Shown: positions 1-64,000 of the stretch, piece by piece
How the letters are laid out: each line of letters begins with the position of its first letter
Position numbering within the stretch: position 1 is the stretch's first letter
Assembly (NCBI RefSeq): GCF_004402695.1
Contig: NZ_SOFL01000028.1
Coordinates: 1,360-65,359 of the forward strand
Direction of reading: 5' to 3'
Length of the DNA stretch: 64,000 bases
Origin: Cryobacterium adonitolivorans
GTDB taxonomy: Bacteria; Actinomycetota; Actinomycetes; Actinomycetales; Microbacteriaceae
Notes under the pieces: generated by a model
The model's database searches: none
The model's input: only the letters and a program-made list of their open reading frames with translations
What the model was told of the DNA's origin: nothing
Made by a program: the position numbers and the translations under genes

Positions 1-324
1 GTGGACAACCCCACCGACCTCGGGCATGTTCCGGTACACGTAAGCGTGCGCGGCAGTGTCCGACGACGGCGACCGGTCCGACCCGGGCGTCTCCGGGATC
101 ACGGCCCCGTCCAGATCACAGAGAATCATGTTCTCCGGCGCCAAGTCGGCGTAGTCCACACCGGACGGCTTGATCACAAACAGATCAGCGCCAGGCACCC
201 GGCCCGAGACATTGCCGCCGGTCCAAACGACCAGGCCGTTGTTGGTCAACTCACCGTGCAGACGGGCGATGTCCGCGCGGACACGAGCGATGGCAACCTC
301 GATCTGCGGGCCGAAGGTGCTCAT
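1..324 (-). CDS. araD: L-ribulose-5-phosphate 4-epimerase, 5' part (runs off the window)
   Basis: Interconverts L-ribulose-5-phosphate and D-xylulose-5-phosphate, the last step of L-arabinose catabolism, in the cytoplasm. The visible 108 residues are the N-terminal part of a class II aldolase/AraD fold. They include TGGNVSGR and KPSGVDY (phosphate and substrate loop) and the run SSDTAAHAYVYRNMPEVGG that leads into the metal-binding histidines just outside the window. The ATG at 322-324 overlaps the TGA of a small upstream reading frame (ATGA), so translation is probably coupled. A LacI-type operator at 474-487 and the downstream-facing lacI-type gene support an arabinose-responsive unit. A fuculose-phosphate aldolase is the alternative, but the motif pattern favours AraD. 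Confidence 0.88.
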   Translation of the reverse strand, partial: MSTFGPQIEVAIARVRADIARLHGELTNNGLVVWTGGNVSGRVPGADLFVIKPSGVDYADLAPENMILCDLDGAVIPETPGSDRSPSSDTAAHAYVYRNMPEVGGVVH

Positions 325-431
325 GCCGACACCGCGGCGATCTCGACAGCGGCCGGGTTATCGATTCCAGAGCCGAACGACTCGTCGCCGAGAGCTGCCT
401 GTGCGGCGGGCTGCGCAGTAGACGTGCTCAC
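321..431 (-). CDS. 36-codon reading frame overlapping araD (leader peptide or deletion scar)
   Basis: A GTG at 429-431 follows a good Shine-Dalgarno (AAGGGAG, about 8 bases upstream). It opens a 36-residue frame beginning VSTSTAQPAAQAALGDESFG and ending AAVEIAAVSA. Its TGA overlaps the araD ATG. I do not recognise the peptide. It has no membrane segment and no run of arabinose-pathway codons. The position is where a kinase gene (araB) often sits in arabinose operons, so this may be a leftover of an in-frame deletion joining a gene's first and last codons. It could also be a short leader that couples translation into araD. Both readings are inference. Confidence 0.5.
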   Translation of the reverse strand: MSTSTAQPAAQAALGDESFGSGIDNPAAVEIAAVSA

Positions 432-473
432 AGAATCGACTCCCTTGTCTGAAGTGGTGCAGGTAGCTCGCAA

Positions 474-487
474 TGTGAACGGTCACA
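474..487. promoter_or_regulatory. LacI-type operator upstream of the araD unit
   Basis: TGTGAACGGTCACA is a near-perfect 14-bp palindrome between the end of the lacI-type gene and the GTG of the araD leader frame. Closely related sequences occur at 1636-1649, 1703-1715 and 1735-1747 in front of that lacI-type gene. This suggests that one repressor controls both its own gene and araD. Confidence 0.6.
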
Positions 488-595
488 TCGCTGACCTCAT
501 GTTAGCCGCATCGGGGAATCCTGTGTCAAGTGCGGTTTGTCACTTTTGGGTAACAGCTGTGACGAGTGCCCGGCCGGGCTCCTGACGGACGTCGG

Positions 596-1615
596 TCAGA
601 ACGCCGGCGGACCTGTCGACGCGCGTACGACAAGCTCGGGGATGATGGCGCGGCGTTGCTCCTTGGGGCCGGGGTTGAGGTCATCGAGCAGCAGCGCCAT
701 GCAGCGTCGGCCGAGCTCCGGAAAATCTTGCCGCACCGTCGTAAGTGGTGGCCAGAAATGTGCCGCTTCCGGAATATCATCGAAGCCAACCACGCTCACG
801 TCGCCGGGGATGTTGAGTCCGGCATCCCGGATGGCATGCATCAGGCCGAGCGCCATCTGGTCGTTCGAAGAGAAAATGGCGGTGAAATCGCGCACCCTCA
901 ACAACTCGCGGCCGACGTGGTAGCCGAAGTCAGCGGTCCAGTCACCCAAAATGGGCGCGGTTGTCGGCACATCCATTGCCCCCATCTCGTCGAGGAAGCC
1001 GCGCATGCGCGCCTCGGCCTCGATCCAGTCCTGTGGGCCGGCCAGATGGTAGATATTGCGATGTCCCAGTTCGATGAGGTGCCGGGTCGCGGCCCGGGCG
1101 CCGGCGATCTGATCGAAAGACAGGCCGTGTTCGTTCAGGCTCCCGGTGGACTGCAGGGTCACATAGGGCACGGCGACGGAGAGTTGTTCGAGGACGTCGA
1201 AGACCCGCATCTGCGGGGCGATCACGACGATGCCCTCCACGGACTGCAACATCAGGTGGTCGAGAGCGGCCTCGATGGTTTCGGGGTCGACGGAGGTGAG
1301 ATTGGCTGTGTTGACGTAGTAGCCGGCCTCGCGGGCGGCATCCTGGATGGCGGCGATACTGCTGGCCGGGCCGTATTGAGAGCTCGACGCCGAAAGCACC
1401 CCGATGGTGCGGGAGCTGCCGCGGGACAGCGCGCGGGCCGCCCGGTTGGGGCGATACTGCAGTTCCTCCATGACCTGTTGCACGCGGGCCTTGGTCGAAT
1501 CACGGATGCTCGGGTGGTTGTTGAGCACCCGGGAAACCGTCTGGTGCGACACCCCGGCAAGGCGCGCGACATCCCGGATGCTGGGTGCGCGACTCTTGGG
1601 CAGATCAGCTGGCAC
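596..1615 (-). CDS. LacI-family transcriptional regulator, probable arabinose regulator
   Basis: Sugar-responsive repressor. Residues 13-60 form the LacI helix-turn-helix and hinge helix (IRDVARLAGVSHQTVSRVLN, then NRAARALSRG). A periplasmic-binding-protein-like sensor domain follows to the end (DWIEAEARMRGF, FSSNDQMALG, VVGFDDIPEA). The GTG at 1615 gives 339 residues, the usual family length. A longer form from ATG 1663 would put the operator at 1636-1649 inside the gene, so I prefer the short start; a leaderless or very short leader is likely. It sits immediately upstream of the araD unit on the same strand. The shared TGTGA-n-TCACA operators suggest control of araD and autoregulation. The effector is inferred, not shown. 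Confidence 0.9.
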   Translation of the reverse strand: MPADLPKSRAPSIRDVARLAGVSHQTVSRVLNNHPSIRDSTKARVQQVMEELQYRPNRAARALSRGSSRTIGVLSASSSQYGPASSIAAIQDAAREAGYYVNTANLTSVDPETIEAALDHLMLQSVEGIVVIAPQMRVFDVLEQLSVAVPYVTLQSTGSLNEHGLSFDQIAGARAATRHLIELGHRNIYHLAGPQDWIEAEARMRGFLDEMGAMDVPTTAPILGDWTADFGYHVGRELLRVRDFTAIFSSNDQMALGLMHAIRDAGLNIPGDVSVVGFDDIPEAAHFWPPLTTVRQDFPELGRRCMALLLDDLNPGPKEQRRAIIPELVVRASTGPPAF

Positions 1616-1635
1616 GGGAGGAGGCCTCGTTCGAA

Positions 1636-1649
1636 TGTGCACGGTCACA
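1636..1649. promoter_or_regulatory. LacI-type operator at the start of the first lacI-type gene
   Basis: TGTGCACGGTCACA differs from the araD site only at the fifth base. It lies about 20 bases upstream of the chosen GTG start, a position suited to autorepression. Confidence 0.55.
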
Positions 1650-1702
1650 AATTGTGGACGCATCCCAATTATGCACGCGACGCACCTCGCGGGGGTGCAC
1701 GA

Positions 1703-1747
1703 TGTGACGGTCACATACCCCAGCGCTGGGGATATGTGACAGTCACA
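1703..1747. promoter_or_regulatory. Pair of 13-bp palindromic operators
   Basis: TGTGACGGTCACA (1703-1715) and TGTGACAGTCACA (1735-1747) are palindromes spaced 32 bp centre to centre, about three helical turns. They lie between the two lacI-type genes, upstream of the first one's start, and share the TGTGA/TCACA half-sites of the other two sites. Their spacer is 3 bp, where the other two sites have 4. Confidence 0.5.
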
Positions 1748-1778
1748 CCGGGCGTGCCACGCCGGGAGCGGGCTCAGC

Positions 1779-2795
1779 TCAGGCGCTCTCGCGCACCACC
1801 AGGTCGGTGGGCAGCACGATGGCGGCGGGCCGTTCGCCGCCGATGACTCGCAGCAGCAAACGCACCATTTCCTCGCTGATGCGCTCGAACGGCTGGTGCA
1901 TCGTGGTCAGCGGCGGTGTGGTTTGGGTCGCAACGGGAGCGTCGTCGAACCCGCCGACGGCGACGTCTTCTGGCACCCGGCGGCCGGAAGCCAGCAGGAC
2001 GTCGATGGCGCCCGCGGCCATGACGTCGTTGGCCGCGAAGACGGCGTCAAGGTCGGGGTGGCGCTCGAGAAGTTCGGTCATCGACTGCGCCCCACTGGCC
2101 CTGCTGTAGTCGCCGCGGGCCACCAAGGTCTCATCGAAGTCGTCCCCGAGCTCATCCGCATACCCTTCGAATCGACGCATGCCTCCAGAGGTATCTTTGG
2201 GGCCCGCGATTGTGGCGATGCGTTTTCGGCCGAGTCCGGCGAGATGGTGCACAAGTTCCCGGGCGCCGGCGTAGTCGTCGGCAGCCACGTAGCCCATCTT
2301 GCGTTCGAATCCGAGCGGAACACCACAAGCGATCGCCGGTACGCCGGCCGCGACAATCTCGGAGATCAGCCCGCGACGGTCACTGTGGGACGAAACAAGG
2401 AGCACCCCGTCAACGTGGCCGGCGGTGATGAACTCGGTGGCCCGGCGCTGTTCGTCCTCGTTGCCCGCCATGATCAGCACGAGCGAGATGTCGTGCACGG
2501 ACAGCGCCTTTGACGCGCCCCGCATCAGAACGGCGAAGTTCGGGTCTTCGAACAGGCGGTCATGTGATTCGGTCAGCAGGAACGCCACCGAGTTCGCCCG
2601 GCTCGTGGCGAGGCTGCGGGCGTGCGGATTGACCCGGTAGCCGGTCTTCTTGATCGCGCTGTTGACCGACGCCAGGGAATCCGGGCTTACCCAGTGACCG
2701 CCGTTGAGCACCCGGGACACCGTGCCTCTGGAGACGCCGGCAGCGGCGGCCACGTCATCGATGGTCGGCCGGCGCTTGGCGGGGGGCGGGGTCAC
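1779..2795 (-). CDS. LacI-family transcriptional regulator of the galactoside ABC/GH42 unit
   Basis: 338 residues from a GTG start. The N-terminal helix-turn-helix reads TIDDVAAAAGVSRGTVSRVL (residues 11-30). The sensor domain follows with a typical GVPLGF/ADDYAGARELVHHL region and FAANDVMAAGA near residue 245. It is the last gene of a same-strand unit: binding protein, two permeases, this regulator (19-bp gap after the second permease). It probably binds the repeated GAACTGGGAGCG half-sites in the region between the binding protein gene and the divergent beta-galactosidase gene. The ligand would be a galactoside or a derivative; that is inference from context. Confidence 0.9.
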   Translation of the reverse strand: MTPPPAKRRPTIDDVAAAAGVSRGTVSRVLNGGHWVSPDSLASVNSAIKKTGYRVNPHARSLATSRANSVAFLLTESHDRLFEDPNFAVLMRGASKALSVHDISLVLIMAGNEDEQRRATEFITAGHVDGVLLVSSHSDRRGLISEIVAAGVPAIACGVPLGFERKMGYVAADDYAGARELVHHLAGLGRKRIATIAGPKDTSGGMRRFEGYADELGDDFDETLVARGDYSRASGAQSMTELLERHPDLDAVFAANDVMAAGAIDVLLASGRRVPEDVAVGGFDDAPVATQTTPPLTTMHQPFERISEEMVRLLLRVIGGERPAAIVLPTDLVVRESA

Positions 2796-2814
2796 GACTG
2801 AAGCCTAGCGACCG

Positions 2815-3720
2815 TCAGGCCTTTACCGCACCGGCGGCGAGGTCGACCTTCCAGTAGCGCTGCAGAACGAGGAACAGAATGATCAGCGGAATGATCGACA
2901 GAAGCGCGCCCGTGATCACCAGGGTATACATCGACGGTGCGGATGCGCCCTGGTTGAGCAGGCCGCTCAGGCCCACGGTGACCGGGAAGAGCTGGTCGTC
3001 GCCGAGCATGATGTACGGCAGCATGAAGTTGTTCCAGACGGCAACGAACTGGAACAGGAAGATCGTCACCAGGCCAGGGCCCATCATCGGCAGGACGATG
3101 CGGTTGAAGATGTACAGCTCGCCGGCGCCCTCGGTGCGGGAGGCCTCGATGACCTCGGTGGGCACGGAGGCCGCGGCGTAGATGCGGGCCAGGTAGATGC
3201 CGTACGGGCTGATGATCTGGGGCAGCAGCACCGACCACATGGTGTTGGTCAGGCCCACCTCGGCCAACAGGAAGTACTGCGGGATGGCGAGGATGACGCC
3301 GGGAACCAGCACGCCCATCAGCAGGATCGAGAAGACGACCTTCTTGCCGGGGAACTCGAACTTGGCCAGCACGTAGCCGGAGATCGCCGAGATCCAGGTG
3401 GAGGCCAGGGCGCCGACACCGGCATAGATCGCGGTGTTGAGCACCCAGCGCCAGAACAAGCCGTCGCGGTACTGGCTGAGCTCGACGATGTTGTCCCACA
3501 GGTGGGTGCTGGGCATCAGCGTGAAGGTGGAGAACAGTTCGGAACTGTCCTTGCTCGACGCCATCAGGACCCAGAAGACCGGGAACAGGCAGTAGATCGC
3601 GCCGATGATGAGGATGCCGGTGGACACCGGGCTGGCCTTCTGCCGGAAGGTGCGGGCCGAGGCTCGCTCGGCCTTACGCAGGGAGCGGTCGGGCCGGGTG
3701 GGAACGAGTGTGGTTGTCAT
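2815..3720 (-). CDS. Carbohydrate ABC transporter permease, MalG type
   Basis: Inner-membrane permease of a CUT1 sugar importer, 301 residues with six predicted membrane segments starting at about residue 33. The cytoplasmic coupling loop carries the EAA motif (EASRTEGAGELYIFNRIVLP, about residues 196-215) that docks the ATPase. The N-terminal tail is basic and lacks a signal peptide, as expected. A Shine-Dalgarno GGAGG lies 8 bases before ATG 3720, and only 3 bases separate it from the previous permease stop. No ATPase gene is in this operon. A shared MsiK/UgpC-type ATPase encoded elsewhere is the usual solution in actinobacteria. Confidence 0.92.
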   Translation of the reverse strand: MTTTLVPTRPDRSLRKAERASARTFRQKASPVSTGILIIGAIYCLFPVFWVLMASSKDSSELFSTFTLMPSTHLWDNIVELSQYRDGLFWRWVLNTAIYAGVGALASTWISAISGYVLAKFEFPGKKVVFSILLMGVLVPGVILAIPQYFLLAEVGLTNTMWSVLLPQIISPYGIYLARIYAAASVPTEVIEASRTEGAGELYIFNRIVLPMMGPGLVTIFLFQFVAVWNNFMLPYIMLGDDQLFPVTVGLSGLLNQGASAPSMYTLVITGALLSIIPLIILFLVLQRYWKVDLAAGAVKA

Positions 3721-3723
3721 GGG

Positions 3724-4692
3724 TCAGTCCTCCTGGCCGAAGGCACGTTTCTGCACGACGCGCAGGAACAGGAATGAGAAGGCGAAGGTCACCAGGGCGA
3801 TGACGATCGAGGTGGCGGCGGCGGAGTAGATGTCGTCGCGGGTGAAGGCATCCCGGTAGACCAGCATCAGCGGAGACCAGCTGGTGGACAGCGAGTTGGT
3901 GAGCGGGCGGAGCGTCGTGGGCTCGGCGAACACCTGCAGGGTGGCGACCATCGAGAACAACGCGGTCATCACGATCGCCGGGGCGATAATAGGAATCTTG
4001 ATGCGCAGCGCGATCTGGATTTCGCTGGCGCCGTCCAGCTTGGCGGCCTCGTATATATCGGAGGGCACCGACTTGAGGGAGGTGTACATCACGATCATGT
4101 TGAATCCCACGCCGCCCCAGAGGGCGATGTTGGCGATCGCGAAGGTGACCCCGCCGGACGAGAGCAGCGAAGGAACATCCCAGCCCAGCTTGTCGAAGAC
4201 GAAATAGAACGGGCTCACGGCCGGCAGGTACAAAAAGCCCCAGAGCAGCGAGCTGATCACGGCGGGCACAGCGTACGGCAGGAAGATAGCCGTGCGGGAG
4301 AAACCGGCGGCGCGGGTTCGGCGCGAGTCCAGCAGCAGGGCGAAGAGCAGCGCGAGGCCCAGCATCAGAGGGATCAGGATGAAGCCGTAGACCAGCACCC
4401 GTCCGACGCTGGCGCCGAACTCGGTGTTCGTGAGGGTCGTGACGTAGTTGTCGATGCCGGCGAAGACCGTGCTGCGCGCGCCGGAGCCGAGACCGAGGCC
4501 GGACACCTTGGTCTTCTGAAAGCTCAGGAAGAGCGTGTAGACGATAGGCGCGGCCATGAAGGCCACGAACAGGATGATGCCGGGTGCCAGCATCGCGTAG
4601 GGCACGAGCACCCTCGAACGAAAGGTGCCGCGCCCCCGGCGTACCGGCGGATTGCTGCCCCTGATGGCCACGGGGGCCTCTGTCACTGTCAC
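3724..4692 (-). CDS. Carbohydrate ABC transporter permease, MalF type
   Basis: First permease of the galactoside ABC importer, 322 residues. A basic N-terminal tail is followed by about six membrane segments, with the first near residue 30 (LVPYAMLAPGIILFVAFMA). The EAA loop reads EAAKLDGASEIQIALRIKIP near residue 216. GTG at 4692 is preceded by GAGGA at a 6-base spacing. The gene is separated from the binding-protein gene by 117 bp that contain a strong hairpin, so it is probably expressed at a lower level than the binding protein. Confidence 0.92.
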   Translation of the reverse strand: MTVTEAPVAIRGSNPPVRRGRGTFRSRVLVPYAMLAPGIILFVAFMAAPIVYTLFLSFQKTKVSGLGLGSGARSTVFAGIDNYVTTLTNTEFGASVGRVLVYGFILIPLMLGLALLFALLLDSRRTRAAGFSRTAIFLPYAVPAVISSLLWGFLYLPAVSPFYFVFDKLGWDVPSLLSSGGVTFAIANIALWGGVGFNMIVMYTSLKSVPSDIYEAAKLDGASEIQIALRIKIPIIAPAIVMTALFSMVATLQVFAEPTTLRPLTNSLSTSWSPLMLVYRDAFTRDDIYSAAATSIVIALVTFAFSFLFLRVVQKRAFGQED

Positions 4693-4737
4693 AAGTTGTC
4701 CTCAATCGACTCGATCTGGGTGGTGATGGATGGTGCG

Positions 4738-4769
4738 GGAGTCCGCCGGCCGGTCGGCCGGCGGACTCC
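4738..4769 (-). terminator. Strong hairpin after the binding-protein gene
   Basis: A perfect 14-bp stem (GGAGTCCGCCGGCC and its complement) with a 4-base loop sits between the binding-protein stop (4810) and the permease start (4692). There is no T-run after it. It may be a partial terminator or a 3'-end stabiliser that sets the ratio of binding protein to permease. Confidence 0.6.
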
Positions 4770-4809
4770 GCGGGTGTAGCGCGAGCCGCGTAGCGTCATT
4801 CGACCGCGT

Positions 4810-6111
4810 CTATTCGACCGTGAAGCCGCTCTTCTTCATGTCGTCGGTGGTGATCTTCTGCATTGCAGCGACGGCTTCGAGGAAGGCGCTCTGGGTCTTG
4901 GCGTCGGCCGCCTTCGCGAACTCGTCGTTGTACGCGCTGTAGGCCACGTTCACGTTCGGACCATAGGTGAATGGGCTCACGGTGTCGGCCACCTTGGCTG
5001 CGACCTCGTAGAAGTCCGGCTGGTTGCTGAAGAACTCCGGCGGGGCGGTCAGCGCAGCTTCGGCCTGGGCGGCGTCGGCGGGGTAAATCCCTGAGGTGTT
5101 GACCAGGGCCTGCACGGCCTCCGCGTCGGTGTTCAGCCAGGTGGCAAACTTGGTGGCCGCCTCCTGGTGCTCGGACTGGGTGGTCACGGCCGTCGAGGAT
5201 CCGCCCCAGTTGCCGGTGGCGGGTGCGTCGACATCCCACTGCGGCATGGGAGCGGCCTTCCAGAGCCCGGCGGTGTCTGCGGCGTTGCCGCCCAGCACTC
5301 CGGGAGCCCAGACGGCGCTCAGCCAGCCGACCTGTTCGCCGTTATTGAGTCCGGCGTTCCATTCGGGCGTGTACATCGGCTTATTGTCGATGACGCCCTC
5401 TTCGACGAGGCCGCCCCAATAGCCGGCAACAGTCTCGGTGGGGGTTTCGGCGATGTCGACGCTCCAGGCCTCGCCGTCGATGCCCCACCAGGAGGCGCCG
5501 GCCTGCTGAGCCATACCGGTGAACCAGCCGGCGTCGTTGGACGAGAAGGTGCCCAGGTACTTGGCCGGGTCAGCGGCGTGCACGGCACGGGCGACCTCGG
5601 CGTATTCGTCCCAGGTGGTGGGTACGGTCAGCCCGAGCTGCTCGAAGATGTCGGCCCGGTAGAAGAACATCATCGGTCCGCTGTCCTGCGGGATCGCGTA
5701 GATCGCATCCGACCCGAGGGTGACGGAATCCCAGACGCCATCGGCGAAGGAATCCTCGATGTCGCCGGCACCATACTCAGACAGGTCAGCCAACGCGTCG
5801 GACGAGACCAGGGTGGGGATCTTCTGGTACTCGGCCTGAATCAGGTCGGGTGCACCGCTGCCGGCCTTGATGGCCGTGAGCAGCTTGGTGATCGCGGGGT
5901 CGCCGCCGTCCTGCTTCTGCACGGTGACCTGGATGTCGGGGTTCTCCGCGTTCCAGAGGTCGACCACCTTTTCCAGGTTCGGGGCCCAGGCCCAGTAGTT
6001 CAGCTTGACGGGACCGTCGTCACCCCCGCCAGTGTTTGCCGAACAACCTGACATGAGCAGTGCGGCGGCGGTGGCCATGGCCACTGCTCCTACCCGAATT
6101 GACGTACGCAT
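4810..6111 (-). CDS. Sugar ABC transporter substrate-binding lipoprotein
   Basis: Extracellular solute-binding protein (family 1) of a CUT1 importer, 433 residues. A type II signal peptide ends in the lipobox LMSGC (Cys about residue 23), so the mature protein is tethered to the membrane. Typical family features follow: NYWAWAPNLEKVVDLWNAEN near residue 38, YAIPQDSGPMMFFYRADIF in the middle, and FATWLNTDAEAVQALV toward the end. It is the first gene of the unit that continues into two permeases and a LacI regulator. It is divergent from a GH42 beta-galactosidase gene, so a beta-galactoside or galacto-oligosaccharide is the likely ligand. Confidence 0.92.
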   Translation of the reverse strand: MRTSIRVGAVAMATAAALLMSGCSANTGGGDDGPVKLNYWAWAPNLEKVVDLWNAENPDIQVTVQKQDGGDPAITKLLTAIKAGSGAPDLIQAEYQKIPTLVSSDALADLSEYGAGDIEDSFADGVWDSVTLGSDAIYAIPQDSGPMMFFYRADIFEQLGLTVPTTWDEYAEVARAVHAADPAKYLGTFSSNDAGWFTGMAQQAGASWWGIDGEAWSVDIAETPTETVAGYWGGLVEEGVIDNKPMYTPEWNAGLNNGEQVGWLSAVWAPGVLGGNAADTAGLWKAAPMPQWDVDAPATGNWGGSSTAVTTQSEHQEAATKFATWLNTDAEAVQALVNTSGIYPADAAQAEAALTAPPEFFSNQPDFYEVAAKVADTVSPFTYGPNVNVAYSAYNDEFAKAADAKTQSAFLEAVAAMQKITTDDMKKSGFTVE

Positions 6112-6180
6112 TCGTCCTCCTTGATGAAAGCTGGGTGCTGTGTGTTGGCGCCCCGCCGTCGTATCGAGAAAATTCGGTAC

Positions 6181-6287
6181 GAACTGGGAGCGGTACTAGT
6201 AGTTCACACAATCTTCACCATGTCAACACGGGCTAATGATCTGGCTTGCGCTGAATTACTGTGCTAGAACTGGGAGCGCACACAGTT
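6181..6287. promoter_or_regulatory. Shared control region with two GAACTGGGAGCG operators
   Basis: The 12-mer GAACTGGGAGCG occurs at 6181-6192 and 6267-6278. The second lies in an imperfect 20-bp palindrome (6268-6287, AACTgGgAGCGCaCaCAGTT). On the minus strand a TTGACA at 6226-6221 lies upstream of the first site. The second site overlaps the likely plus-strand promoter and ends just before the GAAGGAG ribosome binding site of the beta-galactosidase gene. The arrangement fits one LacI repressor controlling both divergent genes, perhaps by looping across the 86-bp spacing. Confidence 0.6.
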
Positions 6288-6304
6288 GAAGGAGTCCTAG
6301 ACCA

Positions 6305-8335
6305 ATGTCGATCCACACCACATCCCCAGCCAGCCCTCCCACGACGGACCGGTGGCTGAAGGGCACGACCGGGCTTCGGTACGGGGGCGACTACAACCCC
6401 GAACAATGGCCCCGCGAGACCTGGCTGGAAGACATCGCGCTGATGAAACAGGCGGGCATCAACCTGGTCAGCATCGCGATCTTCGCCTGGGGCATCTTGG
6501 AACCACGCGAGGGCGAATACGACTTCAGCCAGCTCGACGACATCTTCGGCCTGCTGCATGAGGCCGGCATCGACATCGACCTGGCCACGCCAACGGCGGC
6601 GCCGCCGGCCTGGTTCTGGAAAAAGTATCCGGACTCCCGCCCGGTCACCCGTGACGGCATCACCCTGGGCAACGGCTCCCGCGGCATGGTCAGCCCGTCG
6701 AGCCCCGACTACCGCCGGGCCGCCGCCGCCATCACCGAGCAGCTAGCCCGCCGGTACGCGAACCACCCGGCGCTCGTGCTTTGGCACGTGCACAACGAGT
6801 ACGGCGCGCCGATCAGCGATTCCTACGACGACCACTCCGTGGCCGCCTTCAGGATGTGGCTGCAGAAGCGCTACGCCACCCTCGACACGCTCAACGAAAA
6901 GTGGGGCACGACCTTCTGGGGCCAGGTCTACGGCGAGTGGGATGAGATCGACGCACCCCGACAGTCGGCATCGGTGACCAACCAGGCGCAGCGCCTGGAC
7001 TTCCACCGGTTCACCTCGGACGCGCTGCTCGAGTGCTACATCAACGAGCGTGACGTCATCCGCCGGTTCACGCCGGACATCCCCGTGACCACCAACTTCA
7101 TGGCTACCAATTGCCTCTCCCCCGACTACTGGAAGTGGGCCAGGGAGGTGGACATCGTCGCCAACGACCACTACCTGGTGGCCGAACGCGCTGACAACCA
7201 CGTGTTGCTGGCGATGGATGCCGACCTCAGCCGGTCGCTGGCCGGCGGGGCCCCGTGGATTCTGATGGAGCATTCCACCGGCGCCGTCAACTGGCAACCC
7301 CGCAACATTGCCAAGCGTGCCGGCGAGATGGCCCGCAATTCACTCTCCCACCTGGCCCGCGGTGCTGACGCCATTCTGTTCTTCCAGTTCCGGGCCTCCA
7401 GGTTCGGTGTTGAGAAGTTCCACTCCGCGATGCTTCCGCACGCCGGCGCCGAGACCCGGGTCTGGCGCGAGGTCGTCGCCCTGGGCGAAACCCTCGGGTC
7501 GCTCGAGGCCGTGCGTGGCTCCCGCGTTCAGGCCCGGGTCGCCCTGCTCTGGGACACCGAGTCGTTCTGGGCCCAGGACTTCGAATGGCGCCCGAGTGCC
7601 GAACTGGGCCACCGTGAACGCCTCGAGGCCTTCTACACGGCGCTCTGGAACCGCAACGTGTCGGTGGACTTCGCGCATCCCACCGCGGACCTGACCGGCT
7701 ACGCCCTCGTCGTCGCGCCCAGCCTCTACCTCGTCGGACCGGCGGCGTCGGAGAACCTCACCGGCTACGTACGGGACGGCGGCCACCTGGTCGTTTCCTA
7801 CTTCTCCGGCATCGTCGATGAGAACGACACCGTCTACGCCGGAGCCGCACCCGGAGCCCTGCGGGAGGTGCTCGGTCTGACCATCCCCGAGTTCCTGCCG
7901 CTGCACGAGAACGAGACCGTCACCCTCAGCGATTCCCGCACGGGGACCGCCTGGACCGACGATATCGAGGTCTCCACCGCCGAGGTGTTGGCCCGGTACG
8001 TGGATGGCCCCGCCGCCGGCGGACCGGCACTCACCCGCAACGTGTACGGTGCGGGGTCGGCCTGGTACATCTCGACCAAGCTCACCGGTACCGACCTGGA
8101 CTCCCTGCTGCTCGACGTGCTCAACACCGCCGGCATCGAGGCGGCCCGCAGCATTGACGGTGTCGAGACCATCATCCGCTCCACCGACACCGACGAGTTC
8201 CTGTTTCTGATCAACCACTCGGATGCCGACCAGTCCTGGCCGGCCAGCGGAACCGAGTTGCTCACGAACACCGCGGTCGACGGCACCGTACTGGTGCCCG
8301 CCGGGCTCACCCGGGTGGTCCACAGCACCCTGTAA
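6305..8335 (+). CDS. Beta-galactosidase, glycoside hydrolase family 42
   Basis: Hydrolyses terminal beta-D-galactosides in the cytoplasm; 676 residues, no signal peptide. The N-terminal TIM barrel contains GGDYNPEQWP near residue 27, the acid/base glutamate E165 in WHVHNEYG, and the nucleophile E322 in WILMEHSTGAVNW. A trimerisation/glutaminase-like domain and a small C-terminal beta domain follow. GAAGGAG lies about 10 bases before ATG 6305. The gene is divergent from the sugar ABC operon and shares its operator pair, so uptake and hydrolysis are co-regulated. Clear family member; the natural substrate (lactose, arabinogalactan fragments) is not determined by sequence. Confidence 0.96.
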   Translation: MSIHTTSPASPPTTDRWLKGTTGLRYGGDYNPEQWPRETWLEDIALMKQAGINLVSIAIFAWGILEPREGEYDFSQLDDIFGLLHEAGIDIDLATPTAAPPAWFWKKYPDSRPVTRDGITLGNGSRGMVSPSSPDYRRAAAAITEQLARRYANHPALVLWHVHNEYGAPISDSYDDHSVAAFRMWLQKRYATLDTLNEKWGTTFWGQVYGEWDEIDAPRQSASVTNQAQRLDFHRFTSDALLECYINERDVIRRFTPDIPVTTNFMATNCLSPDYWKWAREVDIVANDHYLVAERADNHVLLAMDADLSRSLAGGAPWILMEHSTGAVNWQPRNIAKRAGEMARNSLSHLARGADAILFFQFRASRFGVEKFHSAMLPHAGAETRVWREVVALGETLGSLEAVRGSRVQARVALLWDTESFWAQDFEWRPSAELGHRERLEAFYTALWNRNVSVDFAHPTADLTGYALVVAPSLYLVGPAASENLTGYVRDGGHLVVSYFSGIVDENDTVYAGAAPGALREVLGLTIPEFLPLHENETVTLSDSRTGTAWTDDIEVSTAEVLARYVDGPAAGGPALTRNVYGAGSAWYISTKLTGTDLDSLLLDVLNTAGIEAARSIDGVETIIRSTDTDEFLFLINHSDADQSWPASGTELLTNTAVDGTVLVPAGLTRVVHSTL

Positions 8336-8340
8336 CGGCT

Positions 8341-8406
8341 AACTGTTGCCCGTGCGGACAAGTGTTCCCGGCGTACCGGACGCAATGGTCCGTCCGGGCA
8401 ACAGTT
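8341..8406. terminator. 66-bp palindrome between convergent genes
   Basis: The arms AACTGTTGCCCG (8341-8352) and CGGGCAACAGTT (8395-8406) are perfect complements. Further pairing (GCGGAC with GTCCGT) is possible inside. It lies between two convergent genes (ends at 8335 and 8413), so a bidirectional terminator is the simplest role. Confidence 0.6.
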
Positions 8407-8412
8407 GCCGGC

Positions 8413-9087
8413 TCAGGGCACGAGCGCGAAGGCCCGTACAGGGAAGGTGCCGAAGTTACGCACGCGCGGTGGCACGGCGAAGAAGCGGGCTCCCCGGTCG
8501 GGGAGTCCTCCCAGCCCGGTGAGATGTTCCACGACCGGGATACCGGCGGCCAGCAGCAGCGAGTGAGCCGGACGTTCTCCCCCAGACTCGGTGTCGTCGA
8601 TGTTCAGCGAGTCGATGCCGACGAGCGCCACCTCCGCATCGACGAGGGCCTGCGCGCCCGCCTCGGTGAGGAACGGGGCGCCGCTGGCGTAGACCGGCGC
8701 GCCGAAGTGCAGGTCCCATCCGGTGTTCAGCAGCACGGCCGTTCCGGCGAGATCCTGCCCGTCAAAATCGGCGGCCGGTATCCCCCGCTCCGATGCATGC
8801 TCGTGGCGGAATACGAGCGCGGGCAGGTCGGCCAGGGACTCGAGCGGCAGCTCGGCCAGGTCGACGCCGCCCTCATAACGGTGGAACGGGCTGTCGAGGT
8901 ACGTGCCGGTATTGCCGATCATCGTGATGGTGTCCATGGCGAACTCGGTGCCTGGTGCGTACCGGCTTCGTGAGTCTTCCCGGCTGAGATACGGCGTGAT
9001 CACCGGTGCGGGTAGCCCTGGGTAGGTCACCTGGCCGGCACTGATTACGTGGCTGAGGTCGACGAAGCGGGAGGAGACAGAGGTCAT
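8413..9087 (-). CDS. Cyclase-family metal-dependent hydrolase (kynurenine formamidase-like fold), altered metal motif
   Basis: 224 residues of the cyclase/formamidase superfamily. It starts FVDLSHVISAGQVTYPGLP, which matches the family's N-terminal metal ligand region. The usual HxGTHxDxPxH metal motif reads NTGTYLDSPFH here (about residues 58-68): two histidines are replaced by Asn and Tyr, while Asp and the last His remain. The start ATG overlaps the TGA of the permease gene (ATGA), so the two are translationally coupled. The enzyme probably hydrolyses an amide or lactone taken up or exported by that permease. The substrate is unknown, and metal use may differ from the classic family. Confidence 0.85.
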   Translation of the reverse strand: MTSVSSRFVDLSHVISAGQVTYPGLPAPVITPYLSREDSRSRYAPGTEFAMDTITMIGNTGTYLDSPFHRYEGGVDLAELPLESLADLPALVFRHEHASERGIPAADFDGQDLAGTAVLLNTGWDLHFGAPVYASGAPFLTEAGAQALVDAEVALVGIDSLNIDDTESGGERPAHSLLLAAGIPVVEHLTGLGGLPDRGARFFAVPPRVRNFGTFPVRAFALVP

Positions 9088-10376
9088 GCGGCATTTTCTC
9101 TTTCGGTCAGTGTCGATACGGGCGGTGTCGAACGACGCCGGGACAGCACCCCCACCACAAGGGCGACGACGGCGAGCCCGACGGGGACGACCAGGTGAAC
9201 GCCGGCGAGCACCAACAGCCCGGAGGTGAGCACAACCGAGACCGCGGCCAGCCACCAGCCCACGCTGCGCGGACGCAGTAGACGCACCGCGGCGACCATG
9301 CCGAGTACGTAGATCGCCACCATCGAGCTCGTGTGGGTGAGGATGAACGGTGTCAGTTCCATGCCCGTCGCCACCATCAGGCCGAAGTAGACCGTCACGA
9401 GGGCGGCGACCACCACTAGGGCGCGCCGCGGGACGCCGCCGGACTCGGCCCCTGGCGCTAGCCAGCCCGGCAGGTCGCCGTCGCGGCCGAGCGATGCGGC
9501 AAGCTTGGCGAACGCACCGATGTAGACGTTCAGCACCCCGAGCGCCACGATGGCGGCAATGGCGGCAACCAGCACCGGACCCACGCCGAAGGTCGACGCC
9601 GCGACGAGGTCGAGCAGCGGCACCCGCCCGGTGCCGGCGGCGGCACCCAGCACTCCGACGGTGACGTATTGCAAGGCCAGATAGGACACCCCCACCACCA
9701 CGAGGGCGATCCCGGTGGCCAGCGGTATGGTGCGGCGCGGGTTGCGGAACTCGCCGGCGATGTGGGTCCCGACTTCCCAGCCGGCGAACGCCCAGACGAA
9801 CAAGCTGATCGCGGCGCCGACGCCACCCCAGCCATGGCTGAGGAATGGGGTGAAGTTGCCTGGATTCGCCGCGGGTGCCGCCACGGCGACAACACCGATG
9901 ACGATGGCCAGCAGCGCACCGGTGAGCGCCAGCTGGGCTGCCCCGGACACCCGCACGCCGAAGTAGTTCGCGACGAACGGCGGCACCAGCAGCGCCAGCC
10001 CCAGCCACGGCACCACCGAGCGGTCAACCCCCACGATGGCCGCCACGTAGCCGGCGCCGAGCACGGCCACCACCGGGGCACCCGCGCCCACCCCGAAGAA
10101 GAACCAATACCCGGTCACCCGGGCCCACGTGTCACCGAGCGTGCGACGCACGTAGCTGGCCACACCACCGGCATCCGGGTACCGCGCGGCCAGCGCTGCG
10201 AACGTCCCGGCCAGCGGGATCGACAGCACGGACACCGCGGCGACGGCCAGGACCGACGCCGGCCCTGCGGCCTGCGCGGCCAGGCCGGGCAGCACCAGGA
10301 TGCCGGTGCCGAGCACCGCCGCGACGTACAGTGCGGTGCCTTGCAGCACGCCGAGGCGCCCGCCGGTCGTGCTCAC
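9084..10376 (-). CDS. APC-superfamily amino acid permease (YjeH-like)
   Basis: Integral membrane transporter with about 12 predicted segments, 430 residues from a GTG start. The first segment holds the APC signature GTGILVLPGLAAQAAGP, and PDAGGVASYVRR follows TM2. This looks like the YjeH/L-methionine and branched-chain amino acid exporter subgroup, which is suggestive since cystathionine gamma-synthase lies just upstream on the same strand. The gene overlaps the cyclase-family hydrolase by 4 bp. Transport direction and substrate are not decided by the sequence. Confidence 0.88.
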   Translation of the reverse strand: MSTTGGRLGVLQGTALYVAAVLGTGILVLPGLAAQAAGPASVLAVAAVSVLSIPLAGTFAALAARYPDAGGVASYVRRTLGDTWARVTGYWFFFGVGAGAPVVAVLGAGYVAAIVGVDRSVVPWLGLALLVPPFVANYFGVRVSGAAQLALTGALLAIVIGVVAVAAPAANPGNFTPFLSHGWGGVGAAISLFVWAFAGWEVGTHIAGEFRNPRRTIPLATGIALVVVGVSYLALQYVTVGVLGAAAGTGRVPLLDLVAASTFGVGPVLVAAIAAIVALGVLNVYIGAFAKLAASLGRDGDLPGWLAPGAESGGVPRRALVVVAALVTVYFGLMVATGMELTPFILTHTSSMVAIYVLGMVAAVRLLRPRSVGWWLAAVSVVLTSGLLVLAGVHLVVPVGLAVVALVVGVLSRRRSTPPVSTLTERENAA

Positions 10377-10464
10377 GATGTACTCACGGTCCCATCGTGC
10401 CCAGCAGCGACCCGCAGTTCAATGGCAGAAACGACAGCGTGCGTCGAATTGCTGCCACGCTAGC

Positions 10465-11625
10465 TCAGCTCGCGGGTAGCGCCTGGGCGAGGTCGGCGAG
10501 CAGGTCGTCGATGTCTTCGATGCCCACCGAGAGGCGCACGATGTTGGTGGCCACCTCGAGCTCGGTGCCGCGCACCGAGGCGTGGGTCATCTCGGACGGG
10601 TAGTTCACCAGCGATTCGACGCCGCCGAGCGATTCAGCCAGCTGGAACAGCTCCATTGACTCGGCGAAACGCCGGGCCGCGCTTTCACCACCCACAAATG
10701 CAACGGAGAGCATGCCGCCGAAGGCACTCATCTGGGCCTTGGCCAGTTCGTGACCGGAGTGGCTTTCCAAGCCGGGGTAGTAGACCTTCTCGATGGCCGG
10801 GTGGGTATCGAGGTACCTGGCGATGGTGAGCGCGTTGCTGCTGTGCCGTTCCATCCGCACCGCGAGGGTCTTGATGCCGCGCACGGTGAGCCAGGCGTCC
10901 AGCGGAGCGGAAACGGGGCCGGCCGCGAACTGGATGAACTTGGTCTTCTCGGCCAGCTCGTCGTCGTTGATGACCAGACCGCCGCCGATGACGTCGGAAT
11001 GCCCACCGAGGTACTTGGTGGTGGAGTGCACGACGACGTCGGCGCCCAGGGCGAGGGGCTGCTGCAGGGCGGGTGACGCGAAGGTGTTGTCCACGACCAC
11101 GAGCACGCCGTGCCGGTGCCCGATCGTGACGAGGCTGGCGATGTCGCTGATCTTCATCAGCGGGTTGCTCGGCGTCTCCACCCAGAGGATCTTCGTTTCG
11201 CCGGGGATGATCGCCGCTTCGACCGCGGCCAGGTCGCTCATCTCCACCGTGGTGTTGCGCACCCCCCAGGCGCCGTGCACCCGGTTGATCAGCCGGTGCG
11301 TGCCGCCGTAGACGTCGTTGCCGAGCACCACATGGTCACCCGGAACGAGGACCGCGCGCAGCAGGCTGTCCTCGGCCGCGAGTCCGCTGGCGAAGGACAG
11401 GCCGTGCTTGCCACCCTCGAGTGCGGCGAGCATGGTTTCCAGCGCCGTGCGGGTGGGGTTGCCGCCGCGGCTGTACTCGTAGCCGCCACGAAGAACACCG
11501 ATGCTCTCCTGCACGTAGGTGGAGGTCTGGAAGATCGGCGGGATGACCGCGCCAGTGCTGGGGTCGAACTCCTGACCGGCGTGGATGGCGATGGTGCTGA
11601 ACTTCTGGCTGTCTGACTGGCTCAT
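10465..11625 (-). CDS. metB: Cystathionine gamma-synthase/gamma-lyase
   Basis: PLP-dependent Cys/Met metabolism enzyme, 386 residues, the normal length. It carries SRGGNPTRTALE near the N-terminus, GDHVVLGNDVYGG (cofactor pocket), and the Schiff-base lysine K204 in STTKYLGGHSD. It follows the cystathionine beta-synthase gene by 65 bp on the same strand. In actinobacteria such MetB proteins can work both ways, making cystathionine from O-acylhomoserine or cleaving it to cysteine. The pairing with CBS points to reverse transsulfuration (homocysteine to cysteine). Sequence alone cannot separate gamma-synthase from gamma-lyase activity. Confidence 0.93.
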   Translation of the reverse strand: MSQSDSQKFSTIAIHAGQEFDPSTGAVIPPIFQTSTYVQESIGVLRGGYEYSRGGNPTRTALETMLAALEGGKHGLSFASGLAAEDSLLRAVLVPGDHVVLGNDVYGGTHRLINRVHGAWGVRNTTVEMSDLAAVEAAIIPGETKILWVETPSNPLMKISDIASLVTIGHRHGVLVVVDNTFASPALQQPLALGADVVVHSTTKYLGGHSDVIGGGLVINDDELAEKTKFIQFAAGPVSAPLDAWLTVRGIKTLAVRMERHSSNALTIARYLDTHPAIEKVYYPGLESHSGHELAKAQMSAFGGMLSVAFVGGESAARRFAESMELFQLAESLGGVESLVNYPSEMTHASVRGTELEVATNIVRLSVGIEDIDDLLADLAQALPAS

Positions 11626-11690
11626 GATGGGGTCACTTTCAAAAAGATCGGGGTGTGTCTGGCCGGGCGCAGCAGCTGCGCGGGCGGGGG

Positions 11691-13055
11691 CTAGACGCTG
11701 AGGTAGGTGAGGAGGTCGTGCCGGGTGATCACGCCGAGCGGCTTGCCGCCGTCGGTGACCAGCAGCGCGTCGTGTTCGGCGAACGCGGCGCGGGCCGAAC
11801 CGACTGGCTCGTTCACACCGATCAGCGGCAGGGCGTCGCCCACGATCGAGCCGACCTTGTCGGTGAGCTTGGCTTCGCCGGAGAATACCCGGCCCATCAG
11901 GCTGCGCTCATCGAGCGCGCCGACGACCTCGCCCATCACCACGGGCGGCTTTGCCGCCAGTACGAGCAGCTGCGACACGCTCGCCGAGGTCATCGTCTCG
12001 ATGGCGTCGCGCACGGTGTCGTTCGGGTGCACATAGACGAACGCCGGGAGGGTGCCGGTCTTGGAGTGCAGCAGGTCGGCAACGGTGTGACCGGCGGGCG
12101 CATTCGAGAAGCCGTAACTTCGCATCCAGCCGTCGTTGAAGATCTTGCCCAGGTAGCCGCGACCGCCGTCGGGCAGCAGCACGACGACGACGGCATCGGC
12201 GGGCAGGTCCTTCGCGGCGCGCAGGGCAGCGACGACCGCCATGCCGCTCGAGCCGCCTACCAGGATGCCCTCCTCGAGGGCGAGGCGGCGGGTCATGGCG
12301 AAGGAGTCAGCGTCGGAGACCGCGATGATCTCGTGCGGCACGGCCGGGTCGTATGCGCCCGGCCAGAAGTCCTCACCGACGCCCTCGACGAGGTAGGGCC
12401 GGCCGGTGCCACCGGAGTAGACCGAGCCTTCGGGGTCGGCCCCAATGATGCGCACGGCGTCGTTCGACACCTCGCGCAGGTAGCGGCCGGTGCCGGTGAT
12501 GGTGCCGCCGGTGCCGACGCCGGCGACGAAGTGGGTGACCGTTGCGTCGGTGTCCCGCCAGATCTCCGGGCCCGTGGACTCGTAATGGCTGAGCGGCCCG
12601 TTCGGATTGGAGTACTGGTTGGGCTTGAAGGCGCCGGGGATCTCCCGGGCGAGGCGGTCCGACACGCTGTAGTACGACTCAGGGTCGTCGGGGGCCACGG
12701 ATGTCGGTGTCACGACGATCTCGGCGCCGTAGGCGGTGAGAACGTTGCGCTTGTCCTCGCCCACCTTGTCCGGCAGCACGAATACGCACTTGTAGCCACG
12801 CTGCTGGGCGACCAGGGCCAGGCCGACGCCGGTGTTGCCGGAGGTCGGCTCGACGATGGTGCCGCCGGGCTTGAGGCGTCCGTCGCGTTCGGCGGCGTCG
12901 ATGATGCGGGTGGCGATGCGGTCCTTCGCGGACCCGCCGGGGTTGAGGTATTCGAGCTTGACGAGCACGGTGGCCGAGACGCCCTCCGTGACCTTGTGCA
13001 GCTTGACCAGCGGCGTGTTGCCGATGAGGTCGAGGATGGTGTCAGCGATTTTCAT
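11691..13055 (-). CDS. cbs: Cystathionine beta-synthase with C-terminal CBS domains
   Basis: Condenses serine (or O-acetylserine) with homocysteine to cystathionine, in the cytoplasm. The 454 residues comprise a fold-type II PLP domain (1-330) with lysine K44 in NPGGSAKDR, the substrate loop PTSGNTGVGLAL, and a GVGTGGTITGTGRYL phosphate loop. Two CBS domains follow (about 340-454) and may sense adenosine ligands. AAGGA lies 7 bases before ATG 13055. The two CBS domains distinguish it from plain cysteine synthase. Together with the downstream metB it forms a complete transsulfuration pair. Confidence 0.93.
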   Translation of the reverse strand: MKIADTILDLIGNTPLVKLHKVTEGVSATVLVKLEYLNPGGSAKDRIATRIIDAAERDGRLKPGGTIVEPTSGNTGVGLALVAQQRGYKCVFVLPDKVGEDKRNVLTAYGAEIVVTPTSVAPDDPESYYSVSDRLAREIPGAFKPNQYSNPNGPLSHYESTGPEIWRDTDATVTHFVAGVGTGGTITGTGRYLREVSNDAVRIIGADPEGSVYSGGTGRPYLVEGVGEDFWPGAYDPAVPHEIIAVSDADSFAMTRRLALEEGILVGGSSGMAVVAALRAAKDLPADAVVVVLLPDGGRGYLGKIFNDGWMRSYGFSNAPAGHTVADLLHSKTGTLPAFVYVHPNDTVRDAIETMTSASVSQLLVLAAKPPVVMGEVVGALDERSLMGRVFSGEAKLTDKVGSIVGDALPLIGVNEPVGSARAAFAEHDALLVTDGGKPLGVITRHDLLTYLSV

Positions 13056-13067
13056 AGTGGGATCCTT

Positions 13068-13081
13068 ACGTCTATGGACGT
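13068..13081. promoter_or_regulatory. Inverted repeat just upstream of cbs
   Basis: ACGTC-TATG-GACGT lies 12 bases in front of the cbs start codon. It might be an operator for a sulfur regulator or a small leader hairpin. I see no SAM riboswitch in the 270-bp region between cbs and the divergent DUF3105 gene. Confidence 0.25.
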
Positions 13082-13328
13082 GTCGCGGGACGATGCAGGC
13101 GTGGCCGCTGGCCAGGTTGGGCGGTCCTGGAACCGAGAGTGTGAATGTGCGGGTCGGCTAGCGAAAGCAGCAACAGGGACACGACGTCAGGGTGATCACG
13201 TCTTCACTCTAGTCGCCGCCCGGGAGTGGCGACCAGCCTGTGAACCATCTGTGAGATCGACAGCCGGGGAAGGCTGGGCGCCGGTGTATGCGTTCGAATA
13301 AGTGCACAGCAAACGAAAGAGGCCCCTC

Positions 13329-14015
13329 GTGACCCCTGCCCCGCCCACCGGCACATCCGGATCGTCGACGCCCAAGCCGGGTGTCAAACAGCGACGGGCG
13401 GCCCAGCGCTCCCAGAAGCTCGAGCAGTACCACCGCGAGCAAAAACGCAGCGCCCGCAACCGGCGCATCGGCCTCATCAGCGGGATCGCCGTCGCCGTCG
13501 CGGTCATCGGCCTGCTGATCACCTCGATCGTGCTCACCCCGCAGAGCGCGAGCTACTCCGCCGGCGGCGATGGCGCCGAGATCGACGGCGTGGAGACTTT
13601 CGAGAACGCCTCGTTGCACGTGGAGACCCCGGTCTCATACCCGCAGACCCCGCCCGCCGGCGGCGACCACAATCCAACCTGGCTCAACTGCGGCGTCTAC
13701 ACCGAACCCGTGCCGAGCGAGAACGCCGTGCACTCCCTCGAGCACGGTGCGCTCTGGGTGACCTACGACCCGTCCATCTCCGATGACGAGCTGGCCACGC
13801 TCAAGGCGGCGCTCCCGTCCACTTACGTGATCCTCTCGCCGTTCGACGGTTTGCCCGCCCCCATCGTGGTGAGCGGCTGGAACGTGCAGCTGCAGGTCGA
13901 CTCGGCCGACGATGAGCGCGTCGCCGCGTTCTTCGAGGAGCACTGGAAGAGCAACAACGTTCCCGAACCCGGCGCGCTCTGCACCGGCGCCTACGATGCC
14001 CCCGGAAAGGCGTAG
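13329..14015 (+). CDS. DUF3105 membrane-anchored protein
   Basis: 228 residues from GTG 13329, which has AAAGAGG about 6 bases upstream; a GTG at 13302 would add nine residues. The N-terminal 55 residues are basic, with a lysine/arginine-rich coiled stretch. One membrane segment follows (IGLISGIAVAVAVIGLLITS). The extracytoplasmic domain has the DUF3105 hallmarks: YPQTPPAGGDHNPTWLNCGV and AVHSLEHGALWVTYDP, with conserved His and Cys residues that could bind a metal. Function is not established. The next gene (DUF305) overlaps its 3' end by 20 bp, so the two are almost certainly co-translated. Confidence 0.85.
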   Translation: MTPAPPTGTSGSSTPKPGVKQRRAAQRSQKLEQYHREQKRSARNRRIGLISGIAVAVAVIGLLITSIVLTPQSASYSAGGDGAEIDGVETFENASLHVETPVSYPQTPPAGGDHNPTWLNCGVYTEPVPSENAVHSLEHGALWVTYDPSISDDELATLKAALPSTYVILSPFDGLPAPIVVSGWNVQLQVDSADDERVAAFFEEHWKSNNVPEPGALCTGAYDAPGKA

Positions 14016-14655
14016 TACCGCCCGGCGCGCCGCGCTGATCGTCACGGCCGCCGTCGCGGCCGTCGCGATCGGCCTGGTCGGCTTCTCGGTCGGTCGGCTG
14101 AGCACCATCGACAATCCCACGCCGACGGCGACCAGTGCCGAGGCCGGATTCGCGCGCGACATGCAGGTGCACCACCTGCAGGGGGTCGAACTGGCCATGA
14201 TCATTCGCGATCGCAGCAATGCTGCGGATGTGCGCCTGCTCGGCTATGACATCGCCACCACCCAGGCCCAGCAGGCCGGCCAGCTCTACGGCTGGCTCAC
14301 CGAATGGGACCTGTCCCAGGCCGGCCCCGAGCCGTCGATGACCTGGATGACCCGGCCCGGCCGCTCGGACGCCGGGCACGCCCACACCGATGGCGGCCGC
14401 ACCCCGGGCGACCCGATGCCCGGACTCGCCACCGACGAGCAGATCGCCGCCCTCACCGCCGCGACCGGCGTCGACGCCGAGCGCCAGTTTCTCACCCTGA
14501 TGATCGCCCACCACCAGGGCGCTGTGAAAATGGCCGAGTCCGTTCAGGACCGCGCCAACAACACCTCGATTCTCGGTTTCGCCAACTCGGTGATCATCTC
14601 GCAGAACGCGGAAATCACCCTCATGGAGTCCATGCTCGCCGCTCGCGAGCCGTGA
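13996..14655 (+). CDS. DUF305 His-rich, ferritin-like secreted or anchored protein
   Basis: 219 residues. A single N-terminal membrane segment (AALIVTAAVAAVAIGLVGFS) is followed by an exported helical DUF305 domain. It has two histidine pairs: FARDMQVHHLQGVELAM near residue 53 and MIAHHQGAVKMA near residue 173. DUF305 proteins are often linked to copper handling or redox stress; here the partner is the overlapping DUF3105 gene. The last codons and the TGA are part of a palindromic repeat, so the C-terminus (AAREP) may have been set by that element. Start ATG 13996 lies within the preceding gene. Confidence 0.85.
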   Translation: MPPERRSTARRAALIVTAAVAAVAIGLVGFSVGRLSTIDNPTPTATSAEAGFARDMQVHHLQGVELAMIIRDRSNAADVRLLGYDIATTQAQQAGQLYGWLTEWDLSQAGPEPSMTWMTRPGRSDAGHAHTDGGRTPGDPMPGLATDEQIAALTAATGVDAERQFLTLMIAHHQGAVKMAESVQDRANNTSILGFANSVIISQNAEITLMESMLAAREP

Positions 14656-14706
14656 GTTAAGCACCGAAAACTCGAGGTTTTTGGGGCTTAACTCACAGTT
14701 CGCGAG
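14642..14706. repeat. Palindromic intergenic repeat, copy 1
   Basis: A 65-bp near-perfect palindrome with outer arms CTCGCGAG and inner arms GTGAGTTAAGC/GCTTAACTCAC around an AAAACTCGAGGTTTTT core. It lies between convergent genes and supplies the last codons and stops of both (DUF305 at 14655, ABC exporter at 14693). Related copies are at 24305-24363 and 45374-45434. Confidence 0.8.
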
Positions 14707-16597
14707 CCTGCTCGGGGAGCGGCGCGGGGACCTGCTCGGCGTAGAGCTCGGCGTAGGTGCCGCCGGCGGCGACCAACTGGGAGTGGGTGCCGCTCTCCAC
14801 CACGCGACCGCGGTCGACCACAAAGATCACGTCGGCGGTCACGATGGTCGACAACCGGTGGGCGATGGCGATGGTCGTGCGGCCGCGGGATGCGGTGTCG
14901 AGGGCGGCCTGCACCACCCGCTCGGAGATCGCGTCGAGCGCGCTGGTGGCCTCATCGAGGATCAGCACCTCAGGGTTCTTCAGCAGCACCCGGGCGATCG
15001 CCACCCGCTGCTTCTCGCCACCCGAGAGCCGGTAGCCCCGCTCGCCGACCACGGTGTCGTAGCCGGCCGGGAACGAGGCGATGGTGTTGTGGATGTTCGC
15101 GGCGCGCGCGGCAATCTCGAGTTCGGCATCCGTGGCCTCGGGTTTGGCATACCGGAGGTTCTCGGCGATGGTCGCGTGGAAGAGGTAGGTCTCCTGGCTG
15201 ACGATGCCGATGTGGGAGACCAGGGACTCCTGTTCGAGGTCTCGCACGTCGACTCCGGAGAACAGCACCCGGCCGCCCGTCGCCTCGTAGAAACGCGGGA
15301 TCAGGTATGACACTGTGGTCTTGCCCGCGCCGCTGGGCCCGACGAAGGCAGCGAACGCGCCGGGTTCGATCGTGAAGGAGACCGCGTCCAGGGTGGGCCG
15401 GGCGTCGACGTCGGCATCCGGGTAGGCGAAGGTGACCGCGTCGAACTGCACCCGGCCGGTCACGGCGGGCACCGGACGGGCGTCGGGAGCGTCGCTGATG
15501 GCCGGGGTGAGGTCAAGGTACTGGAAGATGCGTGCGAAAAGGGCGCTGGAGGTCTGCAGGTCCAGGGCCACCCGCATCAGGCCCAGCAAGGGGAAAAGCA
15601 GCCGGGCCTGCACCGTAGTGAAGGCCACCACGGTGCCAGCGGTGATGTCGGTGGCACCGTTGGTGAGCAGCAGGCCCGCGACCAGGTAGACGATGGCCGG
15701 GATGCTGGAGAGGAAGATGCTGACCATGGCAAAGAACCACTGGCCGCTCATCTGCTGGCTGACCTGCAGGTGCACCTGATTGTCGTTCTCGAGCGAGTAG
15801 CGGGCGATCTCGGCCTTCTGCCGGGTGAAGCTCTTGGAGAGCAGGATGCCTGACACGCTCAACGTCTCCTGCGTGATCGCGGTCATGTCGGAGAGAGACT
15901 CCTGGGTCTTGCCCGCGATGCGGGCCCGAACCTGACCCACCCGGCGTTGGGCGAAGACCAGGATAGGCATCAGGATCACGGCCACGATCGCCAGCTGCCA
16001 ATTGAGCAGCAGCATTGCCACGAACGCGGCGATCACCGTCACGGCGTTGCCGAGCACGCTGGAGACGGTGTTGGTAAGCACGCTCGCCACCCCGCCGACG
16101 TCATTCTGCAGCCTGGACTGGATCACACCGGTCTTGGTGCGGGTGAAGAAGCTCAGCTCCATGGCCTGCAGGTGGGTAAACAGCCGCACTCGCAGCTCGC
16201 CCATCACCGAGTTACCCACGGTGGCCGTGAGCCAGGTCTGCCAGACGCCCAGCAGCGCCGTGGTGAGGTATGCCGCGATCATCAGGGCCACGAGCACGGT
16301 CAGCCGCTGCAGGTTGGGTCCGCCGGACGGGGGGAACAGGCCCTGGTCGAAGGCCCGCTGGATGAGCAGCGGCGGCAGAACCGAGAGTCCCGCAGAGATC
16401 AGCACCAGGATGACCGTGACGATGAGCTTGCGTGCGTGCGGGGCGAACAGGGCCCGGATGCGGCCGATCAGGTTGGGGATCTCGGGCGCTTCGGCGTTCT
16501 GTGCTTTCTGGGCGGCCGGGTCGTCGCCGCTGACGCGGTTGCGGCGTCCCAGGGACTCTCCTGGGGGACGTCGGCCCCCGCCGTGCGATCCGCTCAT
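14693..16597 (-). CDS. ABC exporter, fused transmembrane and ATPase domains
   Basis: Half-transporter of the multidrug/lipid exporter type, 634 residues. The transmembrane domain (six helices, about 50-345) is followed by a complete nucleotide-binding domain. That domain has Walker A GPSGAGKTTVSYL, the Q-loop in IGIVSQETYLF, signature LSGGEKQRVAIARVLL, Walker B VLILDEATSALD, and H-loop IAHRLSTI. It probably acts as a homodimer. The cytoplasmic N-terminal tail is glycine/arginine-rich. The stop codon lies inside a palindromic repeat. Its substrate cannot be read from sequence. Confidence 0.93.
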   Translation of the reverse strand: MSGSHGGGRRPPGESLGRRNRVSGDDPAAQKAQNAEAPEIPNLIGRIRALFAPHARKLIVTVILVLISAGLSVLPPLLIQRAFDQGLFPPSGGPNLQRLTVLVALMIAAYLTTALLGVWQTWLTATVGNSVMGELRVRLFTHLQAMELSFFTRTKTGVIQSRLQNDVGGVASVLTNTVSSVLGNAVTVIAAFVAMLLLNWQLAIVAVILMPILVFAQRRVGQVRARIAGKTQESLSDMTAITQETLSVSGILLSKSFTRQKAEIARYSLENDNQVHLQVSQQMSGQWFFAMVSIFLSSIPAIVYLVAGLLLTNGATDITAGTVVAFTTVQARLLFPLLGLMRVALDLQTSSALFARIFQYLDLTPAISDAPDARPVPAVTGRVQFDAVTFAYPDADVDARPTLDAVSFTIEPGAFAAFVGPSGAGKTTVSYLIPRFYEATGGRVLFSGVDVRDLEQESLVSHIGIVSQETYLFHATIAENLRYAKPEATDAELEIAARAANIHNTIASFPAGYDTVVGERGYRLSGGEKQRVAIARVLLKNPEVLILDEATSALDAISERVVQAALDTASRGRTTIAIAHRLSTIVTADVIFVVDRGRVVESGTHSQLVAAGGTYAELYAEQVPAPLPEQAREL

Positions 16598-16615
16598 GGT
16601 CTCACTCTAAGACAG

Positions 16616-16647
16616 CGGACCGACCCCGGGAATCCGGGGCCGGTCCG
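16616..16647 (-). terminator. Terminator-like hairpin after the second sugar ABC operon
   Basis: A 14-bp stem with one G-T type mismatch (CGGACCGACCCCGG against CCGGGGCCGGTCCG) and a 4-base loop lies 41 bp beyond the stop of the MalG-type permease. It ends the operon and precedes the ABC exporter gene. No T-run follows. Confidence 0.5.
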
Positions 16648-16687
16648 TCCCAGCCGACGCCAGTGCCGGCCCGGGAACGTGGGGAAG

Positions 16688-17671
16688 CTATCCCTTGGTC
16701 GAACCCGCCAGCAGGCCGCGCACGAAGTAGCGCTGCAAGCTGAAGAACACGATCAACGGCACGACCAGCGACACGAACGCGGCCGCCGTCAGGCGCTGCC
16801 AGTCCTGGCCCCTGGTGCCGGTCAGCTCCGCCAGTCTCTGCGTGAGCGGCGCCACATCCTGCGTGCCGCCCGAGAAGATCAACGCCACGAGCAGGTCGTT
16901 CCAAACCCAGAGGAACTGGAAGATCGCGAACGATGCCAGCGCCGGAACCGCCAGCGGTAGCACGATCCTGAAGAAGACCTGGCCGTGGCTGGCGCCATCC
17001 ACCCTGGCCGCCTCAATGACCTCACCGGGAATCTCGGAGATGAAGTTGTGCAGCAGGAAGATCGCCAGTGGCAGCGCGAAGATCGTGTGCGCGATCCAGA
17101 CCGGCAGGTAGCCCTGTTCGGGAATCATCGGGATCAGTTCATGGATCCAGATTTGCCCAGGCCGCAGGAACTGGGTGAACATCTGTAGCAGCGGGATCAA
17201 CGCGAGCTGCAGCGGCACGATCTGCAGCGCGAATATCAGCACGAACAGGGCGCCGCTCCACTTGAACTTGATCCAGGCGAAGGCGTAGGCGGCCATCGCC
17301 GCGATCACCAGCGGGAACAGCGTGGCTGGGATCGCGATGGCCAGCGAGTTCACGAAGTATGCGCCCAGCTGCGGGGACGACTGCGAGGTGCTGAACAGCA
17401 CTTCCTGGTAGTTGGCCAGGGTGAAGCCCGGGTTCTGGAAGATCGTCCACCAACCGGTGGTGCTGATCAGGCCGGCCGGCCTGAACGATGAGATGAACAG
17501 CCCGAAGGTGGGCAGGGTCCACAGCACCGCGATGACGAGGGCCACGGCGGTCGCCGTGCGCGAGGTGAGCCGTCGCTTCACCCGTGAGGCCTTGCCGACC
17601 ACCTCGGCGGTCGAGTCGGCCTTGCCCTTCGCGGTGCCCGGGATGGGCAGGTCGACTACGTTGTCGCTCAT
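16688..17671 (-). CDS. Carbohydrate ABC transporter permease, MalG type (second system)
   Basis: 327 residues with about six membrane helices from residue 38. The EAA loop reads EAARVDGASHGQVFFRIVLP near residue 219. It is the last gene of the second CUT1 sugar operon and overlaps the MalF-type permease by 4 bp (ATGA). A large loop (NPGFTLANYQEVLFSTSQSS) faces outside. No dedicated ATPase is encoded nearby, so a shared ATPase is expected, as for the first system. Confidence 0.92.
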   Translation of the reverse strand: MSDNVVDLPIPGTAKGKADSTAEVVGKASRVKRRLTSRTATAVALVIAVLWTLPTFGLFISSFRPAGLISTTGWWTIFQNPGFTLANYQEVLFSTSQSSPQLGAYFVNSLAIAIPATLFPLVIAAMAAYAFAWIKFKWSGALFVLIFALQIVPLQLALIPLLQMFTQFLRPGQIWIHELIPMIPEQGYLPVWIAHTIFALPLAIFLLHNFISEIPGEVIEAARVDGASHGQVFFRIVLPLAVPALASFAIFQFLWVWNDLLVALIFSGGTQDVAPLTQRLAELTGTRGQDWQRLTAAAFVSLVVPLIVFFSLQRYFVRGLLAGSTKG

Positions 17672-18639
17672 CGGATCTCCCTCTGCTGACGCAGGACTCG
17701 TACGTTATAGATGACGATCGGCAGCACCAGGAGGAACAGCACGATCGCGAGCGCGGCGCCTCGGCCCTGCTCGCCGGCCCGGAAGGCCTGGGTGTACATC
17801 TCGTTGGCGATGACGCTGGTGTCGAAGTTACCGGCGGTCATGGTGCGCACGATGTCGAACACCTTGAGGGTGGCGATCGAGATTGTGGTGATCACCACCA
17901 CCAGCGAACCGCGGATGCCCGGCAGGGTCACGTTGGTGAACCGCTGCCACGGGTTGGTGCCGTCCAGCTGCGCGGCCTCGATCTGCTCGGTCGGAACACC
18001 CTTGATCGCAGCGGAGCAGATGACCATGGCGAATCCGGTTTGGATCCAGATCATCACGACGATCAGCAGGAAGGTGTTGATCGGCGAGGTCTGCAGCCAC
18101 TGCACGGGTTCGGCGCCGAACCACACCAGGATCTGGTTGAGCAGGCCGATCTGGGCGCTGTCGCCGGACTTGTAGTCGTAGACGAAGCGCCAGATGATGC
18201 CGGCGCCCACGAAGGAAATCGCCATGGGCATGAAGACCAGCGCCTTGAAGTATTTCTCGCCGCGGGACTTGTCGATGAACAGCGCATAGGCCAGGCCGAT
18301 GGCGGTGGAGAGAATCGGCACCACGACGACCCAGATCACGGTGTTGCCGAGGGTGATGAGTGCGGCCGGCTGGGTGAACATCCAGACGAAGTTCTCGCCG
18401 CCCACCCATTCGCCGGAACTGTTGCTGAATGCCAGCAGGGAGGTCCGGAAGGCGGGGTAGATGAGTCCGACAGCCAGCAGGATCAGGGCGGGGAGCAGGA
18501 AGAAGGCAAGTTGCCAGTAGTCGCGCCCACGTTTGGGCGCCTTGTCGATAAGGAACAGCACAAGCCCGATAACGAGCGAGAAGGCGGCGAGGGCCGCTAC
18601 CACCTGAATTATCTTGCCGAGCAGATCTGCGGTCGTCAT
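17668..18639 (-). CDS. Carbohydrate ABC transporter permease, MalF type (second system)
   Basis: 323 residues from ATG 18639, chosen because a membrane helix follows directly (IIQVVAALAAFSLVIGLVLF) and the longer frame upstream has no ribosome binding site. There is an extra N-terminal helix compared with the first system's MalF, then the usual six. The EAA motif reads EAAQLDGTNPWQRFTNVTLP. It overlaps the next permease by 4 bp. A 103-bp gap with a hairpin separates it from the binding-protein gene. Confidence 0.9.
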   Translation of the reverse strand: MTTADLLGKIIQVVAALAAFSLVIGLVLFLIDKAPKRGRDYWQLAFFLLPALILLAVGLIYPAFRTSLLAFSNSSGEWVGGENFVWMFTQPAALITLGNTVIWVVVVPILSTAIGLAYALFIDKSRGEKYFKALVFMPMAISFVGAGIIWRFVYDYKSGDSAQIGLLNQILVWFGAEPVQWLQTSPINTFLLIVVMIWIQTGFAMVICSAAIKGVPTEQIEAAQLDGTNPWQRFTNVTLPGIRGSLVVVITTISIATLKVFDIVRTMTAGNFDTSVIANEMYTQAFRAGEQGRGAALAIVLFLLVLPIVIYNVRVLRQQREIR

Positions 18640-18699
18640 TGGCCGGACCCTTCTATGGTCTCGAGAGAGGGGGTGGTGAAAAGTGTGGGGGGTCATGCA

Positions 18700-18731
18700 G
18701 GGGTGGGCCCGCCTCGCGGCGGACCCACCCC
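18700..18731 (-). terminator. Hairpin after the second binding-protein gene
   Basis: A 14-bp stem with a single mismatch (GGGGTGGGCCCGCC against GGCGGACCCACCCC) and a TCGC loop begins 11 bp after the binding-protein stop. It has the same place and shape as the hairpin at 4738-4769 in the first sugar operon, and probably lowers permease expression or stabilises the upstream message. Confidence 0.6.
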
Positions 18732-18742
18732 GGAATGCGGAA

Positions 18743-20104
18743 CTAGCTCTTCGGCCAGCTCGACTCGATGGTGTCGACAACCTTCTGGGTGTCGTCGCCG
18801 CTCAGCCAGGACACAATGCCCTTCCAGAACGAGTCGGTGCCAACGGCACCCGGCATCAGGTCAGAGCCGTCGAAACGGAAGACCGTGTTCGGGTCCTGCA
18901 GGATCTCAACGCTCTGCTTCAGGATGTCGCTGGAGGCCAGCGAGGCGTCGAGGCCGGTGTTGGCACTGATGACGCCCTTGAGCGCCACGCGGTTGTTCGC
19001 CCACGTGTCGCTGGAGAGGTAGCTGAGCACTGCGGTGATTTCGTCGCTTTCGGCGAAGGCACTGACGAGCTCGCCACCACCGGTGACGGCCTGCTCTCCA
19101 CCGGACTCAGCGGGCGGCAGGAGGAACGCGTAGACGTCGCCGTCGGGCGCAACCGTGGCGTCAGACCCATCGGCGTTCTTCCAGAAGCCCTCGTAGAACG
19201 AGGCCTGGTGGTGCAGCGCGCAGGTGCCATCGAGGACCGGGAGGCCGGCGTCGCCGAACTCCGTGGAGATGATCGACGAGACGTCGCCGAGTCCGGCGTT
19301 GACGTACTCCGGGTTCTTCAGGATGTCGCCGACCGAGTTGAATGCGGTGACGATGGCAGGGTCGTTGAACGGGATCTCGTGCGTGACCCACTTGTCGTAG
19401 GTTTCCGCGCCGGCCTGGCGAAGAACGTAGTCCTCAACCCAGTCCGTTCCCGGCCAACCCGTGGCGTCGCCCGAACCCACGCCAGCGCACCACGGCACGG
19501 TGCCGTCACTGGCGATCTGCGCGGTGAGGTCCATCATCTCGTCGAGCGAGGTGGGGATCTCGTAGCCCTTCTCCTTGAACTCCGAGGGCGAGTACCAGAC
19601 GTAGCCCTTGACGCTGGCCATCAGCGGTGCGGCGTAGAAGGTGCCGTCGGCCGCGGTGCCGTAGCCCTTCCAGTCGGCGGACCACCACTCGTCGACGTTG
19701 GCTTCCACGGCTGCGGGTGCGGCCTTGAGGAAGCCGGCATCCGCGAGCTTGTTGAACAGGCCCGGCTGAGGAATGATGCCGATGTCCGGGGCGCTGCCAC
19801 CCTCGGCCAGAACGGCGATCTGAGCCTCGAACTCCTTGGTGCCCGTGTAGTTCACGGTGATGCCGGTGCAAGCCTGGAAGTCGGCCCAGGACTTCACGAG
19901 CCGGTCGGCTTCATCGTCCTGAATGGTGCCGCCGATGGTGACCTCGGGGCTGCCCTCAAAGGTGCCGTAGTCGGTGTAAGCGGCGCAGTCGGTGTCTTCT
20001 GCGGTCTGGGCGGCGATGTCGCCGGTACAGCCGGCCAGGGCGAGTCCCATCACTGCGGCTGCAGCGACCGGGACCAAGAGCCGGCGATGCTGTTTCACGC
20101 TCAT
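18743..20104 (-). CDS. Sugar ABC transporter substrate-binding lipoprotein (second system)
   Basis: 453 residues from ATG 20104, preceded by GAGGAGGA. The signal peptide ends in the lipobox LALAGC, Cys about residue 27. The mature protein is an extracellular solute-binding protein family 1 member, with a late FPGTDWVEDYVL region and a long C-terminal lobe. It resembles alpha-glucoside/oligosaccharide-binding proteins (AglE/ThuE-like), but the ligand is not certain. It is the first gene of the operon that continues into two permeases. LacI-type operators lie in its promoter region. Confidence 0.9.
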   Translation of the reverse strand: MSVKQHRRLLVPVAAAAVMGLALAGCTGDIAAQTAEDTDCAAYTDYGTFEGSPEVTIGGTIQDDEADRLVKSWADFQACTGITVNYTGTKEFEAQIAVLAEGGSAPDIGIIPQPGLFNKLADAGFLKAAPAAVEANVDEWWSADWKGYGTAADGTFYAAPLMASVKGYVWYSPSEFKEKGYEIPTSLDEMMDLTAQIASDGTVPWCAGVGSGDATGWPGTDWVEDYVLRQAGAETYDKWVTHEIPFNDPAIVTAFNSVGDILKNPEYVNAGLGDVSSIISTEFGDAGLPVLDGTCALHHQASFYEGFWKNADGSDATVAPDGDVYAFLLPPAESGGEQAVTGGGELVSAFAESDEITAVLSYLSSDTWANNRVALKGVISANTGLDASLASSDILKQSVEILQDPNTVFRFDGSDLMPGAVGTDSFWKGIVSWLSGDDTQKVVDTIESSWPKS

Positions 20105-20194
20105 GCAAATCCTCCTCGTTGAGTAATGCTGGTGGCCGTATCGGTTTGACCGGTCGGGCCGAATGTGTGGTTCAGGTGCTCTGGGTTCCAGATA

Positions 20195-20356
20195 TGGAAA
20201 CGGTTGCATAAGGAACCGGTTCCACACCACAAAGTACGGCACAGAATCGATCGACACAAGCCCGACTTGGTTACAGGTTGACAAAGATAACGCTCTCACG
20301 ACATTGGCCCTTCGAATCAGTCACACTTCGGTGTCGAATTTCTGGAACCGATTCCA
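20195..20356. promoter_or_regulatory. Three LacI-type operators between binding-protein and regulator genes
   Basis: The 308-bp region between the two divergent genes holds TGGAAACGGTTGCA (20195-20208), GGAACCGGTTCC (20212-20223, perfect palindrome) and TGGAACCGATTCCA (20343-20356). All fit the LacI family pattern TGnAAnCGnTTnCA. Two sit near the binding-protein start and one near the regulator start, suiting repression of both directions and possible looping over about 135 bp. The rest of the region is AT-richer promoter sequence without genes. Confidence 0.75.
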
Positions 20357-20413
20357 CCCCTGTCGTCGAACGGCTATGGTGTGCACAGCGGTTCCAACGA
20401 TGGGGAGGCTGGC

Positions 20414-21424
20414 ATGAGCGCGATCGCCGATGTCGCACGCCTGGCCGGTGTCGCCAAGGCCACGGCCTCCCGTGCCCTCAGCGGCCGGGGCTACGTGTCG
20501 GAAGAGACGCGCCGAAAGGTGGTCGACGCCGCCACCCTGATCGGTTACGTTGCCTCCCCGAATGCGGCCAGCCTGGTGACCGGGCGCACCAAGAGCATCG
20601 GTGTGATCATTCCGTTCATCAGCCGGTGGTTCTTCTCCGAGGTCCTCGAGAGCCTCGAGCGGTCCCTGCTCGCCGAGGGCTACGACATGACGCTGTACAA
20701 CCTCCCGGCGCACTCGGCCGAACGGGAGCGGGTCTTTGACTTCTTTCTCGCCCGCAAGCGGTTCGACGGTGTCATCTCCGTCGGCGTCGAGCTCAGCGAC
20801 GCCGAGGTCGGGCTCCTGCACCGACTGGGTCGTCCCTTGGTCGGCATCGGCGGTGAGATCCCCGGCGTGCATACCATTGCGATCGACGACACCGCGGCCG
20901 CGCGGTTGGCCACCGAACATCTGCTCAGCCTCGGCCACACCGACATCCGCCACATCGGCGGCGACCAGGTGGACCAGATGGATTTCGCTGTGCACACGAA
21001 AAGGCTCACCGGCTTCAATATGGCCATGAGTGCCGCCGGGCTGTCCGCGGATGGCTGCTTCGCCCCCTGCGCCTTCACGGTTCCCGGCGGGTACGGCGCC
21101 GGCCTGGCCTTGTTCGGCGACCCGCACCGGCGGCCGACGGCGGTCTTTGCGGCCAGCGACGAGATCGCGTTCGGCCTCATCGTCGCGGCCAGGGAACTCG
21201 GCATCCTGATTCCGTCCGAACTCTCGGTGATCGGCATCGACGGGCATCCCTATGCCGAGATGTTCCGGCTCACCACCATCGAACAGCACCCGCGCAACCA
21301 GGCCAGGATGGCCGTGGAGTCCCTGTTGCGCGCGCTCGAGCAGCCGTCGGCGCCGGTGACCCCGGGGCTGACGAGGGCGCCGACCAACTTGGTGATGCGC
21401 TCGAGCACGAGTGCACCGCGGTGA
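20414..21424 (+). CDS. LacI-family transcriptional regulator (second sugar ABC system)
   Basis: 336 residues from ATG 20414, chosen because GGGGAGG lies 5 bases upstream and the HTH starts at once (IADVARLAGVAKATASRALS). The sensor domain has GVIIPFISRWFFSEVLESLE and FAASDEIAFGLI. It is divergent from the second sugar ABC operon and sits beside three canonical CG-centred operators, so it is very likely the operon's local repressor. The effector is unknown. Confidence 0.92.
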   Translation: MSAIADVARLAGVAKATASRALSGRGYVSEETRRKVVDAATLIGYVASPNAASLVTGRTKSIGVIIPFISRWFFSEVLESLERSLLAEGYDMTLYNLPAHSAERERVFDFFLARKRFDGVISVGVELSDAEVGLLHRLGRPLVGIGGEIPGVHTIAIDDTAAARLATEHLLSLGHTDIRHIGGDQVDQMDFAVHTKRLTGFNMAMSAAGLSADGCFAPCAFTVPGGYGAGLALFGDPHRRPTAVFAASDEIAFGLIVAARELGILIPSELSVIGIDGHPYAEMFRLTTIEQHPRNQARMAVESLLRALEQPSAPVTPGLTRAPTNLVMRSSTSAPR

Positions 21425-21446
21425 CTTGCGGGTTAGCCTCGAGGGG

Positions 21447-22433
21447 ATGATTCCCGATTTCCCAGGCACGCCAACCGCCGGCACCGCACCCCTCTGCACG
21501 ACATCCCGCGGCACGACGCCGGATGCCGCGCCCTCGGCATCCACCCGGTATGCACCCCGGCGCCCGTTCGACCTGATGGCCACCATGTCGCCGCACCGCC
21601 GCGGCCGGGGCGACCCCACCGCCCGCGCCGACGCCGCCGGGCTCTGGCGCGCCCAGCGCACCCCGCTCGGACCGGCGACCCTGCTGCTGCGGCACGGTGC
21701 AGACGGCGTCGTCGACGCCCGCGCCTGGGGACCGGGCGCCGAGTGGAGCATCGCCCAGGTGCCCGCGCTGCTGGGCGACGGCGACGACTGGACCGGGCTC
21801 GACCTCGGCGGCCACCCTGCCCTCGCCGAGGTGCGCCGCCGCAACCCCGGCGTCTGGCTGGGCAGCTCCGGGCTGGTCTTCGAGGCCCTGATCCCCGCGA
21901 TCATCGAACAGAAGGTCACCGCCCTCGAGGCCCACCGGGCCTGGTACCGCCTCATCCGCCAGCACGGCGAAGCGGCTCCGGGCCCCGCACCAGAGGGAAT
22001 GATGGTCTCCCCCGGGCCCGACCGCTGGCGGCTGGTGCCGTCGTGGGACTGGCATCGGGCCGGCGTCGATCCACGCCGCTCGCGCACGGCCGTTTCTGTC
22101 GCGGCCGTGGCGGCGTCGGTTGACCGACCGGTCGACGCCGGCACCGTCGCACGGCGGCTGCAGTCCCTGCCCGGCGTCGGCCGCTGGACCGCCGCGGAGG
22201 TGACCCAGCGCTCGCACGGCGACCCCGATTCCGTGAGCGTGGGCGACTACCACCTCGCCGCCCAGGTGGGCTGGGCCCTGACCGGCTCCCCCGTCGACGA
22301 CGACGGAATGCTCGAACTGCTCGAACCCTTCGCGGACCACCGCCAGCGCGTGGTGCGACTCATCCTGGACAGCGGCTACCGTGCCCCGCGCCACGGCCCG
22401 CGCATGACCATCCAGGACCACCGCGCGCACTAA
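21447..22433 (+). CDS. DNA-3-methyladenine glycosylase, HhH-GPD family (AlkA-like)
   Basis: 328 residues. The C-terminal two-thirds form an HhH-GPD fold: EALIPAIIEQKVT near residue 148, the helix-hairpin-helix LPGVGRWTAAEV near residue 241, and a downstream catalytic aspartate in VSVGDYHLAAQVGWAL. It removes alkylated bases in base-excision repair. The N-terminal part is variable and proline/arginine-rich. The ATG start has GAGGGG directly before it, too close for a usual ribosome binding site, so a leaderless or coupled start is possible (the lacI stop is 22 bp upstream). Substrate range is not fixed by sequence. Confidence 0.88.
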   Translation: MIPDFPGTPTAGTAPLCTTSRGTTPDAAPSASTRYAPRRPFDLMATMSPHRRGRGDPTARADAAGLWRAQRTPLGPATLLLRHGADGVVDARAWGPGAEWSIAQVPALLGDGDDWTGLDLGGHPALAEVRRRNPGVWLGSSGLVFEALIPAIIEQKVTALEAHRAWYRLIRQHGEAAPGPAPEGMMVSPGPDRWRLVPSWDWHRAGVDPRRSRTAVSVAAVAASVDRPVDAGTVARRLQSLPGVGRWTAAEVTQRSHGDPDSVSVGDYHLAAQVGWALTGSPVDDDGMLELLEPFADHRQRVVRLILDSGYRAPRHGPRMTIQDHRAH

Positions 22434-22487
22434 CCGGACGCCACGAGTAGGCACCTGCGCTACGACAGCCTGGCGCGGGTGCTCCGG

Positions 22488-23789
22488 TCAGCTGTCGCCG
22501 ACGGCGATGGCCTCGGCTTCCTCGAGGGGGTCCTCGACGGCACCGTCGGCGCGGGCGAGGTGGCGGTGTCCGAGCACGATCACCAGCAGCGCCACGAGAA
22601 CGGCCGCGGCGGCGGCGTAGAAGGGCGTCGCCGAGCTGAAGTGGTCGGCGAGCAGGGTGGCCGCAGGCGGAGCGATCGCCCCACCGAGGAACCGCACCCC
22701 AGAGTACGCGGACGACGCCACGCTTCGGGGCAGGTCGGTGGCCTCCATCACGCTCTCGGTGAGCACGGTGTTCAAGACGCCGAGCAACAGTCCGCCGACG
22801 ATCACGCACCCGACCAGCCCGGTCGCCGACCCGATCAACAGGCCGGCCGCTGCCAGGTCAAGGGCGAGCAAGGGCAGCACGAGCCAAAGCACCCTGCTGC
22901 GGCGCATCCGCCGGGTGAGCAGAGGCGCCACCCAGACCGAGGTCACGGCCAACGAGAGCCCCCATCCGAAGAAGACCAGTCCCAGGTTGACGGCGCTGCC
23001 CAGGCCCAGCGGCACGAGCGCGAACGGCGTGTAGGCCAAGAGCACGAAGAAACCGATGTTGTAGAACAGGGCGGCACCGGCGAGGATGCCCAGACCCGGC
23101 CGGGCCAGCGCCCGGAAGGGGGCGGACAGCCGGGTGGGCACCGGCTGGGGCCCTTCGGTCTTGAGCAACACCACGATAGCGATGAACCCGACGGCCATGA
23201 GGGTGGCGCTGCCGAAGAACGGTCCGCGCCAGCTGATGCTGCCCAGCAGCCCGCCGAGCAGCGGTCCGATCGCGATTCCGAGGCCGAGTGCGGCCTCGTA
23301 GAGGATGATCGCCGAGGATGTTCCACCGGCCGCGGCGCCCACGATGGTGGCCAAGGCTGTGGAGATGAAAAGGGCGTTGCCCAGGCCCCAGCCGGCGCGG
23401 AAGCCGATGATAGATTCGACGTCCTGCGACAGCCCGGCCGCGAGGGCGAACGCGACGATCAGGGCCAGCCCGATCAACAGGGTGCGCTTGGCGCCGATGC
23501 GGCTGGACAGCCAGCTGGTGAAGAACATGGCGATACCGGTGATGAGCAGGTAGCTCGTGAAGAGCATCTCGGTCTCGGTGGGCGTTGCGGCGAGGTCAGC
23601 CGCGATGGCCGGCAGGATCGGGTCGACGAGGCCGATGCCCATGAACGCGATCACGCAGGCGAAGGCCACGGCCCACACCGCCGTTGGCTGGTGCAGGATG
23701 CTGGCGGCCGACGCATCAGGCGCTGGCGCGGCGGCGGTCGGTGCCGCGGACGCGGAGGACACGGTGGCCGGGGCGGCGCGCCGGCTCAT
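22488..23789 (-). CDS. MFS drug/metabolite transporter, DHA1 type
   Basis: 433 residues, 12 predicted membrane segments beginning near residue 35 (VWAVAFACVIAFMGIGLVDP). The MFS motif A loop is present as WLSSRIGAKRTLLIGLALI between TM2 and TM3, and GxxxGPxxGG appears as GIAIGPLLGGLL in TM5. It overlaps the upstream MarR gene by 4 bp, so expression is controlled by that repressor. Probable efflux of a toxic or signalling small molecule. Confidence 0.92.
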   Translation of the reverse strand: MSRRAAPATVSSASAAPTAAAPAPDASAASILHQPTAVWAVAFACVIAFMGIGLVDPILPAIAADLAATPTETEMLFTSYLLITGIAMFFTSWLSSRIGAKRTLLIGLALIVAFALAAGLSQDVESIIGFRAGWGLGNALFISTALATIVGAAAGGTSSAIILYEAALGLGIAIGPLLGGLLGSISWRGPFFGSATLMAVGFIAIVVLLKTEGPQPVPTRLSAPFRALARPGLGILAGAALFYNIGFFVLLAYTPFALVPLGLGSAVNLGLVFFGWGLSLAVTSVWVAPLLTRRMRRSRVLWLVLPLLALDLAAAGLLIGSATGLVGCVIVGGLLLGVLNTVLTESVMEATDLPRSVASSAYSGVRFLGGAIAPPAATLLADHFSSATPFYAAAAAVLVALLVIVLGHRHLARADGAVEDPLEEAEAIAVGDS

Positions 23790-24265
23790 CGGGCGGTCAC
23801 CGTGGGCTCGGCGGCGAGGCGGTGCGGCGCCGCCATCCGTTCGGTGGCCTCAACCCTGTCGCGCAGGATGGCGACCGCGCGTTCGAGTGTCTCGACGTCG
23901 CCGGCGGAGAGGTCGGCAAAGTACGGCAGCAGAGCGGCGGCCAGTTCGGCGCGCCAGGCCGCGAGTGCGGCCTCCCCCGCCGGCGTGCTGGCGATGAGGC
24001 TGACGCGGGCGTCGTCGGGGTCGTTGGTGCGCTCTATCCAGCCGCGGGCAACGAGGCCGCCGGCGAGCTTGGTGGCGGTGGGCTGCGAGACGCGGCTCAG
24101 GTCGGCCAGTTCGCCAAGGCGGATCGGACCGGTGGAGCGCAGCACACTGAGGGTCCGCCACAGGGCGGGTGACTCGGTGCCGCGCGCGGCGCGAGCGGCC
24201 ACGCGGGTGAGGCGGTGGTTGACGGAGACCAGGTCCCCGAGGATTACATGAAGATCTGCGGACAT
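23786..24265 (-). CDS. MarR-family transcriptional regulator
   Basis: 159 residues with a winged helix at 45-115 (IRLGELADLSRVSQPTATKL recognition region, then WIERTNDPDDARVSLI wing). It is the first gene of a two-gene operon with the MFS transporter. An ATAGC-CAA-GCTAT palindrome at 24281-24293, 16 bases before the start, is a likely autoregulatory site. The short distance suggests a leaderless or very short leader. Confidence 0.92.
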   Translation of the reverse strand: MSADLHVILGDLVSVNHRLTRVAARAARGTESPALWRTLSVLRSTGPIRLGELADLSRVSQPTATKLAGGLVARGWIERTNDPDDARVSLIASTPAGEAALAAWRAELAAALLPYFADLSAGDVETLERAVAILRDRVEATERMAAPHRLAAEPTVTAR

Positions 24266-24280
24266 CCCCCCACCCTATAC

Positions 24281-24293
24281 ATAGCCAAGCTAT
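24281..24293. promoter_or_regulatory. Probable MarR operator
   Basis: ATAGC-CAA-GCTAT is a perfect inverted repeat in an AT-rich stretch within 30 bp of the marR start. A minus-strand TATGTATAG lies beside it and may be the -10 region. Confidence 0.5.
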
Positions 24294-24304
24294 ATATCCA
24301 GCCT

Positions 24305-24363
24305 GCGAGCCGTGAGCTTAGCCCCGAAAACTCGGCTTTTTCGGTGCTTTTCTCACGGTTCGC
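24305..24363. repeat. Palindromic intergenic repeat, copy 2
   Basis: Same family as 14642-14706: outer arms GCGAGCCGTGAG and CTCACGGTTCGC, with CCGAAAACTCGGCTTTTTCGG in the centre. This copy lies in the gap downstream of rplL and upstream of marR, both on the minus strand, and does not touch a stop codon. Confidence 0.75.
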
Positions 24364-24375
24364 GGGTTAACGGCA

Positions 24376-24408
24376 ACGGGCGCCGCATCCAATGGATGCG
24401 GCGCCCGT
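24376..24408 (-). terminator. rplJL operon terminator hairpin
   Basis: A perfect 33-bp palindrome with 16-bp arms (ACGGGCGCCGCATCCA) begins 30 bp beyond the rplL stop. Together with the palindromic repeat next to it, this makes two consecutive strong hairpins after the ribosomal operon. Confidence 0.75.
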
Positions 24409-24437
24409 GCGAGTAACTATCCCCTTGCGGGGCGAGA

Positions 24438-24821
24438 TTACTTGAGGGTGACGGTTGCGCCAGCGGCCTCGAGGGAAGCCTTTGCCTTCTCGGCAGCTTC
24501 CTTCGCAACGCCCTCGAGGACGGCCTTCGGCGCGCCATCGACAACGGCCTTGGCCTCGCCGAGGCCCAGGCTGGTGAGCTCGCGCACAACCTTGATGACC
24601 TGGATCTTCTTGTCGCCAACGGCGTCGAGGATGACGTCGAACGCGCTCTGCTCTTCGACCTCTTCGACAGCGGCGGCGGGGCCAGCGGCTCCGGCAGCAG
24701 CGACGGGTGCAGCCGCGGTGACCTCGAAGGTCTCCTCGAATGCCTTGACGAACTCGGAGAGCTCGATGAGGGTGAGGCCCTTGAACTGCTCGAGCAGCTC
24801 TTCAGTGGAAAGCTTTGCCAT
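24438..24821 (-). CDS. rplL: 50S ribosomal protein L7/L12
   Basis: 127 residues. The N-terminal dimerisation domain ([20 protein letters not shown]) is followed by an alanine-rich hinge (residues about 35-55), then the C-terminal factor-binding domain with [20 protein letters not shown] and [20 protein letters not shown]. It forms the stalk that recruits elongation factors. It follows rplJ by 51 bp in a two-gene operon. The length and hinge are standard. Confidence 0.98.
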
Positions 24822-24872
24822 GATTTTTCTCCTATTAGTTTCTTAGTTACTCACCGCGGTACAGGCAGATGC

Positions 24873-25388
24873 CTAGTTCGCGGACTCCTGCTTTTCACGC
24901 AGCGCTTCGATGGTGCGAACAGCCTTCGACAGCGGTGCGTTGAACAGATATGCGGCTCCGAACAGCGAGGCCTTGAAGGCGCCGGCAAGCTTGCCGAGCA
25001 GAACTTCACGGGACTCGAGGTCGGCGAGCTTGCCTACCTCTGCGGCGGTCAGGGGGTTACCGTCGAAGTAACCGCCCTTGACAACCAGGAGAGGGTTTGC
25101 CTTGGTAAAGGCACGCAGCTTCTTCGCGACGGCGACAGGGTCACCGTGTACGAAAGCGATAGCGGACGGACCAACGAGCTCCTCGTCGAAAGACGTGATG
25201 CCGGCGTTGTTGGCCGCGATCTTGGTGAGCGTGTTCTTTACCACGGCGTACGTGGCGTCCTCACTGATGGACGTGCGCAGCTCCTTGAGCTTCGCAACAG
25301 TGAGTCCGCGGTACTCGGTGAGCAGAACGGCGGTCGAGCTCTGGAATTTCTCCTGCAGCTCGGCGACCGTTGCTTCCTTGTTCGCCAT
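24873..25388 (-). CDS. rplJ: 50S ribosomal protein L10
   Basis: 171 residues. The N-terminal rRNA/L11-side domain ([33 protein letters not shown]) and a C-terminal helix for L7/L12 dimers are both present. It anchors the ribosomal stalk. An L10-type leader with an intrinsic terminator lies in the 250 bp upstream, so L10 probably represses its own operon. The gene lies 32.5 kb away from rplKA, with unrelated genes in between. Confidence 0.98.
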
Positions 25389-25436
25389 GGCGCTCCTCTA
25401 AATATTCATGTGCCGGTAGCCCGGGGCGCAGACATG

Positions 25437-25470
25437 AAAAAAGCCCCAGCGCAAGCGCCGGAGCTGGGGC
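25437..25470 (-). terminator. Attenuator terminator in the rplJ leader
   Basis: On the minus strand GCCCCAGC pairs with GCTGGGGC and is followed by TTTTTT: a canonical intrinsic terminator located 50 bp before the rplJ start. A terminator ahead of a gene, rather than behind it, marks transcription attenuation. Confidence 0.85.
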
Positions 25471-25600
25471 CAGTCGGACTGGCTAACTTCGAACACCTGC
25501 GCGGGCCGTTCACGTGAATGAACCTTCGATCGCTTTTCCATTTCTGGGCAGCGACAACCGGCGGTCTTTGGCTGTTCCCCACCTTACGGGATTCCCCCGG
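25471..25600 (-). promoter_or_regulatory. Ribosomal protein L10 leader RNA
   Basis: The minus-strand leader ahead of the attenuator contains AAAGACCGCCGGTT, typical of the L10/L12-binding stem with an internal purine-rich bulge, and several local hairpins. It fits the L10 leader that binds the L10(L12) complex. The exact ends are estimated. Between this leader and the MFS promoter at 25645 I see no gene. Confidence 0.65.
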
Positions 25601-25644
25601 CGACGTGCAAATCGAGCTCGCGCCCACCCAGGTCCGAAAACTAG

Positions 25645-25686
25645 TTGACAGAAGTCCACTATGTATTTATAGTTGACATCTGTCAA
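25645..25686 (+). promoter_or_regulatory. Consensus promoter with overlapping palindromic operator
   Basis: TTGACA (25645-25650), a 17-bp spacer, and TATAGT (25668-25673) form a near-perfect sigma-70-type promoter. A perfect inverted repeat TTGACATCTGTCAA (25673-25686) overlaps the end of the -10 box and the expected start site, so a bound repressor would block initiation. The MarR gene at 27491 in the same operon is the likely repressor. Confidence 0.75.
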
Positions 25687-25704
25687 TTACGTAGCTGGAG
25701 ATTC

Positions 25705-27480
25705 ATGTCACGCCGTTCCACCACCACTCCCCCGAACCGGGCCATCTCGGCCGACGGTTCCATGACCAAGCGCCAGGTCCTCGAGGCCCTGTCCGGCCTG
25801 CTGCTGGGCATGTTCGTCTCGATCCTCGCCGGAACCGTCGTCAGCACCTCGCTGCCGATCATCATTTCCGACCTGAAGGGCGACCAGTCCGCGTACACGT
25901 GGGTCATCACGGCCACCCTGCTCGCGACCACGGTGTCGACGCCCATCTGGGGCAAGTTCGCCGACCTCTTCAACCGCAAGCTGCTCATCCAGCTCGCCCT
26001 GGCCACCTTCGTGATCGGCTCGGCCTTGGCCGGCTTCTCGCAGGACACCGGCACCCTCATCGGCTTCCGCGTGCTGCAGGGCCTCGGCGCCGGCGGTCTC
26101 GCCGCGCTCAGCCAGATCATCATGGCCGACATCATCAGCCCCCGTGACCGCGGCAAGTACGCCGGCCTGTTCGGCGGCGTCATGGCCCTCGGCACCGTCG
26201 GCGGCCCGCTGCTCGGCGGCGTGGTGACGGATGCCTTCGGCTGGCGCTGGAACTTCTTCATCGCCCTGCCCATCGCCATCGTCGCCATCGTTCTCCTGCA
26301 GCGCACCCTGCACCTGCCGCCGCGGGTGAAGCGCGCAGTGAAGATCGACTACCTCGGTGCCGCGCTGATCGCCGGTGGCGTCTCGTTGTTGATGATCTGG
26401 GTCACTTTGGCCGGCAACGACTTCGCGTGGGCATCCGTCACCTCGTTCGTCATGGTCGCCGCCGCCGCGCTGCTGCTCGTCGCCGCCGTTATCGTCGAAT
26501 TCAAGGCTCCCGAGCCGATCATCCCGCTGACGCTGTTCAAGAACCGCACCTTCACCCTGGCCACCGTCGCCAGCATCTCGGTGGGCGTGTCGATGTTCGG
26601 CACCTCCGTCTTCCTCAGCCAGTACATGCAGCTGGCCCGCGGCGCCACGCCCACCCAGTCCGGGCTGCTCACCATTCCGATGATGGGCGGACTGTTGATC
26701 TCGTCGACGCTGTTCGGCACCCTGATCAGCCGCACCGGCAAGTGGAAGTCGATCATGGTCTCCGGTTCGGTCCTTGTGGTTGCCGGACTCCTGCTGCTCG
26801 GCACCCTGCAGTACGACACCAACCTGATCCTGGTCGGCATCTTCATGTTCGTCCTCGGTGCGGGCCTGGGCATGGTCATGCAGAACCTGGTCCTGGTGGT
26901 GCAGAACTCGATCGAGGTCAACAACCTCGGCGTGGCCACCAGCGCGGTCACGTTCTTCCGCAGCCTCGGCGGCACGGTCGGCGTCTCGGTGCTCGGCTCC
27001 GTGCTCGGCACCGTCGTCGCCCAGCACATCAAGGACGGCATCAGCACGCTCGCCCCGGCCGACCAGGTCGTCGCCGTGAAGACGCTGGGCTCCGGTGTCA
27101 TCCCCCACGTCAGCGACCTGCCTGACGCCATCCGCGTCGTCGTCGAGTCGGCCTACGGCACCGGCGTCGGCACGGTCTTTCTGCTCGGTGTGCCGCTGGC
27201 CGTGATCACCCTGGTGATGGTCGCGCTGATGCCCAACGCGTCGCTCGGCACCCAGACTGCCATCGCCCTGACCAAGGCCGAGGCGGCACAGACCGCGCCG
27301 ACGTCACCCGGGAACCTCGAGGATGACGACCTGCGCGAACTCGAAGACGCCGAGGACATGCTGATCGAAGTGGGCGCGGCCTCCGCCGGCCTCACCCCGG
27401 TGGGCCTGGCTCACCCGACGGGCTCGATCCGCGTGCAGCGCGACTCAGGCTCCTCTGACGACCCGAGCACCGGTCGATAG
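25705..27480 (+). CDS. MFS drug efflux transporter, DHA2 family (14 TMS)
   Basis: 591 residues from ATG 25705 (GGAG 4 bases upstream; an upstream in-frame TTG is less likely because it lies inside the promoter). Membrane segments start near residue 35 (LLLGMFVSILAGTVVSTSLP). The DHA2 signature is intact: motif A WGKFADLFNRKLLIQLAL and GVMALGTVGGPLLGGVV in TM5. The C-terminal tail of about 90 residues is acidic and cytoplasmic. It is co-transcribed with a MarR gene and under a strong promoter with an operator. Likely multidrug or antiseptic proton antiporter. Confidence 0.94.
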   Translation: MSRRSTTTPPNRAISADGSMTKRQVLEALSGLLLGMFVSILAGTVVSTSLPIIISDLKGDQSAYTWVITATLLATTVSTPIWGKFADLFNRKLLIQLALATFVIGSALAGFSQDTGTLIGFRVLQGLGAGGLAALSQIIMADIISPRDRGKYAGLFGGVMALGTVGGPLLGGVVTDAFGWRWNFFIALPIAIVAIVLLQRTLHLPPRVKRAVKIDYLGAALIAGGVSLLMIWVTLAGNDFAWASVTSFVMVAAAALLLVAAVIVEFKAPEPIIPLTLFKNRTFTLATVASISVGVSMFGTSVFLSQYMQLARGATPTQSGLLTIPMMGGLLISSTLFGTLISRTGKWKSIMVSGSVLVVAGLLLLGTLQYDTNLILVGIFMFVLGAGLGMVMQNLVLVVQNSIEVNNLGVATSAVTFFRSLGGTVGVSVLGSVLGTVVAQHIKDGISTLAPADQVVAVKTLGSGVIPHVSDLPDAIRVVVESAYGTGVGTVFLLGVPLAVITLVMVALMPNASLGTQTAIALTKAEAAQTAPTSPGNLEDDDLRELEDAEDMLIEVGAASAGLTPVGLAHPTGSIRVQRDSGSSDDPSTGR

Positions 27481-27490
27481 TGTGATGGTC

Positions 27491-28000
27491 ATGACCGAAC
27501 ACGGCGCACTCCTCCCGGCCACCGAGCCCGGCGACACGGCCCCAGCGGCCCCTGCCGCCGAGGCTCTGGCCGAGGTCGAGGAACAGATGATGGAGCTGGC
27601 CGCCTATGTGCGCGGCGCCATGCGCGACTCGGCCCTGCGCATCGACCCGGCGCTCCAGCCGTTCGGTCTCAAGATCCTGCGAACGCTGCGGCGCTGTGGA
27701 CCCACGCATGCAAGCGCCCTGGCGGAGGCGCTCGAGGTGGACCGCAGTGTGATCAGCCGCCAGGCCCGGCTGCTCGAGGACCTCGGCCTGCTCGAGCTCG
27801 CTGCGGACCCCGCCGACGGGCGCGCCAGATTCCTCGCGGCAACCCCCCTGGCGATCCAGAAAATGGCGGCAATGCCCGGAGGTGACAAGAGCCTCCTGCA
27901 CGGCAGGCTGGCCGCCTGGCCCGAAGCAGACCTGCACCAGTTCGCCCTGCTGCTGAAACGGTTGAACTCCCCCGACGGAAGCCCGACTGGTCGCGAGTAG
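27491..28000 (+). CDS. MarR-family transcriptional regulator
   Basis: About 169 residues from ATG 27491. GTG 27482 or ATG 27485 are equally close alternatives, all within 11 bp of the efflux gene's stop, so translational coupling is likely. The winged helix is at about 55-115 (THASALAEALEVDRSVISRQ, DPADGRARFLA). The N-terminus is alanine/proline-rich. It probably represses the upstream DHA2 efflux gene by binding the TTGACA/TGTCAA palindrome at its promoter. Confidence 0.9.
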   Translation: MTEHGALLPATEPGDTAPAAPAAEALAEVEEQMMELAAYVRGAMRDSALRIDPALQPFGLKILRTLRRCGPTHASALAEALEVDRSVISRQARLLEDLGLLELAADPADGRARFLAATPLAIQKMAAMPGGDKSLLHGRLAAWPEADLHQFALLLKRLNSPDGSPTGRE

Positions 28001-28024
28001 CTGTACCGGCGGGCCATCCGGAGC

Positions 28025-29902
28025 ATGATGGGAGACATGACCATCAGCGCAGATGCCGGCCAGAGTGACTTCCGAGCCAGCCGACAGGAGGGCATCCACC
28101 CGCGGCCGCAACTCGTGCGCCGGCGCTGGCATGAGTTGGCGGGCGCGTGGGGGTTCGCCTTCGACGACGCCGAAGAGGGCGAGGCCGCGCGCTGGTACGC
28201 GCAGCCGCGGTTCGACCGCACCATCCAGGTGCCGTTCCCGTTCGAATCGGCCACCTCGGGCATCCACGACACCGGCTACCACCGCACCGTCTGGTTCTCC
28301 CGCCGGTTCGGCGCCCACGACCTGGCCGCGGCGGGTTTCGATCCCGGCTCTCCCCTGGCGCAGCGGATGCACCTGCGCTTCGCGGCGGTCGACTACCGGG
28401 CCAGGGTCTGGATCGACGGCTGCCTGGTCGGTGAGCACGAGGGCGGGCAGACCCCGTTCTCATACGACATCACCGATGTCCTCACCCCGACCCTGGCCGA
28501 GCACACCGTGGTCGTCTGCGCGGTTGACGACCCCGTCGACGCCGCCCAGCCACGCGGCAAACAGGACTGGCGGCTCGACCCGCACTCAATCTGGTACCAC
28601 CGCACCAGCGGCATCTGGCAACCGGTCTGGCTGGAGGCCACCAACGAGACTGCGGTGTCGCTGCTGCACTGGACACCGGACCTCGTCACCGGCACCGTGC
28701 GGGTGCGGGTGGACCTGAACCGGCGACCGGCGACCGGCAGCACGCTCCGCTACGCCCTGAGCTTTGAGGGCGCACCGGTGGCGGAGGCCAGCCACACGGT
28801 GTCCGACGTGTCCTCCACCACCACCATCACCCTGCCGGCGCAGACGAACGGCCAGGCCTCCGAGGAGTTGCTCTGGAGCCCGGAGACACCGCGGCTGCTC
28901 GACGCCACCGTCACCCTGACGACAGCGGGAACGATCCAGGACGAGGTCTGGTCCTATCTCGGGCTCCGTTCCGCCGGCATCGGCGCGGGCCGGTTTCTGC
29001 TCAACGAGCGGCCGTACTACGTGCGATCGGTGCTTCAGCAGGGGTACTGGCCGCAGTCCCACCTGGCCAGCCCGTCGCCGCAGGATCTGCGCCGCGACGT
29101 CGAGCTGATCAAGGAACTCGGCTTCAACGCCGCCAGGGTGCACCAGAAGATCGAGGATCCACGCTTCCTGTACTGGGCCGACCGGCTTGGCCTGCTCGTC
29201 TGGGGCGAGGCCCCTGGCGCCTTCGAATTCAGCGCGACGGCCATGCGGCGCACGGTCGCGGAGTGGACGGCCGTGCTGGAGCGCGACCTCTCGCATCCGT
29301 CGATCGTCACCTGGGTGCCGGTGAACGAGAGCTGGGGGGTGCCGCACATCGGCCACGACCCCGCCCAGGCCTCCTTCGTGAGGGCGTTGGTCGCACTCAC
29401 CCGGGCGATCGATCCGTCTCGCCCGGTCGTGTCCAACGACGGCTGGGAACACGTCGACTCCGACATCCTGACGGTCCACGACTACGACGCGGACGGCGAA
29501 GCGCTGCGCGCGCGCTACCAGGACGACGACGCGATCACCCGGCTGCTCACCGGGCTTGGCCCGGCCGGGCGGCGTCTCGTGCTCCCCGGCCAGGACCCGT
29601 CCGGCCGGAACGCCGCCGGCCGGCCGGTGATGCTCACCGAGTTCGGCGGCATCTCATTTCCGCGGGAGGACGCCGACGCCGAGGCGTGGGGCTACTCCAG
29701 CGCCAGCTCCACGGATGATTTCCTCGCCCGCCTCGCCGCCGTGGTGGGCGCCGTCCTGGCGAGCACGGCGCTGGCGGGGTTCTGTTACACCCAGCTGACC
29801 GACACCCTGCAGGAGACCAACGGGCTCCTTGATGAGGCTCGCAACCCCAAGGCCCCGATGGAACGGCTGCGGGCGATCATCGGCGGAGTGCGCCCGGATT
29901 GA
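28025..29902 (+). CDS. Glycoside hydrolase family 2 protein (beta-galactosidase/glucuronidase-like)
   Basis: About 625 residues; ATG 28037 (MTISADAG) is an alternative start. The order of domains is: jelly-roll sugar-binding domain (RRRWHELAGAWGF to VVVCAVDDP), immunoglobulin-like domain, and TIM barrel. The acid/base glutamate lies in TWVPVNESWGVPH and the nucleophile in VMLTEFGGIS. There is no signal peptide, so it works in the cytoplasm on imported beta-glycosides. It is shorter than LacZ (about 1,000 residues) and lacks the extra C-terminal domains. The substrate could be a galactoside, glucuronide or mannoside. Confidence 0.93.
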   Translation: MMGDMTISADAGQSDFRASRQEGIHPRPQLVRRRWHELAGAWGFAFDDAEEGEAARWYAQPRFDRTIQVPFPFESATSGIHDTGYHRTVWFSRRFGAHDLAAAGFDPGSPLAQRMHLRFAAVDYRARVWIDGCLVGEHEGGQTPFSYDITDVLTPTLAEHTVVVCAVDDPVDAAQPRGKQDWRLDPHSIWYHRTSGIWQPVWLEATNETAVSLLHWTPDLVTGTVRVRVDLNRRPATGSTLRYALSFEGAPVAEASHTVSDVSSTTTITLPAQTNGQASEELLWSPETPRLLDATVTLTTAGTIQDEVWSYLGLRSAGIGAGRFLLNERPYYVRSVLQQGYWPQSHLASPSPQDLRRDVELIKELGFNAARVHQKIEDPRFLYWADRLGLLVWGEAPGAFEFSATAMRRTVAEWTAVLERDLSHPSIVTWVPVNESWGVPHIGHDPAQASFVRALVALTRAIDPSRPVVSNDGWEHVDSDILTVHDYDADGEALRARYQDDDAITRLLTGLGPAGRRLVLPGQDPSGRNAAGRPVMLTEFGGISFPREDADAEAWGYSSASSTDDFLARLAAVVGAVLASTALAGFCYTQLTDTLQETNGLLDEARNPKAPMERLRAIIGGVRPD

Positions 29903-29923
29903 TCCTGCCGGCCTCGCCCCAGC

Positions 29924-31450
29924 TCAGGCCAGGGGCAGCGCCACCCTGAAGCTGGTGCGCCCCGGCCTGCTATCCACCATGACCTCGCCGTGGTGGGCCA
30001 GGACGACGGCCTGCACGATCGCCAGGCCGAGACCGGTGCTGCCGCCGGTGCCGCGGAACCTGGAGCTGTCGCCGCGGGCGAACCTCTCGAACAGGGTCGC
30101 CCGTAGATTCTCCGGGATACCGGGGCCGTCGTCGGTCACGGTGACCACGGCGCTGGGGCCCTCGGTGGTCAGCGACACGTGCACCCGGGTGCCCGCGTCG
30201 GTGTGCACGCGGGCGTTGGCGAGCAAGTTCGCGAAAACCTGGTGCAGGCGCGGCCCGTCACCGGACGCCAGCACGGGTTCGTCAGGCAGGTCGAGGTCCC
30301 AGCTGTGGTCGCGGCCGACCGCATGGGCGTCACTGACCACGTCCACGAGCAGCCTGGTGAGGTCCACGGGCTCGCGTTCCAGCTCGCGGCCCTCGTCGAG
30401 GCGGGCGAGCAGTAGCAGGTCTTCAACGAGGCCCGTCATCCGCACCGACTCCGACTCGATGCGCCCGAGCGCGTGGATGGCGTCCGGCGGCAGTTCCTGG
30501 CCGCTGCGCCGGGTGAGCTCGGAGTAGCCGCGGATCGACGCGAGCGGGGTGCGCAACTCGTGGCTGGCATCCGCCACGAACTGGCGCACCTTGTTCTCGC
30601 TGGCCTGCCGGGTTTCGAGGGCGATGTCGACGTGGTCGAGCATGCGGTTGAGCGCCGAGCCCACCCGGCCGACCTCGGTGCGGGGATCGGTGTCTGCCAG
30701 CGGAACCCGGTCGACGAGCAGCACCTCACCGCGATCCAGCGGCAGTTCGGAGACCCGGGTGGCCGTGGCGGTCACCCGCTGCAAGGGACGCAGGGCCAGG
30801 CGCACGATCGCGGTGGCGAGGAACGCCACCAGCACGATGCCGGCCAGCGACACGACGGCGATGACGAGCGCCAATTGGGTGGCCGTGCCGGTAACGCTGG
30901 ACACGGGTAGCCCTACCAGGTAGAGCGCCCCGGTGGGTGCTGCCTGGGCGAGGACCCGGTACTCGCCGACGTCGCTGCCGAGGTCCACAGTGAACGGGAC
31001 CGACGTGCTGCCCTCCTGCACCGCGGCGTCGAGCTCGGTGAGTAGCTGGGTGACCTGGTCGTTGCTCAGGGCCACAACAGTTCCGGTGTCGTCGGTGTAG
31101 CCGGTTGTGACGGTGCTGCCGTCATAGACCAGCGCGAGGGTGCCCGGCGGCTGGGAGGGTCCGTTGAGCACCTTGCTGGCCGTGGGCGTGCCGATGTTGA
31201 AGTCGGCGCCCGTCGGCCGCCCGCCGCCGAAGGCCACGCTGGAACGTTCGGCCGCGCTCTCAACCTGCCGGTCGAGGCCGTCCATCAGGTTGGCGCTGAG
31301 GATGGCCACGCTCACCACTCCGATGACCAGACTGACCAAGGCGAGCAGGCCCACCACGGCGACAACCAGGCGCCGGCGCAAGGTCCAGGGCGCCCGGCCG
31401 CTGCGGGTCGGGATGATGGGGGCGGTGGCGGCGGATGCTCCCCTGGCCAT
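29924..31450 (-). CDS. Two-component sensor histidine kinase
   Basis: 508 residues. TM1 (about 27-50) and TM2 (about 185-210) flank an extracytoplasmic sensor domain rich in Gly/Thr. A HAMP linker follows, then the HisKA box with phospho-accepting H297 in DASHELRTPLASIRGYSE. The HATPase_c domain has ANLLANARVHTDAG, DDGPGIP and TGLGLAIV. The start ATG overlaps the stop of the response-regulator gene by one base (TGATG), so the pair is translationally coupled. Together they probably control the divergent ABC transporter. Confidence 0.95.
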   Translation of the reverse strand: MARGASAATAPIIPTRSGRAPWTLRRRLVVAVVGLLALVSLVIGVVSVAILSANLMDGLDRQVESAAERSSVAFGGGRPTGADFNIGTPTASKVLNGPSQPPGTLALVYDGSTVTTGYTDDTGTVVALSNDQVTQLLTELDAAVQEGSTSVPFTVDLGSDVGEYRVLAQAAPTGALYLVGLPVSSVTGTATQLALVIAVVSLAGIVLVAFLATAIVRLALRPLQRVTATATRVSELPLDRGEVLLVDRVPLADTDPRTEVGRVGSALNRMLDHVDIALETRQASENKVRQFVADASHELRTPLASIRGYSELTRRSGQELPPDAIHALGRIESESVRMTGLVEDLLLLARLDEGRELEREPVDLTRLLVDVVSDAHAVGRDHSWDLDLPDEPVLASGDGPRLHQVFANLLANARVHTDAGTRVHVSLTTEGPSAVVTVTDDGPGIPENLRATLFERFARGDSSRFRGTGGSTGLGLAIVQAVVLAHHGEVMVDSRPGRTSFRVALPLA

Positions 31451-32196
31451 CAGGCGATCTTCAGCATGTAACCGGCGCCGCGCACGGTGTGGATCATCGG
31501 CTCGCGGCCGGCATCCACCTTCTTGCGCAGATAGGAGATGTAGATCTCCACGACCGAGGACTTGCCACCGAAGTCGTAGCTCCACACCCTGTCGAGGATC
31601 TGGGCCTTGCTGAGCACCCGGCGCGGGTTGCGCATCAGGAACCGCAGCAGTTCGAACTCGGTAGCGGTCAGCTCGATCTGTTCGCCCGCGCGGAACACCT
31701 CGTAGCTGTCCTCGTCGAGGGTGAGGTCACCCACGGAGATCCGGGGGTCGCTGGAGTCGGAGACGGCCATCGTGGAGCGACGGATGAGGCCGCGCAGCCT
31801 GGCGACGACCTCTTCCAGGCTGAACGGCTTGGTGACGTAGTCGTCGCCACCTGCTGTGAGGCCGGCGATGCGGTCGTCGAGCGAGTCCTTGGCGGTGAGG
31901 AAGAGCACGGGCGTTTGGTAGCCATCCGCCCGCAGCCGCTGGAGCACCTGCAGGCCGTCGATGTCGGGCAGCATGATGTCGAGAACGATGACGTCGGGCC
32001 GGAACTCGCGCGCCTGGGTGAGCGCGGCCCGGCCTTCGCCGGCCGTGCGCACCTCCCAGCCCTCGTAGCGGAGGGCCATCGAGAGCAGGTCGGTGAGGGT
32101 GGGTTCGTCGTCGACGACGAGCACCCGGATCGGGGAGCCGTCGGCCTTGCGAAGGCGGGGTCCGTGGGCCGGCTGCTCGTTGGTTCGGGTGTTCAT
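31450..32196 (-). CDS. OmpR-family response regulator
   Basis: 248 residues. The receiver domain has acidic pocket DDEPT (29-33), phospho-acceptor D73 in VLDIMLPD, and K123 in VTKPF. The OmpR/PhoB winged-helix DNA-binding domain occupies about 150-248 (LTATEFELLRFLMRNPRRVL, VVEIYISYLRKKVD). It is the first gene of the two-gene TCS operon, facing away from an FtsX/MacB-type permease gene across 180 bp. Confidence 0.96.
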   Translation of the reverse strand: MNTRTNEQPAHGPRLRKADGSPIRVLVVDDEPTLTDLLSMALRYEGWEVRTAGEGRAALTQAREFRPDVIVLDIMLPDIDGLQVLQRLRADGYQTPVLFLTAKDSLDDRIAGLTAGGDDYVTKPFSLEEVVARLRGLIRRSTMAVSDSSDPRISVGDLTLDEDSYEVFRAGEQIELTATEFELLRFLMRNPRRVLSKAQILDRVWSYDFGGKSSVVEIYISYLRKKVDAGREPMIHTVRGAGYMLKIA

Positions 32197-32218
32197 GCGT
32201 CGAAGTATCCATGCCTTT

Positions 32219-32337
32219 CCTATGAACCGGCTTTACGTCACCCACGACGATCCTGAGAAAACGCGCCCGGCGGCCTTCTGGGCCGATTCATAGGCAGGCC
32301 ATAGTGCAGCCACAACCGCGCTCCTTAGCTTCTAAGG
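32219..32337. promoter_or_regulatory. Inverted repeats between the two-component system and the ABC transporter
   Basis: CCTATGAA (32219-32226) recurs inverted as TTCATAGG (32287-32294), and CCTTAG-CTT-CTAAGG (32323-32337) is a perfect palindrome about 40 bp before the permease start. These are candidate binding sites for the response regulator or hairpins near the transcript start; which is not decided by sequence. Confidence 0.4.
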
Positions 32338-32376
32338 CAACGGCGGGAACCTCCCTGCCACCGGACTGGAGAATCG

Positions 32377-33858
32377 ATGTTTGTCACGTATCTGCGACGA
32401 GAGCTGGCGGGTCGCCGTAAGCAGACCGCCATCGTCGCCATCGGCATGGCGCTCGCCATCGCCCTGGTCATTATTGTCAACGCCGTGTCGAGCGGAGTGC
32501 AGCTGGCACAGTCCACCGTGCTGGCCTCGGTTTACGGCGTCGGCACCGACATCACCGTCAGCCAAACCCCGGCCGCGCCCACCGAGGGCGAAGCAGGCAC
32601 CGGCGGGCCGCAGAACTTCGACTTCGGCGCGGATGCCGGCGCCACCACCGACGGGACCACCACCGTCAGCCAGTCCCGGCTCTCCGTCGACCGGGGCACC
32701 ACCGCTTTCGACGCCATCGCGCTGGACACCGCCAGCGGCATCGACAACGTCTCCGCAGCCGCCGCGACCCTGTCGCTGAGCAACACCACCTTCGACGGCG
32801 CCCTGCCCGAACGCTCCACCACCGACACCGGCACCGCTCCGACCGGAGACGACGCCGCAGTCGGCGGAACCCCACCCAGCGGCGGGCCCGACGGCGCCGG
32901 CGGCAGTTCGTTCAGCGTCGACTCCTTCACCGTGCTGGGCCTCGACCCGGCCGATGACGCCGTCGGACCGCTCTCGGCCGTGAGCCTCACCGACGGACGC
33001 AGCCTGGAGAGCGCCGACGCGGGCACCAACGTGGCCGTCCTCGACGCCAGCTACGCCACCACCGCCGAACTCGTCGTGGGCGACACCGTCGCCATCGCGG
33101 GCACCGACTTCACCGTCGTCGGCCTGGTCACAGCCTCGTCGGCGGATGCCGCCACCGCCTCCAACGTCTACATCCCTCTCGATGTCGCCCAGGCCTTGTC
33201 CGGCCTGACCGATCAAGTCACCGACATCTACGTGCAGGCCGCTTCGTCCACCGACATCGAGCAGATCCAGGCCGACGTCGAGGGCGCCCTGCCGGATGCC
33301 ACCGTGCAGACCCAATCCGACCTCGCCTCGAGCGTGTCAGGGTCGCTCTCCAGCGCCTCAGACCTGGTCAAGAACCTCGGCCTCTGGCTGTCGCTCATCG
33401 TGCTGGCGGCGGCGTTCCTGATCGCCATCCTGTTCACGATCTCCGGCGTCACCCGCCGCACCCGCGAATTCGGCACCCTCAAGGCGATCGGCTGGTCTAA
33501 CGGCCGGATCGTGCGGCAGGTTGCCGGCGAATCCCTGGTACAGGGTCTGATCGGCGGGGTTGTCGGCATCGCGGTCGGCCTGGCCGGCATCCTGGTGATC
33601 AACCTCGTGGCCCCCACCCTGACCGCGGGCGCGGCCACGGCAGACCCGGCATCCGCCCTGGGCGGCCCCGGCGGCGGCTTCGGTCAGGCAACGGTCGAAG
33701 CCGCCACCTCCGACATCGTGCTGCAGGTGCCCGTGACGCTGTCGGTCATCCTCATCGCCGTCGGACTCGCTGTCCTCGGTGGGCTGCTCGCCGGCGCGAT
33801 CGGCGGCTGGCGCGCCTCGCGCCTGAGCCCGTCCGAAGCACTGCGCAGCATCGCGTGA
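32377..33858 (+). CDS. ABC transporter permease, MacB/FtsX type
   Basis: 493 residues, ATG with CTGGAG 6 bases upstream. TM1 (about 20-42) is followed by a large extracytoplasmic MacB_PCD-like domain of some 290 residues, very rich in Thr/Ala/Asp/Gly. The FtsX domain with three helices follows (about 335-485; FLIAILFTISGVTRRTREFG, ending RASRLSPSEALRSIA). Paired with the ATPase gene 37 bp downstream. Such systems export peptides or drive envelope processes by mechanotransmission. Control by the adjacent two-component system is likely. Confidence 0.93.
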   Translation: MFVTYLRRELAGRRKQTAIVAIGMALAIALVIIVNAVSSGVQLAQSTVLASVYGVGTDITVSQTPAAPTEGEAGTGGPQNFDFGADAGATTDGTTTVSQSRLSVDRGTTAFDAIALDTASGIDNVSAAAATLSLSNTTFDGALPERSTTDTGTAPTGDDAAVGGTPPSGGPDGAGGSSFSVDSFTVLGLDPADDAVGPLSAVSLTDGRSLESADAGTNVAVLDASYATTAELVVGDTVAIAGTDFTVVGLVTASSADAATASNVYIPLDVAQALSGLTDQVTDIYVQAASSTDIEQIQADVEGALPDATVQTQSDLASSVSGSLSSASDLVKNLGLWLSLIVLAAAFLIAILFTISGVTRRTREFGTLKAIGWSNGRIVRQVAGESLVQGLIGGVVGIAVGLAGILVINLVAPTLTAGAATADPASALGGPGGGFGQATVEAATSDIVLQVPVTLSVILIAVGLAVLGGLLAGAIGGWRASRLSPSEALRSIA

Positions 33859-33895
33859 CCTCCACTGCCGATTTCATCCCGAGAATTGAGCTCCC

Positions 33896-34567
33896 ATGTA
33901 TGAACTGACCAATGTCACCAAAAAATACGATCAGGGCAAGCGCTCGGTCACAGCCCTCAACAAGGTCACGCTGTCCATTCCGGATGGCCAGATGGTCGCC
34001 ATCCAGGGACCGACCGGTGGCGGCAAGTCCACCCTGCTGCAGATGCTCGGCGCCCTTGACCGGCCCAGCGAGGGCACGGTGCAGCTCGGGTCGTCCGACC
34101 TCTCCAAGCTCGGCCAGGGGCCGCTGGGCGAGATCCGGGCGCGGGAGGTCGGCTTCGTGTTCCAGGGTTTCAACCTGATCCCCACTCTCACCGCGCAGGA
34201 GAACGTGGAGACCGCGCTCGCGCCGCTCGGGGTTTCCACGCCGGATCGCACCTCGCGGGCCGCGGCAGCGCTCGAGTCCGTGGGGCTCGGCGAGCGCGGC
34301 AGCCACCTGCCGGCCGAACTCTCCGGCGGCCAACAGCAGCGCGTGGCGATCGCCCGTGCCCTCGTGAAAGAGCCGGCGGTGCTGCTGGCCGACGAACCGA
34401 CCGGGAATCTTGACGAGCAGACCCGTGACGAGATCATGGACCTGCTCGAGGGCCTTTGGCGGGCGAAGGGCCTCACCCTGATTGTGGTCACCCACGACTC
34501 GGCTGTCGCCAGGCGCGCCCAGCGCCGCCTCGTGATAAGGAACGGGGTTGTGCGCGAAGTCGCCTGA
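33896..34567 (+). CDS. ABC transporter ATP-binding protein, MacB/LolD type
   Basis: 223 residues, all motifs present: Walker A GPTGGGKSTLLQML (about 39-52), Q-loop in GFVFQGFNLIPTLTAQENVE, signature LSGGQQQRVAIARAL, Walker B VLLADEPTGNLDE, and H-loop VVTHDSAVA. It energises the preceding MacB/FtsX-type permease. A perfect 14-bp-stem hairpin lies 24 bp after the stop. Confidence 0.96.
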   Translation: MYELTNVTKKYDQGKRSVTALNKVTLSIPDGQMVAIQGPTGGGKSTLLQMLGALDRPSEGTVQLGSSDLSKLGQGPLGEIRAREVGFVFQGFNLIPTLTAQENVETALAPLGVSTPDRTSRAAAALESVGLGERGSHLPAELSGGQQQRVAIARALVKEPAVLLADEPTGNLDEQTRDEIMDLLEGLWRAKGLTLIVVTHDSAVARRAQRRLVIRNGVVREVA

Positions 34568-34591
34568 TCTCGTTGCCGCCGGCCGCACAAA

Positions 34592-34623
34592 AACACCCCG
34601 GACGACTATTCGTCCGGGGTGTT
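34592..34623. terminator. Hairpin terminator after the MacB-type ABC operon
   Basis: AACACCCCGGACGA pairs perfectly with TCGTCCGGGGTGTT across a CTAT loop. It is preceded by an A-run on the plus strand, which would be a T-run for minus-strand transcripts, so it could act in both directions. Confidence 0.75.
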
Positions 34624-34645
34624 CCTGTGTGCGGGCGTGCCGCGG

Positions 34646-34760
34646 TTATGCCCGACGCAACCCGCGGGCCAGCAGCAGTCCGGCGCCGAGGAGCACCGCG
34701 AGGAGGCCGCTACTGGGTTCGGTGTCCCCCGGCGGGGTGGCGGCCGAGGCCGCCGACAGA
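34646..34760 (-). other. C-terminal membrane-anchor-like reading frame without a visible start
   Basis: On the minus strand an open frame ends at TAA 34646-34648 with SAASAATPPGDTEPSSG, then the hydrophobic run LLAVLLGAGLLLA and a basic RGLRRA tail. That layout (Pro/Thr-rich linker, one helix, positive tail) is what surface-protein C-terminal anchors look like, although no LPXTG is present. The frame continues into the antisense of the YqaJ gene with no convincing start or ribosome binding site, so it may be the remaining 3' end of a deleted surface-protein gene. Alternatively it is chance coding in GC-rich DNA. Confidence 0.3.
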
Positions 34761-34767
34761 GAGCAGA

Positions 34768-35487
34768 ATGGAACCTGTGCCCCACTCGCTGCTGTCCCTC
34801 TTCCAGTTGGATGAGCAGATCTCCATCTCCCCGTCCGCCGCCGCCGCGACTCCGCCGCCGGCGCCGGCGATGGCGCACCTCGGTCGCATCGTGGCCGACT
34901 CCACCGACCGGGTCGCCTGGCTTCGGGCTCGCAGCCAAGGCATCACCGCCACGGATGTCGCCAAGCTCGCCACCGAGAAATCCGTGCACAACGCGGCCAG
35001 GGAAAAGATCAACGGCAGCGGATTCGGCGGCAATCCGTACACCGACCACGGTCGGGCCAGGGAACCTGAAATCGCCACCTGGGTGCTGGCGAACTACGGC
35101 ATCGAACCGAGCACCAATCTGTTCCACGCCGCGGGGCAGCCCCGCCATCTGGCCACTCCCGACGGCCTGGGCCTGGCGAGGAACGGCGTCTTCGAACTCG
35201 CCGAGATCAAGACCACCAGCAAACCGTGGCGCAGCATCCCCCGCTCGTACCTGCGGCAGATCTGGTGGCAACAGTACGTGCTCGGCGCCGACCGTACTCT
35301 GCTGGTGTGGGAGGAGCACGACAACTTCGTGCCCCGCAACGCCGTGCCCGAGTGCCGCTGGATCGACCGGGACGACGACCAGATCAGGATCCTGGTGGGT
35401 TTCGCCGACCAGCTGATCGACCTGCTCAACCACCAGCGCGAGCGTGAGCGCGCCGACGCACCGCCGCCCTACGACTACGGCCGCTGA
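34768..35487 (+). CDS. YqaJ-type exonuclease/recombinase domain protein
   Basis: 239 residues from ATG 34768. A PD-(D/E)XK nuclease of the YqaJ/lambda-exonuclease group. RIVADSTDRVAWLRARSQGI and TATDVAKL open the fold, and DHGRAREPEIATWV supplies the glutamate. The metal site is D in ATPDGLGLA and the E-x-K pair in FELAEIKTTSK. QIWWQQYVLGADRTLLVWEE completes the core. Such enzymes usually belong to phages or plasmids, with a recombinase partner; none is nearby. It is followed by the ROK gene. Function is probably DNA end resection or repair. Confidence 0.85.
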   Translation: MEPVPHSLLSLFQLDEQISISPSAAAATPPPAPAMAHLGRIVADSTDRVAWLRARSQGITATDVAKLATEKSVHNAAREKINGSGFGGNPYTDHGRAREPEIATWVLANYGIEPSTNLFHAAGQPRHLATPDGLGLARNGVFELAEIKTTSKPWRSIPRSYLRQIWWQQYVLGADRTLLVWEEHDNFVPRNAVPECRWIDRDDDQIRILVGFADQLIDLLNHQRERERADAPPPYDYGR

Positions 35488-35553
35488 GTCGGACGATCGA
35501 TCATTTGATTCTGCTCGACAGAAATCAGTCGAATGTTGTGCTTTGATTGATAG

Positions 35554-36768
35554 ATGATCGACATAAGTCGTGGAGATGCGCTCGGCTCCACCGGCACGAG
35601 TGATCTCTTCCAGATCCTTCGCGACGGCCACTCCCGCACGCGCACCGAATTGGCCAGCCTCACCGGGCTCGCTCGTTCGACCATCGCCCTGCGCATCGAC
35701 TCCCTCGTCAAGCTCGGCCTCGTCGGCCCCAGCGCCGACGCGCCGTCCACCGGTGGTCGGCCGTCCTCCCAGGTGGCGCTGGCAACCGGCACGAAAATCG
35801 TGCTCGGCGTGGACATCGGCGCCTCTCACGTGCGGATCGCGGTCAGCGATCTGACCGGGCGCCCGTTGTACGAGACAAGCGCCGCCATCGCCGTCGCCGC
35901 CGGGCCCGACTCGGTGCTCGGCTGGGTGATCGAGGCCGGTGACACCCTCTTGCGCGAGTCCGGCCGGCCCACAGCCGACCTGCTCGCCATCGGGGTTGGC
36001 CTGCCCGGCCCGGTCGAATACAGCAGCGGCCGGCCGATCAACCCGCCGATCATGCCCGGCTGGGACCGGTTCGACGTGCGCGGCACCCTGCAAGCGCATT
36101 TCCACGTTCCCGTGCTGGTGGACAACGACGTGAACATCATGGCACTCGGCGAACGCGAGACCGCCTGGCCGAATGTGGACCATCTCATCTTCGTCAAGGT
36201 GGCCACCGGCATCGGCTCCGGCGTGATCTCCGGCGGCATCCTGCAGCGCGGCGCCCAGGGCATCGCCGGGGACATCGGCCACGTGCAGGTGCCGCGTGGG
36301 GCCGACGTGCCCTGCCACTGCGGCAACCGCGGCTGCCTGGAGGCGTTGGCGTCCGGGCCCGCCCTGGCCGCGCAGCTGCGCGGCCAGGGGCTGCATATCA
36401 ACACCAACCAGGATGTCGTGGACTTGGTCAAACGCGGCAACCTCGAGGCCATCCAGGCGGTGCGGCAGGCCGGCCGGGATCTCGGCGAGGTACTGACCGC
36501 CTGCGTCAGCCTGATCAACCCGTCGGTCATCGTGATCGGCGGCTCAATGGCGCAGGCCGGGGAGCATCTGATCGCCGGTGTACGCGAGGTCGTGTACACC
36601 CGGTCGATGCCCCTGGCCACCCAGCACCTGCAGATCACCCAGTCCGGCGCAGGTCCGGACGCCGCCGTGATCGGAGCAAGCATGCTGGCCATCCATCACG
36701 CCCTCTCGCCCGCCCGGGTGGACGCCATGGTGCTGGAACTGATGGAAACCGCTGCCCTGGCGAAATAG
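35554..36768 (+). CDS. ROK-family transcriptional regulator
   Basis: 404 residues. The N-terminal winged helix (about 15-75: HSRTRTELASLTGLARSTIA) is fused to a ROK sugar-kinase-like domain. That domain has the ATP-site-like VLGVDIGASHVRIAV near residue 88 and the zinc motif GHVQVPRGADVPCHCGNRGC near residue 250. NAGC/XylR-type repressors sense sugars in this way. It is convergent with an isomerase gene (5 bp apart) and close to a ribose-type ABC system, so it probably controls that cluster. ATG 35554 has no Shine-Dalgarno, which suggests leaderless translation. Confidence 0.92.
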   Translation: MIDISRGDALGSTGTSDLFQILRDGHSRTRTELASLTGLARSTIALRIDSLVKLGLVGPSADAPSTGGRPSSQVALATGTKIVLGVDIGASHVRIAVSDLTGRPLYETSAAIAVAAGPDSVLGWVIEAGDTLLRESGRPTADLLAIGVGLPGPVEYSSGRPINPPIMPGWDRFDVRGTLQAHFHVPVLVDNDVNIMALGERETAWPNVDHLIFVKVATGIGSGVISGGILQRGAQGIAGDIGHVQVPRGADVPCHCGNRGCLEALASGPALAAQLRGQGLHINTNQDVVDLVKRGNLEAIQAVRQAGRDLGEVLTACVSLINPSVIVIGGSMAQAGEHLIAGVREVVYTRSMPLATQHLQITQSGAGPDAAVIGASMLAIHHALSPARVDAMVLELMETAALAK

Positions 36769-36773
36769 GACCG

Positions 36774-37775
36774 TCAGCGGCTGCTGAATGCGGCATCGAA
36801 TGAGGCTGTCGGCGCTTCGAACGCCAACCTGCGCACGAACTCCAGCGCCTCCGGGGCGCCGACGAGGCGGTCCATCCCGGCGTCCTCCCATTCCACCGAG
36901 ATCGGGCCGTCGTAGCCGATGGTGTTCAGCATCCGGAAACTGTCCTCCCAGGGCACGTCACCGTGGCCGGTGGAGATGAAATCCCAGCCCCGGCGCGGGT
37001 CCGCCCAGGCCAGGTGCGAGCCCAGTCGACCGTTGCGCCCGTTCACCATGCGCTTCTTGGTGTCCTTGCAGTCCACGTGATAGATCCGGTCCCTGAAGTC
37101 CCAGAGGAACCCGACCGGGTCCAGGTCCTGCCAGACGAAGTGACTCGGGTCCCAGTTGAGCCCGAACGCCTCCCGGTGGCCGATGGCCTCGAGGGTGCGC
37201 ACCGTGGTCCAGTAGTCGTAGGCAATCTCGCTGGGGTGCACCTCATGCGCGAATCGCACTCCAACCTCGTCGAAGACGTCGAGGATCGGGTTCCACCGGT
37301 CGGCGAAGTCCTGGTAGCCCGCGTCGATGGCCTCCTGCGACACCGGGGGGAACATGGCGATGTACTTCCAGATCGACGAACCGGTGAAGCCGATCACGGT
37401 CTTCACCCCCAGCTTCGCCGCGAGCCGGGCGGTGTGCTTCATCTCCTCGGCCGCTCGCCGCCGCACCCCCTCCGGGTCGCCGTCGCCCCACACCACATCC
37501 GGCAGGATGTCCCGGTGCCGCTGGTCGATCGGGTCGTCACAGACCGCCTGCCCCTTGAGGTGGTTGGAGATCGCGTAGACCTTGAGGTTGTACTTCGCCA
37601 GAATCGCCAGTCGATCGGCCACATAGGCGTCGTCATCCCACCGCCAGGGGTCCAGGTGGTCGCCCCAGCAGGCGATCTCCAGCCCGTCGTAGCCCCAGCC
37701 GGACGCAAGCCTGGCCACTTCTTCGAACGGAAGGTCGGCCCACTGGCCGGTGAACAGGGTGACGGGACGGGGCAT
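36774..37775 (-). CDS. Sugar phosphate isomerase/epimerase family protein (TIM barrel)
   Basis: 333 residues, AP-endonuclease-2-like TIM barrel (xylose isomerase-like). Metal-binding residues typical of the family are visible in [28 protein letters not shown], and a late [11 protein letters not shown]. The start has CTGGAG 5 bases before ATG 37775. It follows a Gfo/Idh/MocA dehydrogenase gene by 47 bp on the same strand. Isomerase plus dehydrogenase plus ribose-type ABC transporter is the usual make-up of inositol or rare-sugar pathways. The precise substrate is unknown. Confidence 0.9.
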
Positions 37776-37822
37776 CGAATTCTCCAGTGACTAGGTGGAA
37801 CCGGCTGATTAAAAGGGGTTGG

Positions 37823-39001
37823 TCAGGCGTTCTCGAGGGTCGGCGTCCAGGCGCTGCCCGTCGCGGCACTGCGCTCGACGGCCGCGAGCACCTGTTGAAC
37901 GTGCAGCCCGTCCGCGAATGACGGTTTCGGCTGGCTGCCGGCCATGATCGCCTCCACGAAATCCCGGGCCTGGTGAGTGAACCCGTGCTCGTAGCCGAGC
38001 AGGTGACCCGCCGGCCACCATGCCGAGATGTACGGATGCTCGGGCTCGGTGACCTGCACGCGGGTGAAGCCCTGGCGGTCAGCGGGCGCCGCCCTGTCGT
38101 AGTAGCCGAGCGCGTTGAGGTCTTCCAGGTCGAACGAGACCGCACCCAGGGAACCGGCGACCTCGATCCGCAGGGCGTTCTTGCGCCCCGTCGACATTCG
38201 GCTGGCCTCGAACGATCCCAGCGCGCCGCCGTCGAAGCGACCGGTGAACAGGGCAACGTCGTCGACGGTCACCGCGCCGCGCTCGGCCGAGGCAGTGCCG
38301 GAGAGACCCGACGAGCTGGCGAGCAGCGGACGCTCCGTCACAAACGTCTCCATCACCCCGCTTACCGAGGTGAGCCGCTGACCGGTGATGAACTCGGCCA
38401 AGTCGATGGCGTGCGCACCGATGTCACCGAGAGCACCGGACCCGGCCAGGTCCTTCTGCAGCCGCCAGGCCAACGGCACAGTGGGGTCGACCAGCCAGTC
38501 CTGCAGATAGGCGGCGCGCACCTGGCGAATCTCGCCGATGGTTCCAGCGGCCACCAGATCTCGGGCGAAGGTGGCGGCCGGCACCCGCCGGTAGGTGAAT
38601 CCCACCATCGCGAAAATGCCGTTCGCGGCCGCGCGGGCTGCCGCGGCCGCCATCTGTTCGGCCTCTTCTGCGGTATTCGCCAGGGGTTTCTCACAGAGCA
38701 CGTGCTTGCCGGCGTCAAGAGCCGCGATCGCGATCTCAGCGTGGCTGTGGCCGGGGGTGACGATGTCGACGACGTCGATGTCATCGCGGGTGACAGCGGA
38801 TCGCCAGTCAGTGCTGGTCTCCGCCCAGCCCCACTTCTCGGCGGCGGCGGCGGCGGTGTCGGGATTCCGGCCCACGAGCACCGCCATCTCAGGCCGCGCC
38901 GGCAGGTCGAAGAACCGTGGAGCGACCCTCCAGCCCTGAGAGTGTGCCGCCCCCATGAATCCGTGTCCCACCATGGCAATCCTCAACGGGAGCGTGTCCA
39001 A
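37823..39001 (-). CDS. Gfo/Idh/MocA-family NAD(P)-dependent dehydrogenase
   Basis: 392 residues if started at TTG 39001, which has AAAGAGG 5 bases upstream; no other start fits as well. The Rossmann fold starts RIAMVGHGFMGAAHSQGW, and the EKP motif lies in GKHVLCEKPLANTAEEAE (catalytic lysine). The C-terminal alpha/beta domain has GSGALGDIGAHAIDLAEF. It oxidises a sugar or inositol hydroxyl to the keto form. It is co-directional with the downstream isomerase and upstream ABC binding-protein genes. A hairpin lies between it and the binding-protein gene. Confidence 0.92.
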   Translation of the reverse strand: MDTLPLRIAMVGHGFMGAAHSQGWRVAPRFFDLPARPEMAVLVGRNPDTAAAAAEKWGWAETSTDWRSAVTRDDIDVVDIVTPGHSHAEIAIAALDAGKHVLCEKPLANTAEEAEQMAAAAARAAANGIFAMVGFTYRRVPAATFARDLVAAGTIGEIRQVRAAYLQDWLVDPTVPLAWRLQKDLAGSGALGDIGAHAIDLAEFITGQRLTSVSGVMETFVTERPLLASSSGLSGTASAERGAVTVDDVALFTGRFDGGALGSFEASRMSTGRKNALRIEVAGSLGAVSFDLEDLNALGYYDRAAPADRQGFTRVQVTEPEHPYISAWWPAGHLLGYEHGFTHQARDFVEAIMAGSQPKPSFADGLHVQQVLAAVERSAATGSAWTPTLENA

Positions 39002-39042
39002 CGTGTCCTCTTTTCCGGCATCGCATGAAAGGCGTGAATGGC

Positions 39043-39074
39043 GGGACGCCCACGGAAACCGCCGTGAGCGTCCC
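39043..39074 (-). terminator. Hairpin after the third binding-protein gene
   Basis: GGGACGC (39043-39049) pairs with GCGTCCC (39068-39074), with inner CACGG/CCGTG extending the stem. It lies 6 bp past the binding-protein stop and ahead of the dehydrogenase gene. It repeats the pattern of a hairpin directly behind a sugar-binding-protein gene. Confidence 0.5.
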
Positions 39075-39080
39075 GACTGG

Positions 39081-40130
39081 TCAGGACTCGAAGGCGCTCG
39101 GCAGATACTTGTCGACGTTTTCGCTCGTGACAACCGGGGCGTTCAACACGATGCGGCTGGGCACTTCAACCTCGATGAGGTCGCTCATCGACTTGTCCTG
39201 CACCAGCAGCCTGGCGAGCCGGATGCCGTCGGCGGCCTGGGTGGACGGGTAGATGACGGTGGCCTTCAGCACGCTGTCACCGGACTCGATCTCCCGCATC
39301 GCGTTCGCCGAACCGGCTCCGCCGACCATGATGAACTCATCCCGGCCAGCCGCGTCGATAGCCGCGAGCACCCCGACTCCCTGGTCGTCGTCGTGGTTCC
39401 AGAGGGCGTCGATCCGCGGCGCCGCGGACAGCAGCTGGGACGCCGCCGCCTCGCCACCCTGCACCGTGAAGTCAGCCGCCACCCGGTTCTCGACCGACAG
39501 GCCACAGTCGTCCAGGGCGTCAGCGAAGCCGCGGCTGCGGTCCTGGGTCAGCGGCAGCGAGTCGATACCGGCGATCTCCGCGACGACGGCGTCTGGGTTG
39601 TCGCCGAGCTCCTCACAGATGTAGGTTCCTGCGCTCACTCCCATTCCGTAGTTGTCGCCGAGGATCGTGGTGCGGGCGGCGAAGGTGCTCGAGAATTCGC
39701 GGTCGACGTTGATCACCGGGATCCCCGCCTCCATCGCCTGGATGGCGACCTCTGTCAGGGCAGCGCCGTCGGTGGGCAGCAGGACGATGGCGTCGACGCC
39801 GTCGTTGATGAAGCCCTCCACCTGACTGATCTGGAGGTTCGCGTCGTTGGTGCCTTCGGCGACCCTGAGGTCGATGTCCGGGTACTTCTCCGCCTCGGCG
39901 ATGGCCGCCGAGTTGATCGCACCCAACCAGCCGTGGTCGGCGGCCGGGCCGGAGAAGCCGATCACAACGGTGTCCCCGGATTCCGCGTTGCCCTCAAGAG
40001 AAGCGCCGGTGGGTTGGGTCTCGGTTTCGGTGGTGGTGCCGGGGGTGCACGCCGCCAGCAGTCCGACCATGGCGAGCGAGGTGCCGGCGGCCAGGAGCAT
40101 CCTGTGGCGCCTGGGATGTAGTGCATGCAT
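39081..40130 (-). CDS. Ribose-type sugar ABC transporter substrate-binding lipoprotein
   Basis: 349 residues from ATG 40130 (AAGGAGG upstream). The signal peptide has lipobox LLAAC, Cys about residue 27. The periplasmic-binding-protein type 1 (RbsB-like) domain follows: VVIGFSGPAADHGWLGAINS, INDGVDAIVLLPTDGAALTE, GIPVINVDREF, and a late ALWNHDDDQGVG. It is divergent from its ATPase and permease genes across 175 bp and co-directional with a dehydrogenase and an isomerase gene. The ligand is probably a monosaccharide or cyclitol used by those enzymes. Confidence 0.92.
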   Translation of the reverse strand: MHALHPRRHRMLLAAGTSLAMVGLLAACTPGTTTETETQPTGASLEGNAESGDTVVIGFSGPAADHGWLGAINSAAIAEAEKYPDIDLRVAEGTNDANLQISQVEGFINDGVDAIVLLPTDGAALTEVAIQAMEAGIPVINVDREFSSTFAARTTILGDNYGMGVSAGTYICEELGDNPDAVVAEIAGIDSLPLTQDRSRGFADALDDCGLSVENRVAADFTVQGGEAAASQLLSAAPRIDALWNHDDDQGVGVLAAIDAAGRDEFIMVGGAGSANAMREIESGDSVLKATVIYPSTQAADGIRLARLLVQDKSMSDLIEVEVPSRIVLNAPVVTSENVDKYLPSAFES

Positions 40131-40305
40131 GTGGTCCTCCTTATTGGTGAATCGCAGTGTTCGCCAACGAAGAGGTGCGCAGCAAACCGGGCGAAGGGTG
40201 CATCCCGGTGGCCTGTCCACGCTGACGAACCACACAGTAGCAGAAGTATCCCAAATATCGCCGACTTAATCTCGCCCGTCGACATATGTGTGTTAGGTTG
40301 CCTAC

Positions 40306-41826
40306 ATGATCGACGACGACCATCCGGAACCCCTGCTCATGGTGCACGGAATCACGAAGGCTTTCGCCGGCGTGCAGGCACTCAAGGGTGTCGACCTTGA
40401 GGTTCGTGCCGCCGAAGTGCACTGCCTACTTGGGCAGAACGGCGCCGGCAAGTCCACCCTGATCAAGGTGCTCTCCGGGGTGTATCAACCCGATGCGGGC
40501 GTCATCCGGTGGCAGGGCGACGAGGTGTCCATCATCCATCCGGTCTTCGCCCTCGGTCTCGGCATCGCCACGATGTATCAGGAACTCGACGTCGTCGAGG
40601 GCCTCACCATCGCCGAGAATATCTTCCTCGGGCACGAGCGCGCGTCCGGAGGAATGCTCAAGGTGAAGGAGGCCAACCGGGCCGCCCGCGCCCTGCTCGT
40701 GCGGCTCGGCCACGGCAATCTGTCGCCCGGCACCGAGGTGGGCCGACTGTCCGCCGCCAACAAGCAGATCGTCAGCATGGCGCGGGCATTGTCTCACGAC
40801 ACGAAGCTGATCATCATGGACGAGCCCAGCGCGGTGCTGGACTCCGAAGAGGTGCGCAACCTGTTCAGGGTCATCCGCGAGCTCACCGCCCAGGGCGTCG
40901 CCGTCGTATACATCTCTCACCGCCTCGAGGAGATCCGGCAGATCGGCGACCGGATCACCGTGATCAAGGACGGCAGCAGCATGTCCGTCGGCCTGAGCGT
41001 TGCGGACACCCCCACCGCCGACCTGATCACCCTGATGACGGGACGGGCCGTGGCTAACGTCTTCCCCGACCGGGTCCCGGTTGCCGCTGACGCCCCGGTG
41101 TTGATCGATGTGCAGGGCCTCAGCCTGCGCGGCCACTTCTCCGACGTCAACCTGAGTGTGCGCGCCGGCGAGATCGTCGGCCTCGCCGGGCTGGTCGGAT
41201 CCGGCCGGTCGGAGATTCTGGAGACCATCTACGGGGCGCGCAAGGCCTCGGGCGGACGGGTGAGGGTGTCGGGGGTGCGGCTGACGGCCGGCTCGGTGAA
41301 CGACGCCGTCCGGGCCGGTATCGGGTTGGCTCCGGAGGAGCGCAAGAGCCAGGGCCTCATCCTCGACGAACAGGTTTACCGCAACGTCACCCTGTCGACC
41401 TTCGCGAGGTTCGCTCGCGGCGGGTTCCTTGACGAGCGCCGCGAACGGCAACTGGCGCTCGAGCAGATGCAGGCACTCGAACTGCGGCCGGCAGACCCCG
41501 ACCGGGCCACCCGCACGCTTTCCGGCGGGAACCAGCAGAAAGTGCTCCTCGCCCGCTGGCTGCTGCACGGCACCAAGGTGTTGTTGCTGGATGAACCGAC
41601 CCGGGGCGTCGATGTGGGCGCCCGCGCCGAAATCTACGCGCTCATCCGCCGGCTGTCCGCCGCCGGCACCGCCATCATCCTGGTGTCGAGTGAAATCGAG
41701 GAAGTCATCGGACTGGCCGATCGGGTACTCGTCATCGGCGACGGCGAGGTGCTGACCACCACCGACGCACACGCCATCGACGAGCGCGGCGTGCTCGATC
41801 TGGTCATGAAAGGAGCAGCAGCGTGA
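40306..41826 (+). CDS. Ribose-type sugar ABC transporter ATPase (two NBDs)
   Basis: 506 residues, RbsA/MglA family. NBD1 (1-250) has Walker A GQNGAGKSTLIKVLSG, a signature-like LSAANKQIVSMARAL, and Walker B LIIMDEPSAVLD. NBD2 (about 265-500) has the family's usual modified Walker A GLVGSGRSEILETIYG, a full signature LSGGNQQKVLLARWLL, and VLLLDEPTRGVDVG. The permease gene overlaps by 4 bp (GTGA). Transporter of the ABC binding protein encoded divergently. Confidence 0.95.
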   Translation: MIDDDHPEPLLMVHGITKAFAGVQALKGVDLEVRAAEVHCLLGQNGAGKSTLIKVLSGVYQPDAGVIRWQGDEVSIIHPVFALGLGIATMYQELDVVEGLTIAENIFLGHERASGGMLKVKEANRAARALLVRLGHGNLSPGTEVGRLSAANKQIVSMARALSHDTKLIIMDEPSAVLDSEEVRNLFRVIRELTAQGVAVVYISHRLEEIRQIGDRITVIKDGSSMSVGLSVADTPTADLITLMTGRAVANVFPDRVPVAADAPVLIDVQGLSLRGHFSDVNLSVRAGEIVGLAGLVGSGRSEILETIYGARKASGGRVRVSGVRLTAGSVNDAVRAGIGLAPEERKSQGLILDEQVYRNVTLSTFARFARGGFLDERRERQLALEQMQALELRPADPDRATRTLSGGNQQKVLLARWLLHGTKVLLLDEPTRGVDVGARAEIYALIRRLSAAGTAIILVSSEIEEVIGLADRVLVIGDGEVLTTTDAHAIDERGVLDLVMKGAAA

Positions 41827-42863
41827 GCGAACGAGACGGCGCCATCGCCGCCCAGAGCGATTCCCACAACGAAGCCGAGAACCATCCCGGAGTCCTCCGG
41901 CGGATCATGAGCGGATCGGTCGGCCGCAACCTCGGGTTGGTGATCGCGCTCGTGGTGCTGGTGATCGTGGGAACCATCACGGCAGGCGACCGATTCGCCA
42001 GCTACGACAACTTCCTCACCATCATCCGTTTCGCCTCGATCATCGGAGTGATCAGCATCGGCCTGACCTTTGTGATCATCGCGGGCGGCATCGACCTCTC
42101 TGTCGGGTCGGTGATGGGACTGGCCACCGTGGTCGCCAGCCTCGCCGCCGTGCAGGCGGCCGCCACCCAGAGCTCCTGGATATTGATGGTGCTGATCCCG
42201 CTCGGCGTGGGGATCGCGGCCGGGCTGGTGAACGGGATCGTGATCGCGTACGGCAATGTCGTCGCGTTCATGGCCACGCTGGCCATGCTCGTCGGTGCCC
42301 GCGGCCTCGCCGAACTCATCTCCGGCCGCCGCACCCAGATCGTCATCGAGACCGGGTTCCTGCAGTTCACCCGGTCGAGCATCATCGGCGTTCCCCTGCT
42401 GATCTGGGTCTTCCTCATCGTCGCCATCGTGGCCTGGTTCCTGCTGAACCGCACGACCTTCGGCCGCCGCACGGTGGCCATCGGCGGCAACCGGGAGGCG
42501 TCCAGGCTGGCCGGCATCCGGGTGAAGCGGCACCTGGTCTACGTCTACGTGCTCAGCGGCCTGACCGCGGGGATCGCGGGGATCATGATGCTCGGCCGCA
42601 CCACCGCCGGCACGTCCACCCACGGCGGCCTGTATGAGCTCGACGCCATCGCGGCCGTGGTGGTCGGCGGCACCCTGCTCATCGGCGGCCGCGGCACGAT
42701 CGTGGGCACCGTGCTGGGAGTTCTGATCTTCAGCACCCTCACCAACGTGTTCACCCAGAACAACCTGGACACCTCGGTGCAGTCCATCACGAAAGGTCTC
42801 ATCATCGTGGTCGCGGTGTTGTTGCAGCAACGATTCGCCACTCGGGGCCCGTCCGGGACTTAG
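41823..42863 (+). CDS. Ribose-type sugar ABC transporter permease
   Basis: 346 residues, BPD_transp_2 (RbsC) family, 8-10 predicted membrane segments starting near residue 40 (LGLVIALVVLVIVGTITAG). Family motifs GGIDLSVGSVMGLA near residue 88 and TFGRRTVAIGGNREASRLAG (cytoplasmic loop) are present. It overlaps the ATPase gene by 4 bp. The N-terminal 35 residues are hydrophilic. Confidence 0.94.
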   Translation: MSERDGAIAAQSDSHNEAENHPGVLRRIMSGSVGRNLGLVIALVVLVIVGTITAGDRFASYDNFLTIIRFASIIGVISIGLTFVIIAGGIDLSVGSVMGLATVVASLAAVQAAATQSSWILMVLIPLGVGIAAGLVNGIVIAYGNVVAFMATLAMLVGARGLAELISGRRTQIVIETGFLQFTRSSIIGVPLLIWVFLIVAIVAWFLLNRTTFGRRTVAIGGNREASRLAGIRVKRHLVYVYVLSGLTAGIAGIMMLGRTTAGTSTHGGLYELDAIAAVVVGGTLLIGGRGTIVGTVLGVLIFSTLTNVFTQNNLDTSVQSITKGLIIVVAVLLQQRFATRGPSGT

Positions 42864-42914
42864 CCGCCCGGCCCGGTCGGGGACGGCTTCAGGATCGTGG
42901 CGCAGAATAGGCAC

Positions 42915-43913
42915 ATGCCCTTTTCTTCGGTCCTGCCCACCTCCATGCGCGCCCTGGTCATCGACCGTACGGGTGGCCCTGATGAATTGCACGTGGCCGA
43001 GCTCCCGCTGCCCGTCGTGGTGAGTGACGAACTCCTCGTGCGCGTGGTGGCCGCCGGCATCAACCCCATCGACGCGAAAACAAGGGCCGGGTCCGGCGCC
43101 GCGGCCGCGATCGGCGCCTACCCCGCGGTTCTCGGCAACGACTTCAGCGGCATTGTCGTGCGCGCTCCATACGACACCTTTGGGCTGCAGCCCGGCGACG
43201 CCGTGTACGGCATGGCCCGGCCGCCGCGGATCGCGGGCAGCTACGCCGAGTACCTGGCGGTGTCGAGCCTGTCCGTCGCCCGCAAGCCCGCCGCGGTGAG
43301 CCACATCGAAGCAGCCGGCATCCCGCTGGCTGCCTTGACCGCCTGGGGCATGGTGACCATCGCAGGGGCCCGCCCCGGTCAGCGGATGCTCGTGCATGCC
43401 GGCAGCGGCGGAGTCGGTCACTTCGGGGTGCAGTTCGCCCGACACCTGGGCGCCCACGTCACCGCGACGGGCTCTACGGCGTCGGTCGAGTTCCTGCACC
43501 GCCTCGGCGCGCACGAGGTGATCGACTACAGCACGACCCGGTTCGAGGAAGCCCTCACGGGCGTCGACAGTGTCATCGACCTGATCGGCAACGTGCACGA
43601 CAACACCGGCACCCGCTCGCTTGCGGTGCTGCGGCCGGACGGCCTGCTCGTGAACGCCCCCACCGGCAGCTGGCCCACCATGCGGGCCGAGGCTGCCGCC
43701 GCCGGGGTGCGCGCCACCGGGTACAAGGTCGCCGCGGACGCCCGGGTGCTCGACACCATCACCGCGCTGATCGACAACGGAAGCGTGCGGGTGAACATCG
43801 ACTCGGTCTTCGACCTCGATGACGGCGCCGCAGCGCACCGAGCGATCGAGGGAGGACATACCCGCGGCAAGATCGTGCTGCGGGTCTCCGACGCCGACGA
43901 GAGCGCCGCGTGA
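42915..43913 (+). CDS. NADP-dependent oxidoreductase, quinone reductase/zinc-free MDR type
   Basis: About 332 residues from ATG 42915; ATG 42945 (MRALVIDRTGG) is possible too. The GroES-like fold has VRVVAAGINPIDAKTRAG, LGNDFSGIV and GDAVYGMA. The Rossmann part has RMLVHAGSGGVGHFGVQFAR near residue 156. The zinc ligands of alcohol dehydrogenases are missing, so it belongs with quinone oxidoreductases/enoyl reductases. The stop overlaps the photolyase GTG by 4 bp, so both are made together. Role likely in redox stress, not known precisely. Confidence 0.9.
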   Translation: MPFSSVLPTSMRALVIDRTGGPDELHVAELPLPVVVSDELLVRVVAAGINPIDAKTRAGSGAAAAIGAYPAVLGNDFSGIVVRAPYDTFGLQPGDAVYGMARPPRIAGSYAEYLAVSSLSVARKPAAVSHIEAAGIPLAALTAWGMVTIAGARPGQRMLVHAGSGGVGHFGVQFARHLGAHVTATGSTASVEFLHRLGAHEVIDYSTTRFEEALTGVDSVIDLIGNVHDNTGTRSLAVLRPDGLLVNAPTGSWPTMRAEAAAAGVRATGYKVAADARVLDTITALIDNGSVRVNIDSVFDLDDGAAAHRAIEGGHTRGKIVLRVSDADESAA

Positions 43914-45385
43914 CCGGCGACCCGGGCGCCGCCGCCCCCTCTCCGATTCGACCAGAGGGCCCGTCGGTCGTCTGGCTGCGCGACGACCTGCGGCTGGGCG
44001 ACAACCCGGCCCTGACCGCCGCGGTCGAACGCGGCCGGCCGCTCGCGCTGGTCTACGTTCTCGACGAGGTCTCCCCCGGCATCCGCCCGCTCGGCGGCGC
44101 CGCCCACTGGTGGCTGCACCAGAGCCTCGCCTCGCTCGCCGCCGACACGGCGGCCCTGGGCGGCCGGCTGCTGCTGCGCCGCGGTGCCGCGGCTACCGTG
44201 ATCGGCGAACTCGTCGAAGAGCTCGGCGCCGGCGCGGTGTTCTGGAACCGCCGGTACGGCGCCGCCGAGCGCGACGTGGACACCCGGATCAAGGCGAGCC
44301 TCACCGACGCGGGCGTCGTGGCGCACAGCTTCGCCGGCTCCCTGCTCTTCGAACCGTGGACCATCCGCACCGGAGGCGGCACCCCGTACACCGTGTTCAC
44401 GCCGTTCTGGCGGGCCTGCACCGCCGGGCCGCCGCCGCGGGCGCCCTACCCGGCGCCGGCGTCGCTCGATCTGCCCGGCGACGGCGACCCCTCCGGCGAC
44501 CTGGCGCACCCAGCACTCGCCGGCGCGCACTCCGAGGACCTCGCATCGTGGGAGTTGGAGCCGCACGGGCCGGACTGGGCGGACGGCCTCCGCGAGGCCT
44601 GGACGCCCGGCGAGGACGCCGCCCAGCAGTCGCTCGCGGCCTTCCTCGACGACGCCCTGCCGCAGTACGGCACCGAACGCGACCTGCCGGCCCAGCAGGC
44701 CACCTCGAGGCTCTCGCCGCACCTGCGCTGGGGCGAGATCAGCCCGCACCAGATCTGGCACGCCACCGATGTGGCCCGTCGAGGCCTCACCGGGGCGGCC
44801 GCCACCAGCGCCACCCGGTTCCTCACGGAGGTCGGCTGGCGCGAGTTCGCGTACCACGTGCTCTTCCACGCGCCCGATCTGGCCACGGCCAACCTGCGTC
44901 CCGGCTTCGACGCTTTCCCCTGGCCGCCCCTGGACGACGCCGCGCTCACCGCCTGGCGGCGGGGCCGCACCGGCTTCCGCCTGGTGGATGCCGGTATGCG
45001 GGAGTTGTGGCGCACCGGCAGCATGCACAACCGGGTGCGCATGGTGACGGCGTCGTTCCTGATCAAGAACCTGCTCATCGACTGGCGGCTGGGCGAGCAG
45101 TGGTTCTGGGACACCCTCGTCGACGCCGACCCGGCGAGCAACCCGTTCGGCTGGCAGTGGGTGGCTGGTTCCGGGGCGGATGCCGCGCCGTACTTCCGGG
45201 TGTTCAACCCCGAGCTGCAGGCGGCCAAGTTCGACCCTAACAACGAGTACGTGCGGCAGAACGTGCCCGAGTGGGGCACCGCGGCCTACCCGCAGCCCAT
45301 CGTCGACCTCGGCGAGACCCGCCGGGCCGCCCTGGCCGCCTACGAGCAGGTCAAGGCCGCTCGCCCGGAGGTTCGCGAACTGTGA
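43910..45385 (+). CDS. phrB: Deoxyribodipyrimidine photolyase (CPD class I)
   Basis: 491 residues. The N-terminal antenna domain (VVWLRDDLRLGDNPALTAAV) is followed by the FAD-binding C-terminal domain: RTGFRLVDAGMRELWRTGSM, HNRVRMVTASFLIKNLLIDW, and DADPASNPFGWQWVAGSGAD. It repairs cyclobutane dimers using blue light. The last codons (VREL) and stop lie within the third copy of the palindromic repeat. Coupled to the upstream oxidoreductase by a 4-bp overlap. Confidence 0.96.
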   Translation: MTGDPGAAAPSPIRPEGPSVVWLRDDLRLGDNPALTAAVERGRPLALVYVLDEVSPGIRPLGGAAHWWLHQSLASLAADTAALGGRLLLRRGAAATVIGELVEELGAGAVFWNRRYGAAERDVDTRIKASLTDAGVVAHSFAGSLLFEPWTIRTGGGTPYTVFTPFWRACTAGPPPRAPYPAPASLDLPGDGDPSGDLAHPALAGAHSEDLASWELEPHGPDWADGLREAWTPGEDAAQQSLAAFLDDALPQYGTERDLPAQQATSRLSPHLRWGEISPHQIWHATDVARRGLTGAAATSATRFLTEVGWREFAYHVLFHAPDLATANLRPGFDAFPWPPLDDAALTAWRRGRTGFRLVDAGMRELWRTGSMHNRVRMVTASFLIKNLLIDWRLGEQWFWDTLVDADPASNPFGWQWVAGSGADAAPYFRVFNPELQAAKFDPNNEYVRQNVPEWGTAAYPQPIVDLGETRRAALAAYEQVKAARPEVREL

Positions 45386-45434
45386 GCTAAGCACCAGAAT
45401 TTCTTGATTTTTGGGGCTTAACTCACGGTTCGCG
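45374..45434. repeat. Palindromic intergenic repeat, copy 3
   Basis: The outer arms CGCGAAC and GTTCGCG and the inner arms GTGAGCTAAGCACC and GGGGCTTAACTCAC match the other two copies. The central spacer differs (AGAATTTCTTGATTTTT). The photolyase TGA at 45383-45385 is inside the left arm; the convergent GNAT gene ends 14 bp beyond the right arm. Confidence 0.8.
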
Positions 45435-45447
45435 GATGCGGTGAGCG

Positions 45448-46026
45448 TTAAAGGGCGCGCTCGAGGACGTAGTCGTCCTCGTAGCGCTCACCCACGAGGA
45501 ACCGTTTCATGCCCACCCGCTCGTACCCGTGCTTGCCGTAGAAGCGCAGGGCACGCACATTCTCCTGGTTGACCCCGAGCCAGGAGCCGGCGGCGCCACG
45601 CTCCCGCGCGGCGTCGAGCGTGGCCGCCATCAGGGCGGCGGCCGTGCCGCTGCCGTGCGCCTCTGAGCGCACGTAGCACTTGCTCAGTTCGGCGGTGGGG
45701 CGCATGCGGATCGCCCCGGCGGCATCCGCGTCGTGTGGTTCACCGAAAACGAGCATCGTGTAGCCGATGAGGGCGCCCGCGCCGGTCTCGGCGACGAGCA
45801 GGAGACGATCCGGGTCGGCGAGGAAGGCCTCGAAGTTCGCCGGGGCGAGCACATCGCGAAGAAACGCGGCAATGGCCTCGGCACTGGTGTGCGGCGGGCA
45901 GGCCAGCGCGAAGGTAGCCGCGGCCAGCTCGGCGAGCGCCGCGGCCTCGCCGGGCCGGGCCGGGCGAATCCGCATCTCGGTGGCGGGCCGCGTGGGCGTG
46001 GGGTCTGTCGGTGTGGTCTCGGTCAC
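45448..46026 (-). CDS. GNAT-family N-acetyltransferase
   Basis: About 192 residues from GTG 46026; ATG 45975 would give a shorter form starting MRIRPARPGE. The GNAT fold is clear: RIRPARPGEAAALAELAAAT at the start, ELSKCYVRSEAHGSGTAAAL (acetyl-CoA pyrophosphate loop, Q/RxxGxG/A type), and NVRALRFYGKHGYERVGMKR. The substrate is unknown. It is convergent with the photolyase gene; the next gene on this strand (aceB) is separate and upstream elements lie between 46027 and 46120. Confidence 0.88.
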   Translation of the reverse strand: MTETTPTDPTPTRPATEMRIRPARPGEAAALAELAAATFALACPPHTSAEAIAAFLRDVLAPANFEAFLADPDRLLLVAETGAGALIGYTMLVFGEPHDADAAGAIRMRPTAELSKCYVRSEAHGSGTAAALMAATLDAARERGAAGSWLGVNQENVRALRFYGKHGYERVGMKRFLVGERYEDDYVLERAL

Positions 46027-46120
46027 TGTCCCAGCTTCACAGTCCGGCCCCGGGCACGCAAACGGCCCCGTCGGGGTGCCGACGGGGCCGATCGGGTGCC
46101 GTTCGCAGGGTGCCTGGCGC

Positions 46121-47887
46121 CTACAGGTAGCGGGCGTAGGCGGCGACGGTGAGGAAGGTCGGAAACTCGGGTTCGAGGGCTGCGGCCCGGAACACCTCGA
46201 GGGCGTCGTCGAATCTGTCCCCTGGCGTGCGTGACAGCGCCGCCATCTCCTCATCGACCAGCCGGGCCACCCAGTTCGCGTCTACCCGGCGACCGTCGGC
46301 GAGGGCCGACTTGTCGTGGATCCACTGCCATATCTGCGACCTGGAGATCTCCGCGGTCGCGGCGTCCTCCATCAGGTTGTCGATCGCCGCCGCGCCGACG
46401 CCGCGCAGCCAGGACTCGATGTAGCGGAGGGCGATACGCACGTTGTCGCGCACCCCGGCCTCGGTGATCTGGCCGCCGGCCGACGCAACATCCAGAAGCT
46501 CGGCAGCGGTGACCTGAACCTCATCGCGGGTGCGCTGCAGCTGGTTGGGCCGGTCGCCCAGCACGGCGTCGAACTCCGCCCTGGCGGTGGGGATCAGGTC
46601 CGGGTGCGCCACCCAGGTGCCGTCGAAACCGTCGCCGGCCTCGCGGCGCTTGTCCGCGGCCACCTGTTCCAGCGCCCGCGCGGTCACGGCGGGGTCACGC
46701 CGGTTGGGGATGAAGGCGCTCATCCCGCCGATGGCGTACGCGCCCCGCCGGTGGCAAGTGGCCACGAGCAGCTCGGTGTAGGACCGCATGAACGGCACCG
46801 TCATGGTGATCTCCTTGCGGTCGGGCAGCACGAACCGGCGGCCCCTGGCGCGAAAGGTCTTGATGATGCTGAAAATGTAGTCCCAGCGCCCGGCGTTCAG
46901 GCCCGCACAGTGGTCGCGCAGCTCGTAAAGGATCTCGTCCATTTCGAACGCGGCCTGGATGGTCTCGATCAGCACGGTGGCGCGGATGGTGCCGTGGCCG
47001 AGGTTCAGGTGATCTTCGCTGTGGCTGAAGATGTCGTTCCACAGCCGCGCCTCGAGGTGGCTTTCGAGCTTGGGCAGGTAGAAGTAGGGCCCGCTGCCGT
47101 TCTCGATCAGCCTGTGCGCGTTGTGGAACGCGTAGAGGCCGAAGTCCACCAGGCTGCCGGAGGCCGGCATCCGCCGATTGGCCCGGTCGACGAAGGTGAG
47201 GTTCTTCTCCACCAGGTGCCAGCCGCGCGGCCGCATGACGATGGTCGGCGTGGACCCGGGGGTCGCGCCGTCCTTTCGGTCGGAGGGAGCGCCGGTGACC
47301 CTGTACGCCTTGCCGTCCGGGCCGTCGTACGAAAGGGTGCCGCGCACGGCGTCGAACAGGGTGAGCTGGCCCTCGATCACGTTCGCCCAGGTGGGGCTGG
47401 TCGCGTCTTCCTGGTCGGCCAGCCAGACGGCCGCTCCGGAGTTCAGCGCATTAATGGCCATCTTGCGGTCGGTCGGTCCGGTGATCTCCACCCGGCGGCT
47501 TTCCAGGCCGGGGCCCGCGCCGGCCACCCGCCACGTCGGGTCGTCGCGGATGTGCGCGGTCTCGGGCAGGAACCGCGGGTCGCGCCCATTGGCGGCGTCC
47601 ACCCGGGTCTGGAGCCGGGTAGCCAGCAGGTCGTGCCGGGTACCGGCGAACCGGTCGTGCAGCTCGGCTAAAAATTCGAGGGCCGCCGGCGTGAGGACCT
47701 CGTCGTAGCGGTCGCCGAGGGACCCGGTCACCTCGAGGTGTGGGGGGATGGTGGCGAAGCTGCCCGTGCTGGTCTCACCGAATGCGCGGGCAGGGCGCGG
47801 GGCGGTGGTCGAGCCTGTCCCGGTGGTCGAGCCTGTCGAGACCCGGCGAGCGGTGCTCGGCGCCGTAGAAAGCGGTGGTGTGGTCAT
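46121..47887 (-). CDS. aceB: Malate synthase A
   Basis: 588 residues from ATG 47887 (AAGGAG upstream). Condenses glyoxylate with acetyl-CoA to malate. It has family features GPTDRKMAINALNSGAAVWL, WHLVEKNLTFVDRANRRM, and ATVLIETIQAAFEMDEILYE (catalytic glutamate region). A typical MSA is about 530-540 residues. The extra N-terminal stretch (first 50 residues) is Ser/Thr/Pro-rich and includes VSTGSTTGTGSTTA, encoded by a dispersed tandem repeat, so the extension may be a repeat-insertion product. 58 bp downstream of aceA on the same strand, completing the glyoxylate shunt. Confidence 0.96.
   Translation of the reverse strand: MTTPPLSTAPSTARRVSTGSTTGTGSTTAPRPARAFGETSTGSFATIPPHLEVTGSLGDRYDEVLTPAALEFLAELHDRFAGTRHDLLATRLQTRVDAANGRDPRFLPETAHIRDDPTWRVAGAGPGLESRRVEITGPTDRKMAINALNSGAAVWLADQEDATSPTWANVIEGQLTLFDAVRGTLSYDGPDGKAYRVTGAPSDRKDGATPGSTPTIVMRPRGWHLVEKNLTFVDRANRRMPASGSLVDFGLYAFHNAHRLIENGSGPYFYLPKLESHLEARLWNDIFSHSEDHLNLGHGTIRATVLIETIQAAFEMDEILYELRDHCAGLNAGRWDYIFSIIKTFRARGRRFVLPDRKEITMTVPFMRSYTELLVATCHRRGAYAIGGMSAFIPNRRDPAVTARALEQVAADKRREAGDGFDGTWVAHPDLIPTARAEFDAVLGDRPNQLQRTRDEVQVTAAELLDVASAGGQITEAGVRDNVRIALRYIESWLRGVGAAAIDNLMEDAATAEISRSQIWQWIHDKSALADGRRVDANWVARLVDEEMAALSRTPGDRFDDALEVFRAAALEPEFPTFLTVAAYARYL
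47804..47843. repeat. Dispersed repeat, two tandem copies inside aceB
   Basis: GGTGGTCGAGCCTGTC occurs at 47804-47819 and again at 47822-47837, extending to GGTGGTCGAGCCTGTCGAGACC at 47843, an 18-bp period. It lies in frame within the 5' end of aceB and encodes a Thr/Gly/Ser-rich insert. The core is related to the element at 61609-61633. Confidence 0.6.
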
Positions 47888-47945
47888 GATCGTTTTCTCC
47901 TTCGAAGCGATACGGATGTCGGGCTGATGCCTGGGGCGAGGCCGG

Positions 47946-49316
47946 CTAGAACTGCTCGGCCTCGGTGGATCCGGCCAGGGCGAGGGTGGCGCTGGTCGGG
48001 TTGAGCGCGGTGGCGATCCGGTCGAAGTAGCCGGTGCCCACCTCCCGCTGGTGGCGGGTGGCGGTATATCCGTCGGCCTCAGAGGCGAACTCGGCCTCCT
48101 GCAGGTCGACATATGCGCTCATCTGACGCTCGGAGTAGTCCTTGGCCAGGGTGAACATGGAGTGGTTGAGGGCGTGGAAACCGGCCAGCGTGATGAACTG
48201 GAAGGCGTAGCCGCAGGCCGCGAGTTCCCGTTGGAACGCGGCGATCTGCTCGTCGTTGAGGTGGGACTTCCAGTTGAACGACGGGGAGCAGTTGTAGGCG
48301 AGCTTCTTGCCGGGGAACTGAGCGTGGATCTCCCTGGCGAAGCGCTGGGCGAGCTCGAGGTCGGGCTCCGAGCTCTCCACCCACAGCAGGTCGGCGTACG
48401 GCGCGTAGGCCAGGCCACGCATGATCACCACGTCAGGTCCGTTGGCGGTGTCGTAGAACCCCTCGGCGGTCCGGCCGCCGGTGAGGAATTCCTGGTCGCG
48501 CTCGTCGATGTCGCTCGTGATCAGGCTGGCCGCGAGCGAGTCGGTGCGGGCGATGATGACGGTGGGCACGCCGGCGACATCCGCCGCCAGCCGGGCGGCG
48601 TTGAGGGTGCGGATATGTTGGCCGGTGGGCACGAGCACCTTGCCGCCCATGTGGCCGCACTTCTTCTCGCTGGCCAGCTGGTCCTCCCAGTGCACGCCCG
48701 CCGCGCCGGCCTCGATCATCGAGGCCATCAGCTCGTAAGCGTTCAGCGGTCCGCCGAACCCGGCCTCGGCGTCGGCGACGATGGGCGCCATCCAATCGAT
48801 GCCGGCGCCATCACTGCAGGTGTCGGCTCCGGCCGCCTCGGCGCCCTCGATCTGGCCGGCCCGCAGCAGCGCGTTGTTGATGCGTCGCACCACGGCCGGC
48901 ACCGAGTTCGCCGGGTAGAGCGACTGGTCGGGGTAGGTCTGGCCGGACAGGTTCGCGTCGGCGGCGACCTGCCAGCCCGACAGGTAAATGGCCTTGAGCC
49001 CGGCGCGCACCTGCTGCACAGCCTGGTTGCCTGTGAGGGCGCCGAGTGCGGCGACCCACTCGGGATTCTCCGGGGTGCCGTTCTCGTGGATGAGCTCCCA
49101 GAGCTTCTCGGCTCCGCGGCGTGCCAGGGTGCGCTCCTCACGAACGGCGCCGCGCAGGGCGATCACGTCCTCGGCGGTGTAGTCGCGGCGCACGCCCTCC
49201 CAGCGGGGGTCAGCCGCCCATTCCAGGGCGAGCTCCGCGGCCGTCTGGGTCTGGTCGCCGGGGCGGGCGGCGGGGCGGCCGGATGCGGGGGTGCCGGCTG
49301 CGGTGGGATTCGTCAT
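47946..49316 (-). CDS. aceA: Isocitrate lyase
   Basis: 456 residues from ATG 49316, with a GAGGAG element 8 bases upstream; a longer form from 49342 is less likely. Splits isocitrate to glyoxylate and succinate. Catalytic loop KKCGHMGGK (about residue 210), [12 protein letters not shown], and late [15 protein letters not shown] are diagnostic. It is followed by aceB on the same strand; the RamB-type regulator gene is divergent. The 140-bp region between aceA and that regulator carries the operator candidates. Confidence 0.97.
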
Positions 49317-49399
49317 GGTGTTCTCCTCGGTCAGCGTCATTGCGAACAGGTGCGTGCACTCACTCTGCTGCGCGCCATCGACCGCACTCCGAGCTCGAT

Positions 49400-49425
49400 C
49401 CGAAGAAGAAATCCTGTTCTTCCGG
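49400..49425. promoter_or_regulatory. Inverted repeat in the aceA/ramB control region
   Basis: CCGAAGAA (49400-49407) recurs inverted as TTCTTCCGG (49417-49425), midway between the aceA and ramB starts. It may be the binding site for the regulator encoded next door. The motif is not identical to the corynebacterial RamB site I know of, so this is a guess from position. Confidence 0.35.
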
Positions 49426-49460
49426 TTGTGTGAACAATCGCCGCATGTGAGCATGAGCAG

Positions 49461-50987
49461 ATGGTCAACGTCGATCCCATCCAGTCGTCCGCAGCGCCGA
49501 TCACGCGGCCGGCCGCCGCCGGGCCCCCCGTGCCGGGCGGTGCCGATCCGGGCGCAGCGGGCCTCGACGCGCTCACGCTGGGCCGGCGCATCCGGGACCG
49601 CCGGCACCGGCTCGGCCTCACCCTCGACACCCTCGCCGCGGCCGTGGACCGGGCACCCTCGCAGATCTCCATGATCGAGAACGGCAAACGCGAACCGCGC
49701 CTGTCGATGCTGCGGCTGATCGCGGCGGCCCTGGACACCACGGTCGACGAGTTGCTCCGCACGGATGCGCCCACCCCGCGTGCGGCGCTGGAGATCGCCG
49801 TCGAACGCGCCCAGCGCGGGCCTGTCTTCACGGCGCTGGGGCTGCCGCGGTTCCGGGTCGGACCCGGCCAGCCCGACGACACCCTGCAGACCATCCTCAC
49901 CCTGCACAATGAGATCGAACGGCTGCACCGGGAACGGGCGGCCACCCCGGAGGAGGCCCGGCGGGCCAACGCGCAGCTGCGCGCCGAGATGCGCGAACGG
50001 GACAATTACTTCCCCGACCTCGAGGCGCAGGCGCTCGAGCTGCTCACCGCCGTCGGGCATTCCGGTGGCCCGGTCTCACACCAGGTGGTCGCCGACATGG
50101 CGGCGCATCTCGGCTTCTCCCTGCATTACGTGGGCGACCTGCCGCACTCCACCCGGTCGGTCACCGACAAGCGCAACGGCCGAATTTACCTGCCCACCGA
50201 GCAGTCCACGTCCCGCGACAGCCGCTCCCCCATCCTGCAGGCCTTCGCCAGCCACCTCTGCGGGCACTCCGAACCGGAAAGTTACGCCGATTTTCTGCGA
50301 CAGCGTGTGGAGACCAATTACCTCACCGCGGCCATCCTGCTGCCGCAGACCGACACCCTGCGACTGCTGAACGACGCCAAGGCCGCCCGCAGGATCTCGC
50401 TTGAAGACCTGCGGGATGCCTTCTCGGTGTCGTACGAAACCGCCGCGCACCGGTTCACCAACCTCGCCACGGCCAGACTGGGCATTCCGGTGCACTTCAT
50501 GAAGGTGCACGAATCCGGAACCATCATCAAAGCCTACGAAAACGACGACGTGCAGTTCCCCAGCGACGCGCTCGGCGCCGTGGAGGGCAGCACGGTGTGC
50601 CGCAGCTGGACGGCGCGCACGGTCTTCGACGTGCCGGACCGTTTCAGCCCCTGGTACCAGTACACCGACACCCCGGCCGGTACGTTCTGGTGCACCTCCC
50701 GCATCGAGAAGGCCAAGGAGGGCGACTACTCCGTGAGCGTCGGCGTGCCGTTCGCCCACGTCAACTGGTTCCGCGGTCGGGAGACCACCAACCGGGCCGT
50801 GTCACACTGCCCGGACGAATCCTGCTGCCGCCGCGCGCCCGACGACCTCTCCGGCCGCTGGGCGGGCCAGGCCTGGCCCGTCGCCCGCACCCCCACAAGC
50901 CTGCTCGCCGCCCTGCCGACGGGCACGTTCCCCGGCGTCGATCCCACCGAGGTCTACAAGTTCCTCGAGGCGCACGCCCCCGCCTGA
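49461..50987 (+). CDS. ramB: RamB-type regulator (XRE HTH, IrrE-like and short-chain fatty acyl domains)
   Basis: 508 residues. The XRE helix-turn-helix lies at about 45-100 ([40 protein letters not shown]). A middle ImmA/IrrE-like domain follows ([53 protein letters not shown]). The C-terminal ScfR/DUF2083-type domain has Cys residues ([30 protein letters not shown]). This is the layout of RamB, which represses or tunes acetate and glyoxylate genes in Corynebacterium/Mycobacterium. Its position next to aceA/aceB supports the same role. The first 30 residues are Pro/Ala-rich. Confidence 0.9.
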
Positions 50988-50994
50988 CCGCACC

Positions 50995-51049
50995 GACTTG
51001 CCGCAATGTGCCCCTTCAGAGCACCCGAAGGGCACTTCTGCGGCGACTC
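50995..51049. terminator. Imperfect 55-bp palindrome between convergent genes
   Basis: Nested arms GCCGCA/TGCGGC and CCCTTC/GAAGGG with GTGCCC/GGGCAC frame an AGAGCACCC loop. It starts 8 bp after the ramB stop, in the gap before the convergent MarR gene. The sequence differs from the 14642 repeat family but has the same length and position. Confidence 0.5.
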
Positions 51050-51128
51050 GCGGGCGCGGATTCGGGCGGGCAAGCGCGGATGCGGGCGGACTCGGGCTCG
51101 GGCTGCTCGATGGCAGCGCGGGCGAAGG

Positions 51129-51590
51129 CTAGACCCCGGCGCGGGCCAGGTCGGGCAGGCGGTGCAGTGCGGCGACCAGCGGGCCGAGTTCGGATTCTTC
51201 CTCGGCGGCGGCCAGGGCGCCGGCCAGCGCCTCGTCGTAGACCGGGCGGGCGCGGGCCAGCAGCGCCTTGCCGGCCTCGGTGAGCTCCGTGTAGACGCCG
51301 CGGCGGTCGTCGGCGCAGAGGATGCGAGTGAGCAGCGCCCGGTCTTCCAGCCGGTTCACCAGGCGGGTCGTCGCGCTGCTCGACAGGGCGGCGGCGCGGG
51401 CGAGTTGCTGCATCCGCATGTGCCAGCCGTGCTGGCGGCTGAGGGCGTCGAGCACAGTGAACTCCACCACCGACAGGTCGAAGCCGGCCTGCAGGGTCCG
51501 CTCCAGCACTGTCTCAATGCGGCCGTGCAGGGCGGCCAGGGTGCGCCAGCCCTGCGCCCGAACCTCGACAGCGTCGTCTTCGATGCTCAT
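51129..51590 (-). CDS. MarR-family transcriptional regulator
   Basis: 153 residues from ATG 51590. The winged helix spans about 45-110 (MQQLARAAALSSSATTRLVN recognition, LCADDRRGVYTELTEAG wing). A long C-terminal helix for dimerisation includes AAAEEESELG. An inverted repeat GCAAG-n9-CTTGC lies 37 bp upstream of the start and is its probable operator. No clear partner gene; its target is unknown. Confidence 0.9.
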   Translation of the reverse strand: MSIEDDAVEVRAQGWRTLAALHGRIETVLERTLQAGFDLSVVEFTVLDALSRQHGWHMRMQQLARAAALSSSATTRLVNRLEDRALLTRILCADDRRGVYTELTEAGKALLARARPVYDEALAGALAAAEEESELGPLVAALHRLPDLARAGV

Positions 51591-51626
51591 CCGTGCTGCT
51601 CCCTCGACCCGACTTTCGACTAAGAC

Positions 51627-51645
51627 GCAAGTACAACGCGCTTGC
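51627..51645. promoter_or_regulatory. Probable MarR autoregulatory operator
   Basis: GCAAG (51627-51631) and CTTGC (51641-51645) form an inverted repeat with a 9-bp spacer, upstream of the MarR gene. This fits the CTTG/CAAG type sites bound by many MarR proteins. Confidence 0.4.
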
Positions 51646-51689
51646 AACTACCAGTCTACGCAGCGCGGTCGCCCGGGCCGAGCGCGCGG

Positions 51690-52532
51690 CTACGACTCCC
51701 GGGTGATCTCCACCTTCACGAACAGCTGCGATCCGCTCGACCCCGCGTACACGCCGCGCAGGGGGGCGATGTCGTTGTAGTCACGGCCGCGGCCCACGCC
51801 CACGTGCCGGTCGCCGATGTCGATCAGGTTGGTGGGGTCGAAGCCCCGCCACTCGCCGCAGAACCACTCCACCCAGGCGTGTGATTCCCCGGTGACGGTC
51901 TCGCCGATCCCGGCCTGAGGCTTGGGGTGCAGGTAGCCGGACACGTAGCGGGCCGGGATGCCCACCGACCGTAGCGCGCCGAGTGCCACGTGGGTGATGT
52001 CCTGACAGACGCCGCGCTTGTCGGCCCAGGCCTCGCGGGCATTGGTCTTGACCCCGGTGACACCCTGCACGTAGGCCATATTCTCGCCCACGAACCGGCA
52101 GATCGCCAGCGCCGCGTCACAGGGGTCCAGCCGGCCGGCGATCTCGGCGGCGCTGGCGACCACGTCCGCCGGCGGCTCGGTGAGTGAGGTCTGCCAGGAC
52201 TGTTCGACCGAAGAGGTCGAGCGGGCCACCAACGCCGCCAGGTCTTCCCACTGCATCGGATGCAGCTGGTGCTCTCGCGGCGACACCTCCACGAGGCTGT
52301 TGGCGGTGAGGGTGAGCTCGGCGTGCGGGGTGAGCACCTCGAACGACGACACCCTGGTGCCCCAGTAGTCCACGTAGTCGTGGTTGCTCGAGACGGGGCT
52401 GATGTCCAGGTTGGAATACAACACGAACTGGTCGGGTGACGTGACGGGCAGCATCCGTGCTTCGTTGTACGAGGTGGCCACCTCGCCCTGGTATCGGTAG
52501 CCGGTGGTGTGCCGGATTCGCAGGCGCTTCAC
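51690..52532 (-). CDS. Transglutaminase-like protein of the ATP-grasp/alpha-E cassette
   Basis: 280 residues. The N-terminal beta-domain (RIRHTTGYRYQGEVATSYNE) precedes a transglutaminase core. The catalytic triad is visible as Cys in RGVCQDITH, His in ESHAWVEWF and Asp in GFDPTNLIDIGD. These proteins act as peptidases or amide-bond enzymes. The gene overlaps the alpha-E gene by 4 bp and is the last of three. Known from conserved cassettes predicted to make and process a small peptide or peptide-tagged molecule; no product has been fixed. Confidence 0.93.
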   Translation of the reverse strand: MKRLRIRHTTGYRYQGEVATSYNEARMLPVTSPDQFVLYSNLDISPVSSNHDYVDYWGTRVSSFEVLTPHAELTLTANSLVEVSPREHQLHPMQWEDLAALVARSTSSVEQSWQTSLTEPPADVVASAAEIAGRLDPCDAALAICRFVGENMAYVQGVTGVKTNAREAWADKRGVCQDITHVALGALRSVGIPARYVSGYLHPKPQAGIGETVTGESHAWVEWFCGEWRGFDPTNLIDIGDRHVGVGRGRDYNDIAPLRGVYAGSSGSQLFVKVEITRES

Positions 52533-53458
52533 GAGGCCTCTCCAGTCCAGGTCGGCACCGCGCTGGTCGGGAAGTACCGGTGCCCGATCGACTCCGACGC
52601 GGTGCTGGTGGCGTCCTGCACCATGTCCATGTGTTTAGGCAGGTCGCCCAGGATTTCCATGATCGGCCGGTACTCCAGCTGGCTGCGGATCTGGCCGAGC
52701 ACCCGCTGCGACGACTCGGAGACGCCCAGCCGGTCGGTGCGCGGTTCCAGTTCCTGCAGGCACTGCTCGGCCCGGGAGATCGAGAACACGATCGACCGGG
52801 GGAACAGCCGGTCCAGCAGCAGGAACTCGGCGGCATTCCGCGCGGACGGCACCCCCCGGTAGGTGCGCAGGTACGACTCGTACGCCCCGCAGGAACGCAG
52901 GATCGTGGTCCAGGACGGTCCGCTGTTCTCGGTCAGCGACCGGGTGGCGAGCAGCCGCGCGGTCATATCGGCCTGTTCGAGGCTGCAGCCCAGGGTGAAG
53001 AAGTGCCAGGCATCGTCCCGGCTGGCGCTGGACTCGACGATGCCGACGGCCAGGGCGGCACGTTCGCGCACCCAGCCGAAGAAGTCGTGGGTTTTGGCAC
53101 TGGCGATGTTCCTCGGCATCCTCGTGTACGTGGTGTTCAGGCACTCCCACAGCTCGGTGGAGACGATCTCCCTGGCCCGGCGGGCGTTCTCCCTGGCGGC
53201 GCCGAGCGAGTAGGCGATCGAGGCCGGATGCGTGCGGTCGGCCGCCAGGGTCGCGAGCACGTCCTTGCGGGTGAGTTCACGGTCCGGCGGCACCGGGCTG
53301 CCCATCAGGTGCAGCAGCGACCGGCAGGCCAGGTTCTCCTCGATCCACGGATCTTCCAGAAGCAGCTGCAGGTGCACATCCAGGATGCGCGCGGTGCCGT
53401 CACTGCGTTCGATGTAGCGGCCGATCCAGAACAGGCTCTCGGCGATGCGGCTCAGCAT
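52529..53458 (-). CDS. Alpha-E domain protein
   Basis: 309 residues, all-helical, starting MLSRIAESLFWIGRYIERSD, the hallmark of the family. Middle signatures include NARRAREIVSTELWECLN and LGCSLEQADMTARLL. It is coupled to both neighbours by overlaps (7 bp with the ATP-grasp gene, 4 bp with the transglutaminase gene). Its biochemical role is unclear; in such cassettes it always accompanies a circularly permuted ATP-grasp protein. Confidence 0.94.
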   Translation of the reverse strand: MLSRIAESLFWIGRYIERSDGTARILDVHLQLLLEDPWIEENLACRSLLHLMGSPVPPDRELTRKDVLATLAADRTHPASIAYSLGAARENARRAREIVSTELWECLNTTYTRMPRNIASAKTHDFFGWVRERAALAVGIVESSASRDDAWHFFTLGCSLEQADMTARLLATRSLTENSGPSWTTILRSCGAYESYLRTYRGVPSARNAAEFLLLDRLFPRSIVFSISRAEQCLQELEPRTDRLGVSESSQRVLGQIRSQLEYRPIMEILGDLPKHMDMVQDATSTASESIGHRYFPTSAVPTWTGEAS

Positions 53459-55152
53459 TCGAGGGTCCCCTCCGCGTTGGCAGTCGCGATGTTGGTGGTG
53501 GTGGTGCGCTGCTGTTGTTGTTGCTGGTCCTGGTCCTGGTCGCCACCCGGCGGGGTGTCCTGCGGGGAATGGTCGACGACCCGGGTCGGGATGATGGCGA
53601 TCGACTGGGTGTTAGCGGCCTGGTCGTTGACCAGGCCCTGGATGTTGCGGGCCGACCCGTTGGTGTGGAAGTCGGGCTCGAGCCCGATCACCCAGGTGTC
53701 CTTCGACCCGCCGCCCTGGCTGGAGTTGACCACCAGCTCGCCCTCCGGCAGGGCCACCCGGGTGAGCCCGCCGGGCAGCACCCAGACATCCGACCCGTCG
53801 TTCACCGCGAATGGGCGGAGGTCGGCGTGCCGGGGCCGAATGCCGTCGTCGACGAGGGTCGGGATGGTGGACAGCTGCACCACAGGCTGGGCGATCCAGC
53901 CGCGCGGATCCAGGAGCAGCTGCCGACGCAGGGTCTCGAGTTCGGCCTTCGACGCTGCCGGGCCCACCACAAGGCCTTTACCGCCGGAGCCGTCGACGGG
54001 CTTGACGACGAGCTCGTCGAGCCTGTCCAGCACCTCTTCGAGCGCGAGCGGGTCTTCGAGCCGCCAGGTGTCGACGTTGGGTATGATCGCGTCTTCGCCG
54101 AGGTAGTACTTGATCAGCTCGGGCAGGTAGGTGTAGACGAGCTTGTCGTCGGCGACCCCGTTGCCCACGGCGTTGGCGATGGTCACATTGCCCAGCCGCG
54201 CGGCCATCAGGATGCCAGGCGAACCCAGTTGCGAGTCGGCGCGGAACTGCAGCGGGTCCAGGAACTCGTCGTCGACCCGGCGGTAGATCACATCGACCCG
54301 GGTAGGACCGGCCGTGGTGCGCATCCACACGCGGCCGCCGGAGCAGAAGAGGTCGCGGCCCTCGACGAGCTCGACGCCCATCAGGCGGGCGAGCAGGGTG
54401 TGCTCGAAGTAGGCCGAATTGAAGACGCCGGGGGTGAGCACCACGATGTTCGGGTCGTCGACGCCGGCCGGGGCCGAGGCGCGCAGGGCCTGCAGTAGTT
54501 TGTTGGGGTAGTCGCCCACCGGTCGCACCCGCATTGACACGAACAGCTCGGGCAGGGTCTGGGCCATCACACGCCGGTTGGAGATGACGTAACTGACCCC
54601 GCTGGGCACCCGCACGTTGTCTTCGAGCACCCGCCAGGCGCCCATCTCGTCGCGGATGAGGTCGATGCCTGACACCTGGATGCGTACGTTGTTCGCCGAG
54701 ACGATGCCCGCGGACTGACGGTGGAAGTGTGTGGACGAGGTGATCAGGCCGGCCGGGATGACGCCGTCCCGAACCGCGGCCTGGGGGCCGTAGATGTCGG
54801 CGAGAAAGGCTTCCAGTGCGAGGACCCGCTGCTTGATGCCGGCCTCGACGTTCACCCACTCCGGCTGCTCGATCACCCGGGGAACAGCGTCGAGGGGGAA
54901 CGGTCGTTCCTCGCCGGCGAAGTCGAACGTCACGCCCTGCGCCAGGTACGAACTGGCGAGCGCATCCGTACGGCCCCGCAGTTCTTCCTGCGTCATCCGG
55001 GCGAGGGCGGCGTACACGTCCTTGTAGGCGGCGCGCGCCTCTGAGGGGGAGAGCGACGACGGGTCAGGAAACATTTCGTCCCAGGCCGAGGTCCGGCCTC
55101 GCTCGCGGGGCGGGGCGGAGGTGGCGCCATAACCACTGAAGAGGTCAACCAT
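53452..55152 (-). CDS. Circularly permuted type 2 ATP-grasp protein
   Basis: 566 residues. The permuted ATP-grasp fold has SGIDLIRDEMGAWRVLEDNV near residue 165, GPTRVDVIYRRVDDEFLDPL, and a nucleotide-binding LDELVVKPVDGSGGKGLVVG near residue 395. It should make peptide-like amide bonds (carboxylate-amine ligase). The C-terminus carries an unusual low-complexity tail with DQDQDQ and a run of six glutamines followed by threonines. First gene of the three-gene cassette; all three overlap or nearly so. Confidence 0.94.
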   Translation of the reverse strand: MVDLFSGYGATSAPPRERGRTSAWDEMFPDPSSLSPSEARAAYKDVYAALARMTQEELRGRTDALASSYLAQGVTFDFAGEERPFPLDAVPRVIEQPEWVNVEAGIKQRVLALEAFLADIYGPQAAVRDGVIPAGLITSSTHFHRQSAGIVSANNVRIQVSGIDLIRDEMGAWRVLEDNVRVPSGVSYVISNRRVMAQTLPELFVSMRVRPVGDYPNKLLQALRASAPAGVDDPNIVVLTPGVFNSAYFEHTLLARLMGVELVEGRDLFCSGGRVWMRTTAGPTRVDVIYRRVDDEFLDPLQFRADSQLGSPGILMAARLGNVTIANAVGNGVADDKLVYTYLPELIKYYLGEDAIIPNVDTWRLEDPLALEEVLDRLDELVVKPVDGSGGKGLVVGPAASKAELETLRRQLLLDPRGWIAQPVVQLSTIPTLVDDGIRPRHADLRPFAVNDGSDVWVLPGGLTRVALPEGELVVNSSQGGGSKDTWVIGLEPDFHTNGSARNIQGLVNDQAANTQSIAIIPTRVVDHSPQDTPPGGDQDQDQQQQQQRTTTTNIATANAEGTLEC

Positions 55153-55222
55153 GTCTGGATGCTAGCCATCCGGTGTTGCCGGTTTGTTTCCTGACCATAT
55201 CGCCGCCGCACCCTCCGCATGA

Positions 55223-55306
55223 TGCATACAATATGAAGCGAACTCGCGACCCAATCGGGGCAAACTCTGGCACCAAAGGTGCGGGCAGGCGTCTTTTTTG
55301 CATACA
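55223..55306. promoter_or_regulatory. Two TGCATACA sites upstream of the fused ABC gene
   Basis: TGCATACA occurs at 55223-55230 and at 55299-55306, upstream of the fused ABC gene. FadR/GntR regulators bind GTATAC-like half sites, and a GntR gene lies at the other end of this gene. The region between the divergent starts (55153-55375) otherwise holds only promoter-like sequence. Confidence 0.35.
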
Positions 55307-55375
55307 GTTAGCTCAAGTCCGATTCTGACACCCGTCAGGCCACGATCCGGCCGCACCAAGCAGATCCGAGCACTC

Positions 55376-57043
55376 ATGCGCACAGTTGCAGGGCCCCGCT
55401 GGCTAGGGTTGTTGATCCTCTCCCTGACCGTCGGCGGCGTGCTCCTGGCGACCTGGCTCGGTGGCTCCGACAGTGCGCTGCTGCACACACTCTCGGCCCG
55501 GCTCCCCCTCGCGACCGCCGGCACCGTGGCCGCACCGATCCTGTCCGGCGTGCTGGGCATCGGCGGGGGCCTGCTGGCCGCTCGGCGGAACGGCTGGATC
55601 GACCCGAGACTGCGGTCGCTGGTTGCCGCCGGCTGCGCTGTCTGTCTGGCCTGGCTGGCGCTCATCCTTGTGTTCTGGTTCGCCGTCCAGGCCGAACTCA
55701 TGCCCGTGCTGGATGACGGGCCGACCGCCCATGCCGGTGCGGGCGCACTGAGCACCCTGCTCCTTCCCGCCACCGTGGTCCTCTTGGGTGGCGCAACGGC
55801 CATCACGGTGCATGTGCGCGCTGCGACTCGGATCGCCGCGATCGAAGGACACGTCCAGACCGCCCGGAGCCGGGGCCTTCCCACCACGGCGCTGGTCATC
55901 CGCCGGGTGCTCCGCCGCACGTTGCCCGCCATTCTGGCCGTCCTGCTCGTCGAGTTCGTGGTGCTCTACGCCGGCGCCCTGACCGTTCAGGCCGTGTTCA
56001 CGACGCCGTCCCTCGCCACTATGCTGCCGTCGCTGGCCGCGGAGAGCCTCCCGTTCGTGCTCGGGGCCTCCTTACTGTGTGTCGTCGGAGTGACCATGAC
56101 CGCCATTACTGTCGCTTCGGGGGCCCTCGGCCCCGCGGCCCGGAACCGGCCGCAGGCGAGGGCCGTTCACGGTGGGCTCGCCGCCGTCCTCATGGCGGAC
56201 CGTCGTCAGGCCGGACCGTCCGTGCCGTCCACCAGGTTTCGTTCGACCGATCTCCTCGATATCCGTGATCTGCACCTCCATGCCGGCTCGGCTCAGCTGC
56301 CTCGAGAGTTCCTGCGCGGCATCAGCCTCACGGCGGCCCGGGGTCAGGCCCTGGCGGTCGTCGGCGGCGGCGATGACGCCACCTCCATGCTGTGCCATGC
56401 CATCGCGGGCCTGCTCCCGCTCGGCCGTCCTGTGCTCTCCGGGTCGATCCTGTTCGACGGGACAGAGCTCGTCGGCCTGGCCGAGGGGGAGTTCCGGCAC
56501 CTGCGCGGGCACCACATCGGGTTCCTCGCCGCACCGGCAGCGGACAGACTGGACCCCGACATCCGCATCGGGCACCAGCTCACCGGAATCCTGACCGGAC
56601 GGCCTGAAGGCTCCCGCTCACGAACCCACTTCGCCGTCGCGTCGCTGCTGACCGCCGTCGGCATCGACGACACCGAGGCCGTGCTCGGGGCGTATCCGCA
56701 TCAGGTCTCGGCCGTGACCAGTCAACGTGTCCTGCTCGCGGGCGCCCTGGTTCGCGAGCCGCAGCTCCTCGTCGCCGACAATCCGACCGGGGGCCTCGAC
56801 GTTGCCGACGAGGAGAGCTTCCTCGACTCTTTGCACGCACTTCAGCGGGAGCGCGGCTTCACCCTCATCGTGGCGTCGCCCAGGGCCGAGATCATCACCG
56901 GGTGCGACCGTGTCGCGGTTATGAGCGACGGCACCATTGTCGAGTACGCTTCGGTCCGCGAGCTGCTGCACGACCCCCGTCACCCGCACAGCCGGCGGCT
57001 GCTCGCCGACGGCCCGTCGGGGCCTCAGCCGATCGGCCTCTGA
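55376..57043 (+). CDS. ABC permease fused to a degenerate Opp/Dpp-type ATPase domain
   Basis: 555 residues from ATG 55376; a TTG at 55298 would add 26. The N-terminal half (about 1-250) is a peptide-type permease with five to six helices and a coupling loop HVQTARSRGLPTTALVIRRV. The C-terminal half (about 290-540) is an Opp/Dpp-like ATPase in outline, but the key sites are altered. The Walker A lysine position is T336 in GGGDDATSML. The Q-loop Gln is A386. The signature is VSAVT (444-448). Walker B reads ADNPTGGLD, with N469 in place of the glutamate. The H-loop His is S501. The D-loop and the frame are intact. No binding protein or partner permease is adjacent. Probably not a functional ATPase by itself; role unknown. 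Confidence 0.85.
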   Translation: MRTVAGPRWLGLLILSLTVGGVLLATWLGGSDSALLHTLSARLPLATAGTVAAPILSGVLGIGGGLLAARRNGWIDPRLRSLVAAGCAVCLAWLALILVFWFAVQAELMPVLDDGPTAHAGAGALSTLLLPATVVLLGGATAITVHVRAATRIAAIEGHVQTARSRGLPTTALVIRRVLRRTLPAILAVLLVEFVVLYAGALTVQAVFTTPSLATMLPSLAAESLPFVLGASLLCVVGVTMTAITVASGALGPAARNRPQARAVHGGLAAVLMADRRQAGPSVPSTRFRSTDLLDIRDLHLHAGSAQLPREFLRGISLTAARGQALAVVGGGDDATSMLCHAIAGLLPLGRPVLSGSILFDGTELVGLAEGEFRHLRGHHIGFLAAPAADRLDPDIRIGHQLTGILTGRPEGSRSRTHFAVASLLTAVGIDDTEAVLGAYPHQVSAVTSQRVLLAGALVREPQLLVADNPTGGLDVADEESFLDSLHALQRERGFTLIVASPRAEIITGCDRVAVMSDGTIVEYASVRELLHDPRHPHSRRLLADGPSGPQPIGL

Positions 57044-57054
57044 CCACCGACGAA

Positions 57055-57726
57055 TCAGCCCTTAGCGCCCGAGATGGCGTTGCGGGCTCCGAGGATGTGC
57101 GCCCGCATGGCCACCTCGGCCCACATCGAGTCTCCGGTGCGGAGCGCGGTGAGGATGTCGCGGTGCTGGTGGTTGCTCCTCGCCCGGTACTCGGTGCCGC
57201 GCCGACGGAAGGCATCCGCCATCAGCGGCACCCGGGAGACGGACGACGTGAGGGTCATCAGCTGGGGGCTGCGGGAGGCCGCAACCACGATGTGGTGGAA
57301 TTCGGCGTTGAGGCTTCCCAATGCGGCGATGCCTGCGTCGTCATCCGCTGTCAGCACGGGTTCCATGGCGTCGATCAGCACGGCGAGCCTGTCGAGTTCA
57401 TCCACCGTGATGCGGCTGGCGGCCAGACCTGCTGCCCGGCTCTCGAGTCCGGCGCGCACAATATAGGTCTCGCGGAGTTCCTCGACGGTCCAGGCCACGA
57501 CGGTGGCACCGCGATTGGGCACGAAGGTCACGAGTCCGGCCTCGTCCAGGCGGCGCAAGGCTTCCCGCACCGGCGTCCGGCTCACTCCGAGTTCCGCAGC
57601 AAGAGCCTGTTCCCTCAGCGTGGTGTTGGCGCTCAACTCACCTGACAGGATCCGGGCGCGCAGGGTCAGGTAGACCGTTTCACCACCTGTAGACGCCACC
57701 GGTCCCCCGTCCGCTGACAGGGGCAC
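57055..57726 (-). CDS. GntR-family transcriptional regulator, FadR subfamily
   Basis: 223 residues from GTG 57726. The winged helix (about 20-85) holds LREQALAAELGVSRTPVREA and DEAGLVTFVPNRGATVVAWT. The all-helical FCD ligand domain follows, with metal-binding-type residues (LNAEFHHIVVAASRSPQL, NHQHRDILTALRTGD). It is convergent with the fused ABC gene, 11 bp apart, and is its most likely partner. FCD domains bind small carboxylic acids. Target sites are not established. Confidence 0.92.
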   Translation of the reverse strand: MPLSADGGPVASTGGETVYLTLRARILSGELSANTTLREQALAAELGVSRTPVREALRRLDEAGLVTFVPNRGATVVAWTVEELRETYIVRAGLESRAAGLAASRITVDELDRLAVLIDAMEPVLTADDDAGIAALGSLNAEFHHIVVAASRSPQLMTLTSSVSRVPLMADAFRRRGTEYRARSNHQHRDILTALRTGDSMWAEVAMRAHILGARNAISGAKG

Positions 57727-57852
57727 ACCCCACCCGCATGTTGAGCTTTACACACTGGAGGCGCCCGGCGGGCGGATACGCCGCAAATCACGCCTGAACG
57801 CCGCGTATTGGGGGTGGCCGGTCCCCGTTTGCACCATCGTGAGCAGGGCGCG

Positions 57853-57883
57853 AAAAAGGGCCCGTCCTTGGACGGGCCCTTTT
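57853..57883 (-). terminator. rplKA operon terminator
   Basis: AAAAGGGCCCGTCC pairs with GGACGGGCCCTTTT across a 2-base centre, with T-runs on both sides. It begins 51 bp past the rplA stop and is a strong intrinsic terminator for the minus-strand operon. Confidence 0.85.
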
Positions 57884-57933
57884 ACGCGCCTTAATTCACC
57901 GTGCGCTCCTGACGAAGCGCGTCCGTGAAATCC

Positions 57934-58623
57934 TTAGATGCTGTTCACATCGAGGGGGATGCCGGGGCCGAACGTGGTCGACACGGCGCCCTTCATGATG
58001 TAGCGACCCTTGGAGGAGCTGGGCTTGAGGCGAACGATCTCCTCGAGTGCTGCACCGATGTTCTCGTTGAGCTGGTCGGCCGAGAACGAGGCCTTGCCCA
58101 CGACGAAGTGCACGTTGGAGTGCTTGTCGACGCGGAAGGCGATCTTTCCACCCTTGATGTCGTTCACGGCCTTGGCCACGTCCGGCGTCACGGTTCCGGT
58201 CTTCGGGTTGGGCATGAGGCCGCGCGGGCCCAGGACCTTACCGAGACGACCGACCTTGCCCATGAGCTCGGGGGTCGAGACGGCGGAGTCGAACGAGGTG
58301 TAGCCGGCGGCCACCTTCTCGATGAGCTCGTCGCCACCGACCTCGTCGGCGCCGGCAGCGATCGCTGCGTCAGCCGCGGGGCCCGTTGCGAAGACGATGA
58401 CGCGGGCGGTCTTGCCGGTGCCGTGAGGAAGAATCACGGTGCCGCGGACCATCTGGTCTGCCTTGCGCGGGTCGACGCCGAGCTTGAGCGCCACCTCGAC
58501 GGTGGAGTTGAACTTGACGGAACCGGTCTCGCGAGCGAGGGTGACGGCTTCGGTGGGGGTGTAGAACTTATCGGCTTCGATCTTCTCGACCGCAGCGCGG
58601 TAGGCCTTTGACTTGGGTGCCAT
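57934..58623 (-). CDS. rplA: 50S ribosomal protein L1
   Basis: 229 residues, standard length. [20 protein letters not shown] starts the two-domain L1 fold. [20 protein letters not shown] and [20 protein letters not shown] are universal. It binds the 23S L1 stalk and represses its own mRNA in many bacteria. Last gene of secE-nusG-rplK-rplA; 137 bp behind rplK. Confidence 0.98.
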
Positions 58624-58760
58624 TTTGAATCTCCTGTAGATGCATGTGCTGAGAGCGTGGTTTTCGTGAGCCTGGCTGGCTCTTCCACTTGGTGCCTGTC
58701 GGCAGGGTCTATTCGACCGGTGCGCGTCGGCGGGTGTTCGACGAATCGAACGAAAGGGTT

Positions 58761-59192
58761 TTAGCCCTCGACCGTGATGCCCATGGAGCGAGCGGTTCCG
58801 GCGATGATCTTCGACGCGGCGTCGAGGTCGTTGGCGTTGAGGTCAACCATCTTGGCCTCGGCGATTTCACGAACCTGCGCCTTGGTGAGCTTGGCAACCT
58901 TGACGGTGTGCGGCGTTCCGCTGCCCTTGGCAACTCCGGCGGCCTTCTTGATGAGCTCCGCTGCGGGCGGGGTCTTCAGGATGAACGTGAACGAACGGTC
59001 GTCGTAAACGGTGATCTCAACCGGGATGACATTGCCGCGCTGGGATTCGGTCTGGGCGTTGTATGCCTTGCAGAATTCCATGATGTTCACGCCGTGCTGT
59101 CCCAGCGCCGGCCCGATGGGCGGTGCGGGGTTGGCGGCGCCGGCCTTGATCTGAAGCTTGATCAGACCAGTAACCTTCTTCTTCGGTGCCAT
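58761..59192 (-). CDS. rplK: 50S ribosomal protein L11
   Basis: 143 residues. [20 protein letters not shown] and [20 protein letters not shown] form the N-terminal domain (thiostrepton site prolines). The C-terminal rRNA-binding domain has [19 protein letters not shown]. Placed in the conserved order with nusG (upstream) and rplA (downstream). Confidence 0.98.
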
Positions 59193-59300
59193 TGTTCTTC
59201 CTTCGTTATTGATGTTCGAGCGGCCGCGAAGGTCGCTCTCCCGGTGGCCCGGATGGGCCCCGGTGGTTCAGGGCGCTGCTGACTGGAAGCCGGGCAGAGC

Positions 59301-60269
59301 CTAAAGCTTGGTGACCTGGTCGAAGCTGAGCTCGACCGGGGTCTCACGCTCGAACAGCGACACGAGCACGATGAGCTTGCCGCTCTCGGGCTTGATCTCG
59401 CTGATCGAACCGGGCAGGCCCGCGAACGAGCCTTCCTTGATCGTGATGGTCTCGCCGATTTCGTAGTCGATCTCGGCGGGCAGAACGCGCTGGGCGGCCT
59501 TGCCGGGGGCGCCGGACTTGGTGGCCGGAACATCCTTGATCTCGACGAGGCCCTTGAGCATGCCGAATGCCTCTTCGAATCGCAGCGGGGTGGGGTTGTG
59601 CGCGTTGCCCACGAAGCCGGTGACGCCGGGGGTGTGACGAACGACCGACCAGCTGTCTTCGTTGAGGTCCATGCGCACCAGCACGTAGCCGGGGATGCGA
59701 ACACGGGTGACCATCTTGCGCTGGCCGTTCTTGATCTCGACGACGTCTTCCATCGGAACCTCGACCTGGTAGATGTAATCTTCCATGGCCATCGACTGCT
59801 TGCGGTTCTCGATGTTCGACTTCACGCGGCGTTCGAAACCGGCGTAGGAGTGGATGACGAACCACTTGCCGGGCTGGAAGCGCAGCTCCTTGCGGAAGGT
59901 CTCGTAGGGGTCTTCGTCTTCGGCCTCTTCTGCGGATGCTTCGGCGTCCTCGGCTTCGCCGTCGACCTCTTCTTCGTCGTCAACGGCTTCGACGGCAGCC
60001 TCGGCCTCGTCGGCGGAGTCGATGTCGAGGGCGTCTTCGACAATGGCGTCGGCTTCGGGGTCGGTCGACTCGGCGAGAGCGTCCAGGGCGGCGTCGAGAT
60101 CGTCTTCGATGTCGGCGTTCTCGTCTTCGACGTGCAGGGCGACCTGCTCGGCGGCTTCGACGGACGTTTCGTCAGCGGCGAGGGTGTTGCCCTCCTGCGC
60201 CTCATCGTCGTTGGAGGACTGCTCTGCGGCGGTGGCCCAGTCGACGTCGTCGCGATTGGTCTCAGTCAC
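59301..60269 (-). CDS. nusG: Transcription termination/antitermination protein NusG, acidic N-terminal extension
   Basis: 322 residues, against about 180 in Escherichia coli. The extra 140 residues at the N-terminus are almost purely Asp/Glu/Ala ([22 protein letters not shown]), as seen in many actinobacteria. The NGN domain (about 145-250) carries [20 protein letters not shown] and PGVTGFVGN. The KOW domain (about 270-322) has [20 protein letters not shown]. It links RNA polymerase with Rho or the ribosome. Confidence 0.97.
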
Positions 60270-60374
60270 TAAATATCAATCCTTCTTCTATTGCGTGGGC
60301 GTGAGGCCGCACCAGGATGCTCGCTCACCGATCCACGTTCATGATCAGTCTGGGTGCCGCTCTCGCGGCACGGG

Positions 60375-60647
60375 TCAACTGGGAGTGCCGAATACGTACG
60401 TGACGACGAGCGCGAACACCCAGTCCAGTGCCGATACCAGCGCCATCATGATCACGACGAAAATCAGAACCACTCCGGTGTAGCTGAGCAGTTCCTTGCG
60501 GGTCGGGGTGACGACCTTGCGAAGTTCGGCCAGGACCTGCTTGATAAACAGGGACACCCGAGCGAACGGTCCGCGCTTGGTTTCGCGGGCCACTCTGGCG
60601 TTGGCGACGATTTCCTCGCTGGGTTCGTCGATAACTTTTCGGGCCAC
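60375..60647 (-). CDS. secE: Preprotein translocase subunit SecE
   Basis: 90 residues from GTG 60647. Cytoplasmic amphipathic helix (RVSLFIKQVLAELRKVVTPT) and a single C-terminal membrane segment (LSYTGVVLIFVVIMMALVSA) make the minimal SecE. It precedes nusG. A 7-bp-stem hairpin (GTGCCGC-TCTC-GCGGCAC, 60354-60371) starts right at its stop. Confidence 0.97.
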   Translation of the reverse strand: MARKVIDEPSEEIVANARVARETKRGPFARVSLFIKQVLAELRKVVTPTRKELLSYTGVVLIFVVIMMALVSALDWVFALVVTYVFGTPS

Positions 60648-60689
60648 CTGTTACACCTTTCGTGGGCCGGCAGAAAGACCACCGACTTG

Positions 60690-60762
60690 CAGGGCGGACA
60701 GGACTCGAACCTGCAACCTGCGGTTTTGGAGACCGCTGCTCTACCAATTGAGCCACCACCCT
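60690..60762 (-). tRNA. tRNA-Trp (CCA anticodon)
   Basis: A 73-base cloverleaf on the minus strand: acceptor AGGGTGG/CCGCCCT with one G-U pair, D-loop GGCTCAATTGGTAGAGC, anticodon loop CTCCAAAA, T-arm GCAGGTTCGAGTCCTG(T), discriminator G. CCA is not encoded. It lies directly upstream of secE, the usual place in actinobacteria. Confidence 0.96.
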
Positions 60763-60909
60763 ATGAAGCGAAACCGTCCAGCTTCCAACGACCAAAATAG
60801 GCGCAAAAAAGCTTGGCAGATTTCAACTACCGGATCAAGTCTAGGTCACGGCGAGTGCCCTGTAAAGCCAGCGGCACTCCGAGGGGTTGTTCGGCGGCTG
60901 CGCGGCATC

Positions 60910-60935
60910 ACTGTGCGGCAACACTGTGCGGCAAC
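60910..60935. repeat. Tandem 13-bp direct repeat upstream of the aminotransferase gene
   Basis: ACTGTGCGGCAAC occurs twice back to back (60910-60922, 60923-60935), then CACGTG. It ends 24 bp before the aminotransferase start, where a promoter or operator would sit. Confidence 0.5.
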
Positions 60936-60959
60936 ACGTGTGCCCCGTATGCTCGTAGC

Positions 60960-62180
60960 GTGGCACACGACATCAAACGGATTTCCACCAGAATCGGCTC
61001 TATTGCGGAGTCCGCGACCCTCAAGGTCGACGGCAAGGCCAAAGCGCTGCAGGCGGCCGGCCGGCCGGTGATCAGCTTCGCCGCGGGCGAGCCTGACTTT
61101 CCCACCCCGCCGCACATCGTCGAGGCAGCGCTGGAAGCCGTGAAGGACCCGCGCAACCACCGGTACACGCCGGCAGCCGGGCTGCCGGACCTGCGCGAGG
61201 CCATCGCCGCGAAGACCCTGCGCGACAGCGGCCTGGCGGTACCCCCGTCCCGGGTGCTCGTCACCAATGGCGGCAAGCAGGCCGTCTACCAGTCCTTCGC
61301 CACCCTGCTTGACCCGGGTGACGAGGTGCTGCTGCCCACGCCGTACTGGACCACCTATCCCGAGGCGATCCGCCTGGCCGGCGGCGTGCCCGTTGACGTG
61401 TTCGCCGGCAGCGACCAGGGGTATCTGGTCACCGTGGAACAGCTCGAGGCCGCCCGCACCGAGAAGACCAAGGTGCTCCTGTTCGTCTCGCCGTCCAACC
61501 CCACCGGCGCCGTCTATTCAGAGGAGCAGACCCGCGCCATCGGCGAATGGGCCCAGGAACACGGACTCTGGGTCATCAGCGATGAGATCTACCAGAACCT
61601 GACCTATTCTTCGACAAGCTCAGGGCAAGTGACAAAAGCGGTATCGATCGTCGAGGCCGTCCCGGCGCTGGCCGACCGCACAATCCTGGTCAACGGAGTC
61701 GCCAAGACCTACGCCATGACCGGCTGGCGGTTGGGCTGGATGGTCGGACCGCAGGATGCGATCACTGCCGCGGCCAACCTGCAGTCGCACCTCTCGTCCA
61801 ACGTGTCGAACATCTCCCAGCGCGCCGGTATCGCGGCGCTGAACGGCCCGCAGGACGATGCCGAGGCCATGCGGGTCGCGTTCGACCGCCGTCGCAAGCT
61901 CATCGTCGCCGAGCTCAACAAGATTCCCGGCATCCGCACGCCCACCCCGCAGGGTGCGTTCTACGTCTACCCTGACGTGACCGGGCTGCTCGGCCGCACC
62001 TGGGGCGGGGTCACCCCCACCTCATCGCTGGAGCTGGCCGACCTCATCCTCGACCAGGCCGAGGTGGCCGCGGTTCCCGGTGAGGCCTTCGGCCCCAGCG
62101 GATTCCTGCGCCTGTCATACGCCCTCGGCGACGACGCGCTCCTGGAGGGCGTCCAGCGCCTCCAGAAGCTGTTCTCGTAG
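60960..62180 (+). CDS. Pyridoxal phosphate aminotransferase, aspartate type (class I)
   Basis: 406 residues from GTG 60960. The N-terminal [20 protein letters not shown], the cofactor stretch [20 protein letters not shown], the [10 protein letters not shown] site and Lys249 in [17 protein letters not shown] identify an aspartate-type aminotransferase (subgroup Ib). An insert SSTSSGQVT follows DEIYQNLTY, where relatives usually read a short turn. The insert is encoded by a dispersed repeat. Likely amino donor aspartate/glutamate; exact substrates unknown. Confidence 0.94.
61609..61633. repeat. Dispersed repeat fragment inside the aminotransferase gene
   Basis: The sequence CTTCGACAAGCTCAGGGCAA and a few flanking bases sit in frame and encode the extra SSTSSGQ residues. 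The core TCGACAAGCTC is like TCGACAGGCTC in the aceB repeat (47804-47843). Confidence 0.5.
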
Positions 62181-62344
62181 CTCGGGGACCCGTCTCGACG
62201 ATGACGGCGAGGCCGGCCCTCAGCTCCTCGAAGGGGCTGGCGCCGGTCTCCACCAGCGCGGTCGGGCAACTCACCACGCTGTACATGAACGACTCGGCCG
62301 GCGGTATGGCACGTGCGGCGATCTCGTTCCCTATCGACCTTTGG

Positions 62345-62364
62345 CATCCACCGGGTGGTGGATG
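62345..62364. terminator. Small hairpin between aminotransferase and ABC-2 genes
   Basis: CATCCACC-GGGT-GGTGGATG is a perfect 8-bp stem with a 4-base loop, without a T-run. The 240-bp gap around it shows no gene I can support. Confidence 0.4.
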
Positions 62365-62420
62365 GGCAGGTCGGTCGGGAGGGTGTTGCCCAGACTCGGC
62401 ACCGGGACGATTGTGGGTAC

Positions 62421-63317
62421 ATGACTACTTCACCTCCGGCCGTGCGCGTCTCGCGGCTGAGCAAGTCGTATGGCCCGTTCGACGCCGTCAACGACATCAG
62501 CTTCGACATCGGCCCCGGCGAGACCTTCGCGCTGCTCGGCCCGAACGGGGCCGGCAAAAGCAGCACCATCGAGATCCTCGAGGGCTACCGCGACCGCTCA
62601 GAGGGTGACGTCACGGTGCTGGGCGAGGACCCGCAGCACGCCGGTTTGGACTGGAAGGCCCGCATCGGCATCGTCCTGCAGTCCAGCGGCGAGAGCGGCA
62701 ACGCCACCGTGCTCGAGCAGTTGCGGCACTTCGCGAGCCTGTACCCGGACCCGCGCCCGGTGGAGGAGGTCCTCGCGGCCGTCGGGCTTGAGGAGAAGGC
62801 GAAGACCCGCATCCACAGGCTCTCCGGCGGGCAGCAACGCCGGGTGGATGTCGCGCTCGGCATCATCGGCCGGCCGGAACTGCTCTTCCTGGACGAGCCG
62901 ACCACCGGTTTCGACCCCGAGGCCAGGCACCAGTTCTGGGATCTCATCCGCACCCTCAAGTCGGAGGGCACCACCATCCTGCTGACCACCCACAACCTCG
63001 ATGAGGCGGCGGAGCTCAGCGACCGCGCCGGCATCATCGTGGGCGGCAAGCTCATCGACATCGGCGCCATCGACGAACTTGGCGGCCCCGCCGCCCGGAT
63101 CCCGCTGGTGCGCTGGCGGGACGCCGACGGGGCGCAGCGGGAGACGCGCACCGAGACACCTGCCGGCCTGGTCGCCCAACTGGCCAGGGACCTCGGCAGC
63201 GAACCCGCCGAACTGCAGGTCATCCGCCCCAGCCTCGAAGACATCTATCTGGGCCTGGTGCGCGGCCACGCGGCCGGCAGCACCAGCGACACCGCAAGCA
63301 CGGAGGTGCTCGCATGA
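62421..63317 (+). CDS. ABC-2 type transporter ATP-binding protein
   Basis: 298 residues from ATG 62421. Walker A LLGPNGAGKSSTIEIL near residue 42, signature RLSGGQQRRVDVALG, Walker B LLFLDEPTTGFDPEAR and H-loop LLTTHNLDEAAELS are all complete. The C-terminal extension of about 80 residues is like the DrrA/NatA group. It overlaps the permease gene by 4 bp (ATGA). Likely exports a drug, lipid or polymer precursor. Confidence 0.95.
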   Translation: MTTSPPAVRVSRLSKSYGPFDAVNDISFDIGPGETFALLGPNGAGKSSTIEILEGYRDRSEGDVTVLGEDPQHAGLDWKARIGIVLQSSGESGNATVLEQLRHFASLYPDPRPVEEVLAAVGLEEKAKTRIHRLSGGQQRRVDVALGIIGRPELLFLDEPTTGFDPEARHQFWDLIRTLKSEGTTILLTTHNLDEAAELSDRAGIIVGGKLIDIGAIDELGGPAARIPLVRWRDADGAQRETRTETPAGLVAQLARDLGSEPAELQVIRPSLEDIYLGLVRGHAAGSTSDTASTEVLA

Positions 63318-64000
63318 GCGCGACACTGACCCCGCGACCGCTGTCCCAGCCGGCCGGTCACCGCGCCGCTCGGCACGGGCTCTTCAGCTTGGGCCTGGCC
63401 CGGATCGGCTTCGAGATCAAGCTGTACTTCCGCTCCACCGACACGGTCTTCTTCACGTTCCTGTTCCCATTCATCATGCTGGGCATCTTCACGGCCGCGT
63501 TCAGCGCTCAGGGCAACATCGGCACCGACCCAGACGGCTCCGGCGGCATCAGCGTCGGCGCGTACTACCTGCCCGGCATGCTGGCCGCGGGCATGCTGCT
63601 CTCCGGGCTGCAGAACCTCGCGATCGACATCGCCGGCGAGAAGGGCGACGGCACCCTCAAACGGCTCGGCGGCACCCCGCTGTCGCCGCTGAGCTACTTC
63701 ATCGGCAAGATCGGCCAGGTGCTCGTCACCGGCATCCTGCAGGCCGTTCTGCTGCTGATCGTGGCCCGGTTCGTCTTCGACATCGCCCTGCCCACCGAGC
63801 CGGAGAAGTGGGTCACCTTCGCCTGGGTGTTCCTGCTGGGCGTGATCACTTGTGCGTTCCTGGGCATCGCCCTCTCGGCGCTTCCCCGCTCCGGACGCAG
63901 CGCCTCGGCCGTCGTGATCCCGATCGTGCTGGTGCTGCAGTTCATCTCCGGCGTCTACCTACAGTTCAACGCCCTGCCGGAGTGGATGCAGAACGTCGCG
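63314..64000 (+). CDS. ABC-2 type transporter permease, 5' part (runs off the window)
   Basis: The 229 visible residues from ATG 63314 cover several membrane segments: FFTFLFPFIMLGIFTAAF near residue 46, a GAYYLPGMLAAGMLLSGLQN stretch, EKGDGTLKRLGGTPLSPLSY (typical ABC-2 coupling helix), and VFLLGVITCAFLGIALSA. The frame is open to the window end. It pairs with the preceding ATPase. Confidence 0.92.
   Translation, partial: MSATLTPRPLSQPAGHRAARHGLFSLGLARIGFEIKLYFRSTDTVFFTFLFPFIMLGIFTAAFSAQGNIGTDPDGSGGISVGAYYLPGMLAAGMLLSGLQNLAIDIAGEKGDGTLKRLGGTPLSPLSYFIGKIGQVLVTGILQAVLLLIVARFVFDIALPTEPEKWVTFAWVFLLGVITCAFLGIALSALPRSGRSASAVVIPIVLVLQFISGVYLQFNALPEWMQNVA

Follow-up and report, generated by a model that had tools for sequence, protein, structure and literature searches.

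A genus-wide selected Opp/Dpp-type ABC cassette without catalytic residues, and its putative GntR control circuit, in Cryobacterium

Catalytically dead kinases and proteases are well known to act as regulators. Among ABC ATPases, the closest described systems to the one analysed here are DppD, OppD and the fused Opp-Dpp proteins, which belong to the same family and have the same fold; a fused permease half was found in 6/6 intact relatives tested. Unlike these fusions, the protein encoded in the window (the whole 64-kb stretch of DNA that was analysed) has lost the catalytic motifs, carries another type of permease half and has no binding-protein gene on its contig. Pdr5 is similar in that Lys, Glu, His and the signature are replaced in one of its sites (K to C, E to N, H to Y, LNVEQ), as PMC7756269 describes. 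However, in exporters of the Pdr5 kind the degenerate site is one of the two in a working transporter, whereas the dead cassette is here often alone, without a permease. PhnK and PhnL of C-P lyase also differ, as PhnK appears with ATP, ADP or AMPPNP in PDB titles whereas here the ATP motifs are lost. On the regulatory side, sites of the FadR subfamily are described in PMC4494728 as palindromic with TKGT/ACMA boxes, and PMC7797058 reports, for the FCD-type GntR repressor Atu1419, palindromes of the same type as those treated below, one over the -10 box, together with DNA looping. The present locus shares with that type of repressor the FCD-GntR gene and two TGYATRCA-type sites, one of them over a -10-like box; it differs in spacing (190 bp for Atu1419 in that paper and about 75 bp here) and in its target, which here is the dead cassette, and binding here is putative. 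Among the matches listed in open-access PMC, none described an ABC cassette that is completely dead and survives alone after the loss of its transporter.

The cassette without catalytic residues, selected throughout the genus and provided with a gained motif, is real and a stronger case than the preliminary description could show; it comes with a putative control circuit. The 46 copies, the permease-bearing intermediates, the 25 intact sequences available as an outgroup and the putative dedicated regulator make it possible to trace and test stepwise how a part of an ATP-driven machine turns into a non-catalytic module. The features of the locus are collected in Table 1.

Table 1. Features of the dead-cassette locus, in coordinates of the window
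Feature	Position	Strand	Evidence or remarks
Upstream operator-like site 1, TGCATACA	55223..55230	+	
Proximal operator-like site 2, TGCATACA	55299..55306	+	
TACAGT, fits TANNNT -10 box, overlaps site 2	55303..55308	+	Conservation; putative as -10 box
Pseudo-ATPase gene, permease half fused to dead Opp/Dpp-type ABC cassette	55376..57043	+	555 aa; omega 0.13-0.21
Permease half, residues 1-282	55376..56221	+	Pfam; bit-score comparisons; hydropathy of relatives
Coupling-loop (EAA-like) segment GHVQTARSRGLPTTALVIRRVLRRTLPA	55847..55930	+	Alignments; putative placement
ABC cassette domain, residues 283-555	56222..57043	+	Pfam; AlphaFold; PDB matches
Derived linker motif PSxxFRxxxxLDxRxL, residues 284-299	56225..56272	+	
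Walker A remnant VGGGDDATSML, Lys position 336 = Thr	56360..56392	+	
Segment 355-370 (GSILFDGTELVG core), better kept in dead family than in intact relatives	56438..56485	+	
Q-loop Gln position = Ala386	56531..56533	+	
Signature remnant VSAVT, Gly-Gly position = A446-V447	56705..56719	+	
Walker B LLVADN, D468 kept, Glu position 469 = Asn	56765..56782	+	
D-loop GLDV, Asp475 kept	56792..56803	+	
H-loop His position = Pro502	56879..56881	+	
Convergent FCD-type GntR regulator gene	57055..57726	-	GntR E 2.1e-20, FCD E 4.1e-22; omega 0.067

The frame of the gene is clean, with zero internal stops, as had been noted beforehand. Pfam recognises BPD_transp_1 at residues 61-244 (E 1.1e-13) and ABC_tran at residues 313-471 (E 9.1e-11); the term EAA loop is applied to the coupling segment as it is used in PMC12136057. 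The position of the ATG start codon (55376) is ATG in 11/11 members of the fused clade, and the alternative longer TTG start of the ORF list (55298) falls inside promoter site 2.

Motif residues were assigned by alignment with 25 intact relatives from other genera, that is, 25 of the best matches outside the genus, one per genome, from a family-wide scan of 299 genomes that gave many more; dead copies may therefore also exist in other genera. According to the preliminary description, every catalytic motif of the window protein is altered and the D-loop survives. The changes at T336, A386, VSAVT and N469 were all recovered, as was the kept D-loop Asp, whereas the H-loop His had been placed one residue too early: S501 is the neighbouring Thr position, and the His position is P502. 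The window protein has the ABC_tran domain and the OppD/DppD fold of the Opp/Dpp family, and on the motif side none of Lys, Gly-Gly, Gln, Glu and His is present. These replacements agree with the earlier view of a cassette that would lack what hydrolysis requires. Among the 102 ABC_tran matches listed for its own genome, the window cassette is the weakest that spans the whole domain (46.6 bits; the next has 61.1). An alignment of homologues over the five motifs, proposed earlier as a check, gave the same result for the family, the Walker A Lys being lost in 46/46 same-genus copies (33 Ala, 9 Thr, 4 Met) and intact in 25/25 relatives from other genera. The same-genus copies keep the catalytic Glu in 9/46, the H-loop His in 1/46, the Q-loop Gln in 0/46, the Walker B Asp in 31/46 and the D-loop Asp in 18/46; the first signature Gly is kept in 1/46 and the second in 0/46. 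Four eroded copies have Arg (three) or Ala (one) at the Lys position.

The genus was scanned with a cassette profile in 57 genomes, including the window's own, and neighbourhoods were then fetched. A full-length open cassette is present in 42, three carry an open cassette with internal deletions (L125, L133, L135), one cassette is broken (L136), and by profile scan and neighbourhoods none was found in the remaining 11/57 (L126-L132, L134, L137-L139). Some of these absences may be limits of assembly or search, since the contigs of L132 and L134 are short and L139 is without the upstream marker genes; the match in L131 is an ordinary ABC ATPase with intact motifs and was counted as not found. 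The locus is single and syntenic: ramB/transglutaminase/Alpha-E/ATP-grasp genes flank it on one side and rplA-rplK-nusG on the other, and one or more of these markers are present in every case. For the presumed ramB Pfam gives only an HTH domain. L119, L120, L121 and L144 each have an additional dead cassette outside the syntenic locus, in which Met replaces the Walker A Lys (GESGSGM); omega for this set is 0.068, and the frame of the L144 copy lacks approximately the first 50 cassette residues. The 46 compared copies are the 42 syntenic ones plus these four second copies, the four eroded copies being excluded. In a maximum likelihood tree of 74 cassettes, with three GsiA-like double-cassette proteins as outgroup, the 46 dead cassettes are monophyletic (support 93) and nested within intact relatives. 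The double-cassette proteins had been considered as selection controls and, having proved GsiA-like, were dropped from the omega comparison.

Conservation within the dead family has moved away from the old active site. Identity figures are mean pairwise values, dead family vs intact set: Walker A 0.48 vs 0.92, Walker B 0.55 vs 0.89, Q-loop 0.41 vs 0.95, H-loop 0.41 vs 0.79, signature helix 0.45 vs 0.86, helical subdomain 0.40 vs 0.57 and whole domain 0.47 vs 0.62. On the other hand, the linker (283-299) has 0.67 vs 0.27 and the segment 355-370 has 0.70 vs 0.38. Thus, the catalytic motifs have dropped from the best-kept parts of the domain to about its average, and the linker and the segment 355-370 are now the best kept. 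In the short clade (17 cassette-only genomes) the Walker A remnant (0.85) and the H-loop (0.84) are above the domain (0.76), so the old site is there not simply drifting. The motif PSxxFR....LD is near-invariant and exclusive to the dead family (46 copies vs 25 intact). Residues strongly gained in this family are P284, S285, F288, R289 and D295, and those weakly gained are A344, L359, V366, R371, R375, L406, A525 and S526; for this list the intact sequences were extended upstream beyond the BLAST match. Two further candidates for derived traits were rejected: the invariant Cys510 is also found in intact relatives, and a lost FeS C-terminal domain does not distinguish the family, as seven intact relatives also end soon after the HPYT-like segment.

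The AlphaFold model of the window protein has pLDDT values of 70-93 per block for residues 321-540, and its best PDB matches are OppD/DppD. In the full protein the permease half is modelled poorly (mean pLDDT 64.8), therefore no claim is built on that half. The permease-free form of L085, modelled with a 35-sequence alignment, has most of the cassette near or above 90 pLDDT, whereas pLDDT stays under 50 over its residues 14-50, the stretch with the greater part of the PSxxFR motif. Conservation of a motif within a predicted flexible linker suggests that it serves in binding. The OppD/DppD assignment of the fold also draws on VIA-align applied to the Foldseek top 1000 of the short form.

An in-frame permease is found in 14/42 genomes (the window, ten more members of its clade, L103, L104 and L105), and the cassette stands without one in 28/42, so that a dependence on the fused permease is not supported. 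L104 and L105 have a separate permease followed by a second one fused to the dead cassette; by similarity, the separate permease appears to be DppB-like and the cassette-fused one DppC-like. The permease of L103 is chimeric, with a body like the separate permease and, before the cassette, a tail like the cassette-fused one. The permease half of the window scores 77.8 bits against the separate (DppB-like) permease of L105, 35.0 bits against its DppC-like half and at most 40.4 against six intact fusions. In L111, permease and dead cassette are in separate overlapping frames, split and not fused, from about position 5035 on when read in the direction of the cassette. The search for a neighbouring binding-protein gene, also suggested before, showed that the genome has four SBP_bac_5 genes, all of them on contigs (C29, C38, C49 and C52) other than that of the locus, C57. 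Neither a second permease (the nearest other BPD_transp_1 match on C57 is about 20 kb away) nor an Opp/Dpp partner cassette was found at the locus; further permeases and cassettes exist elsewhere in the genome, and a distant partner may be among them. Five kb downstream, at 62313-63317, there is an intact cassette (GPNGAGKSS, LSGGQ, LDEPT) with the look of an ABC-2 exporter, followed by a membrane-protein frame.

Upstream of the dead-cassette gene the window has two TGTATACA-like palindromes. Within the 64-kb window TGCATACA matches twice, both times upstream of this gene (expected 0.24; 3/100 shuffles reach 2), and TTGCATACAGT, from site 2, has one match in the 3.67-Mb genome and 0 in the reversed control; the looser test with TTGCATACAGTTAG and up to three mismatches was uninformative (1 match in the window vs 0.71 expected). 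Loci were scored for TGYATRCA, eroded copies included, second copies left out and L131, L132 and L139 not scored. The pair of sites is present in 26/28 loci where this gene occurs together with the convergent FCD-GntR gene, the exceptions being L104 (one TGCATGCA) and L133 (one site). It appears in 0/18 loci with the gene and without that GntR gene (L096 has a single site), in 0/3 with GntR and without the gene (L134 keeps one) and in 0/5 with neither (26/28 vs 0/26 loci, Fisher p = 2e-13, phylogeny ignored). Spacing is 73-77 bp in 25/26 pairs and 65 in L143, and in 22/26 site 2 reaches a T two bases on, fitting a TANNNT -10 box. TACAGT is tentatively read as such a box after an actinobacterial consensus; a sigma-70 scan of 55100-57800 found no promoter. 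Scanning of the second copies of L119-L121 gave no site, and L119 and L121 have theirs near a GntR homologue (62%).

The convergent GntR gene is missing in 17/42 genomes, which are the short-clade cassette-only genomes and also lack the sites; it was for this reason rejected as an obligatory partner. The link with the regulator proposed in the preliminary description is supported at the promoter, through the twin sites, and not at the protein level, and a general dependence on this gene was not borne out. In these 17 genomes (L085-L098, L100, L106, L113), the 160 bases upstream of the start contain conserved blocks around ACCGGTACGT, GCACCAGAGA and GAAATGCGAGC. These are unlike the TGCATACA pair, and a different regulator may act on them.

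Selection was estimated with codon models (IQ-TREE GY+F3X4). For 11 members of the fused clade omega is 0.207 in the permease half and 0.128 in the cassette; it is 0.152 in 17 cassette-only members and 0.218 in a third clade of seven. Fixing omega = 1 (kappa fixed at 2.1) costs 279 lnL units for the permease, 437 for the fused cassette, 502 for the cassette-only set and 161 for the third clade. Sets of 3-4 sequences give 0.031 (saturated, tree length 14.7), 0.068 and 0.076, and the NG86 values of the closest pairs (nine per set) are 0.27-0.52 for the permease, 0.25-0.43 for the fused cassette and 0.12-0.25 for the cassette-only set. The selection suggested before is supported by omega values of 0.13-0.22 in the larger groups and by the strong rejection of omega = 1. 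Neither a dN/dS near 1 nor frequent broken frames, as in a decaying pseudogene, were found. Intact motifs at the same locus together with dN/dS near 1 had been named as signs of decay, and the reverse was observed: the same-locus relatives all lack the Lys and omega is low. At the same 11 loci omega is 0.067 for GntR, 0.025 for rplA and 0.025 for the transglutaminase-like gene, so the dead-cassette gene is constrained, but less than its neighbours.

The best explanation, to which we give a probability of roughly 0.62, is a vertically inherited, GntR-controlled, non-hydrolysing adaptor descended from an Opp/Dpp peptide-importer cassette. ATP hydrolysis, and probably tight ATP binding too, would have been lost in an ancestor of the genus, the dead cassette being retained for another job. 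The GntR protein would bind both sites, one overlapping the -10 box, and would repress by linking them across about 7 helical turns of DNA, with release by a metabolite. The dead-cassette protein may bind its partner through the face of the beta-subdomain and the linker motif, candidates being a remaining subunit of a peptide permease or a protein encoded in the local catabolic island; the window form would be anchored to the membrane by the leftover permease, and in most genomes the protein would be a free cytosolic domain. Counting against this explanation, the cassette was not found in 11/57 genomes and is damaged in 4, and so it can be lost; omega is above that of the neighbours; GntR and sites are missing in the 17 short-clade genomes, where the Walker A and H-loop remnants are also slightly better kept than the domain; L104 and L133 have both genes and no pair; and the second copies of L119 and L121 lie near a GntR homologue without sites. 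A broader proposal is more tentative: the family could be a genus-specific pseudo-ABC class, in which an importer cassette would now serve alone in binding or signalling, under the control of a metabolite and with PSxxFR....LD as its recognition motif, having outlived permease, binding protein and often regulator.

The same losses could be read as slow decay of an importer relict that is still being lost and has no present function. The stepwise loss of importer parts (from L104/L105 to L103, the window clade and the 28/42 genomes without an in-frame permease), the 11/57 genomes where the cassette was not found, the four eroded copies and an omega about 2 to 8 times that of the neighbours are in line with it, but omega far below 1 within sets all lacking the Lys, 42 open frames, a new near-invariant motif and conserved promoter sites make it unlikely. 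It is also improbable that the dead cassette, with or without permease, is a poison or brake subunit that attaches to an intact Opp/Dpp permease and reduces the uptake of peptides upon release of GntR. The genome does offer four SBP_bac_5 genes and more permeases and cassettes elsewhere, fold and nearest relatives are those of OppD/DppD, and a coupling-loop-like segment persists in the permease half; however, the Q-loop (0.41) and helical subdomain (0.40), the parts that would dock on a permease, have fallen under the family mean of 0.47, from 0.95 and 0.57 in the intact set. As for an active asymmetric transporter, with the dead cassette as half-dead partner of an intact one like in TAP or Pdr5, degenerate sites are common in ABC exporters, and NBS1 of Pdr5 is altered in all motifs according to PMC7756269. 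Nevertheless, Walker A and signature are damaged in the same cassette, which would affect both composite sites of a heterodimer and makes a simple partnership with one good site unlikely; moreover, there is no SBP_bac_5 gene on the contig, the nearest other BPD_transp_1 match is about 20 kb off, the nearest other cassette reads as an intact ABC-2-type exporter ATPase, and 28/42 genomes are without an in-frame permease. Such a transporter is hardly to be expected here.

The gene neighbourhood is variable. In many relatives the GntR gene precedes acyl-CoA dehydrogenase and CoA-transferase genes, and the opposite strand carries genes for a second GntR-family regulator, for an aldehyde dehydrogenase and for an amino-acid permease (identities from Pfam for one locus, L142). 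The old context may therefore have been the catabolism of amines or dicarboxylates; the window is without these island genes between GntR and rplA. No conserved partner gene was found beside the permease-free forms, where the second GntR, aldehyde dehydrogenase and amino-acid permease genes vary. In six of these genomes (L087, L088, L089, L095, L100, L106) no more than about 30 bases separate the cassette stop from the start of the second GntR-family gene, which has the same orientation; a gene for an aldehyde dehydrogenase, for an amino-acid permease or for each of them comes next, and the whole may form an operon. On the other side, the minus strand of the window carries at 51690-55152 transglutaminase-like, Alpha-E and circularly permuted ATP-grasp genes (Pfam), a block that adjoins the dead-cassette gene in many, not all, relatives.
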